From Xanthostigma xanthostigma (lineage: Eukaryota > Arthropoda > Insecta > Raphidioptera > Raphidiidae): 64,000 nucleotides of DNA. Below the pieces are notes generated by a model, which worked only from the letters and a program-made list of their open reading frames with translations, ran no database searches and was not told the DNA's origin. Below are positions 1 through 64,000 of the stretch, in pieces (positions within the stretch are counted from its first letter, which is position 1; every line of letters starts with the position of its first letter). The DNA is taken from the NCBI GenBank assembly GCA_963575645.1, contig OY754475.1, positions 186,001 through 250,000 on the forward strand. Direction: 5' to 3'. The translations under genes were made by a program, and so were the position numbers.

Positions 1-3000
1 CAATTAGAAACCGTCGAAAGCTCTGTAATTGAAAAAAACGCTCCGAAAGCGACTGATGTTTCGTCGGAATGCCCCATAAAAGCTGAGACTTGTCCGAAAA
101 CCTGCATCGAACAGTCTCACATTCCTCCACGAGATACAGATCAGCTTCTTGAATGTCCTTCGGAAGCGACGACTTGCCCGAAAAATATTTCAGAACCTTC
201 TTTGCCGCAAACGAGTGTACCGATAAGCGAAAGTCAAAGCGGCTCATCGAATTCATTTTTGAACACCGTTCCAAAACAGTGGCAGTCTCAACTCTTGAGC
301 GCGTTAACCGTGGCCTCAGACCGGCCATATTCGCCGTTACCGTTTATTCTCGAAACGGAAGCCACCCAAACGAGCTGTGCATTCAAAAGCGTCGAAAGTA
401 GCAGCTTGCAGTATAAACAGATTGCAGAATCGAACGGCAACGGATTCGTGCCGATAAGCACCGCCGACGCGTCGACCGATTTTCCTCATTCGAAATCCAA
501 AACGTCAACGACTCAATTTACATCGGCCCTGACAATAGCGCCGTCGCAGCCTTTTACACCGCAGCCAACTACCACTTTAGATCCTGTGCCGCTACCGGAA
601 GAGACTGTGCCTTATATTCCAGAAGAGCTGCCGAAACAAGAATCAAAAATATCCGCTACAAAACAAGAATTTAAGAGACAAGAAACCGGCGTAAAGAGTC
701 CGTTCTTGGAAGCTTTGATAACGGCTCCTCCGCTAGGTAGTGAAATTTCCGAAAGTCAGTTTCAACAAGGAAACCTATTGCAAGATCTTCCGACGCCCAA
801 CTACAATGCCACGATGCTTTCTGCTTTAACTACCGCGCCCGAAAGACCGTTCACGCCCGTTTGGAGCGAACAACCGAAGGACTCGGGATCGTATCCGGAG
901 CAACGCGGTGTCAAATCGGCCTTCAAACCCGTACCTCCAAAGTCGATAGCTCCAAGCATCCAGCCACCTTCGATTCAACCGACAACCAGTAAAACTTTTC
1001 CACCGGTTAGCGATAATTTAAAAAATGTTTATAAACCGTTCGTTGAAATAGCTCCGTCGAAAATCGTACGGCAGCAAGAAGCTCAAAGCTGCGAACCGAT
1101 CGAGCAAAACTTTGTCGGCAAGCCGCCGACACCAAAACCGCAAATCGCTAAACCCCAAACTCCGAAGCCGTATTATTCTTCGGCCGGATTGCATAAGCCG
1201 GCAGCGATACCGCATTACCAGCAAAGTCTGAACCAGCTGACACAACTTCCTTCGCAAACACCCGTAAAAACGCCAGATCCGGACACTGTTATCGAACACG
1301 AAAGCATCGAGTCGCACGAATTCCAACAACAAAAAGTAAACGAGTCACAACAACGCGTTGCCGAAAAATTCAGCAGCACTCTACAAAAAAATCAACAGTC
1401 TATTGTTTCTAAAACAGTCGAAGCAACTTCTGTTTCAGTTCACCAACAGTCTCAAATTTCCGTTCAAAAATCTGAATCCCAACAATCAATATCTTCTGCT
1501 AAAAAATCGACCATCACGACGGTTTCTGAAAATGTATTTCCTCAATCGATTCCGATCGTGCAAGTTCCGGAATCGCAAAATCCTGTTCCGTGGAGACGGC
1601 AAAGTTCGAAACCGACTAAAAAATCTCAAATACCTCGAGCCGATGCTCAGCTGCAGGCTTCCTCGTCATCGATTCAAGTCAGCGCGCCACCTGTGATAAC
1701 AGTTCAGACGGAGCAACAGACACCGCCGTCGCAGGCGTTGTTTAAACCGGTTTCCGAAAATCAGTCTTCGTTAACTTCGAGCACGCGTCCCGCAGCGTTA
1801 ACCCCGAGCATGATCAACAATCCGGCTCCGATAATACCGCACTATCAAGTAAATTTGATAGCCAGAGAGCATTTGGCGGCCGAAACTAACATGTACGATC
1901 CGACACATCCGGAAATATCGCGGTCGCCGAGTCCGCATCCAAACCGATCGAGATCGCCGTTCGTGCGAGCGAAATCTCCCGTGCCGAGAAGTCGCAGCCC
2001 TTCCGAAGGACCGCATCTAAGAGCGCAAGCTCCTCGCATCAAGGACGGCAAACAAAACGTCAGCAATATTCCAAAATATCAAAGTCAAGGTTTAGTACAA
2101 AATAGAAAAGATTCGCTGCTCGCTCAGAGCGCAACGACGACTAAGCACGTTCAATTTGGCGGGCCGAGTCTTCGTGCCGAGAAGAGCACTTTTTCGTCCG
2201 AAGAGGAGCGCGTGCAAGGCGATTGTTTGGCGCAAATACAGAGAAAGAAAATTACAACAGAAGAAATCGAAAATTCGCGAAAAATTGTCGAAATCGAACG
2301 AGTTACCGGATCGTTGTCGAGCGTGTTAAAAGTACAAGACGGCGCAATAGCTTCGCAGCAGCAAAAAATTAAACAGGTGCATTCGGCTAAAGGTTTAAAG
2401 ATATACGAGACTTCTTCTGGCAAACCGGTTCCTATCGACTCTCGGGCGGTTCAAACGTCATCCCAGTCCCTGTTCCGAACGCCGCCTCAGATGCGAACAC
2501 TGCCCGAATCTCGAGCAGACGTCCCCGCAAGCGGTGGTCTCATCAAACCTCGTCCGATAACAGGTGTGCCTACTCCGTTCGTTTCCCTAGATTCGAGCCA
2601 AACGCGCCCTTTGAGCGCATTTTCAATGATACCGAATAAAGCTTCCGGCTTCGCTCCCGTCAATCGACAACAACCCGACAGGGCGGTTCCTCCTCCCCCC
2701 GCTTACACAAACCAGCAAACAAATGCCTTGGCTTCAAATGCTAGTGCGACGGCTCCGCCTCCCCCTGTAGTGTCCAGTAATGTGTCATCCGTCCCACCTG
2801 CAGGTGTTCCGAGTGCTCCGTTCAGCGGAGGCGCACCCGGTGCTCCTTTCGGCGGAGGTGCGCCGAGACCCGGCCCTACTCCCGGCGCTATCGGTGGCGG
2901 TGTTAAAGGAAAACAGACGGGGGCCGTCGGTATCGCTCCTCGTCGCGGAAAAGGTATCCTGAACAAGGCGATCGGCCCCGGTGCAAGAGTTCCACTATGC

Positions 3001-5298
3001 GCTCATTGTAACGGACATATCAGGTACAAGAGCGTGCCCGAATACTAACGAATCGTTTTTTTTTTTTGCAGCATGTTTTACAGGCTTTAGCTGTCGTCGA
3101 TGTGTCGCTGTAATAATTGCGTTTTATCTCTGTGTGTTATGTAATATTTGTTGTGGATTTTTTTTAAATTAATAATATATTGTGGTTTTATTGTCATTCG
3201 TTGTTTTTATTAACAGTGCATGCGCGCAGTAGTTCAGCCGACGATAACCAATTATCGACGAATAATATCGACACTAAAACAGATTCTTCGATCGATTCTA
3301 TCAAACCGATTATTAAGTTTTCGGCTCTGTCTAACGGCAACGGAACTCAAAATGGCGTTAAAACGAACGGTTGGAGCTCAAAACAATTCACAGTCGCCCC
3401 GGTCAACATTGAAACGAGTGAATGGAAGCAAAAACCGTCGCCGAGTCTCAAAAATGGAGATATTTTAAAAGTACCCAGTTATTCGGTGCCAAAACCGTTC
3501 GTCCGATTTTCAGACAACGACGACAGTACAGATAATTCGAGCCGAACGTCTCCCGATAGTTTTCAAAGTGCTTTGAAAAGCAGCGACAGTTCGGACGAAA
3601 TGACAAAAATAATCAACAGTCTAAAAGAAATCAGTAAAAGCAATGAAGATTTAACAAAGATGATCGACGAAGTCGTTGCGCCGAAACCAAATAATAATAC
3701 TAACACGAACGGTAGTGCTTTGAGTGTTTTGTCTAACAATAAAGCTAATGAAATCGATAACGACGCCGCCAACACAACGAATTCAAGTAGCAATGTTGGC
3801 AATTCCGCTGTGGCCAGTTCCCGGAAAACTAACTCTAGTATCGCCGCGTTAGGTCTTGTCGACGGTGTCTATCCCGTTTGTGTTGAGTGCAACCGGGAAA
3901 TTACCAGGTAACGTCATTTGTTTTTATCGATGCGATTTCCTCGGGACAGGTACATGCTTATCGAATTATTTTATCTACTCCTTTACACGACGGCGCTACC
4001 CGTCATATATAAAATGAACGAACCCAGCAAAAGGACATGAATGAGCTTTTCGTGTATTTTTAACACATTCGAGTGTAATCGTAAATTTCAAGTTAGCGCG
4101 CCATGTATGTACTTTGTCTGAACGCTTAATTAATGTAAAAATTACCCTCTTAGAGAAAATACAAACTGAACTCGCGTAGATGCAACTCACCGTGCCTATG
4201 TTTCAGGGGTCCGTTCATAACTGCGCTCGGCAAGATCTGGTGTCCCGAACACTTCGTGTGCGCTACCCCGCAGTGCCGCCGCCCCCTGCAAGATCTCGGC
4301 TTTGTGGAAGAAAAGGGACTGCTTTATTGTGAACACTGTTTCGAACAGTATTTAGCTCCATCTTGCGATCAATGCAAGAACAAAATTAAGGGAGTAAGTA
4401 AAATTAAGGGAGTTAGTTTCTCAAATTAATGTTTTTTTCTAATCGTCGCACTTTCTTTATAGGATTGCTTAAATGCAATCGGCAAACATTTCCATCCCGA
4501 ATGTTTCTGCTGTGCTTATTGCGGCAAATTGTTCGGCAACAATCCGTTCTTCCTCGAAGATGCCTTGCCGTATTGTGAAGCAGGTAATGTCTTTAATGTC
4601 GACATTTTTTGAAGTGAAAACTTCTTTAGCGGCGTTGTACACTTTTTTTGTAATGGGTAAAAAATGTTAAACTCGCGTCAGGAAAAGTAAGAACTGGGTG
4701 AGACTCTCTAAGTGATAGTAATTGCCAGATACTTTTTATACAACGTTAGACATCTAGCGTTGAAATATCGTACATAAAAATGCAATCTATGATACAAACC
4801 ATTCTATTTTTTATACGTTAGACATCTAGCGTTGAAATATCGTACATAAAAATGCAATCTATGATACAAACCATTTTAATTACAAGTGTTGCCAATAAAT
4901 AAACAATGCTTCTAAATGCAAAAAATTAAGACGTTAATATTCAAGTTTTCACTTCTGCCGGCACTCCCGGAGTGCAACCCGTCTTTTTTTTTTAAAAGCG
5001 ATCGACTCCAAATCTCTCGTCTGTTTCAGATTGGAATGAATTGTTTACAACGAAATGTTTCGCTTGTGGTTTTCCCGTCGAAGCCGGCGATCGCTGGGTG
5101 GAAGCTCTGAATAACAATTATCACAGCCAATGCTTCAATTGTACTGTGAGTGTTTTGTTTTTATGAGGAAAAGTTGTCGATCTGCAGCTACTATTAAATT
5201 TGCATTGATTTCTTTAACAGATGTGCAAGAAAAACTTAGAAGGACAAAGTTTCTACGCCAAGGGAGGTCGTCCGTACTGCAAGAACCACGCCCGTTAA
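1..5298 (+). CDS. Zasp52: Zasp (ALP/Enigma family), C-terminal part, 5' truncated
   Basis: PDZ-LIM scaffold of the muscle Z-disc and integrin sites; only the C-terminal part is here. Frame 1 is open from base 1, so the first exon starts outside the window. Exons: <1-3023, 4207-4393, 4463-4583, 5030-5145, 5221-5298, all with GT..AG borders and matching phases. The long first exon is a low-complexity Pro/Ser/Gln linker. It has four copies of a motif like SALTTAPERPFTP (near 290, 520, 705, 815) and an Arg-Ser-Pro patch near 1920-2000. Its end supplies the CxxC that opens the first LIM. The later exons complete three tandem LIM zinc domains and end in KNHAR, as in Drosophila Zasp52 from memory. 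The PDZ and ZM parts must lie to the left. Reading past the 3023 donor adds only a few residues before a stop. Confidence 0.93.
3217..3907 (+). CDS. Zasp52: Zasp alternative exon carrying an alternative first half of a LIM domain
   Basis: This exon lies in the intron after the long Zasp exon. It is open in one frame, Ser/Asn/Asp-rich, and ends with a CxxC core (CVECNREITR) like the end of the long exon (CAHCNGHIR). Both exons end in the same phase (AG then GT), so either can splice to 4207 and complete the same LIM domain with different zinc-binding residues. Two acceptors fit: 3217 (good pyrimidine tract, needs a phase-1 donor upstream) and 3230 (weaker, matches the phase-2 donor at 3023). 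Using 3217 after the 3023 donor would hit a stop, so the two exons look like alternatives unless 3230 is used. Drosophila Zasp52 is also heavily spliced. Confidence 0.75.
4606..4977 (+). mobile_element. Dispersed repeat, copy A (in a Zasp intron)
   Basis: Both ends of this intron segment recur in inverted orientation at 49015-49183. It begins with GAAGTGAAAACTTC and has the inverse, AAGTTTTCACTTC, near its other end, giving 13-base terminal inverted repeats. Next comes a GC-rich perfect palindrome, GCACTCCCGGAGTGC, at 4961-4975. The middle differs from copy B and holds a separate tandem duplication. No coding capacity is seen, so this is probably a non-autonomous DNA transposon. I cannot assign a superfamily. 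Confidence 0.7.
4743..4875. repeat. Two-copy tandem duplication, 61-base unit
   Basis: The unit at 4743-4803 recurs at 4815-4875, a period of 72 bases. By eye the two copies are identical. It sits inside repeat copy A in the Zasp intron, in the part not shared with copy B, so the duplication probably arose after insertion. Confidence 0.9.
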
Positions 5299-6410
5299 AT
5301 TAATGCAATATTATATTATAAACTACACGTTGTAGTTGAAGATTTTTTAATATCTCTTTTGCCACGTTAAAGCAAAGATTCTGGCCCGTATTAAATATCG
5401 TTCGGGCCACTTTTTCTGGTCGGGAGAAAAGTGCTTAATGCTTAATAATATATTATATACGTTATGTTTATTTATTTTCATGTTAAAATTATTTTTAATT
5501 CATTTTTAATATTTGTGATTTATTTCAAATCTTGCCCAAAACTTTTATCGTAGAAAATATTTTTAAATTTAATTTTATTGTTACACGTTATTGATGCTGC
5601 ATTGAAAGTGCGTGTTTAAAGTGTCGCCGTTTCCCATTTTAATAACAAATGCTTATAACTCCTCTAAATTATTCACATCGAAGGATTTAAAACGCATATT
5701 TTTTCACAATTAGCCTTTCGGGTGCTAGAATAGTTACCAAGAAGCAGAACAAAACACAGTTACTTAATTTTACTTATCCGACTTTTAGCTTAAAATATTT
5801 ACTTAATTTTTAATATCTTGAGTTGTGACTTGTTTTTCTTCACCTAGTCGATTTTGTTAGATGGAAATTGTGCCAAAAAAAGTTGAATGTGCTTTAAATA
5901 GGTAACCTTCGTTTTGCGTGTTCGAACTTCGTAGCACGGCACAACAAACGAGGGTCGCGCAATGGTTGAATGCGTTGTAGTGATATTTATATATGTTTTA
6001 TTTGTATGTATGTATTGTACAGTCTGGTATTTTATTTAACACCGAAGAAGAAATGACTCCCTCTAATAAACCGTATTATTTTATGCCAGTTATTATTTAA
6101 GTTGCAAAAAATACGATGCGATCAGTAGAGAAGAAGCTGTCTCGGTTAAGAAATGTTCGGATTCTATGTTCGAAAATCAATATTCTTTCGTATTCGAGCC
6201 CAGCAAACGAACATAAACCAATACTGATCGCAATATAATAATTATTATTATGTTATATTTTAAATTTAGCTTAAAAGATGGATTGTTAAAATATAACCCT
6301 CTGTATAAAATATTATAACCAACCCTGTAATTGTGTGTAATTTACCAAGTGCCTATACATATTATTATAAAAATATAATGTTATACAAAAAAATAAATGT
6401 TAAATAAAAG
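5299..6410 (+). other. Zasp 3' UTR and polyadenylation signals
   Basis: AT-rich non-coding sequence follows the Zasp stop. Two canonical AATAAA hexamers at 6392-6397 and 6403-6408 are the likely 3' end, giving a UTR of about 1.1 kb. I saw no second gene here. The 390 bases up to 6800 separate Zasp from the convergent MAIP1 gene. Confidence 0.6.
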
Positions 6411-6800
6411 AAAAGGCGGCTCGATCGTTTTATTTGTATAAAATAAATTGCCTCATCAGAGATAATATTGTTCTACTCAAATTAACTTCTAAATAGAATG
6501 CGCGGTGAATTTTTAAGAGATCACAATTTTGCGTCAATGGAAACTTTATAAACACACTTGTGACTTTTCTAGATAGGTACTATTTAAAACTTAATGTACA
6601 TTATTTTAACGACTCATTTCTGCTTACCGATAATTGTTTCTTTAAGACATTTGTTCACCAGTTTAAAATAACTGACACTTATCAAAGTCCAAAATAAAAC
6701 CGTGCATTTAAAACTGACTGGGCTAACGAAGTTTTAGTAAAGTTGCGTTCACATTAAAATAAGTCAATACGACAATGTTTTTATCTAATAATTATTATTG

Positions 6801-7692
6801 CTATCTTTCTATTACATTAAATTTGTTTACTCTAAACAATGTAATTGTCCATTCGGGTATTACGCCCTCTTGAAATTCTCTCTTGAACCTTCCAAACACT
6901 TCTACAAAAACCATGGCCGTGCGTGAATTGTGCTCTGCCCATTTTAAAGCGACAAATACCAAATCGATTTCGCAAATTTTTTTACCTCAAAACAAAATAA
7001 ATATATAAATTCAAGTGACACGAACAGCGCAAGTTCGTCATAAAATAAAACCGGTACCTACCTAAAATAGTTGAAAATTTTAAGTTTCTCGGGATAATCA
7101 AATGGATGTTTTCAGGTTCTAAGCCAATCAAATGCCTTTGTTTATCAGGCCAAAGTGTTTCTATTTCACGAATTAAACGCATTTTTGCCGTTTTAGTCAA
7201 GAGACCAGCCAAATTTTCAAATTTATTATCTTGAATTATTTGAGTAATTCTTGATATAGCCTAAGTACAGAAAATAAAACGAATTGCAATACTGCGTTCG
7301 AATTTTCGAAAACTGGCATACATTTTGAAACAGACCTGCTGTGTTCCGTAGCGGAACGCTCCTTCGTGAAATTCAGGGTCCCATATTCTCAACAGTTTAA
7401 ATTCCAGCTTGTGTTTGCACCACCTCAGTAAATTTGGAAAATAAACCAACTTTGGCAAAGGTCTTTTCTTTCCTCCGTCCAAGTGAAAACCTCGATAAAT
7501 TGTAAGACGTTTCGTATAATCGCATTTTGAAATATCGTTTCCGGATCTTTTTAAACATCCATAGCACCGTTCGGGGTTTGTTGAAATTTTAAAACCGGAG
7601 TTCAGAAGCTCTCGAGTCAACCATAAGAATGGTCCTGTTAACAATTGTTTGTTGTTTTTATGTACTTGTCTTAAAAATGCGTTGGACGTCAT
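6801..7692 (-). CDS. MAIP1: MAIP1, m-AAA protease-interacting protein (TIM44-like fold)
   Basis: Mitochondrial matrix protein that binds the m-AAA protease and guides maturation of EMRE, the essential small subunit of the calcium uniporter. Three exons on the minus strand: 7692-7336, 7260-7062, 6985-6801, with GT..AG borders and phases 0 and 1, giving 246 residues. The N-terminus is basic and could be a mitochondrial presequence. The middle has the family pattern of an aromatic DPEF/DKEF motif, then a segment on cooperation with KF and a charged helix (DNKFENLAGLL). The end matches the human protein in pattern: FKREFQEGV, P, WT, then a short tail. Human MAIP1 is about 290 residues. Both MAIP1 and MICU1 in this window serve the same uniporter, though 45 kb apart, which is probably coincidence. 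Confidence 0.85.
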
Positions 7693-8104
7693 CTAAAATA
7701 AATCGAGAAAGAATATTTCATTGTAACGATGCTGCAGGATGGTCGGTCAACTGCGAAATCGTCATAAAAACAAAACGTAATTATTGCACCTAAAATTATG
7801 CAAATACGTACTTTACCTCTTTATAATTCATAGAAAAATAGTTCACCAGCTCCAAAACAATCAGTTCTCTTCAGGACTCAGGAGCTCATTTTTATGTATG
7901 TTCACTGTGAACTGACCTTAAGTTAATTGTCATTTCTGATATTATTATGAATATGACATTTTTGTAATATAAAGAAAATGAATTAAATTTTGTGATGTTT
8001 AAAATTGAAAAAAACACTGTAAATTTGGATTAAAATGACCAAATTGGAGACTAATAAATTTTGTATTTTGACACTTTCATTTTAAATTGCTAATGTTTAC
8101 TAAA
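7693..8104. other. Spacer upstream of MAIP1
   Basis: AT-rich sequence with no supported gene. It must hold the MAIP1 promoter and 5' UTR. No clear TATA box was recognised. Confidence 0.4.
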
Positions 8105-8277
8105 TCAATTGTTTTGTTGCGTAATAAAACGTAGGAACTCTGCCAAAGTTTTGACTTTTGAAAACATCCGATTTTCGATTTGTGGGACAAAATACCGCCA
8201 CAATTTAAAGTTTAAATTATTGTGTTCATTTTTACATAATTTAGATAGTTTGATGGGTATTCGGTCCAGCTGCGAAA
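8105..8277 (-). CDS. Possible last exon of an unrecognised gene
   Basis: The minus strand has an open stretch ending in a TGA, preceded at 8278-8290 by a strong acceptor-like pyrimidine tract and AG. The predicted peptide looks like real protein rather than translated AT-rich DNA: it has KLSKLCKNEHNNLNFKLWRY followed by a helical, Phe/Leu-rich end. I do not recognise the family and found no convincing upstream exon between 8300 and 9600. The plus strand is also open here (8109-8390) but looks less protein-like. It could be a pseudogene piece. Confidence 0.3.
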
Positions 8278-9635
8278 CTAAAAAAAATATCGTCTCGTAC
8301 AGTTTCCAGTGCGGAAGCACAAAAATCCAAAACATTATTTTTAAGCTGTATAATTGTTTACAATTTACAAATATTAATATTCAAGGTTAAAATACATAAT
8401 TATGTCTGACTGCTGCTATAAATAATTGGTTTAGGAAATTTTCATAAATAAAATCGAACCGTCACTTTTACAGTCACAACTGACTGATGAGTGGAATCGA
8501 TAAAAAAAGGCTCAACATTAACAAAAAACCAGAACGGTTCTGTCGTTTGAACACATGGAAAATGCGTAGAAACATTGTCTTCACACGAAGGTAAATTCAG
8601 CCATCCTTTATCTTAAATTTAAGTGTGTTATTTCTTTTATTAAAATGTATTAAAATTATATCAATGTTAGAATGTGACCCCCCAGATTAACCTATAAAAT
8701 AATCTAAAAAACTGTTTTGTGGTTAACCAATTATCGAAAAAAGAACGCGTTTTTGTAAATATCTCCGTTCATTTAGTTTAAATTGTCATTTGCTCAGGTA
8801 CCTATGCCGAAGTGCATTAAAAATAATAGAAACAATAAATAATATAATATAGGTACACTACTTGGTACTAATTTAGGATTTTAAACGATTATTTCCTGAT
8901 AATATGCTAATTATAGACGGCGGACAAAATATGTATTGTCGGTAAATTGTAGACATAACTACGTGTTTTTTATTGTTGTTTTGATTTCCTGACCTTCAGT
9001 TATTCAAAGTTTAAAATATTGGTTTTTGCTCTTTAACCCCAAGTTCAAGTATTTTACTGTTTAATCGGTGAATTGTAAAACGATGATACGCGATCAGTAT
9101 TTGCTCATTCTGCATATTTTTCACACAAAACCGATGTCATTGCAAGCCTAGTGAATAGCATTTCGGCGAGAACGGTACCTGTACTTTAGTTAATGGGCTA
9201 CTTTTAATCAAAAAGTCGTATTACAATATACAAGTACGTGATAATAATTTAATGTATCAATACATTTTCATGGATTAAAAGGTTAATTTATTGCCAGTGC
9301 TAAGTACTTAGTATTTATACACCTTAATCATATTTGAGTATCGTCTATACATTTATATATAGGTAGATACAGAACACCTAATCAAATAACAAAAGACAAT
9401 AATAATATTATCTCAATAAGATTTTATATCTCAATTATGCGATATTTGTGTTTGTGCAATTAGTAACACATAAGTATATTATATTTAATAGAATTTTAAA
9501 TGACGTTTAATTAACACGAAATAAGATTGTGTACCCAATTGTAAAATTATTGTTTTTAAATATTTTTTAGCTACTAATGAAAATATCCATCCAAAAATTT
9601 TGTTAAGAGAATATAAATCCTGTGCGGTGTTAAAA
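8278..9635. other. Non-coding stretch before the AGPAT pair
   Basis: AT-rich with no supported exon. An acceptor-like site near 9571 (TTTTTTAG) suggests that the first AGPAT gene has a non-coding leader exon spliced to the coding exon, but the leader exon itself was not identified. Confidence 0.4.
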
Positions 9636-11688
9636 ATGGATCTGTCCCGTTTGAAACGTTCCAGAATCCTGCATTTTTGCTTCGCCGTTACATTTTTTAC
9701 TAGTGGTTTGATAATTAACTTGGTACAATGTATTTTGTATTTAACGTTGTATCAAATTAATAAACCTTTATATAGAAAAGTTAATTGGTATCTATGCTAT
9801 TCCATATTTTCTCGTAAGTATAGATTCTCAAATACAATATAAATTTACGCCTACCGAACAAAATAACAAAGTGGCGATTTCATTTTGCAGAACTCGTCTT
9901 CATGGGAGAATGGTGGTCGAACACCGACGTAGTTTTATATATCGATAAAGAAGAATTCAATAAATATTACGGGAAAGAATCGGCGTATTGCGTTATGAAT
10001 CACTCGTACGAAATCGATTGGCTAATCGGTTGGATGTTGTGCGATAGGATTCAAATTTTAGGGGTACGGAGTATTTTTCGGTTGTAATGTTTTTGTTTCC
10101 GTTGCGTTTTGTTTTTATTTGCGACGAGCTTCTTTTGTTTTTAATACTGTCACAATTTTTTTTAGAACCCCAAGGCGTACGCAAAAAAAAGTATCCAATA
10201 CGTGCCCACGTTGGGTTGGGCGTGGAGATTTTCCGAGTTCGTTTTTCTCGAAAGGTCTTTCGACAAAGACAAGGACATTATCGGACGTCAGATTTCCAAA
10301 TTGAGCGATTACGTGTGGCCGATTTGGGTAATTAATTTAATTTGAAAATAACGATTTGCTGCCGGCAGCCCCGCAACTAAAATTATCTGTTGTTTTTAGT
10401 TGTTGTTGTTCCCCGAAGGCACACGATTCACTCCCGAGAAGCACAAAGTCTCGCATCAGTTCGCAAAAGAAAAAGGATTGCCCGAACTGAAATATCACTT
10501 AACGCCCAGAACTAAAGGTTTTATAGCGAGTTTGCCGAACATGAGGGGCAAAGTTCCTGCACTCTACGATATAGAACTGGCTTTTAAACCGGAAGACGAC
10601 GTAATTATAAACATACGCGATAAATTACACACGAAAATGTATATTTCTAACGAGATCGTTGACTATTTTAGACAAAACCGAGTATGAAAAATTTACTTCA
10701 CGGTAAAGGAGTTATGGCCCACATGTATATGAAGAGAATACCGTTAGAAGAAGTGCCGGAAGATCCGGAGAAAGCGAGTGATTTCTTGCACGAGATGTTC
10801 CAGAGAAAGGTAAACGACACAATAAATAATTGTTTCCCAACTGATCTTAAAATTCTACGAGCATTCGACGTTAATTAATCAAAAATATTTCCAACAGGAT
10901 AAACTGCGCGAAAGCTTCGTCAACACCGGGGATTTTTTCGCAACGTCCGGAGTGAAGCGCGTCGACGGTTTTAAATTGTCCCGTAGGCCGTATTCACTAA
11001 TCAATTACGTTATCTGGTTTACCGTTATCTGCATTCCGATGATGTACGGTCTTATACAATTGTTGATCAGCGGAAAATTGGTTTATTTCTCGATCGCGTT
11101 CGGCATCATTTTTGTTTGTGAGTATTCGATTATTTTTTTTTTTATAAGAACGCGCGAGTATACATTTTGTTTATACTCGACAAGCTGTTCAGATGGGCGT
11201 TGACCACGGGCACACCTCATGACTCAAAATGCTAATCTCGATTGAGTCAAGAGCTTGTAATAAATTCCGCTCTTTGCTGTGGCCAGTATGCAGTTTGTAA
11301 CTAAGAATAACTGTTAATCCTGGAGTTAACCGCGCGTCCCAAGTCTTAGTGATATTATTTAGATAACCAAAAGTACACCTGGGATGACACCGTACAGTCC
11401 TTACAACCGTGAAGAAAACCAAATCATGGAAATCGCTTCTCAAGGTCATTTAAGCAAAAATACAAATGTTTAATTATTCACTTTTCAGTTCGCGTCAGTG
11501 CTATTTTAAGTTCTGTTTACATATTATTCAATTGTTTCTCGAGTCGATGTTTGAGCCCGTTTATGTAGCTATCTTTCTCTCTTTTTATTTTTTCAGTCTT
11601 TACCTTGTTGAACAAAACAATCGGCATGTCAGAAATCAGCAAATCAGCTTCGTCCTACGGTACAAATTCACCAAAAAAAGAAAATTGA
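9636..11688 (+). CDS. AGPAT3/4: 1-acyl-glycerol-3-phosphate acyltransferase, tandem copy 1
   Basis: Membrane enzyme of the AGPAT gamma/delta type that acylates lysophosphatidic acid to phosphatidic acid, probably in the ER. Seven exons: 9636-9813, 9891-10063, 10166-10327, 10400-10600, 10672-10809, 10898-11117, 11597-11688; 387 residues. An N-terminal membrane segment covers about residues 13-41. Catalytic motif NHSYEID (NHx4D) is in exon 2 and FPEGTR is at the start of exon 4. LKYHLTPRTKGF follows, and a C-terminal hydrophobic region sits in exon 6. The tail has SSYG, close to the SSYGNQ end of human AGPAT3. A paralogue with the same exon plan starts 4.3 kb downstream. The ATG is the first in frame and has an A-rich context. 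Confidence 0.93.
11189..11449 (-). pseudogene. Possible coding relic inside AGPAT copy 1 intron 6
   Basis: The last intron of AGPAT copy 1 holds a block that is less AT-rich than its surroundings and open on the minus strand. Its predicted peptide is balanced in composition and ends with SHEVCPWSTPI. I do not recognise it. It could be a fragment of a transposon ORF or of a retrocopied gene. No start codon or splice sites were identified. Confidence 0.2.
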
Positions 11689-14600
11689 TTTTTTTTCTTC
11701 AGTATTCTAAAGTGGTAATTTAAACGTACAATATTTTTTCGTTTTAGATAATTTTTAGCGAGTAACGTAAATATTGTTTTTAAGGCAGAACTCGATTTTT
11801 TTTTAGTGGTTTCAGTATGTAATTTTGTAAAATTCACTGCAATATTTCATAAATAGTGCATTCAATAATTTGATATGAAAGCATATTGGAATGCTTTATT
11901 GTTAAGATCTCGATTTGGATCGAGATGTGTGCATTAAGAATTTTTTTTAAAAGCAGTTTTGATATTTAAGAATGCGTATTTTTTAACTTGAAACACGATT
12001 GTATTGTTTCCTTGGACTTTGTTTTCTGTAAAGTGTAATTGTTTATATATAATATGCAAGTTTTCATTATTTAAATACGAGAGATTTTATATGTTTTGAT
12101 TGTTTTGTTTTGTGGCAATTAATCTGAATAAAGTTCTGCCTTATATAACATTGTTAAAAAAATAACTTTCTACTCTTTCAATTGATATTTCATTTTTTCA
12201 AGTTAGCTAATTAATTGCTAGCTTTTATTTAAAAAAAAGCCGCATTGAAATTATTGCAAAAAAAAGGATATTAAAAGAAAGTTTGTACATTGTTACTTAT
12301 TTGAAAAACGCCAGTATTTTTGTTTTGTATACTTATACGTATTATTCTTTTGTTTATATTATGAAAGTCTTAGAATTAGAGTAGAACAATTTATTTATTC
12401 CGCGTACAATATTATGCATTTTCTGTGCCAAAGTTTTCCGATAAATATTTTTGCAATGATAATAGAATAGAAAATTACCGTCGTATCTTATTTATAGCTT
12501 ACATTTCTTTTAGTCTACTCTAGTTCTAAATTATCTTTTGTTGTGCCAATTAATTTCGTTTTAAAATTTGCCAACTAAAAATTTTATACTATTTTCTGAA
12601 CCGAATGTGCTTATTAATTTTTTTTATAAAATATACTCTGTAGTTTATTGCATAGAGACAAAAGGGACTATTATATTGATTTACCAGTACTTCATCTGTT
12701 ACGACATTCTATAGTTTTGTGATTGTAAAGACGAGGCCGGCAACTGTCTTATCGACCGGGTGCTCTAGCACTGCCTGAAAAACTGAGCATCGAATCGTAA
12801 AAGAAAAAAATCGATAACAAAAAAACAAAAGACACGCCGGCCCCGTCTAAGACATAACATTGTTATATTAGTAGATACGATATTTATAGTGTAAAATATG
12901 ACGATTGCAGTTTCCCAAAGTTTATTAAAAGCATGCCTTAAGAGTCGCTTTTTCGAGTCGCCTTTGAGCGCTCGATTTAGCTTTATAGTTTTAGTAAGCT
13001 TTGGTTTCGAATCGGCGGAGCCTTAAAACAGATATTTCTGACCGGTTCTAATCGATTTACGAAAAAACGTATACGTAAAAAAGTCTCCTGCGCAACACAC
13101 GGCCGCTTCGCACAACGTCGAGTTCTGTTCGCATCGACGAACGTTTCGAACAACAATAATATCCATCGAACGTCAGTTAACTCAACAGTATCGGTCCTAT
13201 TGAACGGTAAGTTCGGTGATTTATTTATTTTAGATCGCCTTTTGTTTATTTTTATATCCTCCCGATTATCGTGAGCGGTTTTGTAGAGCTTAGAGTTATG
13301 CTGAAGTTTGAGTGTGAAAAACAATATCTATAGGTATATGTTTAGAGTGTTTAGTAGCACAAAAAAAAAGAAAACAATATCGAAAAAATATTTTTTCTTT
13401 AACGTTTATGCGTCATTCCAAAATTTGGACTCGGTTCTTTAAGTGCGCGTTTTGATACCTAGTCGTAATGAATTTATTTTTTTTCAAATTTAATGTATTT
13501 GTAAGGACGGCACACCGATAGGTGGTTATCGTTAGACGCCGAACGTGAAAGGGTTTGAATTGGCTGCGCAATATTTTATTAAAATTCGTCGGTAAGTGAC
13601 TGAAATTTAACCAGACAAGTTTCCGATTTTTAATTTAAGCGAATGCAGGGCTTCGTTCGATTTGTATAATTTAACAAATGAATATATCGCAAACAAAATT
13701 GTTTCGTTTTTATTTTTTCTTGGCAGTGCCGGCCGATTCACATCCTGTAACTCATCGGAATAATAATAATTACGATTTAAGACAAGAATCGAAATATAAA
13801 CGGTGGTGTTAAAAAATAATAGCTATTTTTAAGGAAACAAGTAAAAATAATAATGATAGTAAATTGGTAGCTTTCGAGTGTGTCACCTCTGTGTCACTAT
13901 AATATATTTTGCAATGCCAAGGTCCCAGCACGAGTTTAATCAATTGAAGTAAGTCGGCAAACTAATCGTTAGATTGTCCCCTCAAATCAGACTGCTGTGT
14001 GCTCGTTTGTTTTCTGTTATCAATTATATCAGCAAAATTGCGACCTTGGCCACTGACACCAAAATATATATGTCTGTTACGAGTCTATAATCAATGTCAA
14101 TGTCAACGATTTAAAACAAGGTTTTGTGTTTATTGAATTCATCCGTACTATAATATTGTTGACATCTTTTATAGATTTAGAATAGATTATAAACTGCAAT
14201 TCCAATAGTTATCCGTGTGTTCAATTTGTTCTTATAGTTTGGAATGATGTTTAGGTTTCTGTATTATTTTTCTTTTTTGATAATTTATGACGTACTTTAT
14301 AGAATAAATCTTAGGCTTTATGAAATAAGTCATTGTTGAATATTAAAATAAAATAATAAAAAAAAAAAATAAACTACTTTGATATTGTCAAATTTTATAA
14401 TAGAAACAAAACTTTGTTAGACTCTTTTTTATGATTGTCAATTTTCTTTTTTATATAAATCGACGAACAAATTAACCTATATATTATATTATACAACATT
14501 CGTAAATCACGAACAATAAATTTATAACAAATATGTTTGTAACCTATGCTGCATTAACATTTTAAAAATATTAACAATTGTCTTTCGCTTCATTTAATAA

Positions 14601-15940
14601 ATTTACTTAGAGGTACTTTTCGATTTGTTCTTATTCTGAATATTTTTAAAATAAAATACTTTAAAGGCACTTCCTATTCGTATTCATTTGTTAAAACAAA
14701 TTCCCCAAAAACAGCGACGCTGTTCAAACTACAGTTTCTAGATTTGACAAAGTACCGCCAATCGTCCACCCTTTTGGGACAGGGTTCAATTAAAATATAT
14801 AAAAGTTTACGTAGGTAACGAAGAAAATAATAACGAGTTAAAAAAAGTATCGATTATTTTCATGCTCGAAAATGCATAAATTATACACATTAATCAATTT
14901 CTGTCTTTCATTGTTCTATCTCTCTCTTTCTAGCACATGGGTACAATGTAAAGTTCAGTAACTTCACTTCAAATATTTTAAAAGCAATGCACTTTACACA
15001 CACGAAGGTACGTTGTTTTATTCACATATTACCAAAAATGTGGGATTTGAGCTGCGAGAGTTGAAGTCGAACTGCGACACCACTTTGCTATTGTGATAAT
15101 TGTTGATAATTTGACACAATGACCTTCTCTAATCTCGAAATTATGAGAAAATTGTGTTATAATTACAGGTAACACGTAATGTAATAATAATAATAGAGGG
15201 AATTATTAAATAATAAATTATAAATATTTATATGTGAATATTCATACGATAAGGACGCATAACTACCAATTAAGATACAATGTAGCGAACGGTGGCTACA
15301 CCTGTATATAAATTATAAATAAAACCAGTTATAGTAAATCTATTTCCATTGTAAACACATTTTGAAGAAAACCGCCGCTTTGATTTTTGTAAATTTTACC
15401 GAGTGTAGAGTTGATCGGATCTATTGCACCGTATTTATTTTGTTGCCTTCGTTTGTTTATATATATAAAAGAGCTATAATTGTCATTGTTATAAAAGTTT
15501 ACATTGATTTTTTTACAGCTTGGCGGTTCCAGTTCTTGACTTTAACCTTCGTTTGTTTGCGCTACACTGCAGAACAAATGATAGTTGAGAAACAGCTGAA
15601 CATATCTTAGCGATATTTGTTTTATTTGCATAGAATCTTTTTTTTTATTAGTATATTTTATCAATCAAAGAAGTGATGTTAGTGTTTAATAATTCAGAAA
15701 ACGCAGGGAAGAGCGCAGTTAAACTGAAATAATATTATTTTTGCGGCGTAAAAGCAACAGTTTCTTTAAAATCACTAGACAAATTATCACCTAATTATAA
15801 AATAATTGGAGGTTGTCGTGCGTCGGCGATGTAAAATTTTCTCGCGTAAAATTAATATTTCAGCTCGTGACAGTGTCGGTTTTGGATTGAAAAATTAGTG
15901 GTAGAAATATTCTTCTTTCTTTTACAATCAACTTTAAACG
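11689..15940. other. AGPAT copy 1 3' UTR and spacer before copy 2
   Basis: AATAAA at 12127-12132 is a likely polyadenylation signal of AGPAT copy 1. A 120-base inverted repeat lies at 12729-12848. Donor-like sites at 13206 (GTAAGTTCG) and near 13590 (GTAAGTGAC), with an acceptor-like TTTCAG near 15864, suggest non-coding leader exons for copy 2. The rest is AT-rich with no supported gene; the open frames at 12983-13324 (-) and 15362-15610 (+) look random. Confidence 0.45.
12729..12848. repeat. Inverted repeat with GC-rich arms
   Basis: Arm AGACGAGGCCGGC (12729-12741) pairs with GCCGGCCCCGTCT (12836-12848) at 12 of 13 positions across a loop of about 95 bases. It lies in AT-rich sequence. It could be a transposon end pair or an RNA stem in a long 3' UTR. 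Confidence 0.5.
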
Positions 15941-17867
15941 ATGACTTCTTTATATTCGAATACCGGAACTCTGTTTTATTTTTGTTTCGCCGTAACATTT
16001 TTTATTAGCGGTTTAATAATCAATTTAACGCAGTGCGTTCTGTATTTAACACTGTATCGACTCAGCAGAAATTTGTACAGAAAAATCAATTGGTATTTTA
16101 ATTATTCCATTCACTCGCGTAAGTGTGTCTTTTTTTTTCTTTTTTAATTTCGATTACCAAACGACTATTATAAATATTATAGAACTTTTTATTTTCCAGA
16201 ATTAGTCTTTGTAGCAGAATGGTGGGCCGATTTAGACGTAATAATATATGTGGATAAAGAGGAGGAGAGCAAATTCGGGGCGGAGTCGGCGTTGTGCATC
16301 ATGAATCATACGTATGAAATCGATTGGTTGATCGCAGCGATAACGAGTGAAAAATATAAAGTTTTGGGGGTCAGCTAACGAGAATTTTAAACGTTTAGAT
16401 TTGGAAAACTTCCGTCTAATATTAACTGCATATTTTGTTTTTCCTAGAATGACAAATTGTTCTTGAAAAAAACCTTAAAATATGTACCGGTAGTCGGTTG
16501 GATCGCGGCATTTAACGAATACATCGTTCTCGATCGAACATTTGAAAAAGATAAACGAGTCATCGGGCGACAAATTTCCAAATTATGCGAATACGTCGAT
16601 CCGGTTTGGGTAAATTAATTGAATTTCTCTTTCAACGTTTCTAAAATATACAGTTCGTTGCGATAATTCAATAGAGTATAAGCAAAATTAAATTTTAAAA
16701 CATTTCTAGATACTTTTGTTCCCCGAAGGTACGAGATTTACGCCTGAAAAACACAAATTTTCTCAACAATTCGCGAAAGAAAACAAGCTGCCAGAACTGA
16801 AGTATCATTTATCGCCGAGAACGAAAGGTTTCGTTGAATCTGTGTCTAATATGAGAGGAAAATATCCCGTGATATACGACTCGACCCTTGCTTTCAAGAC
16901 CAGCGATGCGGTAAAGTGTTAAAAAAAAAAACAGTTATGTGGTTTTAAGAAACCACGACGCAAGTGAAACTTTTATTGGATTGTAGACACTTATCCATCA
17001 CGATTAATTATAAACAACAATATTCACATGTACAGCACTTGCCCGCATGACAGACTATGTGTTATATACATACTACACGGTCAGCTGATGCTAACCATGG
17101 GCGCCGCCATATTGGCCTTGGCTGCTCTACCGAGCGCCTTTCACTTTGCCCCTACTCCGCGGACGCCTGTAATGCGACAGACGGCCAGAAAAATTCGGGG
17201 CGATAGAATAAAAGTTTCACTTTAAAAATTCATTGTTACTTTTCATTCGTAAACTGTTTATATTTTAGGGAAAAATAAAATTGGCGAGTATTCTAAACGG
17301 TGCTAAAGTTACGGCGCACCTGTATGTAAAAAGAATACCGTTAGAAGAAATTCCTGAAGACGGTGAAAAAGCGACCCGGTTTTTGCATCAGTTGTATCGA
17401 GAAAAGGTAGGAAAACAAAATTAGGTGTGTGACGAACATTTATGCTAGTGTTTTATTACTAGACAGGCGTATTATTGTTTGTTTGCACTGTTATAACCAG
17501 GATAACTTAATGGACAGTTTCGCAAAGACCGACGATTTCTTCGAAACGTCCCGAGTAAAACGCATCGAAGGTCACCGATTAGCTCGAAGACCGCATCCGG
17601 TGATCAACTTCATCTTCTGGTTTCTCGTTACCGGTGTTATAATGACATATTGTCTCTTTTGTTTATTAAACAACGGAAAGTCGATTTATTCTCTATTTGC
17701 GTTTGGTGTTACCTTTATAAGTAAGTATTTCAACGTAGAAGTATTTTAAAAGTGCTGTTATTAATTACATGTTTTTTTTAGTTATCGTTTTGTCTTTTGC
17801 TGAACGAATGATTCGAGTATCTGAAATTAAATCGGCCTCGTCGTATGGCGTAAATTCCCCAAAATAA
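15941..17867 (+). CDS. AGPAT3/4: 1-acyl-glycerol-3-phosphate acyltransferase, tandem copy 2
   Basis: Paralogue of the gene at 9636 with the same seven-exon plan: 15941-16118, 16200-16369, 16448-16609, 16710-16910, 17269-17406, 17501-17720, 17782-17867; 384 residues. Exons 1, 3, 4, 5 and 6 have exactly the same length as in copy 1 (178, 162, 201, 138 and 220 bases). The catalytic residues are intact: NHTYEID in exon 2 and FPEGTR in exon 4. The N-terminal membrane segment and the C-terminal SSYG tail are conserved. The donor after exon 2 (GTCAGC) is weak. Intron 4 contains an inserted miniature element. AATAAA hexamers begin at 18052. I infer two active enzymes, perhaps differing in tissue or acyl preference. 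Confidence 0.92.
16962..17222. mobile_element. MITE with 16-base terminal inverted repeats
   Basis: AAGTGAAACTTTTATT at 16962-16977 is perfectly inverted at 17207-17222. The 261-base unit lies in intron 4 of AGPAT copy 2, which is much longer than the 71-base intron 4 of copy 1. Its interior is less AT-rich than the intron. The open frame at 17028-17225 lies inside it and is not a gene. Its ends resemble those of the repeat at 4606-4977. Confidence 0.8.
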
Positions 17868-18274
17868 GACATGTATATAAAAATGGAATGATTTGGAAAA
17901 TGATTTGGAAAGCTGACAAGAATGGAAAAACAAAGAAAAATAAGAGACGCAGTTATATTTCACATATTTTTTTTAGCACGGAAACAATTTTCTAAAATAA
18001 TTATTTTAGCGTCAAGTTGCGTACGGCTATCTTTCATGTGTATAATATTTAAATAAATAAAATAAAAAACAATTCGTTCCTCGCATTATTTACATCTGCA
18101 GAACAAAGTACTCGATAAAAGCAATTTCTGTCCGATTTGATTCAATAAAGAAATCATTCAGCGTTAAGAAGAACAATGAACTTTTATTTGGAATACTTTT
18201 TAAAATTACACCGGGTAATATGAATTTTCTAGAGACACTCACTTTTGAACATCTTAGCATCGTCGCTTCTGTCA

Positions 18275-19195
18275 TCATCGATCCGAAAATTTCATTTCGC
18301 TTAGTCTTAAAATAAAATCTATCAAATGCATTTGAACTTTGATTTCTTTTTTATTTGTCGTTATAAAAAAGCCAGGTAATCCAGCTTTCTCTAATGTTTC
18401 TTGTTGATCTCTTACCTTAAAATAAAAATTTCATCAAAAAACTCCATCCACTTTACACAAAAATCTTTAGTTTATGAAAAAAAGAATCCTTACTTTCTGA
18501 TCTAGCTGCTGAATTATATTATTATCGGTTAATTTGAGATCTCCTTTCTGTTTAACCTTCAACATATAAACCTGTTTGACTTTTTCTTCGCACGAACCCG
18601 GCTCCTCAAGCAGTGAGCGTAGCTCGTCTATAAACAAAAGTCTGCTTGAACTTTTCTCTATGAAATTACTCACAAAAAACTAAAAGGAGCGTTTACCTTG
18701 ATGCTTCCTAATTACTTGCAAACGATACTGGAAAAGATGCTTCTCAGTAACATGTTGAATTTCCATTAAACCTTTAACTATTTCTATTATCGTATCGTTT
18801 AACAAGGCATTCGCTAGACCCGACAATAATTCATAGGGGATTCTCATTTGGTATTCTCTACATTAAAAAAGAAAAAGAAATTGATACCGTTATAAGCTGT
18901 TGGCTTGTCACAGTTTTTAATGTATCTTTAAGCTACTGAACAACAGCCTCTTTAGAGTTTGTAGGTTTATAGGTTATAATTCTGAATAATCATTTTAGCA
19001 GCGTGGAATTTACAGTACATAATTTGAAAAATGATAGACTAAGCAGAAAAAAACTTACGCTGGTAAATTGTTATGCATTTTTTGTAATTGTTCCAATAAA
19101 AAGTACAATTTACTTTGTAAATTTTCAGGTGTTTCGGCTGTGTTAATATCGTCATCAATTTCCATAATATTAGATATCTGCTGTTGGGTGAACAT
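18275..19195 (-). CDS. gdl: gonadal (gdl) / DGCR6 family protein
   Basis: Small coiled-coil protein of the gonadal/DGCR6 family; its molecular role is poorly known. Four exons: 19195-19059, 18857-18697, 18627-18494, 18415-18275; 190 residues, close to Drosophila gdl (about 193 from memory) and shorter than human DGCR6. Family landmarks are LLSGLANALL, EIVKGLMEIQHVTEK, the basic middle, and the end block DQQETLEKAG followed by GFFITTN. All junction phases agree. The start chosen is the first ATG (19195), in an AAAATG context; the frame is open further upstream without another ATG. AATAAA on the minus strand at 18188-18183 marks its 3' end, tail-to-tail with AGPAT copy 2 and about 100 bases away. 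Confidence 0.9.
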
Positions 19196-19647
19196 TTTTA
19201 CAAAGTCTTTTATCTTTGTATTACAATTAAATAAATTAAAAACACACAATTTGACTTTTTGACGTCTGCTTTAAAACACTGAACCATAAAACTAAGAGCT
19301 TGAATTCGTATAGCGCCAAAATAATAAAACCAAAGTGACAAAACTGCCAAACTGTTTTTTTCCTAAACACATTTATTTAAATTTACGTTTGTTATAGTTA
19401 AGATACATTTTGAATTAATTAAATTAAATATATTCCGTGTTTATTATCATTATTTTGAAGAATAACTGTCAAGTCTGGGGCCGTCTATGTTCTCTGGGGT
19501 CGTCGTTGGTAGTGGTTCTTTTCCTGACTGGCAACATTTTTTGGTATTTACCGAATATGTCATCGATCAGCTGTTGCTTTTAAGTTGTATGATTTTTATT
19601 GTTATTATCAATTTATTTATCAATCATGGGGTCAACTTACAAGGAAA
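19196..19647. promoter_or_regulatory. Shared upstream region of gdl and OSTM1
   Basis: The two genes are head-to-head with only 452 bases between their start codons, so both promoters must lie here. A GC-richer patch near 19475-19520 is the likely core. No TATA box was recognised. Confidence 0.5.
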
Positions 19648-21085
19648 ATGAATGTTAAAATAGACTGTTACATCTTTTATTTAATTATTTTATCTCTAAT
19701 AAAATACACAGTGCCAGTCGCATCGTCAGGAATTGTTTTGTAAGTATTAATAACTGATATTTGGTTAAAGCAATACTTCTTTTAATTCACCGTAATTAAT
19801 GATGACGCAAGTTCGTATTGTTTTGAAAATATTTAAATGGGTCATTGTGCCACACATTTGAATTTCAACATCAATACAATTGATTTTTATTATTTAAATG
19901 CTTACAGGAATAACCGATGGTTCGATGCAGCCGATAACCGTAACTTAACAGCTTGCCAAATACTTTTAGACAAATTTGCTGGAAGCTCAGCTAATTTTTC
20001 ACAATGTATCGTAATGAATGCGAGACCCATTACAATTTGCGAAGGTTGTGTGGATTTCTATATAAAAGTTTCAAGTGATTATAATAATTTAATGAAGGTA
20101 CCTATTATATCACAAAAACATTCTAGGATTTGTTATAAAAACAATATCAATATTTTATCTTTTGGTCGTAGCTCTCTGACGACGGAGGTTCGTGTAGAGA
20201 TCGTTTCCTACATTTAGATCGTTTAGAAGTTGTGGAAACATCGTTCCTCTATTCGTCTGGCTTTTGGGACAGAGCCGCTTGTGGACGTATGATCGATAAA
20301 TTCTTTTTTATAATTAGTATTTATCGATTTTGAGTGGATTTTCATTCATCGGCTGTTTTTTTACAGATTGTTTCATGTGGAAAAATAATACTTTAACAAA
20401 TAAGCTCGCCAACGAAACAATTATATATAGGGAATTATTTAATAAAACGATTACATGTATTAAGGAGCATCTCGTATCAAATAACAAGACTGTCTGCGAA
20501 GATTGCATGCAGAGCTATCTAGCGTTGAACGAATTTTACGATAAAAAACTAAAACATAAACACAAAGAGACCTCAGTTTGCATGGATATAGTTGATGCGG
20601 TAAAAAAAACATCTCTTTAATTATTATGAGATAAATTTGTTCAGTTGGATATTTTTCAAGTGCATTCCGATTATAAATTTCATTACCAACCCGACGGCCA
20701 ACTTTCAGATGCCTTCGCGTCCTTCGCGAGATTTATATTCAGTATGTTGTTGTAACGATTATTTAAACACTTGTAATGATTTGTAGATGAACGCTACTAG
20801 AAGATTATGGAGCGGAGATTTAAACTGCTGTCAATTACGACAGCATCCGGAAATAATATTTTTAGTGTCTACGTGTTTCGTCACAGTTTTACCGATATTT
20901 TTTTATATTTTAACTAAAGCTTTTAGCAATAAAAAAGAAGCTGCGATATTACTACGTAAGAACTAAAAATGGAGTTTTATTGTATTTCCGATTATTTTTA
21001 ATTTTTGACAAAGCAATTTATTTTTCCAGAAAACCGTTTTTCGGAGTCTTTTGCAACACCATCAACAAGTAGAAGTACGGATTAA
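19648..21085 (+). CDS. OSTM1: OSTM1, lysosomal membrane protein (ClC-7 partner)
   Basis: Single-pass, heavily glycosylated membrane protein; in vertebrates it is the beta subunit of the lysosomal Cl-/H+ exchanger ClC-7. Six exons: 19648-19739, 19908-20097, 20172-20286, 20367-20599, 20787-20955, 21030-21085; 284 residues. Exon 1 encodes a signal peptide. The lumenal part has paired cysteines and many N-x-S/T sites. It also has the family blocks RDRFLHLDRLEVVE, then W-D-R-A-A-C, and CEDCMQSYLALNEFY. Exon 5 starts with MNATRRLW, a hallmark of the family, and holds the transmembrane helix. A short Ser/Thr-rich cytosolic tail ends the protein. AATAAA lies at 21172-21177. Head-to-head with gdl. Confidence 0.92.
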
Positions 21086-21611
21086 AGTTTATATTTTTAA
21101 TTCGTTTTGAAAAACATGTTTTCTATGAATAGTTTATTTTTACTGTAAAAAAATTGTGACAAAAATGTTGGAATAAAAACTTCACAAGGACTATAAAAAA
21201 ATATTTTATTAGTGACTTATTTTACAAAATAGATAAAAATAATACTGATTTGAGATGAAAAATCAAAACTAGAAAATCGGGGTATTTATTCGGAAATTTC
21301 ATTTATTTTCGCTTTGTCTGGTTATTGCTAGAGGACAATATTTTAGATAACATACACATTTGATGAATCATCAACATACTAAGTACGAGAATTACGACCT
21401 AATAAACATTCTGTGACGGATACATTTATTTATGTTTAAAAAAATATGAACAAGTCAGAAAAATTAGTATTAAAGTGAAGATCTTTAGATGTTTCCAATC
21501 GTGGTTTGTACGTCATCAAAACGAATTTCACAACTTGTAAATACATCTTTAAAAATTTGTTTTATTTTAAGACGTTTAGTTTTACACACTGCAATCGTCG
21601 ATCGACGTTAT

Positions 21612-22887
21612 TCACCGATGTCTAGCCTTCTTATTATTGTTTTTCTTAGCGCTATTCGGATTCGATGCGTTGGCTGACGACGCGCCCGATTTGTGTTTGG
21701 CCGCCGTCATTTCCTTTCCGGTTGCCGCCGCATTCGGGCTCATCGACACGCTGTCTTGTCCGCTCGCCAACCCGTTTTGACTCAAATAACTGTGAACGTT
21801 ATTCGTCGCCGTCGTCGTCGTGTGTTTTCCGGCCGACTTTGAATCTTGATTGTTCGACGCGGCGTTTTGATTCAGTTGATGAGCAGAAGTTAAATTTGTG
21901 TCCGAACTATCTTCGTTTGTTTGTGACTCCGTTTCGCTGTTGTGATCATCTATGGGAATATTATCGAAATAAAAACTGAACAAAGACGACATTCGGATTT
22001 AATAACGATAGAAGAAAGTTCGATTTATCTTTTGCCCAGATGCGTATTTTAATCGAATTCAAAAGAGGATGAGCATAAAAACAAAAAAAAAAAAAGAAAA
22101 ATAACGAAACAATTTATTTCTCAACGGTTTAGAAATATAATCTTATTAATTAGATAATAATGTAAAACAATTGAAAGTATCTGTACAGACTAGAACCAAA
22201 ACAAACCGAGAAAAAAATTTAATCAGAATCGTTCTTACTTTTATCCTGACCTTGGTCGACCAGTCCGCTAACGGCCTAGAATAAATCGAAATAAACATAT
22301 TATTATTTTCGAACGAGAGAACAATAAAAATGTTTAAAATGACTATTCATAGTTACTGCCATTGATGTTATCGATGACTTGGAAAATAACCGTTCGGCCT
22401 CTTTGAATTTTCTGTTGCGCTTGTCGGTTTTCGAGTTTGTGTTTTTATTACTAGCTAAATATCTGTCCCATCCTCGAATAATGTTCCCATATAGTTGCGT
22501 ATCTTCTAAATATGACCCTTCGAAAGCGTATATTTGTCGTTCGAGATTAGCCAAAGTATCCTACGAAAAACGCAATCACCTTTCAGTATTTCAATAACTC
22601 CGAAAACGATTTTTACGCCACACTGATTCGATCTGAGCGATTCAAACAGAGGCAAAAATGTTATTTTGGACATTTATTTTTACTTGTAATACAAGGAGCG
22701 CTACTCCGTTCAGGAAAATTGAAAAGTACAATTTTTATTACCTAAAGAGCATTGATTGTAAAAATAGTACTAAATTCGCAGTTAACATGTTATGATTGTA
22801 TATACTTACCGCAATTTCTGCTTTTCTTTTTACTAATTCGGCTAATTCATTTCTAGCATCAATAGTAGTATTCTGCTTTGACGCCAT
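21612..22887 (-). CDS. MEAF6: MEAF6 / Eaf6, subunit of histone acetyltransferase complexes
   Basis: Shared subunit of NuA4/TIP60, HBO1 and MOZ/MORF acetyltransferase complexes in the nucleus. Four exons: 22887-22810, 22560-22357, 22275-22239, 21949-21612; 218 residues. The conserved N-terminal coiled coil includes [40 protein letters not shown] and [16 protein letters not shown], nearly identical to the vertebrate protein. The small third exon encodes about 12 residues (AVSGLVDQ...). The last exon is a low-complexity Ser/Asn/Thr tail ending in a basic patch ([11 protein letters not shown]), where homologues also diverge. A minus-strand AATAAA at 21566-21561 lies just after the stop. Convergent with OSTM1, head-to-head with PEX2. 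Confidence 0.94.
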
Positions 22888-23339
22888 TTTACTGTCAAAT
22901 ATTCTAAAGCCACTTTGTACGCCCGTTTAAAAGTGTTTATGTATAATTTTACCATATAAAATTATACCGTCAATATTATTCCGTTATTGACAAATATTTC
23001 AAAACTCCTTTAGATGGATTTATAAGTATTCCACTTAGTATTAAACGATTGATTGAAATCTTAAAAATTTTAAAATAATGTGTCTAAAGCCAGCTTTACA
23101 ATAATAATAATCGTAAAATCAGTAAAAGTAAATGTCATTTCTTGCACTTTTAAGCACTGTTCGTATTAAATTTGTAATGTGACTTTAGAGAATTTCAGTT
23201 TGTGCACCATCAAAATATTATATGGATTTAGTTTTACATTTAGGTAGGTTGTCTTCTTATTGTACCACGTACCCGCACCTACACGCTGCATAATATTGTA
23301 CAAGTATCTATTTTTTTAGTTTTCATCAATGCTTGAATA
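22888..23339. promoter_or_regulatory. Shared upstream region of MEAF6 and PEX2
   Basis: Start codons of MEAF6 (-) and PEX2 (+) are 452 bases apart, so a common bidirectional promoter is likely. An acceptor-like TTTTTTTAG near 23312 may end a leader intron of PEX2. No TATA box was seen. Confidence 0.45.
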
Positions 23340-25970
23340 ATGGCAAATACATATTTATCCAGAGTGGCACAACACGACGCTCTCAGATTTGATACTGAAG
23401 TAATCGAAATTTTTAAGAGACAATTAGCAGAAGCTACCAAACACGTTTCGGTAATGATTCTTACACCAAACTGAAATCGTTCCATATAAACTGAATTCTC
23501 CAATAGAAAATAAAAACCTTACCGGTCGACCACCTAATATTAAGGACGATGATCTTTACTGTTTTAGGCATAGACTTTTTTTTAAAAACATCAGCATTTT
23601 TATATAGTCAGTATTTCAAGCACATCGCGTAAACAAAATGTATTCGTCGAGTAGTAGCGATGACGATGACGTTTTGTTGTTAGCTTTGGCGTTAGATTTA
23701 GATAAGGCATCCAAGAAAAAGAAACGATATCAGTTATCGGAGTTTGTTCAACTCCACAAAGAACTGTCGTTTTCCGATGAAACGTTCCGAGAATATTTCG
23801 TTTTAACTCCCAACGAATTTGAAGAAGTATTGGGCTTTGTCGGACCTAGAATTACAAAACTGACCACAACGTTAAGAAAACCGATCGGACCCAGACAAAG
23901 ACTTGGCATTTTTTTACGGTAAACGCATTTTTGTTTTTAGTTAGCAACGCTGCTCGATTATAATTGTGTTTTGTGTCTCTGTGATAGTTGATGACTTTTT
24001 CCATTATTTTATTAGTTTTCTGGTGACGGGCGATTCATTTAATAACATAAGTTCCGACTATGACATTGGGACAGCGACTACTTCAAAAATAATGGAGGAG
24101 GTGAGCGAAGCGTTGTGGTCGGCCTTGAAGCCCGTCGTCATGCCCGACCCGACGGAACGGGACTGGCACCGGATAGCCGCCGAGTACAAACAAAAATACG
24201 GAGTGCCGAATTGCATCGGCACAATCGGCGGAAGAAAAATCGATACGATATTCGAGAAGCGCAGCTATCACGACATCAGCGACAAAACGCGCATCGCTTT
24301 GGTCGGCGTGTGCGACGCGCGTTCGCGATTTGTTATGATAGATGCTTCGGTGTACGACGCGATGGACGGAATCGTATTCACCAAATCCGAGCTGTGCAGA
24401 AACATCGAAAACGGACAGATCGAGTTACCGAAACCGAAAGCTTTCGACGGCGGTTCCGATTCTAATTTCACGAGAACGAAACAGCCGTTTGTATTTTTTG
24501 GCGATGAAGTTTTTCCGTTAAAAAATTATTTATTGAGACCGTATCCCAGAACTAAGATCGGATTGGAACGTGGAAAATTATTTAATGAAAAGTTAAATAA
24601 AATGAAAGAAATTGTCGATAATGCACTGCAAATGGTGGCAACGAAATTCAGAGTTTTCCAGAAACCCTTGGGCTCGAAACCGGAAACCATTTTAAATTTA
24701 CTGCGGGCAGCCTGTTGTTTGTACAATTATAAGCTGACGAATCAAACGATCGATGAAATGATAGAGAGCTGCAAGGGCGAGTTGTGGAAATTAAAACTTC
24801 TGTGTAAAATGGGCGGAAACAGGGGCTACGCGTCAATTAATACGCGTGAAGTTTTCGCTGAATATTTGAAATCTCAAGAAACATTTGACGGTTGGATAAA
24901 TGGACATTTTTTGGACAGTGATAAAAAAACGTGAATTATTCCGATTAATCGTTTGTTAATAGAAATTGTAAAAGTACCTATTATATGCAGACAAAATTCA
25001 GTTTATATGGAATTATTTCTTTTGTTTATTTTATATGACGACGGAGAGGAAACGCGACTGATTTTTCACGTTCAATTTTTTCAGCCTGGAATTTTGTCAA
25101 AGTATGAACCGGAAATAAATTTATTTTTAAAATTGCTCGTTTTTAAATATTCCTTAGTTAAAAACAATGCGACGTTTGGGCAACAGTTGCTAGCTATTAA
25201 ATATTCGAATTTCACGCCTTCGAAATTGTATTGGTATGCATTTCTGACGCACGGACTGAATTATTTGAAGGATCGGATCAGATTTATGGCTTCGTACAAC
25301 TCGGACGGCGATAGGAAAAGATTATTTTTGCGAGTGATCGATCGAATCGAAGCTCTGTTTCTCGTCGCCGGCCTAGTTAACTTTCTCATCTTTTTGAGAA
25401 CGGGATCGAAACCGAGTTTGATCGATAGGATTTTAAGATTGAATCAAGTTTCCGTCTCGAGGTCGAGCGGAATGAACGTCTCGTATTCTTATATGTCGAG
25501 AGAAATATTATGGCATTCCTTTATCGTACGTATCTCGACTTTTTCTTTTTGTCGGAACGTTCGTGTCGGATGCTCGTTAGTCATTTATATTTTTACAGGA
25601 ACTTCTGGTGTTTGCATTGCCGCTAATAAATTACCATAGTTTTATGAGAAAATTGAGAAATGTGAATCCCTGGTACAATATACAGAGAATGGGTTCGCTG
25701 AAAAAAGTTCGCAAATTCACTCTCGAATCAAAATGTCCAGCTTGTAATGAAAGACCTATTTTGCCGCATCATATGGACTGTTCGCATTTGTTTTGCTATT
25801 ATTGTTTACAGGTAACTCGCACAATATCTCGCGTAATACTAATACGACTGTAATTTAAGAGACGTATACAATTTCGTTTGTTTTTTCAGGGCAATTTAGA
25901 TGCCGACATCAACTATGAATGTCCATCGTGCGGCTTCTCAGGAAAACAGTGTTTAAAATTTTATATGTAA
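23340..25970 (+). CDS. PEX2: PEX2, peroxisomal RING-finger ubiquitin ligase
   Basis: Peroxisomal membrane RING protein that, with PEX10 and PEX12, ubiquitinates the import receptor PEX5. Four exons: 23340-23450, 25085-25525, 25599-25811, 25890-25970, all phase 0; 281 residues. Exon 1 encodes the short N-terminal helix (RVAQHDALRFD, compare RVSQLDALEL in human). Exon 2 starts PGILSKYEPEI and has the family blocks NNATFGQQLL, LVNFLIFLRTG and SREILWHSF. Exons 3-4 hold the RING: CPAC, CSHLFC, YYC and CPSC. Intron 1 is 1.6 kb and contains a complete HARBI1-like gene on the same strand. AATAAA at 26009-26014 fits the 3' end. Confidence 0.93.
23638..24934 (+). CDS. HARBI1-like (PIF/Harbinger transposase-derived) protein, nested in PEX2 intron 1
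   Basis: Two exons, 23638-23918 and 24016-24934; 399 residues. The N-terminus is an acidic serine run and a basic patch, then FREYFVLTPNEFEEVL, then FLVTGDSFNNIS as in harbinger nucleases. The nuclease fold follows: PNCIG, a GDEVFPL block, LLRPYP, KFRVF and the ACCLYNY end. Two residues of the usual DDE triad are changed: the DG of the I-D-G motif reads GG at residue 165, and the Glu before N-A-F-G is Asp at 295. The middle Asp (257) remains. The frame is intact and an intron is present. No terminal inverted repeats were found around it. I infer a domesticated, probably non-cleaving gene. Phases do not match PEX2 exons, so in-frame chimeras with PEX2 are not expected. Confidence 0.85.
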
Positions 25971-26228
25971 CGGGAGACTAGCTACAATTAATTTTGCACA
26001 TTATTTAAAATAAATAATGTATGTTTTTTGTTGTATGTGAAAATATGTTATTAAAAAGATTACAATATTTTTACGTTATTTTTTTTTTGTAAATACCGCG
26101 AAACATCAAAGCAAATGGTAAATTATCCACTGGCAGTAACTTATTGCCCGTAAGCGTGGACCTCTGTTATTTATTGTGACAACTCGTTATAAAGATTTAG
26201 AAATTGAAATAATATTGCTGTTATAAAA

Positions 26229-28468
26229 ATGGACAGACCTGTAGTTGTCATACCCAATTTGAACACAATGTGCAGAGCGTGTTTATGTGACGGTGTGGAG
26301 CTTACTGATATTTACACGATTTCAACTAAATTGAAAATTAATATAGCGGAAGCACTAATGGCATGCGCACCAGTTCATGTAAGTAATAATTACTTTATCG
26401 TTCGATTTACTTAAACGAATGAGAAATAAAATATACCTTATCGGTAGTAGCCTTGCAAGTGCGGTCCAATAAAAAAACGCAACACGTTTTAAAATATCTT
26501 AATTAGTTTTTTAATAAACGAGTATGTTATTACTTCTTTATACAAGTTATATATTATTTTATAATAATCTTAATACTATAGCAGAACGATTAATAAGTAA
26601 AAATATTAACAAATTCTACAAGCATACGCAACATTTTTAACAAAATTCAATATCGGTTCCTATTTATTTTTCAGATAACAAAACAAGACGGCTTTCCGAA
26701 AGTGATATGCCAATCGTGTTGCAAACAGTTGGAAATCGCACATCAATTTCAAGCGCTTGTATTGAAGTCCGAAAAATCTTTACGAGATTATATTCAAAAC
26801 GTATTTTCATCCCACACGCGAGGCGTCTTTAAAAATCGCATTTTCGACGCGAATAATACAATTAAACCGAAACCGTCGACGGACCAACGACAAGAAATCA
26901 AAGTAGAAATAGATCCCGTGCATTTTTTGGATCAAAACGCGTTCGATAATTCGCCACGCGACGTCGATTACTCGACGAAAGAGGAGGCCGATCGCGAAAA
27001 TTCAGACGAGCCCGAGATAAAAACTGAAAACGCATTCGAAGACGAGTACGAAACAGAACGCGACGTAGAAGAGAAGGAAAATGAAACCGAAGACGTCAAA
27101 AACGACAGGATAATCGACGACGCCGAACAACTGCGCGAAGATACGTCCGAGAAACCGGCGCCCGCGAGGCGAGCGCGCAAAGTGCGCGATAAAGAGTCGT
27201 ATCCGTGCGACGAATGCGACAAAGACTTCAAAGACGCGTACGCGCTGTTCCGCCACCAGAGGGTCCATACGGGAGAGCGGCGCTTCAAGTGCGACGTTTG
27301 CAACAAGCTTTTCGGCACGTCGAGCAATCTGTGCGCTCACAAAAGAACGCACACAGGAGAGCGGCCGCACCAGTGCGAGATGTGCGGCAAAAAGTTCACC
27401 GAGCTCAGCAACTTCAAAGTTCACATGCGAAGGCACACGGGCGAGAGTCGGCGCCACTGCGAGATCTGCGACAAGTCGTTCTCCGACGTGTACAACTTCA
27501 CGCAGCACCAGCGCAAACACACCGGGGAGAAGCCGTACCAGTGCGAGGTGTGCAGCAACACGTACTTCACGTCGGCCGGCCTCGTGCTGCACCGGCGCAT
27601 CCACAGCGGAGAGCGGCCGTTCAAGTGCGACGTCTGCGGCGCGAGTTTCATCAGCTCGAGCCGGATGTCCTCGCACAAACGCAAACATACCGGGGAGAAG
27701 CCGTACCAGTGCGACGTGTGCGGCAAGCGCTTCACCGATTCGAGCAACGCCAAGGTCCACGCTCGCAAGCACGGAAGGACCGGCGAACGATATCAGTGCG
27801 GCGCGTGCGAGAAGAGCTTCGTCGACTTGAACTACTTCAACGCGCACAAGAAGATGCACTCCGACGGCAAACAGTTCCAGTGCGAAGTGTGCAGCAAGAC
27901 TTTTTACATTCACAAAAGTCTCGTCATACACCAGAGAACGCACACGGGCGAGAAGCCGTACGAGTGTCCGGACTGCAAGAAATGCTTCATAAGTTCGAGC
28001 AATCTGTCGTCCCACCGACGGACGCACACTGGAGTGCGGCCGTACAGGTGCGACATTTGCTACAAGCAGTACATGGACTCGCACAATTTGAAGCTGCACA
28101 AGCGAAAGCATTCGGGAGAAGTCGCGCCTCGCAATCACAAGTGCGACGTTTGCAACAAGAAGTTCGCCAACCCGACGAGTCTCAGGAATCACAAACGAAT
28201 ACACACCGGTGAGAAACCGTACGCGTGTACGATGTGCGAGAAACGATTCGCCGACAGCACGTGCCTGACGATACACATCAGACAGCATACGGGCGAGAAG
28301 CCGTTCCAGTGCGAGTTTTGCAGCAAAAGATTCATCAATTCGAGCCACCTGATCGCCCACAGACGAATGCATACCGGAGAGCGACCGTTCCAGTGCGACG
28401 TGTGCAAGAAATGTTTCACCTGGGCGAGTTATTTGAAGAAACACCGAAGCAAGCACGTCGAACAGTGA
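26229..28468 (+). CDS. ZAD-C2H2 zinc-finger transcription factor, 15 fingers
   Basis: Nuclear DNA-binding protein of the arthropod ZAD class. Two exons, 26229-26378 and 26675-28468, phase 0; 647 residues. The ZAD domain is split by the intron: CRACL in exon 1 and ICQSCCKQL in exon 2. An acidic linker follows (27000-27150), then fifteen C2H2 fingers in tandem, most joined by TGEKPY/TGERPF linkers. The finger part is much richer in GC than the flanks, which creates long false reading frames in other frames. The target site is not predictable by eye. AATAAA at 28701-28706. A second ZAD gene faces it tail-to-tail. Confidence 0.93.
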
Positions 28469-28843
28469 CGGTGATTTTTCTAAACGAGTCTACTTCAAAT
28501 CTTCTCGGGGCTCGTAGACTGCGGTCGCGTTTTCAAAGGCGGCGACGGCAGCGCTTCGCAGGCAGAAATACCATCGGATCGCCGCCTATGAGCCAGGAAA
28601 TCTAAGAGGCGCGAAAGCCTGCACGCTCGAATGCATCGATTTATTAAAAATACTTTAGGCCATGTTATGTACAGTTAATTTTATGACAACAAAAATGTCG
28701 AATAAAAGAAACAATGAGATAAAAGTGATATTTATTTTTGTATTGATACACAGTAATTCGATATTATTTATTGACCGATTCTCCTCGATTTTATATTTGT
28801 CACAGAGCTTTACGTTTGTAAAGAGTAGTGTTTGTAGAGAGCG
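28469..28843. other. Short spacer between two convergent ZAD genes
   Basis: This 375-base gap holds both 3' ends. AATAAA for the plus-strand gene is at 28701-28706, and AATAAA on the minus strand at 28772-28767 serves the other gene. The two transcripts therefore end within a few tens of bases of each other or overlap. Confidence 0.6.
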
Positions 28844-31571
28844 TTACGTTTGTTGTTTTTGTTTGTTGTGCGACTTCAAATGTTTCCTCATGTTGTTCGA
28901 ACCGTTGAATCTCTTTTCGCAGACGGGACACGCGTAAAGCTTCTCTCCCGTGTGAATGCGCATGTGCTGCTTCATGTTGCCGCTCTGCGTGAAATTCTTG
29001 CCGCACAGACTGCACGCGTACGGCCGCTCCCCGCTGTGCGTCCTCGCGTGGGAGCGCAGATGCGCGCCCTGGCTGAACGTTTTGCCGCACGCCGCGCACT
29101 TGTACGGCTTCTCCCCCGTGTGTACGAACGTGTGGTGTTTTAGGGCGCTCGAGTTCGCGAACGACTTGCCGCACGCCGTGCACGAGAACGGCTTGACGCC
29201 AGCGTGGCCGTTGGCGTGCAAGTCGAGTCCCATTTTAGTGCTGAACGATTTGCCGCACTCGCTGCACAGGAACCGTTTGCCGCCGCCGTCGTGCGTCGAC
29301 AGATGCACGCTCAGACCGCCTTTCGTCACGTAGCCGCGGTTGCAGACGCTGCACACGTACGCGCAATGTTCGCCGCTCGACGCCTTGCGTCGCCGCGCGC
29401 GATTCGACGCCCTTCGCCTGTTCTCGCCGTCTTCGCCCGCTCTGTCCGATTCGTGTTTTTTGACCATGTGAACTTTTAACAAGCTCGTCGAGTGAAACGA
29501 CACTCCGCACATGTTGCAAAGGTACGGCGTTTCCCCTACAACATAACAATACTCTAGGTCAGAGGTTCCCAAACTTTTTTGTCTCGTGGACCACTTGCCA
29601 TGTTATTCGGCTTTGGGTAGACTCCCTGCTTATCTGATATTGATTTTTTGCAAATTCATTAATTTAAAATGTATTTTTGACAACCGGTATAGTGCTACTC
29701 ACTTTGAACGATTTAAATTTATAACGGTAGTGAGAAATGTTTAGTTTTATACATTTATTAATTAGATTCAAATTAAAATTTACTTTCTGTTACATAAAAT
29801 AACTAAGCAAAAAATAAATGCTTTTAGTGTGAGCGATGAACCTGATGCTTTAATAATAAATTTTCAACATTTGGCATCAATTTAGTTAGATTTAATCTTA
29901 AATCTCTTCGGTTAACGATGTCCAGTTTGTTTCTTTTTTTGTTAGGAGATTCACTATAGTTGACCACCATTTTCATTTCCCGCTGACATGGACCCCTTGC
30001 AAGTTGTCGTCGACCCCTGGGGGTCGATATAGACCACTTTGGGAATCACTGCTCTAGATGCTCTTTTAAAAGGCAAATAAAACAAAACAAATACTAGCTA
30101 AAATGTATTGAAACGAAGAAAGTAAATCTCGCGACAAGCTTTCAGGTCAGATTAACACTGGCAAAATGATTTTATTTGTTTGTCATTATCCTAGTACATT
30201 TCAATGCAAATAAAAACGGAAGAGAGAGAGAGAGACGCTGTCCAATTTAGATTCTGTTTTTAATACGTGAAATTCTCACCGGTGTGTCGGCGAATATGTT
30301 CGGCTAGCGAAGGCCCTTGGATGAACGCTTTGTTGCAGACGTGACAGCGATGGGGCCTCTCCCCCGTATGTATCATTCTGTGCCGATGCAAATTGGCCGA
30401 GTTCGAGAACTGCTTACTGCAAATGTCGCACACGAACGGCCTGTCGCCCGTGTGGACCATCGCGTGCTGTTTCAAGTGCGAGCTGCGCTTGAACGACTTC
30501 GAGCACACCGCGCACCGATGCCCCGACTGCAGCCGGTGCTCCGACACGAGATGCTCGTGGAGTTCTTCTGCGTTCGAGAACTCGCGCTCGCACGGCTTGC
30601 AAACGTTGTCGGAGTGTTTCTCTAAGTGAACTTTCAACTGGACTTTATTAAAAAATATAGAGTTGCAATTCGTGCACAGATACTGTTTGTCGACGGCTCC
30701 CCTTCTCCGTGAAATTTTTCTCGTTGCTAATTCACTTTCGCCGTCGCTCTTAATTGAATCGTCGCGGGCGTCGTTTGTATTTTCGACGTCGGCGTCTATT
30801 TCTTCTTTAATTTCGTTATAATTATCGGTCGAATCGTTTTCAGTTTTAGAAACGAATTCAGTATCGTTCTCTTTTTCTTCATTTCCCGTGCCTTGATCGG
30901 TCGCGGTTTCTTTGTTTCCGACGATTCTTTTGCGTTTTATCAATCCAGTATTTATTTTTGCACCGTGACTGCTTTCGTGCTTTTGCAGAAACCTTTTCGA
31001 ACTGAAAGACTTTGCACACAAAGCACAATTATAAGAAGAGCAACTCTTTTTCACGTGACTATCTAAAAGAGATCTACTTTTGAACGACGCGAGGCATTTT
31101 GTACATCGAAAAATATTGTCGTCGGCAACGCTTTCAGTAGTTAAATTTTCCGATGGTTTTGTTGTTTGTTCCGCTGTTTCGTAATCATTTTCAAACTTAA
31201 CGACGGTCAACGGCAAAAGATCTTTAAATAATAGCGTATCGACGGAGCGTAAAATTTTGTCGGCTTTTTCACATTTAACTTTGAAATAATAAGCGCGCTG
31301 AACGTCTTCGACGCATCTAGAACACATCGACGACGGCAAACCGTCTCCGTCATAAATCTATAAAAATGAAAACTTCCATTTATTGCTCGTCAAACGCAAT
31401 CGTTTTCCTCCCAATGTAAATATATTTTACCTGTATTGTCGCGCACGCCTTTACCATCTCAACTATGGTGGTAGTGGCTTTATTTGAAGCACTTTCCTCG
31501 AATATAGGTTTCAATTCCTTTCTCGACAAACAAGTTCGACATAATTCATTGTCTTCAAAATGTTCACTCAT
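28844..31571 (-). CDS. ZAD-C2H2 zinc-finger transcription factor, about 14 fingers
   Basis: Three exons: 31571-31431, 31357-30280, 29535-28844, phases 0 and 1; 636 residues. The ZAD domain has CRTCL in exon 1 and [14 protein letters not shown] in exon 2. Two early fingers, one ending H-x5-C, are followed by an acidic/Lys linker, then five fingers before the second intron. That intron falls inside a finger linker: HTG from exon 2 joins ETPYLC from exon 3. Seven more fingers follow, so the model depends on correct splicing. The intron carries a hAT-type miniature element (29560-30051). The gene is likely a regulator of transcription; its target is unknown. Confidence 0.92.
29560..30051. mobile_element. 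Non-autonomous hAT element with target-site duplication
   Basis: The 492-base unit starts CAGAGGTTCCCAAA and ends TTTGGGAATCACTG, which are imperfect inverted repeats of hAT type. It is flanked by CTCTAGGT (29552-29559) and CTCTAGAT (30052-30059), an 8-base duplication with one mismatch, the size expected for hAT. Its interior is AT-rich with no long ORF. It lies in intron 2 of the minus-strand ZAD gene. Confidence 0.9.
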
Positions 31572-33204
31572 ACCGAAATATACTTATATTAACGCGCGAA
31601 AGTCAGATTAGAAATCAAACGTCAATTGGCCCCCTCTTCGAATCCAGTAAACAAAAAAAATATTTCAAATTAAAATCATCTCTTGTCATGTTTCACCGAA
31701 AACCGGCCCTTCGCGAAATTCACAAAACACGCTTAAAAGCCTAAGCTACACGCAAGGTAAGCCTGACCCAATACTCATCAGTAAGTAAGATTATGAATGG
31801 CTGGTCGAAGACTTGTATTTGAAACAGAAAAACCAGATCTTATTGGCATTTTATTTAACTTCTCGTTCCGTATAGTTGTTTGTTTATAATTAATTGTGAG
31901 CATGGTTGAGAGCTTATGATGAAAATACGGAACGCCTGGAGCAGGGGGAGAAAAAACACTCGAAGCAAATATTTGTCAATGACTATTGGGCCAGGCTTGG
32001 CATGTGTGCGGAATGTTTACGCAAATAAATTGTCAGTTTAATTGGTAACTGCAGTAAATTTAAAAAATGTGCGTCTCTTTTTCGAACACCGCGTCGGTTC
32101 GTTATTTGAACCATCTTGATTAAAGTTTCTTTTTTATAATTCATTCTTATAAGTTTCTTGAATTAAAATGCACAGTTAAAACAAACACAAAATATTTATG
32201 TGCATACGAATTTACGATTGCAAAACGCATACCTTTTGTAAAAGTATAAACGATTCGCTATTTTTAGAAGCAAAATTTAACTTTATTATGCAATTAATTA
32301 CAATAATTACATTTTAACTGCACCTAGAACCGTTTTAAACCAAATGTTGTTGTTTTTTTTTTAATTAAAATAAAAAAACATTGCGTAAAATACATTAAAT
32401 AAAGGACGTTTTTAAAAAAGACGAATAATTAGAAATAGTAACATATTTTCAACTCAGGGCCTATATAATAACGGGTATGTTACAAATACCTAAGCTGAGA
32501 TCCGGTGAAGAAAGAAATCCGATGACAGGATTTCCAGTTTTGTTAAAATCTATAGACGTAACGCGTTATATACCTATATTATATATGAGTAAAAATTATA
32601 CCGCATTTTTTAAATTCACCAGTGAAATATGAAGAAGGCAATAAAATAAATTCGGTAGCATGTTTAAATAATATATTATAAACGCGGCATCAAAGAAGAT
32701 ATTTATAATTCTGTCACCTCAATTACTGTCAACAAGATTTGCATTTTGATAAATCAAACACAATTATCTAAACACAAGAACCAGTGGCGGGCGAACTGTG
32801 ATAAAAACAAGTCGATTTTTCTCATTCTTTCTCTTTAAATGATATTTTTTGACGTCGAACATCGATATTATTTCATTGGCGTTCGCCCACGAGCAACGAA
32901 AATAACCCATATGCAACAGTAAATTTGCCTGGCAAACTAACATTTGTACCTGAGAAATAGTTTAAAAAAGAACTAACGGAACAAAATATTAAAAAGAGTT
33001 TTGATTATAAGACATCCTTAACACGCGACAATAATAAAATCTACGCCACTGATAAATAATAATTTGGCCGGAAGCAAATTACATATTATACATAATATTT
33101 CATATAGAAGTTAAATAGCTTGACTCCGCCATTATAAGGTAGGTACCTATCTGGCCAGTAACATTAAATATCAAAACTGCGGGTCCAATATATCCACGAG
33201 CAGA

Positions 33205-33255
33205 TGCTGGATTCGAACCGACGACAGTCTGATCCAAAGTCCACTAAACCACAAT
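33205..33255 (-). repeat. tRNA-like relic or SINE head
   Basis: The minus strand has an A-box-like TGGTTTAGTGG (33251-33241) and a perfect B-box GGTTCGAATCC (33219-33209), but only 21 bases separate them, too few for a normal tRNA. No acceptor stem pairs. It is probably a tRNA-derived SINE or a broken tRNA copy. Confidence 0.55.
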
Positions 33256-34849
33256 TTCTCCGCGGGTTCTAACCAAGTGCCAATATATGAAAAAAAAATG
33301 TATAATAATTAGAAAAAAAAATATAATCTAAATAAATGACTGAACAACACCTGTCAGACATTCTCATCAACGAGCTTAAGAAAGTTACTGATGAAACGAT
33401 TATGTAATTCGATTATGTAATTCGATTATTTGTTCGCCTTCTTGCCGCCAAACAGGTTCAATGTTATTCACCTGTTCTAGTGTTATTTGTTTAGTAATAA
33501 TAATTTAATCTTATAATCATATAGTGTTAAGATCTTAGATTTTTTTTCTCTCGGTACAATTATTTCGAGAGACGATAATTTACAATTCACAAATTTTGCA
33601 CTGACTCCGATTGATTATTTTTCCAGAAAAAAGTACCTAATAGTATAAAAGTCAATATCTATTTTAAATATCGTTTTTCTAGTTCCATTTAACCAATACA
33701 ATCTAGTATATTGTCCTACCATCATAATATTATATCGATAAATAGACAATGACAAAAGGTTCATTGCATTTATTACATTTTCAACCAGTTCATGATATAA
33801 GAGACTATAGTCACGAGTTCATACTTTAACCTATCAGACGATTTAACCTATTGAAATATGCGCGTTTATCAAATTCGTTCTACTTGTTCTGTATAAAGTT
33901 TTATAGACAACGTTCTTTACCACAAACCGCGCGGTTTCCAGTACCTATAGTTTTGAAGAACAAACAAAACATTATATACGACAACAGTAGTGGAGTCTTC
34001 GACTTTACCGTATTACAGTCTTGTCTCACGGGGCTACGCCAGAGACAACAGTTTGGTAATTATTAAAACATTATATAATCAGTTTTATGCCCTGCGCCCC
34101 CGAAGACAGTCTCACAGTGTTTTAAACTACAACTGCGAGTTGCAACCGGGGGAGATTTTACAAATTTATATAATACCCAAAATCATGCACAGTGTGGGAT
34201 CGGGATTTTTTTCGGGCCCATAGCAGGGCCCGCAGGGAACTGACGCACGCGATTCATATATGCGGAAAAATACGACTACCGGTTTGGTTATAATAAACGA
34301 CGTATCATAAAACGAGTCTACGAATTTAAAAACTGACTTGACTTACAAAATTAAACTCTATAGGTACCTATTAGAATTAAAAAATATACATATTATATAC
34401 TACCTATCAAGAACATTTAAAATAAACAAAATTTATCAAAACAGAAGTTAAAAAAAGCAATAAACTAACATTAAAAAATGTATGCAAAAAATATTAATGA
34501 ATATAAGCAAAATAATCGCGATATAAAAATTCAAAATCTTTTAAAAGGTCGTTGGAACAGAGGACGGTGGCTTGTCCCTCCGTTCTGCTGAAAAAAAAGG
34601 CTGAAGAAGAAATTGAGACATCGTAATCGATCATAAATAATTTGGAAACTAGTTTTTACCTTCTATATTTACTGATGACTTAGTAGCATATTTATAAGCC
34701 CATAAAATAGCTACCACATCGTATTATCAATTAGTAAAAAAAAAAATGGTTCTCATTGAAATATTACAACAAAGCCGAAATATTATTTGAAAGTTTTCTT
34801 AATAAGAGAACCACTGATAAAAATTGTATTTCTCCTTCAGTTAGGCCAG

Positions 34850-35340
34850 GCAACAATTTGTCCACCTGCCTCCGTTGTAAGATTGGATAGATCACAATTT
34901 GTTCTCTATCACCGCTGGTAGTTGGGCAGAGGGCTCGAACTGTCCCTCCGCCTTTGTTGGAACCCCCCGCACTCGAGGGGTCCTTTTCACGGTCTCACCG
35001 CGGAGGAATCGGTTTGCTGTAGTGTGTGTATAGTGTTCACTTTAATGATCGAGCCCTACTCGGACCACCTCCGCCCCTGGATCAACTATGGCTGTTGCTT
35101 ACATGACCCAAGGCCTCCTACTTACGCGAGCCAGTGGTCCAACCCTAGGTCCTGTCCTAGAGATACCTACAAACCGCGCAAGGACCTTGTGCGTTCAAAA
35201 ATCCAGCTAAGCTAACGCGAAAGCTGCGAAGGTCTCACAAGGATGGGGAGCTATGCTAACGAGACCGGATACCGAACCCTATACCAGAGCAGTCCGCAAC
35301 GCATGCTGACTGCTTTCCAAAACCCCTAGACGCGCCCCAG
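34850..35340. other. GC-rich island of unknown origin
   Basis: About 490 bases are clearly richer in GC than the surrounding AT-rich DNA. The island has repeated CCTCCG words and the arms CCCCCCGCACTCGAGGGG, a local hairpin. The plus strand is open at 34922-35215, but the peptide shows no known domain. A related phrase (TGTCCCTCCG) also occurs near 34575. Likely part of a transposable element. Confidence 0.4.
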
Positions 35341-36360
35341 TGTATTTTTTGGTGATGCTATTTCAAAGGGAACGTATTTTCAATATCTCAAACACTGCAG
35401 AAATATTGAAAATATGTTCGGACGCAAAAAGGTCTATATACTAAAACAATGCAAATTTCAACATTGAAAAACAATACTGATGGTATCTGTGAATGTGTCA
35501 CGTGATTAAGAAATGTCGAAGTTTGCATTGCGAAAAAATTATACAAATACCTGAAAAAAAATGTCACGGAGACCCTAACTTTAATTTACCGCGTCGCGAA
35601 AGATAGAAGAGGAACGATGGATCCCAATACAATAATTATACCATAACCAAAAAATCTGCAGTCTGAGTTGTTCCAGTCAATAGAAAACATCATTTCTGCA
35701 AGTTAATCGAAAAACTTTTGTTAATAAAAAAATTCTATTGGCTAGAAGCTCAAAATTACAGAAATATTAAAAAAAAGAAAACTCACCAAAGGAGATTCAT
35801 TACAAGCTGCTATCTGAAACAAAAGACACATTTTCTGTTAATATGTAAGTATATATAGGTATTCCATTATTTTCATTGTAGATTATATAGACGCTAGACA
35901 GCTGAGGTCATCAGCGAATTCCATGCATGTACTTATACATATAATAGATAGATAATAGGTGATAAAGAATAAAAAGTTCAACATTTCACACGGATAACTA
36001 AATTCAATCAGCCATTTAGCAACGATTAAAACTATTTCTGATATGCCTAAACACTTGTCATAAATCAGTAATGTTCATTCATTACCTGCTATATTATAGT
36101 TCTAAACTTCTAATGCTATAAGAAATTATGTAATGTTTTAGTCATTATACTATAATATACAAATTACAGTCTGTTACCAATAAACCGGCCGCAATGAGAA
36201 ATGATATAATTCCTATTACAGCTCTGTTTCTTTTATGAGTAGCCCAGTAGGTATATATGCATATTTCCGTTTGGGTACTCGCAGTGGGAGGCACTACTGC
36301 CTTCAAACAAGCGCAGTTTTGCATATTATAACTTACAAAAGCCGTATCGTGGCCTATCAA

Positions 36361-36835
36361 ACAGTAAAAAAAAATGAAATCGGTTAGGTAAATACCCTTT
36401 GAGATTACTCCCGATTTTTACCCGGACGAAGCCGGGCCGGCCAGTTATCATAGCCTATATCCTAAAACAAAGTATTGTCTATCGAACAGTGAAAAAAAAA
36501 TTGCAATCGGTTCAGTAGTAACTGAGATTTTTCCCGACAAACAAACCGTTCTTATATAGCTTTATACATACTATTATAGCCGACTTAAGTGATTTCAATA
36601 CATGGTAAGAAAGGAAACCCCTATATTATATACTATAGGTATAAACGTTGATGTGATGTGTTAGTTGTCTCTTTTTTACGCTTAAACGGCTGAACGGATT
36701 TCAATGAAATTTTCAATACACATAATATACATTCTGGCTTAGGTTATACGATGTGTATCCTAAGTATCATTGCGCTACTCGCCCCGGCTTCGCCTGGGTG
36801 CTGTCAATTTTATTCTGTATTATAAAATATAGAAT
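36361..36835. repeat. Relics of short interspersed insect repeats
   Basis: Several phrases of the common insect repeat type occur here, such as AACGGATTTCAATGAAATTT, CGGACGAAGCCGGGCC and CCCCGGCTTCGCCTGGG. They resemble the ends of Helitron-like elements (compare 61773-62341). A similar relic (CCCGGGCAACGCCCGAC) lies near 39855. No full element could be bounded. Confidence 0.35.
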
Positions 36836-39452
36836 AAGTATATTATTTTTATATAAAAAATTGACAATTGTTTTTATTTATTTATTTAAATCTGACCACC
36901 TTTACTTTCACGTTTTTCTTTAAATAAAAACAAGTAATTAAGTATTCAGTTTTAACTTATTGTCGCAATCGCGTATTACAGCTGAGGCGAGATTGCAGTT
37001 AATTGTATATTATCAGAATTATTAGAAAGGATTTTTTCCGACCGGTTACCGCCAAAACCGATTTCGACTGTACTCCATTAAGTATGTGTAGACTCAATTC
37101 AGAGGAATATTTCACCTACATGCGAGTTCTATAGAGTATAGAGTATACCTACTTTAATGATCTAATAGTTAGATTAAAAAAAAATTTACAACGAAGTCTA
37201 GATGTTTGATTTATTTGAACTTTAACGATCTTCTTTATTTGGTATTTCATATTATATTGAAATAAATAAATAAAAAATATAAAAGTAACCGGTTACATAA
37301 AAACTTATTGCAACAATTTATTATCACATAAGATTTCTTTGTTCGGTTATTTGTAATGTAGTATAGTATTGCAAATATAGATACATTTCATTGAAATTGA
37401 ATATATTTCCCGTATTTTTAATTTTGTTATCAAAACTCAAAAACGTTTTATTTGAAACAATATTAGGTAAATAAAACATTTTTTTAAAATTAAAACACTT
37501 AAGATTTACTGTGTATACCTATAACACCCGCTCAAATCTTTATGACTGTTTCAATGAAACAATAATAATAAAAAAATAACAGAAGGTTTGCACCGGCGGG
37601 TTTAATAAGACATTTTATCAAGGTACTTGTCTTATTTCATTTTAAAAGAATGCTTGTATTATGATACAGTATAAAACATATTTTTTTAAAAAACATGAAA
37701 CCGCGGTAAATTGTATAACTTAATAAAGTATACGCCTTGGAACCACGATCACGAATCCATGGGTAGCCACATAAAGGGCGCTTCTGCAGGTTTATTTATT
37801 CTGATGCGACGGAGCCGTGTCGGATCGGTTTCAGTGTGGCCACAGCGTTAAAACATTGCAGGTAATTATTAATTATTAATGCAATATCTTGTAAGTAGCG
37901 ATGTTATTTTACGCGTTTATTACATTTAAGTATATTTTGTAATCAACTTTGTGAACAAACTAAGTACTTATGTAAAACAGTTTCAAGATCAGCAAGTTAC
38001 AACGTTTTTGGCCGAATTGAGATTATATGCTTTTAACGATCGTTTGATCATCGGTCATTAAAAAATTATATTATTCCGCCGTGGAACTGTTAGCCTGCAG
38101 GTATATTTCTCGCGAGAAAAGTTTGCCGATTCAAAGTTATAAGATATAAAAAAAAAAAACTTCGGACATTTGTAAGTATAGCATAAGCATTTGGATTCAT
38201 TTAATTTGACAATTGTTTTCATTGAATTTGTCCGAACTAAAATGTCTCAAGTTATCGAGATCGAATAAAAAACATCGTTCAAGGCATACGAACTTCGAGA
38301 CGATTTTTTTTCATTCGGTGTAGAAAGTAGCTGTACTCATGACACGTGACAAAAGAACATAAAAAGGGATGTTTCATTCACGAAATAAATGGAAACTTTT
38401 CAGTACTAATTCGTTTCTAGCCGTTTTATAGGAGTTCATTGTCAAGTTACACCGCAAAATCGTGTGATTCGGCGGCCAGAGCTACGTCGCCAAGCAAAAT
38501 TAAAATCTATTTTCGAGCAATAAAAATGTGTAACTATAAATTTTAATATGCGTGTGCGAAGACATGATCTAGATTTTTATAAACATGGTACTTATGGCAA
38601 CTAGCAAGTGCAATAAACGTGTTATTACAAATTAATAAATGAACTTAACACATCTTTAAATGTTTACAATTTCACACGACGCGGACCTGTTTTTTACGAC
38701 ACAAAAAAAGAGGCAATTGTGATCTCAGAATAGTCGAAAGTAAACGCTCTTCTTCAGTAAAAAAATTAAGTAGTAAATAAAAAACAACAAACAAACAAAA
38801 AGAAACGATGATTTGACACCTACAAATCTAATCTCAATCTGATTTCAGCGCTTATAAAAAAAACATTCCGTCGACCAAAAAGCTCCTTTTGAAAAATTGT
38901 ATTTAATCACAGGCATCAGGGACACACGGTATTCCACAATGGCGATCGTTTATTCAATGAACTCTGTTTAAAGATGCTTCAATATACCGGTTCATGCAAT
39001 TTAACTTTTACTTGAGATAAGTATTAACCTTGAGATACTTAACAGTCGTTACAAATAAGCAAAACAATGTCAAATTCCTGCTAGGCTATGCGTATTCTTT
39101 TTTGTTTTTTTTAAAGACGACTTATTTAATTGGAACATAAATTAAAGGTTGAGCATCTCTTTAATCGTTTCAATGTCATTTTCACAAATTGCGTGACGCG
39201 CGTTTTTTTTCGCATTTTCGATTTTTTCTTAATTATTATACAGCCGCAGTAACCAGAATTCACGAAGACATTACACCGGATGCTGGAGCGCAACATTAAC
39301 GACATCTAAATATTACACAAACGCACTTTACAACACTTGGCCAGTGTTTATTCTTAACATACTTACATAAAAAAAAAATAATAGTAATAACGGGACAGCT
39401 CCGTCTGCCATTTCGTTTTTCTACGGATTTTTCGGGTACTTATTCTGTAGGT

Positions 39453-39730
39453 CTGTGTAATTATAAAACGTAGAAAATGGAATTGGATAGGACACACGCT
39501 ACGAAAGACAGATGACGACATAGCAAAGAGAGCCTTGGATTGGAACCCACAGGGATACCGAAAAAGAGGCAGACCAAAAATATCCTGGAGAAGAACTGTT
39601 CGTGAAGAAGTTATGGAACAAGGAACTACCTGGCATCAAGTCAAACATATGGCAAAAGATAGGACTAGATTTAAAAATTTCGTAGAGGCCCTATGCTCCA
39701 CTTAGGAGTTAAAGAAATTTATTATTATTA
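39453..39730 (+). mobile_element. 5'-truncated LINE tail with target-site duplication
   Basis: An open stretch to the TAG at 39703 encodes the typical end of a LINE reverse-transcriptase ORF: WNWIGHTLRK, ALDWNPQG, KRGRPKISWRR and a final EALCST. A TTA repeat forms the tail. The 13-base duplication TTATTCTGTAGGT flanks it at 39440-39452 and 39731-39743. Only the last 280 bases were inserted; it has no start codon of its own. Confidence 0.88.
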
Positions 39731-42700
39731 TTATTCTGTAGGTACGTTTCGGAAATGTCTGTCTTTCTGTCTGTTCAAAAATGGTTGGATATATAGATAA
39801 TCATGAAACTTAAATACAGGGGGGTAATTTTATTTAGCGACAAACTCTTATTCCCGGGCAACGCCCGACAAATACGCTATATTCTGTCAAAAAAGAGTTC
39901 GCGTCAGCCAAACATATCAGAAATAGAATTAGAAATAATTTGTTTTAATAATAGTTTTACATTCAAGATCAAAATAAAATAAACTTTGCATAGTATAGTT
40001 TTTTACGTGAATGCGTGTTAATTGAACGACGAATATTGCAGAATCGATATATCTATGCGAACGCACTCGTTATAGGCACAGATTTGGTTAATTACACTTG
40101 TGTTTCATCGCAACGAGCAGTCCAAATATGGGGCTCATCTTGTCTGGCAACGGCAATCGATACATTTCAACGCTCAACAAAATTGTAGAATTTGCGTATA
40201 CATATTATACAAATTATGTGCAATTTTTTTTTAAATTTTAATTTCGTGCCACACTGTACGTATATACTATATACCTTATATATCATAAAAACGGTTGTAG
40301 AACATTAAGTTCGAGTTGGCGGCGATGTAGAACGCTTGCTTCCTGACCTATAAAGATCGAAGGGTGCGATGTCGCGCGGTGGTCGCTGCCATTATTAGGT
40401 ATACCTTCTTTTTACAATTTGCAGTCTTACTTGTGCAACGTGAAGTGTTAAATATACACGATCTCTTTTTCGTATATAAAAGCCGTAAATTTTGCGAAGC
40501 AGTGTATTTAAAAGAGCCATCCAACTGATTGCACAAAAAGAATCAAAGCAGAGCCTTTGATGATGATGATGATGATAATGAGAATGTCGCAACGCAGACT
40601 CCATTCATGATATTATATAAGCGTAATTACGGATCGCGTCTTCTTCCACTCAATCATATCTCTTCGTGAGGCGATATTAATAACGCCAAACGTATTAATT
40701 ACATTGTGTTTATTATTATTGAGAATCTTCACGAGTCATATAATGAACAGCGAGCAGAGCAGAAGAAATGAAACGAAAACTGCAGGAGCTCATATTTTTG
40801 TTCTTATAGCCAATAAACAATCCAATAAACATAACATATAACCAATTAGTAATATTTAGTATTGAATAATGATGTCCATTAATGAAAAACGATCGCGTAT
40901 CGCATAAGACGTGTTTATAACGACGGCAATTTCTTCATCGGCTCTGCACTTGCTGCATTATAGACGCACCACTTCTCTATAATCGCATTCCAAACAAACT
41001 CATCTTGTTTTGCAACAACAATTATTATTTATTTATTTATGTATCGAATTGCAGTAAGTTAATGGCGCTCTATGCGCAGGGATAGATGTTTCAACTATAG
41101 CTGACGAATTTTGAAAAAAAAAAATGCGACCATTTTTACAGGCGAGAGAAAAGGATTTTAGATGAAGATGGTATTTCATTTCTTCATATACCTTTCGTCG
41201 AGAGGTAGGTACGATAGATTTGATTGAAATCTATCAAAAATTATTAAGCATATATAAAAGAATATTAATTTCGAATCGTTAAGATATATTCACAAAATTC
41301 GAATAATGTAGTCGCGTTATTACGCCGCAATCTATAACTGCAAATTGTATCCGAACTTGATTTGAGCGAAGTCGGGTAAAATCATATCTATGATTAAATT
41401 GATCAGACTGCGCTAGAGTCTAGACCCAGAGTGTTCGCTTGAAATCATTACAAATACGATAATACCCACTAATTATAATGAAAACTCCTCGACAAAAAAC
41501 CCACAAGAAGACGAAACATATCCGTGCGGTTTAGTCTTAATTTTCTTGCAGTGTTTTTCCATCCCTGACTCAGCAGGACGCACAGTTATACCTAGATCTG
41601 TGAACATCATTCGTATATATATTTATCTTAATAAATTAATCAACTAGCATTTAAAACAATTTTCTAAGTATATCGTTTACCTTAAAAGAGATCATTTGCG
41701 GATTTGTATCAAGGCGAAACGAGAGGTTGAAAAATCAATCACATTGCACGAAAGCTATTAACTAATAAGTAATAATCGACTATGAATTATCATAAATATT
41801 GTTGGCGAAAACCGGAGGTGACGATGATTTATAATTATGCGCTACTGGGATCCGTCGGTCACGATTTTCGATCCATCGCGGGTGTCGTTTCAACGATACG
41901 AAGGATATCTCATCAGCGGACATTCTTATAGAACAATAGTCGTATTTGTTCGGCGTTGATTTTTACTCATTATTAATTTATTACCTTGTTAAATAAATTA
42001 ATAATTAATTAATTTATTAATAGATAATTAAATTATATCGAAAATTCTCACAAAGAAAAGGAGAGACCGTGCGTTTTACATTACACACTACAGAAGTAAA
42101 ACTTCAGGTATAAATATAGGTGCCAAAAGAAGTTTTACTTGAAGTATTTGAATTATATTATTATTATTGTATTATAAATACGCATACCTAATTAACGCAC
42201 AGTTCCTATAATCAAGAAACCTTGCACCTAGAGACATATACATGATATAATATATAGGTATGTAATTTACTTTATATTATAGTAGCTATAGATCCATTTA
42301 TAAAATTGATCTGTTAATTTATTAGACGAGCGCGTCATGATTATGCAAATCGACAATTAAACGCGGCAATTAATTTCAGAACGAACACGGCTTTGATTTT
42401 TAATCCATCGACGCATAAGAATAATTTAGATTAAATACTGATTTAATTGACTTTTTCTCCTTCAAATTTTTTCTGCAACGGCTTGTCGGTGCAAAAAGAA
42501 AGACATCTGCCTCGGAGTTTCTGGCATAAATTAGGTCTGGCACCCTGTTATATAATCTCAAAGTTCACCTAAAAACCTACGAATTTTATTCATGTTAGAT
42601 ATTTTATGACTTTAAGAAACCATTAAAAACTAGCGTGACCTGTGCGAATTATTCGCACTAAATAAGTATATTAATTATCACTTTACAAAATTATTTTTTA

Positions 42701-44291
42701 AATATGATTGCAGGTATTCAATTCGTTTCTAATTCGTTTCTTCTTTTTGTTGTAAAAGAAATAGTTTACTAAAATTGTCATATTATAGAGGCGCAAGTAG
42801 CAAAAGCGTTGTTCAGCGTTGCCCGTCAGATGGCAGTATGCAGTATTTACAATATGATGGTCAGATGACAGATCGAAGTGTTAACGTTACGCCGTCAGAT
42901 GGCAGACGTTGTTCAGAGTTTAATTAATTTACAAAAACAATAGCAATAATAAATTTTTTAGTTGTCGATATCAGTAGAGCAAGCAATTATCTGTAAAATG
43001 ATATATAATTTATGTGGAGAAATTGTGTGGTTTTTTTCTAAAAAGGGAGGCAAACATCTTAAACCTTAACGTATTAATATATATGATGATTGTAATCGGA
43101 AGAGTAGCGTCAAAATTCGGAACACTATAATAAAAACTATAGAAAAACCAAATGACATACAGATTGCAGATTTCTCGTCGCGCAACTCTAGATGCATACA
43201 GAAGTGTATATCGATTTATAATAATATCTACTCAATCATTTCATATAACAGCTCAATAAAAGAATCATCTAAGACCGTTAATTAGCACGTCTATACAAAT
43301 CGTTTATAAATATAATTGACATTAACTATCGATTTGTAATTCGAACTTGAATGAAAAGTGACTCGGCGGTTTTTTTTTGTAACACCGTCTTCGGCGTGCC
43401 GAAAGGATATCGATTGACGCAAAGCCGATTTGGTATTGACAAAATTATTAATTGATTAATTGGATTACAGATCGCTAAATTTGAATAAATTATTGCAAAA
43501 TAAAAGACAGCCTTTAAAAATAATTGAATTTGGACCGTGCAACGCTAACCATGTCGTCAATATTTATTAGAATATCAGTATAGCAGATTAAGCAATTTGG
43601 GGGTTCATTCTAAGATCTTTATTATTCTCTCAAATTGACAAAATGCTCTTCTAGGCCCTATTATATGCGTGCGACGATGCGCCACTGCTCATGGCCTCTG
43701 CAAAGAATTTTTACTATTCTACTATTCTATATCACTGCGGTTAATTAACGAAATGAAATAAAGTATTTAGTTGGCATTTAAAGAAAGGCGCATAGTCTTC
43801 TCTCTATATATAGGAGGAAAACAATTAGCAAAGTAATTCAATGCACGTATATATAAAGTCCATCGCAAGGCAAAATGACGCAACAATCAATTGCTCTATA
43901 ACAGCGTTCCACATATTTTTATTTGTAACATTTTGTTTCGTTGTTAATAATTAGGCACTCATGACGTGCCAAATTTATGTTGATGGTAATTGAATATTAT
44001 ACAACGTGCAGAGCGTTGGAGAAATTTGCCAAACTGTATCAGAAGAACAGAGGCGCTATGTCGTTATGCAGAAAGCATTTTAATAGTTCGTTAAAAAGTG
44101 CCAAAAAGGCAAAGGCCGCCAATGCAGCTGTTGAAAATTATTCAGTTTTCTTCGTCATTACCAAATTAGAGCTCGACTAGATAATTTATATTATGCCGGG
44201 AGCAGTGGCGTTGTTGCTAAGATGCTGAATGATGCAGATAACGCGGTAGTTGAATTAAATAAATTACTGTCATATTGAAATAGGTACCTAT

Positions 44292-44807
44292 TATAGTGAT
44301 GTGCCGGATCGTTAAAAATGTATATCCGCGGATACGGATCTGAATACGGATTTTTGGTTTCAAGATCCGCGGATACGAATACGGATCTTAACTTTCTTAT
44401 AGAGTACGCGGCGGTAAATATTGCACATCGACCTTTGGAAAGAGATTATCTGTTATGGGAAAAAGTTATTGACCTCTTTAAGAGTTAACTCTCATAACAG
44501 ATTGTCTTTTTCCAAAGATCGATGTGCAATATCTCATTATAAAGATAGTTGATTTAGTACCTTTGGTACTCACTACGATAAATGTTTGCAATATAAAGGT
44601 GCCAAATACGATTTAAAAAAATAAAAAATAATCTGAATGGAATTTAACAGGTTTTCATTATCACCTAATCACCTATAATATATATAAAATTTCATATATG
44701 AATTGAAAATTAATAAGGTAAAAGATCCGTCAAAAACTAACGGATACGGATCTTTCTTCTCCCTCGGGTATCCGCGGATACGGATACGGATATCCGGCAC
44801 ATCACTA
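44292..44807. mobile_element. hAT-like MITE with iterated GGATACG ends
   Basis: TAGTGATGTGCCGGAT at 44294 is inverted as ATCCGGCACATCACTA ending at 44807. Both ends carry repeated GGATACG words and a CCGCGG palindrome. GTACCTAT occurs at 44284-44291 and 44808-44815, a possible 8-base target duplication, although that word is very common in this genome. The centre holds a second inverted repeat (about 44417-44533) with arms near TTGCACATCGACCTTTGG. Confidence 0.75.
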
Positions 44808-47800
44808 GTACCTATATATTCGGCGAACATAGATGATTTCGGATGGAACTTAAAGGGCCGTGGTTCACCAAAGGCAGCCAATTATCTTGAAATAAACGTT
44901 CGTCTGCAGTACTTTTTTAAAGTTCACGCGGAATTTTCAATAAGTCTCTGCAGCAATATTATTAAAAAAGTTATTCAATAATCGTTTTTGATGTGTATTA
45001 ATAATTAAATTATATTAGCCGTAAGCTGATGCAATGAAGCGCACATAATCGAAGAGTATACCTACATTACATAATGCAAAATATTGCATCAATTAGGTAC
45101 GTCTATATTGTTGTTATAAAAACATATTCGCACAAAAACAATGCCTTGTTCTGTTGAACTAATGAAATATATTTCTAATATATACTGATTATATAAAATT
45201 GTTTGTATGTGTGTGATTGATTGAAACTTTTTTTTGAAATGCTTCTTTTACGATTATAGAGATGCTATAAGCTATATGTTTTATATGTCACCATTTTATC
45301 GCAAAGTTAATTAATTTAATTCATTGTTGGCATATATTATAATATATACTTCTATACCTTTATAACTAAAAAAATTAAGCATTAATTGCATGTGCAGTCG
45401 CAAATTTTAGTGTAGCCACCGATAGAGACGCGTCGATCGAATGCAGAGAATGCCATCTGTCGGCGGCTGGAAGAGATCATAACAATATAGCTGTTTCGAG
45501 TTGTGAGCCTATGGAATTATATAACTAGGATCTCTCTGCAAATTGTATAGACGCCGAAGAACTTTTTGAGAATCGAACAATCCAATTCGGTTTTTGTTGT
45601 CTGTCCGCGCGGCCTGATTAACGGAGAAGATGACGCGATCACTGAAAAAGCAAAGTTGCGCGATCGAGTGATCTTTTGACCCGCGGCAAGATGCACCCGA
45701 CGGTCTGTCGGCCCCGTCGTTCACACGCATGCGTAACACATCGAGAATGCCCCCCCGGGCCTCCGTTAATTCACTCTCACTTTAAAGCGCTCTGCGTAAA
45801 TATGGATCTTCTGCTTTGTTTTGAAGTCCCGCACGGTGATTTATTATATTAATACCTATACTGCGTCGACTTACAGAAGCGATTTCAAAACGGGGCCGCT
45901 GGACTTAAAAATCGAAACTTTATTCGGCGCAATTATCCAGATGGTTTGCCAGACGCCATATTCCTCGACAACTGACCCGATACCTATATATGAACGTGTG
46001 TATAGAAAAGCGGGAAAGGATTATTATATTTTAGTCAGCCCGACCTCGCAAAGCGTCGCCGCTGTTCGGACGCTGCGACCGCGGACCTGAGATGTCGCGC
46101 CAAATTCGACGCGTATTATATTATTATATATTATGTAAACATATATTAATGTATGTTAATAAAACCCGGAGATCTGCGAGGTCGAACAAAAGGCAAACTC
46201 GTGAGCAGCGACGGGCACATTCCTGCTGTTGTCGTGAAATCAAAACACACCCACGCGCTCATACAAAATGTGAATCCGTCTTTAAGAAGGCGGATGTACA
46301 TAAACATAGTCTGCCATTCTTTAAAAAAAACATTTCAGTCGAACAGATTTTTACACGAAAACCGATCGGACACAACTGGAACGATTTAGCCGCGGACACC
46401 GACTAGTAAAATTCGAATGACACAGATACTAACAACCGTTTCTGTATACGTAATGACACGACATTTGAATTATCGAACATTTCCTATATTCAATAATCGT
46501 TACAGATCATAAATATAGCAGTCGGTGCCCGCCTACTCAATCATCACATCGACCAGGAAGAAAACGATTTCGATTGTTAACGTTTTGCAAGCGCGCTTAT
46601 TTACAGCCCTTTACAGCCTTTAGTGAGTTGTGACTTTGTCACTGAACTTAACAACAGAAGAGTTCAATCAACGTTGCAATTCTGCGATCTTTGTGCAAAT
46701 TCAACACACCTTGCAAATTATTGTGCATTATTATAAGAGCGATAAAAAAAGAGTTAGAAGTTAGAACTTCGAGACGGTCGCTTTCAATAATATAAGGCGT
46801 TACGAAATAACTTTATATATGCATTCTTAACTTGTCATTGTTGTACAAAAGACTTTAGCCGCGAGAAACGTCTTTATAGAGATCCTTTAACAAGAGACTG
46901 GACTACGAGCGCCATTTGTCTTCGAAATGTTAGACAAACTCACTCTGTCATATTTTCTGATTGTTTTCTATAAATTATTGACTCGATTTTGATTTATTTA
47001 TTTCCCCCTGCAGTTTCTCATTAAACAGGCCCACACAACAATTATTATGTGACAATGCGACACTCTACTGCAGTATGGCGTAGTTCTCGACAATTTTAAT
47101 TCTGAAATTAAACGGAGCCGATTCGAATCAAACAAGATAATTTCGAGTAACGCAAACGAGACGCGACGGCAGCGGGCAGACGCTCTTCTCTTTGGAAACC
47201 GCGTTGCTAATTTAAAATCGCGTTACGTTTTGACGCGATTCTTGCAAAAAGTCGACAGCAATTAAGAATGTCGGCGTTCATATTAAATCTGTATACATGC
47301 AATTTAATGCATTTTAAAAACCAAAAGGCCAGGGCCTAGGGAACTCATATTTCGAAAGCTGCAAAATCATTTTAACACTGATAAATCAAATAATTCATTA
47401 CACTGCTATTATATTGTGTGGAGGTAGAATATTGCAAATTATTATAGACGGTCGACAACTGAGATATGCATATATAAAAACAATAATTTATCCGTTAAAG
47501 TTACGTCGTCGTGGGCAAATTCAAATCAACTAATGTAATAGGTAATAATAATATTCGAAATTAAGAAAATTTACACACGAGAACACAAGGTACTTTGAAA
47601 ATGTAAAAGAATTAACCCAGCCCTAATACGTAGACAAATTATGGCTCGAATGTGCATTATAAATCATTAGATATATGAGTGTTTAGTGTTTTGACACTTG
47701 TATAGCAATTTGATATGCAAAATTTAATTTCAATAGCAATTAATTGCTCGCAGTATATCGCAATTTTTAAAAATGGGATTTCTTAAAAATTATTATGACT

Positions 47801-48883
47801 TAATGACGAACAAATACACTGTACAGAGAAACATATCACGTCTGTGTGTAGGTATTTTAAAACGTTTAACGGTAAAATTTTTTTGTTACTTTCGACAGAT
47901 TCCATTCAATATTTCGCAACTTTAAAACGGCATGAATATTCATACGACTTGAAATTCTTATTTCACTTCTTTTTGGAGCACCGACCATAATTTATTCATA
48001 ATAGTGCCCTCCGACGTGTCTATTTTATACACAAACGCCGATCAAAATTCAAATTTTATTATTAGTATCTACGTATTATCGGTTTCCTTATTTTGACATT
48101 TTAGTTGCGACAAAACAAAAACAAAATCTATCAAACACCGATCATTGTATCATAATGAAAACTTTGCAGCGTGGTATATTTCCTAAAAATAATAATAATT
48201 CAAAAAATTACAATTAGTACTGATGCCAGAAAACGTTGACAGTCGCTGATAAAAAAAAAACGGTCAAGTGCGTGTCATGCACGCATAAACTTAGGGTTCC
48301 GTTATTCTTTCGTCATTAGCTGAAAATTATGGATATCTAAAAAACATTATTTTGTTCAAAACAATTTTCTTTGAAAGTATTTATAAAGTGCTACTATTTT
48401 GATTTGTTTTTATTATAAGGGTTTCGTTTTTGTCATCTGGCCACAAAACCCCAAAAAATCTATATTCGATTTGCCTCATGGGTCCCTGATTTATCGTATC
48501 CGTCTGTCATATGATACACAGATAAATCAACTGGAAGTTAAGACCTCAACACGAGCTGAAGAAAAGATAATTATATAACGTGCAGACTTTATCCATCGAT
48601 TAAAATAATAACTCACTCTTCGCGCAAAGCCGCGCAACGCAAAAAATAATCAGTCTGATAAATCGATCCACATAATGTAATAATAATTCAAATGATCACG
48701 TTCTCGGCTTCTGCTGTATACTTATTGCTGGGTGTCAAATATCCGAAAGCTAAATAGCTCTAGTTCAACATCATCAACACAAGTTATAATTCAAGTCTGA
48801 GAAAAATTGGTCGACAATTTTATTTACTTGACAAGTTATAATTTATACATAGAAGTAAATTATCTGAATTGAAATGTAGAGCG

Positions 48884-48926
48884 GCCGAGGTGGTAGCATC
48901 TCGGCTTTTAACGCGGAGGCAGAAAT
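48884..48926 (+). repeat. tRNA-Lys-like fragment, probably SINE-derived
   Basis: GGTGGTAGCATCTCGG then CTTTTAACGCGGAGG resembles the D-arm and anticodon arm of a tRNA-Lys(UUU). No B-box or T-arm follows and no acceptor stem pairs, so it is not a working tRNA. Confidence 0.4.
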
Positions 48927-49014
48927 GTAGAATATTATAGCACATATGCAAAGGTATAGGTGCGATACTCGTGTTTAAAACGATGCGGGACAGGGTTTCA
49001 GAAAAAAAAGCCAA

Positions 49015-49183
49015 TTGCACTCCGGGAGTGCCGGCAGAGGTGAAAACTTGAATATTATACCTCTACTCTCCATCCGTCTTACGAATTTTCGATCAGGTCA
49101 CGTGTCCTGACGCGAGTTTAACATTTTTTTACCCATTACAAAAAAAGTGTACAACGCCGCTAAAGAAGTTTTCACTTCAAAAA
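49015..49183 (-). mobile_element. Dispersed repeat, copy B (inverted relative to copy A)
   Basis: Read on the minus strand this matches the two ends of 4606-4977: GAAGTGAAAACTTC, a block with GCGGCGTTGTACAC, TGTTAAACTCGCGTCAGG, then TTCAAGTTTTCAC, GCCGGCACTCCCGGAG and a GCAA end. It lacks the tandem duplication of copy A and is only about 170 bases long, so it may be closer to the original element. Confidence 0.75.
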
Positions 49184-50282
49184 TGATGAATAAGCTTACA
49201 TTAATTTGATGGCACTTCTCGAAACATTTCATGCAATGATCTCATTCGAGTTGAGTTTGTTGTTACTTTTCAATGTTCAAAAATTAACCGAATATAACAC
49301 TTGAACTATAAGATTGTTTTCAATAAGAACTAAAAACGACACTATAGTACGCGCCACTGATCTAAAAGGTTCTGAAGTTAGTCACAAACAGCTTCGCAAA
49401 GGCACATTTTAGAGCCGTTGATACTCCCACCACCTTCCAGCTACCTGCACGGAACGTGCGCTCGTCGGTGATTGGCCGTGATCGCTCGTTGCCTTTGTTG
49501 CTTTTCTGCTTTAAAGTACAGTCGAGTACGCTACTGTCAAGTTGTTATTGTTATTTTAGCTTTGTTGAGTTGCGAGTTTGTAGTTTTTCAACAGACTGTA
49601 CAAGCGCAAGCCCGCATTCACATCTAGCTTCCGAGCCTTTTAGATTCGTGGGGCGTACTATACTTTGAAACAAAATAAGTCGTTTGTGATTTGATTGCGT
49701 CGCGAAATAATTGCGTATGACATTTTAAAACGTAAAAATATTCGATTTCGACGCTTGTGTCTGTGGATTACGTAATTTATACTGCATTGGAGAAATAAAT
49801 AAATTGAGGCGCGACTTCGGCATTAGCCTAAGCGCGCCTTTGCCAAGTTCGTAAAATCTACGTCGTCGGGAGCCCTGAACCAGTGTGCAATATGATTGTT
49901 GAAGACGAACCAATGTATTTAAGTAATTCAATGATGATGATGATGAGATTACCTACGCCGTCCGTTTCTGTCGCACTCGCGTTTCGTTCGGTTCGCGCCG
50001 TCCTCGTCTCGCGTCAAGATTATTGAACAACGCAATGTTTACTACTGTGCCGACGGACGGTCACAGTCTCAGCGTCCGCGACGCCGCGTCGCGAGCGCGG
50101 ATGCCCGATTAGAATGTGACCGCCCAAGACAGTTCGATGCAATAATTTTTTCAGGTAAACTTGTAATTGGTCTTGTTTTAGTGAGAAATGAATGTACATA
50201 ATGCGGACTGAATGCCCGCCTAGCGCTCATCTCGAATCGTCTTCTTCTTCTTCTCTTGCCGGGGGATGAGTTACATTTTACA

Positions 50283-50319
50283 TATAAATATCGGACGATT
50301 CCTCGACAATAATCACAGT
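50283..50319 (+). promoter_or_regulatory. Core promoter of the cuticle protein gene
   Basis: TATAAATA at 50283-50290 is followed 30 bases later by TCACAGT at 50313, close to the arthropod initiator. This would give a 5' UTR of about 100 bases before the ATG at 50415. Cuticle protein genes usually have TATA promoters. Confidence 0.65.
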
Positions 50320-50414
50320 TAAAGTTTGCTTTCTTCATCTGCTTCAACAATTGAAACAGTTGCTTGTTGATTCAAATAATTTGGTGTTAGAATTTTTAAA
50401 GGATTTTTTCCAAT

Positions 50415-51687
50415 ATGAGACTGGTGAGTTTTTTTTTGTCGCAAAACGACGCGTTCATTAATTTCATAGTATCTCGAAATAAAAAAAAAAAACATTTTTT
50501 TTGGATTCGCTGAGTTGACGTTACGAACAAATGTGACGTTTTTATCCACATACCTACTGCGAGAGTTGTTTTCTTTAATGAACAATATTAAATACAGAAA
50601 TTTGTTGAATGAATTGATCCCGCATTAAAACGACTTCTCCATATTTGATCCCGTATTTTTTCGTCTGTATTTACTCACTTGACGTTATTCGATTGTTCAG
50701 TTATTAGTTGCGCTATCAATAATCGGCGCGTGTACCGCCGCGAGTCTGGAAAACAAATACCTGCCACCGCCCGGTGCAAATAACGCCGGCGGCGGTCCAG
50801 GACTCGGCGCTCCTGTGTACGGACCACCGGGACGAGGCGGCGGTTCCGGCGGTGCTGGAAGTTTCGGCGGAAGAGGAGGCGCCGGCTCCGGAAGTTTCGG
50901 AGGACGAGGAGGTTCGGGAAGCGGAGGCTCGGGTAGCGGCGGCGCCGGAGGATTCGGCGGCGGACGCGGCGGCGCACCGTCCGGACCGGCTTCTCCGCCT
51001 ATTCCGATCCTTCGCTTCGACAACGAAAACAACGGAGACGGCAACTACAGATTCAGGTGAGGAGAGAATTTCGAGTGCGGACGTTTCGATTCTTTTTTTC
51101 AAATATATAACAAACGCTTTAAATTTTGATTTTGTTGCAAGCTATGAAACCGCAAACGGAATATCAGCAAACGAAGAAGGAACGCTCCAGAATGCCGGAA
51201 GCGAAGCCGAATCCATCGAAGTCTCCGGATCGTACTCGTACACGGACCCGGAAGGCAAATTGATCACCGTCACTTACACGGCCGGCGAGAACGGATTCAT
51301 TCCTCAGGGCGATCATTTACCGACCCCGCCTCCGATCCCGGAAGCCATTTTAAGGTGAATATTAAGGTCCATCGGTTCACGCGAAAACGCTACGCGACGT
51401 TTTTATAATCGAAAAAAAATCTTTTTTCTAATCGTAGATCGTTGGAACAAAACGCCGCTGAAGAAGCTGCCGGCGGCGGCCAAGGAGGATCGGGCGGTTA
51501 TTCAGGAGGCGCCGGTGGTTATTCCGGCAGCGCCGGGGGCTCCGGCGGCTATTCGGGCGGACAAGGAGGTTATTCCGGAGGCGGTTCGTCGTTCGGTGGC
51601 TCGGCACAGGGAGGCTTCGGAGGTGCAAGGAAACCGTCGGGCCCGAGCAAACCGTCGTTCTCGCCCCAATCCGGCTACAACTATTAA
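50415..51687 (+). CDS. RR-1 type cuticle protein, glycine-rich
   Basis: Secreted structural protein that binds chitin in cuticle. Four exons: 50415-50423, 50701-51056, 51142-51354, 51438-51687; 275 residues. Exon 1 encodes only Met-Arg-Leu, a plan typical of cuticle genes. The signal peptide continues in exon 2 (LLVALSIIGACTA). A Gly/Ser/Phe-rich repeat region with GGRGG and GSFGG units follows, then IPILRFDNENNGDGNYRFSY. Next is the Rebers-Riddiford core in exon 3 (YSYTDPEGK, YTAGENGF, then LPTPPPIP). A second Gly-rich tail with GGYSGG repeats ends in SGYNY. Spacing fits RR-1 (soft cuticle) better than RR-2. The high GC of the repeats opens false frames on both strands. AATAAA at 52286-52291 is a likely 3' end. 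Confidence 0.93.
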
Positions 51688-52942
51688 ACGCAACCGAGTA
51701 TACGCCGCTCTGTTAATTTTGTAATTGCTTTCGTGACGAGAGATCGATAAAAAAATAGCGACAGGTTTTCTACATTGTTGACGCAATCATTTTTTATTTT
51801 CATAAACAAAGCTTCTTGTGCCAAGGTACGGATTAGGAGGGTATTTATTTCTTAATAATTAATTTATTACGTGTTCGGGGTATATTGGGTATTTAAAATC
51901 GTACGTCAATTGTCAAATTATGCGGAATGATTCTTCAACTTTGCAGAAAACTCAAAAATAAACGTTTTTCTTGAGCAATTACAAGCATGTGATTATATAA
52001 TACTTTTCTTTGTAAATATCAATAATTTAATGTTTTAATTTTTAAGACTTTTTTATATTGAACACGAGACTATTATTACTTTTATATTTCCAAAAGCATC
52101 GGAACGCCATTTTTTAACAAGTTGTAAACCAAATTTTGGACTTTGCACGAAACATTTTATTTTGTTATTTACCTATTTAATGCAATAATATATTCTAGCA
52201 TCGATTGTGTTCCAGTTGCAATGTTTATCGCTTCTTGTATAAATTATTGTCATACATTATATCGCAATATTTAAGTTCAATGTATAATAAACTATAAAAA
52301 TAAAAAAGTTTTTTAGCACTAAATACGCTGTTTGCACTTTACTGTCGAGTATTTACCCCACAATTTGTTTTCGTTCCTCACGATTCCTTTCGGAGTACCT
52401 GTCGGGAGTCTGACAAATATTAAAAAAAGGCTCGGAAAGAGCCGCGACTTTTGCGATGGATAAATAAAGCTGCGAGGACAAATATAGCTTTAAAGTGATT
52501 TATTTTTGCGTTTATAACAAAACAACATCGGTTATAATATATATACAGTCTTTAAATTTTATCAACATTACTTCTTTTATAAAATTATTAAAAAATGCGT
52601 TTTCTTTTACTAAAGCGACCGGCCATTTTTTATTAACTACCTAAATTTATAATTACTTTCACCAATGAACAACCCGTATCTGTTGTGAAATTTAAAAAAA
52701 TAACTACAACTACGTAAGAATCAAAAACAATTAAAGTCTAAGGCTAATCGTGATCAAGAACCGACATACGAAAATATATATATGGCACAATTGAACGTTT
52801 CAAAATAAAAAAAAAAAAAACTGTCAGTAACTTTCTTCTTAACATTAAAACTAACTCTCCCAAATCGGTTATTTGAAATTATTATTTATCTACTCGATAT
52901 ATAAAAAGCTCAAGCTTAAAAAACAAAAAAAGAACATTTTTC
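51688..52942. other. Convergent 3' regions of cuticle protein and MICU1
   Basis: AT-rich, no gene. AATAAA at 52286-52291 fits the cuticle gene. Minus-strand AATAAA hexamers near 52634 and 52503 could serve MICU1. Confidence 0.5.
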
Positions 52943-55900
52943 TTAAATGTCTAACAGCACGGGCTTAGTTTCTTTGGCGCACTTCAAGACCGAGTTCAGC
53001 AATTTTACAAAACCAGTGTCTTTCGGTTTCTCTAATCCGCGCAACAAGCGATTCTTCATCACCGCAATGAACTCTCTGTTGCTGAGCTGCCCGTCGACTG
53101 CAAAAAAAAAAAAAAAAATTCAACTCGCTGCTCGTCGTCGCGCGACGAATTCGCACGACGGCACGGAAAACGCGACTTACGATTCTCGTCGAAAATTGTG
53201 AACACGACGTTGATGACGTGATCGCTGAGATCGACGTGAGCGACCGTTTTGGCCACGTGTTTGAGCGTCATTTGATCGATCGAAGCGCCGGCGATGTGAT
53301 AAAACGTCAGGGCTGTGTCGACGTCGTTTATGTTGTTCAGGAAGTGGAAGAATTTCAAATAGTCGTCTTTGGAAATTCCTCGACCGTGCTCTCGGAAGCT
53401 GAAACGCAACAACTCAGAGTTTAAGGACCGAAAACCTAAGCCGGCGTTTTGTTTCGGCGCGCTTCTACAGGAACTTACGTTTTCTTGACCCTCTTGAGCA
53501 TGCGAGCCTTCTTCTTCTGCGGATAGCCGGCGTAAGCCAGCAACAGTTCCGTAAAATCGGCTTCCGTGATCAAACCGTTCTCGTCTGGGATTTTGCGCTG
53601 AAATTCCAAGCTCAAAATCTCTTTTTGCAACTGCTGTTGAAACTCGAGAAACTTTTCTATCGTCAATTTCTGATGCTTGAACGGTCCGAAAAAGTACGTG
53701 GTCAGCGCCGAATTGACACCCTGAAAATACGTTAAATTCCCCTCAACATACTTAAGTACGAGTCGAAAGGACTTTTTCGGGAACGTCGACGGAGAAAGAA
53801 ACTTTTCGGGAACGGCGAAGGAGGAAGAAACTTTTCTGGAGCGGCGACGGAGGAAGAAACTTTTCGGGAACGGCGACGGAGGAAGAAACTTTTCTGGAAC
53901 GTCGACGGAGGAAGAAACTTTTCGGGAACGGCGACGGAGAAAGAAACTTTTCGGGAACGTCGACGGAGAAAGAAACTTTTCGGGAACGTCGACGGAGGCA
54001 GAAAATTTTCGGTAACGGCGACGGAGAAAGAAACTTTTCGGGAACGGCGATGGAGGAAGAAACTTTTCGCTGACGCTCGGAAAAACTAATTGAGACTACT
54101 ACCTTAAAAGTGTTCCCGGTGTTGGCGTGGTCTCTGTGACGCGATCCGATACTCGTCTGCTGCCTGATCAGCGTTGCCACCTTCTCGAACTCCTCGCTGT
54201 CTACGTCGCCGTCGCCGTTCAAATCGAACATGCGAAAGGCGATTTCAAAATGTCTCCGCGAAGCTACAAAAACGAAGTCGGTGTCAAATATCGATTAGCG
54301 GCCACTGAAAGACGGAAACTTTCTCTTACTTGACAGAACGGTGAGAAGAAAGATGTAGTCGGAAAACGTTATCAGTCCGGAACTTCCGAGTTTGTAAAAA
54401 ATGGAATCTTCGTCGAGCGCCAATTCGAGCTTGAGCACATTCTGTTTAAAAAGAATCAGACAAAGCTATCTTAAAACAAAGTCTACTCGGCAAAAGTCTA
54501 TGAAAAATCACAAAAAAAAAGTGAAAAAATCACAAAAAAGATTCTACTCAACACTTCAAGAAAAATAAATCACAAAAAATATAATCCCCAATCTTGTAAA
54601 ATTGTCAAATCAAATTTCTTTCGTTGGCATAATTGAGAAAAAAAACCGCTAATCTCACAGATCTGTTATAATTAGTTTCTGTGAATTATCTCGAAGCAAT
54701 ATATTCCAATACTAATCAGCCAACGTGAACGTAAAGAAAAAACCACTCGGTAATTTATAACAAATCCGTGGTTAATAAAAATAGAAATTTACGAAAATAT
54801 GAAAAACGTCCCCCCCTTCTGTGTTACGCATGCATTCAAGAAAAATTATGCAGAAACAAAATAACAATAATAAAGAAAATAAACTAACTCTTGTGGTGTT
54901 TTGCTTCCGTTCCGACTAAAACAAAGAAAACAAAAACAAAAAATCTACAGTACCTACGAATTTCTACTGAAACTATAAAACTATGTCACACTCCATACAG
55001 TGCACTAAAATAAATAAAACATCAATATTAAATTTCTGCTGTGTTGTTAATCAAATGATTTTTCGAAAGGAACTGGATATACATTTTACAAATTTCGCAA
55101 TCAACGTCGACAGCAAAAAACTTAAAAAATTCAAATCTAAAACTAAAAAAAAATCATCGACCATGCACGTGATATGAAAAGGGAAAAAAAATGTGCCAAA
55201 GACGAAAGAAAGAAATAGAAAAGTTATAATGCTTGGTGTTACCTCGGCATGATTCTGCAATAAAGAAAAAGAGAGAAAAGACATGAAGTAATAAAAAAGG
55301 TCACAGACATAAAAATAAGACAATAATAATTAATAGTTCAGTTGAAATACTTTCAGAATAATGCTTTCTCTTATACATAGACGATGAAACAATGAAAACT
55401 CGGTTTTCGCAAACAAAACAAACTCTACATTATGTCGAAACGGCGTTTTTAATAAAATACAACTTCTAGAAACAGTTCAGGATAATTCGATTTACTGGTG
55501 CAACGCAAGGCTATTCACTAAGTGCTTCTATATACACGGTGCTCCGAATTGGATGTCGACACTGCGAGTGAAATATTTAGAGCTGTTTCTCTGTTAACTT
55601 TCCGTACTGTTTCTTGAAAACAGACGTCGAGTTTGAACTGACGACCGAAAGACATTTCAAGCGCCGAACGACATTAAAAAAAATCGACTCAAACATAAAG
55701 TGTATTATACACAATTCTCGTGTCGGAACAAAAAAAAAAATAGTCTTCATTATTTCATAAATTACTATCAATATAACAAAATACATTAAACTTATATATA
55801 ACTGTACACATACAGAGTATTATCGATCGTTCAGTTATTAACTACTGGCCTATTGAAGATGGATATATTAGGCTGGAAGATTTTGGACCACCACCCCCTT

Positions 55901-58605
55901 GCATAGGATAAAATAAGAAAACCGCGAGCCCCGTCCCCGCCAATCACAAAACTTATAAGATCCAGATGCTTTAAACGGCGGGAAGTCTTATCATAATATT
56001 ATCTCTCCGCTCCCTTCGGAGGCGAAAGCGAGACAAAAATTAGAAAGAGACACGACATTTTAAAGTAGAGTTGTAACAAACCGTATGCATTCGTTACTGA
56101 GTAACGAGTACATCGTCTGACTCGAAGTAACGAATCGTTACTTACAAATTCATTTCGTTACTCGCATGTTTCGTATCGATGTCAGTTCGACTAGTTTGAT
56201 GCGGTTATACGAACACAATGTGTTATACTTATAAGTATTCATAAAGTACGAAGTCATGACTCATGTCGTATCACGTATGCGACGCGCTTTGATACGAAGC
56301 TACATGCTTATTGCTTGATGCTGTTAAGTACACTATTGTATGTCGTATGAAAAGTACCGAGTAACGTAACGATACGAAAGTAACGGGTACTGGTTCTTTA
56401 AGTACCTAACGAATACATACGGGTACACAATTTCTCGTTACTTTTACAGCTCGTGTCTTTATGCGAAAAGAAAAAACTGCCGATTGCTTCGGCGTCTGAA
56501 CAGTCGATACTCGAATGCGACAGTATAACATTAAAAAGCAACAATAACACGACGTGACACAAGAAAAAAAATTAAGTAAATAAAATAGAGGGACATTACA
56601 CACGAACATATAAAATATAGTTCAGATACTTTAAATATTTCAAGTTAACTTTGAACTTGTAATATTGTAGTGTAATGTAAATGTGAAAATACTTAATTGG
56701 AAAGATAGTGAAATAATATATAGAATGTACTTTCAACAACTTACCTTTGGATCGTATTTTTTATATTGGTCGAGACCCAGTCCTAAAAAACAACACAAAC
56801 TGTAAATTTGTACTCGATAAGGGCGAGCCGATACCGGTCGTCTTACCGATATCATCCGATGTCGGTTCTCCGGGGCGATGCCGACACGTTCTGCGTTCAT
56901 CGCTTATGCAATTCATCGTTTATTTCAAGCAAACGTTCGACGATTCTTACCGATAATGGTATCGGTACCGATATCGGCTCGGATCTGTGCGCTATTTTGA
57001 ATGAAGCGGAGAAAAGCAGAAGAACGAAGCGATGAAAGAAGAATCGATGAATTGTTAAAGAAACTAAATTACGAATGAAACGCGAGATGATGAAAAATCA
57101 ACGAATCGATAAAAGATAATAATGCATGAGTGATACTACAAAAACAAAAGAACGTCGAGAGAAAAAAATGACACATGCGATTATTACTGTTAACAACGAT
57201 ACCGACCCTCCGGCTGTTTAAGGCCCGGCGTCATCGATCTGAGAAAATCATCGGGTGTCATAAATATCTCATGGTGATCGGGATGCGAGCCTTGAACTTG
57301 TAGCGTGGCGAAATATCGAAACACTTTGTCCGGAGTCGAATAATGTCTTATGCGATTTTCATATTCTATTATCTATATATGATTTCGAAATGAAGTAAAT
57401 TCACGACGCAGCGTTCCAAGTGTTAGTCGTTGTTACGAAAGACATGCAAAGAAATACAAAATACAGATCGCCGAAAGAAGCACCCTGCATTCGATCGATT
57501 CAAGAATATGGTGTTAATTATTATTAATGTACGGGAGAGTGGAAAAAGACTTTAGGTGACGACGCATGCCATATAAACATATTACAGTTTGTACCCTCGG
57601 GCTGTTTCATTCCCGGCGTTATTGCTCGAATAAAGTCCGCAGGCGTCATGTAAACTTCGGTGCGGTCGCCATAATTTATTTTAACCGTCGCAAAGTAACG
57701 GAAGATTTTATCGGGCGTCGAAAATGTTCTGATACGGTTTTCGTATTCCATTATCTGTGCATTTTGAGGAACACAAATTCCACAAAATGAAAAACAAACA
57801 AAAAATCAACACAAAAAAAAAACAGACAAACTTGAAAGACCGATCGACTGAATGCGTCAGATTTTCGTGACAAATACTCAAAAGATAAATCAAATTTTTC
57901 ACCACATGAAATTAATTTAAAAAAATATATATATAATGCGAAATTGTACTTTCAGTGTAAACACGAATGTTTACTTACATTTAAAAAAAAAATCTCTTAC
58001 CTTACGATCACGAAAACCGATTTTTTCTCTTTCCTTTTTGTGTTTTTTGCGTTTGACTTCTTCGCCGTCCTGTTGACCTGCTTCGTTGTCGGCCCCTTCA
58101 GAAATGCTTTTGGTGGGTTCCGATATTTGCGGGCTAGCCGCATCGACTTTCGGCGTAAATTTCATCCATTTCGGGCAATATTCTTTTATTCTGCAACAAA
58201 ACAACAACTATTATTGCCAGAATTCATTTGACTTTAAGCCCTCTATACTGTCGATTCTGGCCACAATTAATCTTTTAATTGTCAAACGGTTACAACTGAA
58301 AAATTAGCTTCGACTTACACTTCAGGATCGACTGTTACATATAAAAACAGCGATCCAAGAATGAAATGGTACAGCTTAGTAACAAAGGGCGTTTTTTCTG
58401 GTTTATGTCCAAAATTTTTATAATATCTGTATTGGCCGTTTCGAGACTTGTCGTTACAAAATCTTGCATTATTTTTCTCATTGATTCTGTCATTAAAGTG
58501 TGAGGTTATTAATGCTCTAGATATTACGCCGCCGAAAGTTAATTTATTCACTGTAAATGTTAATTTCGCCGCACTCGCACATTTATTAAGTAAGCCTGAA
58601 CTCAT
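52943..58605 (-). CDS. MICU1: MICU1, EF-hand gatekeeper of the mitochondrial calcium uniporter
   Basis: Calcium sensor in the mitochondrial intermembrane space that gates MCU. Nine constitutive positions on the minus strand: 58605-58319, 58190-58001, then one of two alternative exons (57754-57595 or 57372-57207), 56782-56745, 54441-54330, 54263-54103, 53720-53479, 53398-53181, 53097-52943. The form with the upstream alternative has 520 residues, the other 522. The N-terminus is presequence-like with a hydrophobic stretch ([15 protein letters not shown]). A poly-basic patch ([11 protein letters not shown]) precedes GFRDRK, diagnostic for MICU1 over MICU2. EF-hand 1 ([13 protein letters not shown], from residue 276) and EF-hand 2 ([13 protein letters not shown], from 467) both keep their calcium ligands. 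The 2.3-kb intron between exons 4 and 5 has two candidate microexons. Confidence 0.94.
53770..54070. repeat. 29-bp minisatellite in a MICU1 intron
   Basis: The word ACTTTTC (with one variant) recurs every 29 bases at 53801, 53830, 53859, 53888, 53917, 53946, 53975, 54004, 54033 and 54062. The unit is like GAAACTTTTCGGGAACGGCG followed by ACGGAGGAA. About ten copies with point changes lie between MICU1 exons 6 and 7. The minus-strand open frame across it is a by-product. Confidence 0.95.
54889..54915 (-). CDS. MICU1: Candidate 27-nt microexon of MICU1
   Basis: A strong pyrimidine tract and TTTTAG on the minus strand precede 27 bases in phase 0 (SERKQNTTR), followed by GTTAGT, a weak donor. 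It lies in the same intron as the 12-nt candidate. It could also be a decoy acceptor. Confidence 0.3.
55243..55254 (-). CDS. MICU1: Candidate 12-nt microexon of MICU1
   Basis: On the minus strand a very strong pyrimidine tract and CAG precede AATCATGCCGAG, followed by GTAACA. In the phase-0 intron between exons 4 and 5 this would add Asn-His-Ala-Glu without changing frame. Mammalian MICU1.1, expressed in skeletal muscle, has a 12-nt microexon (EFWQ) that I recall at the equivalent junction. Confidence 0.55.
56066..56455. mobile_element. Probable MITE with iterated GTAACG words
   Basis: TAGAGTTGTAAC and GTATGCATTCGTTAC near 56066-56096 are matched in inverse near 56405-56455 (GTACCTAACGAATACATAC, GTTACTTTTACAGCTC). 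Many GTAACG/CGTTAC words lie near both ends. No target duplication was found. It sits in the MICU1 intron between exon 4 and the candidate microexons. Confidence 0.55.
56824..56981. repeat. Inverted repeat rich in ATCGGTA words
   Basis: CGAGCCGATACCGG at 56824 is nearly inverted at 56964-56981 (GGTACCGATATCGGCTCG). The 158-base unit is dense in CCGAT/ATCGG words and lies just upstream of MICU1 exon 4 in transcript order. It could be a small transposon or an RNA stem. Confidence 0.6.
57207..57372 (-). CDS. MICU1: MICU1 mutually exclusive exon, version b
   Basis: Encodes [18 protein letters not shown], a longer linker ([13 protein letters not shown]) and [19 protein letters not shown]. It lies 222 bases downstream of version a in the transcript and is 166 bases long, with the same phases. 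Open and bounded by AG and GT; the donor (GTCGGT) is non-ideal. Confidence 0.85.
57595..57754 (-). CDS. MICU1: MICU1 mutually exclusive exon, version a
   Basis: Encodes [18 protein letters not shown], then a short variable linker and FMTP-like [19 protein letters not shown]. It starts at phase 0 and ends at phase 1, exactly as version b (57207-57372). Including both would shift the frame, so the two must be alternatives. Length 160 bases. Confidence 0.9.
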
Positions 58606-61309
58606 TTTCGATTATTTAACGTTTGATATATTCGTTTTTATATTATTTTAAAAGCATTTTTTCCACAACGACACCAATCGAACCTGTCACTGACACAACC
58701 GCCATTTTGATTTCAACAATGTTCTCTTCCCTCCTTTATCACTTGCTACCATCGGGTTATCTCTGCTACCATCAGTACCATCCACAAAATATTAATAAAA
58801 AATTATGACATTTACAGAAAATTTCGAAAATAAGTCTTTTATTTTGCAGCAGTCTCTTAGAAAAGACTTATCTTTGTATTGTTCCTTGTTTATAGATAAT
58901 AGATTGTGTAAAAATATATTTTTTTTAATTCGCATGCGGCAGGCAAACGACACGTTGATGTATGACAAGTTGCAAACATTCAGGAAATTAATAGAAAAAT
59001 AGTTGGAATAATTATTCAAAATACAATTTCAAAATACGTTTTGTATGCATCCACAATATTATTATTATATTATTATTCTACACTGTATTTACAGTATTTC
59101 AGAATAAAGCTACATTATTATTATTATGTATATAAAATTTCTGAATTCATGACGACGCCGTTTCGGTAATCCAGACTGCAAGACAAATTCATCGACAGCA
59201 TTCAAGAATGGCATTCAGACATCAAAATAAAAAAAAAAACTAAATTAACTAATAGAATAATATCAAAAATTGTGTTGGATTTGCGAAAAGTTTTCCTTTT
59301 CTGTTCATAGAAGCGGAAATTGAAATTACAATATAAATTGAAATTAAGTACTCTTGAAACAGTGTAAAAACATTTCGGTGGGAACGCGACTTAACAGTTG
59401 ATTGTTCTTTTTTTACCGTCCAAACAATAAGAGCCCACATATCTTTATAATATATACTTAGGTGTATGAAACACGTTGTTCGAAACTTTTTAAAAGAAGT
59501 TTGTTGACGGTTGCTAATTTTAAATTTGAGGCCCGGATTCCTTTCCATCAGTTCAAAATAAACGCCCGAATCCCCGAGCACTCATCCGCGAAAACTCTAT
59601 CTCGTCAAGCGTGCGGCCGTTGTCATTTAGATGACAAAAAAAAATCTGCTGAGCCGAAAACGCGAAGGCATCGAACGCTAACGACGAGCGTCTTCAATCT
59701 AGATTCCGATCTAATCTGAAAATTGAACGGTTTTCGTTCGATTTAAATATAGAGACGCGTCGTGCGGGCGTTTGTTCTGAGCGCGGTCTAATTGTTTGAC
59801 ATGATGTAAACACTGTTCCGAGACGCGGCCTATCGTAAATAATGACAATGGCGGCTGCACCCCCACTCTGTGTGCCAAACCAAACGATCCTACACAAATA
59901 TGTTGAAAAAGGAAAAAATGCCCTACTTACAAAACATTCGATTTTAATTATATAGACATACAGAAATCGCACCGAGTAGGTATTCAGAATACAGGGGCAA
60001 GGAGGGTGTATTTTTTTCAACAACATTAAATTTTATGTCTTTTCATATAGTCAGGGTGGACTTTATTTAACGTATATTCACTCAAAGACATATTCGAAGG
60101 TGGATCTCCGTTTTCTTTTGAAGATCAATCAGTTGCGCGACGTCAGAAATCAAACATAATAGTCCAAGAGACGGCTGCAGAAAATGTGTCGTCATAAGGT
60201 GGACGAACGAAAAAAATAGAGGTGATAGTTAAGACCATAATTAAGAAAGATCGCTAAGGTTGCCTGCGAAAATCCTGCCGAAACAATGTTTTTTTTAATT
60301 TGTTTATCAGTTAATAGACCATTGAAGTTAGCTTTTGACAAGGACAAAATTAATAACAGAAAACGAATGATGAGGAAGGGAAGAAACTGCCGTACAGAAA
60401 CCAAAAATTCAAATGCGTAAAAGGCCGGAGGGCTGTGGGGGGTGTATTTTAGGGGTCAAACGCGGTTTTTTGTTATTTCCGGAGAAAGTTGACCTCCAAT
60501 CGAAAAATGTTGTATGGCAATGTTGTAGGTATTAAAAGGATCTACAACTTTTATGAATATAACTTTTTCACAGAGATTCAAAGAAATATTGAAAAAACCG
60601 TGTTTTTCGTTTTTAGTCTCTTGGACTATAATAAATATAGAGTAACGGCCAACGCGGGGATATCGATTACATCGACGAGACATTTTTCCGAACATCCGTA
60701 CAATCCTGACACAATAGTATATGCGTGTATATATATAAAAACACAAATCTAATTATAAACGTCGATTTCTCGACGTCGACGACGCTTTTGCAAAATATCT
60801 GCTGGCCGACCGACAATCAAACGCGCCATGCGAAATGTTTTCTTTTTGCTTTAAAAACCATTACGTCACGTTTGCAAAAAAAAACTCTTCAAACACACAC
60901 ACACACACGCACGCAGAGAGAAACAGACAGACTTCAGACAGACACACGCCTAAACGAATAGAAACGCAACAATCATTTAAGATATTCCCCACCATCGAGC
61001 GAATTTCAGAAACAAATTAAATATATTAACAAAATATCTTATACTTAAAGTTTAACAGTCAACTGAAACGATTCGAATCCCGGACATTTCGAAATTAAAA
61101 ATATCCACGCGCGAATGTAAACAAGAAAGTTTTATAGTTCATCTAAAATCGCAGTTTGTCATTATACCGATAGGTAATAATTAATTGCCTCTCGAAGTTG
61201 TCGTCGTCGCCGCCGCGGCTTTGTGAGTGCACCTCTATTTGAATAGCCTTGAAAGATATAGAATTTCGCGCTCGCTACAAATCTTATTTTGATTTGTCGA
61301 AACGAAATT
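58606..61309. other. Upstream region of MICU1 and non-coding spacer
   Basis: Contains the MICU1 promoter and 5' UTR; ACCGCCATTTTG near 58699 resembles a YY1/Pho site. A CA microsatellite lies at 60892-60908. Open frames at 59249-59581 (-), 59462-59719 (+) and others show no domain. GC-richer patches near 59560-59880 and 60420-60500 were seen but not explained. Confidence 0.4.
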
Positions 61310-61696
61310 ATGTCGTCATATCAGAGACCCGCGTTTTGGCGAGTTCCGAAAAACAAGCCTCAGCCATCTAATGAGACATTTGTAAGTACCTATACCGCCT
61401 ACTGTTTGTTTTAAACGTATATTACGCTTTTTATTAAAATTTAACATGCGCTATAACTTTGGTACCGCCTATTTATTTTTGATAATTCCGGATCGAAAAT
61501 AATTAGTCTTATAAGACAACGATAACAAAGTCCTTAAATAATTATTGTTGTGAAAATTTTATAACAGTTTTTATGATTGGTTTTAAATCACTTTTAGGGA
61601 AGCAAACGGATACGCTCTTTGTCACGGATGAGTTTAATTCTAGATAAAGACACCAACCTTTCCAATTCTGGATATAGCTATGGCCAATTCTTGTGA
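61310..61696 (+). CDS. Candidate two-exon microprotein of 56 residues
   Basis: An ATG at 61310 opens 24 codons (starts MSSYQRPAFWRV) ending at a consensus donor GTAAGT at 61382. A matching acceptor (CACTTTTAG) at 61597 leads in phase 0 to 33 more codons with a basic, Ser-rich start (GSKRIRSLSRM) and a TGA at 61694. The leader before the ATG is GC-richer than the flanks. I know no family for it. No AATAAA follows closely, so it might instead be the start of a longer gene with other exons to the right. Confidence 0.4.
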
Positions 61697-61772
61697 ATTA
61701 TTATAACTTGCGATATTAATTAAAAAAAAAAAGTTTAGAGGTGTCCTGTGCGACTCAATGTGTATTTTTAAA

Positions 61773-62341
61773 TCATATTATATTATTAATATTATAAATG
61801 CGAATGTAAGTTTGTTTGTTACGCTTTCACGCAAAAACTACTTAACCGATCATCATGAAACTTTGCACATACACTCTTGAAGGTATTAGAAGTAACATAG
61901 GATACTTTTTATTAAAAAAAAATAAAAATTTTTTACGAAAAATAAGAAAGGGTTGAAAACATTTTTTGGGCCCAAAAATACCGAAAAATTTCTCCGAATC
62001 GTTTCAAAATTGAAATTTAACCCTTTAGTAATGATTAAAATGTGCTATTAAAATTTCATTAAAATCGGCCCGACAGGACCGGACTTACAAATTTTATGAA
62101 AACGAAATATTATAAATGCGAATGTAAGTTTGTTTGTTACGCTTTCACGCAAAAACTACTTAACCGATCATCATGAAACTTTGCACATACACTCTTGAAG
62201 GTATTAGAAGTAACATAGGATACTTTTTATTAAAAAAAAATAAAAATTTTTTACGAAAAATAAGAAAATTGTTTCCCCTGATATGCATGTCAAAAGTCGA
62301 TTTCCATCTCAATCGCGGGCGTAGCCGCGGGTAGCGGCTAG
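61773..62341 (+). mobile_element. Non-autonomous Helitron-like element with internal duplication
   Basis: Starts TC after an A and soon has AATATTATAAATGCGAATG, a start common to insect Helitron-like repeats. It ends with a GC hairpin (CGCGGGCGTAGCCGCG) and CTAG before a T, as expected for Helitrons. A 161-base block at 61789-61949 is repeated at 62107-62267. No replicase is encoded. Confidence 0.8.
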
Positions 62342-64000
62342 TATCACTATAATCAGAGGCATTACTAACAATAATTTTGTTTTAAAGCTGCAGTTTTAAC
62401 GTTTTTATATATAAAAAGAATAAGTATCTATACGCAATATTGAAAATTTCTGGACATGAAATGGAGATCAGCGGTTTACAGTTTGTGGCCGACTACTGGT
62501 CTAGACGTCGACAAAAAAAATTATAGACAGGCGGAAATTAAACATCACTATACAGCTATTAATATAATAATATTGGTGTAGTAGGTATATAGCTACATTG
62601 CAAAAGAGAATGATAAAATCTTGTGTTCAAATGAATTTTTCTATTATCTTATAGGCGCGGTTTTTATTGCTCGCTTCGAATAAATCATTTTCAATGTGAT
62701 TTATTTAAAAACTCTCCACTTGGAACGATTAGAAATTTCATCTCTATAATAGTAACGTAGAGTATTTCGTAAAGAATGCAAATTTATACACACATTTCTG
62801 TTTGTCTTAACCGCGACAAAACACAAAAAAAAACATATAAGATTGCTGCAATCGCGACTTCCGTTTCTCCCTCTAATTACCACGAGTCGAAGCGTCGTTA
62901 TTCCGAACGATATGTGTCAATGGCGCGACTCATAAAAACAAAAGTGATTGACATTCAATTGTCAAAAGTATGTAAGCCAATGGCAGCATGCGGCCGTCGA
63001 CTATCATTGTTACTGCAAAATAGGTACACATATCAAGATCGCGATACCTAAATAACGATCTATTCTTATAAGAACAAATATCTATCGACATGTACACACG
63101 ATGCCACGAGCCAAAATTTATTACGTCTATTAAAAAAAGACAAAGTGGTCACAGTGCAGTACCTATAGGCCATATTATACCTAGCTTACATCGGTTTTAT
63201 TTTATATAATAGCAAAAAATATTATATCGAAGTTAGGTAATTGCGACTTTTGTATGCATAATTATATTGGGTGTTTTATTAATTAATTATTAAACGATCG
63301 AAGATATCCTCGACGTGTACCTTGATTTATTTAACCTACACACGGTATGTAAGATTGTAAGCGCGCATTCCATTTTATACAATATGTATCTTCAAAAACT
63401 AAGTATAACACCAATTGAAGCACTTGCCAAAATCATTGTTTCCATTTGAAAAAAACGTGTCAAGGTCTGATATTTTACATCAGCTGACTGTACGTGAAAA
63501 AATCTCATCGCCGCGCGTGTAAAAAGAATTGTTGTCAAAACGAAGCAACTGAAATTTGAGTTCAAACACAGTGACAGCTGGGCATATGTAGGTAGTATAT
63601 CTCTTCTGCTCGCAAAAATAATAGGATTCTTCATATACTTGCATATCAAACGTCCCCCCGAAATTTCATTGCGATCCGCTCAGCCGCTTGACTTGTGTAT
63701 GCAACAGGTCGCGGGCCGCCATTTTCTTTCTCGTCTGTTATAGTCGGTGGTGAATAATTATTACAAGTATGCAAACGGTTGAGTGGATCGAAACCAAATT
63801 TTGGGAGGACGTTTGATATGCAAATATTGTTTTAACTGCAGAAATTTTATTTTCCTTATAATAGCTTATATGTCAATTAATGTCAATATTTTTGAAGTTG
63901 GGCCCAGCTGGAATGTTTTTGCTATTATATATACTTTGTGAGTCTAAGAGTCAAATAAATCACTAAATAGAATTTGAAAAAAAAAACAATTTCAAAAAGA
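62342..64000. other. AT-rich right end of the window
   Basis: No gene supported. Open frames at 62776-63051 (+) and 63392-63649 (-) have no recognisable domain. An inverted-repeat element at 63639-63823 is listed separately. Confidence 0.4.
63639..63823. mobile_element. Small inverted-repeat element
   Basis: TTGCATATCAAACGTCC at 63639-63655 is perfectly inverted at 63807-63823, and imperfect pairing continues inwards (ATCCGCTCAGCCG against GGTTGAGTGGATCG). The 185-base unit is nearly one long hairpin with a CGGGCCGCCATTTTC loop. It fits a foldback MITE. Confidence 0.75.

What the first reader, a model, noticed from the sequence alone, without database searches (positions are those of the whole stretch)
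55243..55254. 12-nt microexon candidate in insect MICU1 at the mammalian MICU1.1 site
Directly seen: strong acceptor, 12 bases, GT donor, phase 0, inside the intron that joins KYDPK to NVLKLEL. Known: mammalian MICU1.1 carries a 12-nt muscle microexon (EFWQ), which I recall near residue 181, after the D-G-K of the matching segment. If both sit at the same junction, either the microexon is ancient or it arose twice. The inserted residues differ (NHAE).
Basis: partly seen in the sequence, partly recalled or inferred. Interest (0 to 1): 0.75.

Follow-up and report, generated by a model that had tools for sequence, protein, structure and literature searches.

The report
Likely 12-base microexon in insect MICU1
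An insect gene for a calcium sensor of mitochondria probably carries a tiny 12-base optional exon in the same intron where mammals keep their muscle-specific one, but with different amino acids; only RNA data can prove it.

Summary
On the minus strand, 55254-55243 is a 12-nt open stretch (AATCATGCCGAG, NHAE) between canonical splice signals, in phase 0. It lies in a 2303-nt intron of a clear MICU1 orthologue (449 bits to human MICU1). Its acceptor and its donor are each the best-scoring inside that intron. It is the top such module in the 64-kb window, both strands. None as good occurs in 446,002 strand-bases of the same genome. A search with the 228-nt flank finds only itself.

The intron corresponds to the human exon 5/6 intron, where exons 5' (EFWQ) and 5'' (TE) are spliced. 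The match holds within about two residues, in the linker between N-domain and N-lobe. The sequence is not shared (NHAE versus EFWQ), so I call it a microexon in the same slot, not MICU1.1. A UGCAUG (RBFOX-type) site begins 76 nt downstream.

Also found: two probable mutually exclusive N-domain exons just upstream (57754-57595, 57372-57207).

Not shown: splicing in RNA, muscle specificity, conservation in other insects, or any effect on calcium. The collections that I could scan gave no insect relative.

The parts
55243..55254 (-). candidate 12-nt microexon AATCATGCCGAG (NHAE), phase 0
55255..55280 (-). pyrimidine-rich tract and NCAG acceptor of the microexon; best acceptor inside the intron
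55237..55242 (-). microexon donor gtaaca (GAG|GTAACA); best donor inside the intron
55162..55167 (-). TGCATG (RBFOX-type motif), beginning 76 nt downstream of the microexon
   Evidence: RBFOX motif as listed in PMC8909990
54829..54834 (-). second TGCATG in the downstream part of the intron
56745..56782 (-). MICU1 exon b (counterpart of human exon 5), ends [12 protein letters not shown]
54330..54441 (-). MICU1 exon c (counterpart of human exon 6), begins [16 protein letters not shown]
54442..56744 (-). intron that holds the microexon (2303 nt: 1490 upstream, 12, 801 downstream)
57595..57754 (-). MICU1 N-domain exon a (160 nt)
57207..57372 (-). MICU1 N-domain exon a' (166 nt), duplicate of a; probably mutually exclusive with it
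58319..58605 (-). first coding exon, probable ATG at 58605
58001..58190 (-). second coding exon with the polybasic [11 protein letters not shown] stretch
54103..54263 (-). MICU1 exon d, EF-hand [12 protein letters not shown]
53479..53720 (-). MICU1 exon e
53181..53398 (-). MICU1 exon f
52943..53097 (-). MICU1 last coding exon with stop

Best explanation
The feature is a real, in-frame, optional (cassette) microexon of the insect MICU1 gene, in the intron homologous to the human exon 5/6 intron. Skipping gives ...KYDPK-NVLKLEL...; inclusion gives ...KYDPK-NHAE-NVLKLEL.... The insert falls in the linker between the N-domain and the EF-hand-bearing N-lobe. It would lengthen that linker by four residues and so tune how MICU1 responds to calcium and gates the uniporter, as EFWQ does in mammalian muscle. 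The very strong acceptor would compensate for the tiny exon. An RBFOX-type UGCAUG beginning 76 nt downstream is a plausible enhancer of inclusion in muscle or neurons. Shown: anatomy, frame, gene identity, unusual splice-site strength, no second copy of the flank. Inferred: splicing, regulation, effect on calcium.
For: Both splice sites are the best inside the intron, 12 nt apart, in frame, without a stop. Best module in the window; none as good in 446,002 strand-bases of the same genome. A strict pattern modelled afterwards on the candidate (Y12-N-YY-N-CAG, spacer, GTAA) occurs only 9 times (spacer 11) and 11 times (spacer 9) in 623 Mb. The flank matches only itself, so no repeat carries it. 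MICU1 orthology: 449 bits, against 137 or less for chains named MICU2 or MICU3. EFWQ after residue 181, loop unresolved in crystal structures, RBFOX2 required (PMC8909990). Human N-domain ~103-177 and N-lobe ~183-318 (PMC7158096). UGCAUG lies in 1.2% of 100-nt stretches of the window.
Against: No RNA evidence and no relatives to test conservation. The weight matrices are generic and recalled. The strict patterns with spacers 9 and 11 show no excess over their backwards controls (10 and 10), so such modules elsewhere look like chance. NHAE has none of the aromatic character of EFWQ. The donor lacks G at +5. I looked at five motif patterns, so the UGCAUG match is weak after correction; there is no QKI-type site within 300 nt on either side and one MBNL-type YGCY on each side. 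PMC8909990 itself notes that RBFOX2 expression alone does not explain muscle prevalence. The strict-pattern count for spacer 12 did not complete.
Confidence: 0.62

Rival explanations
1. Chance: a good acceptor and a fair donor happen to lie 12 nt apart in an ordinary intron and are never, or only rarely and erroneously, used.
For: Simulated introns reach the summed score in 1-5 of 1000, and a reader scanning many introns will find some. Strict patterns with spacers 9 and 11 show no excess over the backwards control in the whole genome. The donor lacks G at +5.
Against: It is the best of the whole window and beats 446,002 strand-bases of the same genome. It sits in the one MICU1 intron where humans splice microexons (PMC8909990).
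Confidence: 0.15
2. A constitutive microexon: always included, so every MICU1 protein of this insect carries NHAE and there is no switch.
For: The microexon acceptor (12.46) is stronger than that of exon c (8.24), and the donor of exon b is near perfect (12.20), so inclusion could be the default.
Against: The skipped form is closer in length to the human chain. The microexon donor (6.44) is weaker than that of exon b, and both human microexons at this site are optional (PMC8909990).
Confidence: 0.15
3. The acceptor serves something else: a recursive splice (ratchet) point, or an alternative 3' terminal exon read from 55254 (NHAEVTPS..., 67 codons).
For: The frame stays open for 67 codons after the acceptor.
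Against: No GT directly at the acceptor, and exon b joined to AATC does not rebuild a GT donor. The intron is short for ratcheting (recalled). No AATAAA or ATTAAA between 55242 and 54442.
Confidence: 0.05
4. A sub-question that overlaps with the best explanation: a real microexon, but not inherited from the common ancestor with vertebrates. It would be an independent gain at a spot in the protein that tolerates short inserts.
For: NHAE and EFWQ share no residue in register. Humans also splice an unrelated TE exon at the same place.
Against: Same intron, length and frame in both; a possible RBFOX link in both. One insect genome cannot tell the two origins apart.
Confidence: 0.45

Closest known systems
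Mammalian MICU1.1 microexon (exon 5', EFWQ; PMC8909990)
   Same: Same gene, same intron (LGLDQ on one side, SIFY on the other), 12 nt, in frame, at the linker between N-domain and N-lobe; RBFOX-type motif near
   Different: Residues NHAE, not EFWQ; splicing, tissue and calcium effect not tested here
Human MICU1 exon 5'' (TE, two residues; PMC8909990)
   Same: Tiny in-frame insert between the same two exons
   Different: 6 nt and other residues. The paper says that alone it does not alter MICU1-mediated activation of MCU in HeLa cells, though it also says that it lowers the synergy with MICU2
Zebrafish micu1 microexons (DreEX0046514, DreEX6103867; PMC13281805, passages)
   Same: Microexons of the same gene outside mammals
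   Different: Vertebrate; less included in srrm3 mutant neurons; their position was not seen in the passages read
Drosophila microexons (PMC8042270, passages)
   Same: Insect microexons of 12 nt exist (CG6621, shi)
   Different: MICU1 and CG4495 do not occur in the main text; supplementary tables could not be read

Membership tests
MICU1 orthologue | Best match MICU1 over MICU2/MICU3, near full length | tested here: met
   449 bits over 354 of 361 query residues to human MICU1; 137 bits or less to chains named MICU2/3; one chain named only EF-hand domain-containing protein scores 176. EF-hands
Microexon | 3-30 nt exon with canonical AG and GT, frame kept | tested here: met
Microexon | Spliced into mRNA | not testable with these tools
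   no RNA data
MICU1.1 exon 5' | Lies in the intron between the exons with LGLDQ and SIFY, at about residue 181 | tested here: met
   exact to about 2 residues
MICU1.1 exon 5' | 12 nt, in frame | tested here: met
MICU1.1 exon 5' | Encodes EFWQ | tested here: not met
   encodes NHAE
MICU1.1 exon 5' | Inclusion driven by RBFOX | tested here: inconclusive
   UGCAUG begins 76 nt downstream; no RNA test
MICU1.1 exon 5' | Muscle-enriched inclusion and higher calcium affinity | not testable with these tools
   needs RNA and protein work
Recursive splice site | Acceptor directly followed by GT | tested here: not met
   CAG|AATC
Mutually exclusive exons (a, a') | Neighbouring homologous exons of the same phase, frame lost if both or neither are used | tested here: met
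   160 and 166 nt, both 3n+1; 34 of 55 aligned columns identical
Mutually exclusive exons (a, a') | Exclusive use in mRNA | not testable with these tools
   no RNA data

The most novel reading that the evidence does not exclude
The MICU1 intron between N-domain and N-lobe has been a slot for a 12-nt, RBFOX-tuned microexon since before insects and vertebrates split. What is conserved is the slot and the four-residue length, not the residues, so linker length sets calcium sensitivity. In this insect the slot sits next to a mutually exclusive pair of N-domain exons, so one gene could make four MICU1 proteins with different gating.
Probability: 0.22. Interest if true: 0.75.

Novelty: new variant of a known kind. 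Interest (0 to 1): 0.5.

Why it matters
How EFWQ, far from the EF-hands, raises calcium affinity of MICU1 is unexplained (PMC8909990; PMC7575740). An insect insert of the same length at the same junction, with other residues, would suggest that length or flexibility of the linker matters more than sequence, and would open the question to insect genetics. It would also make MICU1 a case of a microexon slot shared by insects and vertebrates.

Tried and rejected
Relatives: the search for related loci with the MICU1 protein found none in viral contigs or genome contigs; these hold viral and prokaryotic contigs, so conservation stays untested. The MICU3-like gene on C13 was read as a paralogue control: by eye it has no intron at the matching place.

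Repeat origin was rejected for the microexon: its 228-nt flank matches only itself (that search skips very common words). The upstream intron does hold a dispersed repeat at about 56452-56066.

Ratchet site and alternative terminal exon were considered and judged unlikely.

A first strict pattern (0 hits) was wrongly designed and could not match the candidate; its count is not used. The corrected pattern with spacer 12 did not complete, nor was spacer 10. Spacers 11 and 9 were answered.

No structure prediction was run: the spliced protein is not one unbroken reading of the window, and I could not tell whether the stated rule would allow it.

Literature: ten searches, most with capped lists (15 of 748 papers listed, 15 of 43, 20 of 24, 5 of 6, 3 of 1,326). 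In those listings and in the passages that I read I saw no insect MICU1 microexon and no mutually exclusive MICU1 exons. Most papers of subscription journals are missing from that library; the 2016 MICU1.1 paper was not read.

Full report
What is there. The minus strand of 58605-52943 holds a complete-looking MICU1 gene. Exons a to g (57754-57595, 56782-56745, 54441-54330, 54263-54103, 53720-53479, 53398-53181, 53097-52943) join in frame to 361 residues and a stop. With two further N-terminal exons (58605-58319, 58190-58001) the reading is 520 residues with one stop, at the end. phmmer against solved structures gives 449 bits to human MICU1 over 354 residues, 137 bits or less to chains named MICU2 or MICU3, and 176 bits to one chain named only EF-hand domain-containing protein. 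The window is insect: a cuticle protein domain and zf-AD domains. The genome has 623 Mb in 28 contigs; the 13 large ones seen sum to about 622 Mb.

The candidate. Between exons b and c, at 55254-55243, lies ctctttttctttattgcag|AATCATGCCGAG|gtaaca, 12 nt, phase 0, coding NHAE. Both skipping and inclusion keep the frame to the natural stop.

More than chance. With generic weight matrices (recalled, not trained on this species) the acceptor scores 12.46 and the donor 6.44; each is the best of its kind inside the 2303-nt intron. Of 1000 simulated introns per model, 5, 1 and 4 reach the summed score (orders 1 and 3 trained on the intron, order 5 on the whole strand), and 0, 0 and 1 reach both. In the whole window, both strands, it is the best of 3 in-frame open modules that pass the cut-offs, with 18.89 against 15.75 for the next. 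In 23 other stretches of the genome, 446,002 strand-bases, 0 reach it; the best is 17.79. These 23 are 18 stretches (of 20 asked for; two do not exist) plus five loci fetched for other reasons. A strict pattern built afterwards on the candidate occurs 9 times (spacer 11) and 11 times (spacer 9) in the whole genome, against 10 and 10 for the backwards control. So such modules are very rare, but those two lengths show no excess over chance. The spacer-12 count did not complete. The 228-nt flank finds only itself.

Same slot as in mammals. PMC8909990 (outline, passages, sections 2.1, 2.5 and 4.4, figure legends and part 1 of 2 of the discussion read) says that murine MICU1.1 carries EFWQ after residue 181, that human MICU1 also has a two-residue TE exon, and that primers in exons 5 and 6 span the site. 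The human primers read LGLDQ and SIFYTL, which match exons b and c here. In the full-length human chain the residues are D177, G178, K179, K180, I181, S182, Q183, and 12 residues lie between K180 and SIFY; 12 also lie between the insect junction and SIFY. PMC7158096 (passages) cites Q185* and a 478-residue form; I infer that the TE insert lies before Q183. Together the slot is the same to about two residues. The same paper gives the N-domain as ~103-177 and the N-lobe as ~183-318, so the insert lies in the linker. PMC8909990 says that crystal structures did not resolve this loop.

Likely working. Inclusion would add four residues to the linker. In mammals EFWQ raises calcium affinity and lets the uniporter open at lower calcium; how is unknown (PMC8909990; PMC7575740, passages). 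NHAE is chemically unlike EFWQ, so the same effect is a guess that rests on place and length. RBFOX2 silencing blocks MICU1.1 in mouse C2C12 cells, though the paper notes that RBFOX2 expression alone does not explain the muscle prevalence. Here a UGCAUG begins 76 nt downstream, with a second one further on; no GCAUG lies in the 300 nt upstream. UGCAUG occurs in 1.2% of 100-nt stretches of the window, but I looked at five motif patterns, so this is a hint only.

A second splicing choice. The genome search showed an extra match to exon a. Exon a' at 57372-57207 repeats exon a: 34 of 55 aligned columns identical, differences by codon position 14, 8 and 33 over 53 codons, no stop, both lengths 3n+1. 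Using both, or neither, breaks the frame. This is the signature of mutually exclusive exons. Its donor (GTCGGT) and acceptor look weak by eye. Flies have MICU1 isoforms A and B, which both rescue the mutant (PMC6506686, passages); I could not see how those differ.

Paralogue control. The MICU3-like gene on C13 splits this region elsewhere; by eye it has no intron at the matching place. So in this genome the slot was seen in MICU1 only.

Limits. There is no RNA, no second insect and no mammalian gene sequence in these tools. Scans of viral and prokaryotic collections found no relative, as expected. I put reality of the microexon near 0.8, optional use near 0.6 and common origin with the mammalian exon near 0.3; these are judgements, not computed.

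Noticed in passing
57207-57372 and 57595-57754, minus strand: Two homologous MICU1 N-domain exons, same phase, 34 of 55 aligned columns identical: probably mutually exclusive exons.
   Followed up: partly
53774-54069: 29-bp tandem repeat, about 10 copies, in the intron between MICU1 exons d and e; it gives long open frames on both strands.
   Followed up: no
about 56066-56452, minus strand: Dispersed repeat of about 390 bp in the intron upstream of the microexon, 76-82% identical to three copies in the fetched stretches of the genome.
   Followed up: no
L014 and L016 (C13): MICU3-like gene with a different exon structure from MICU1.
   Followed up: partly
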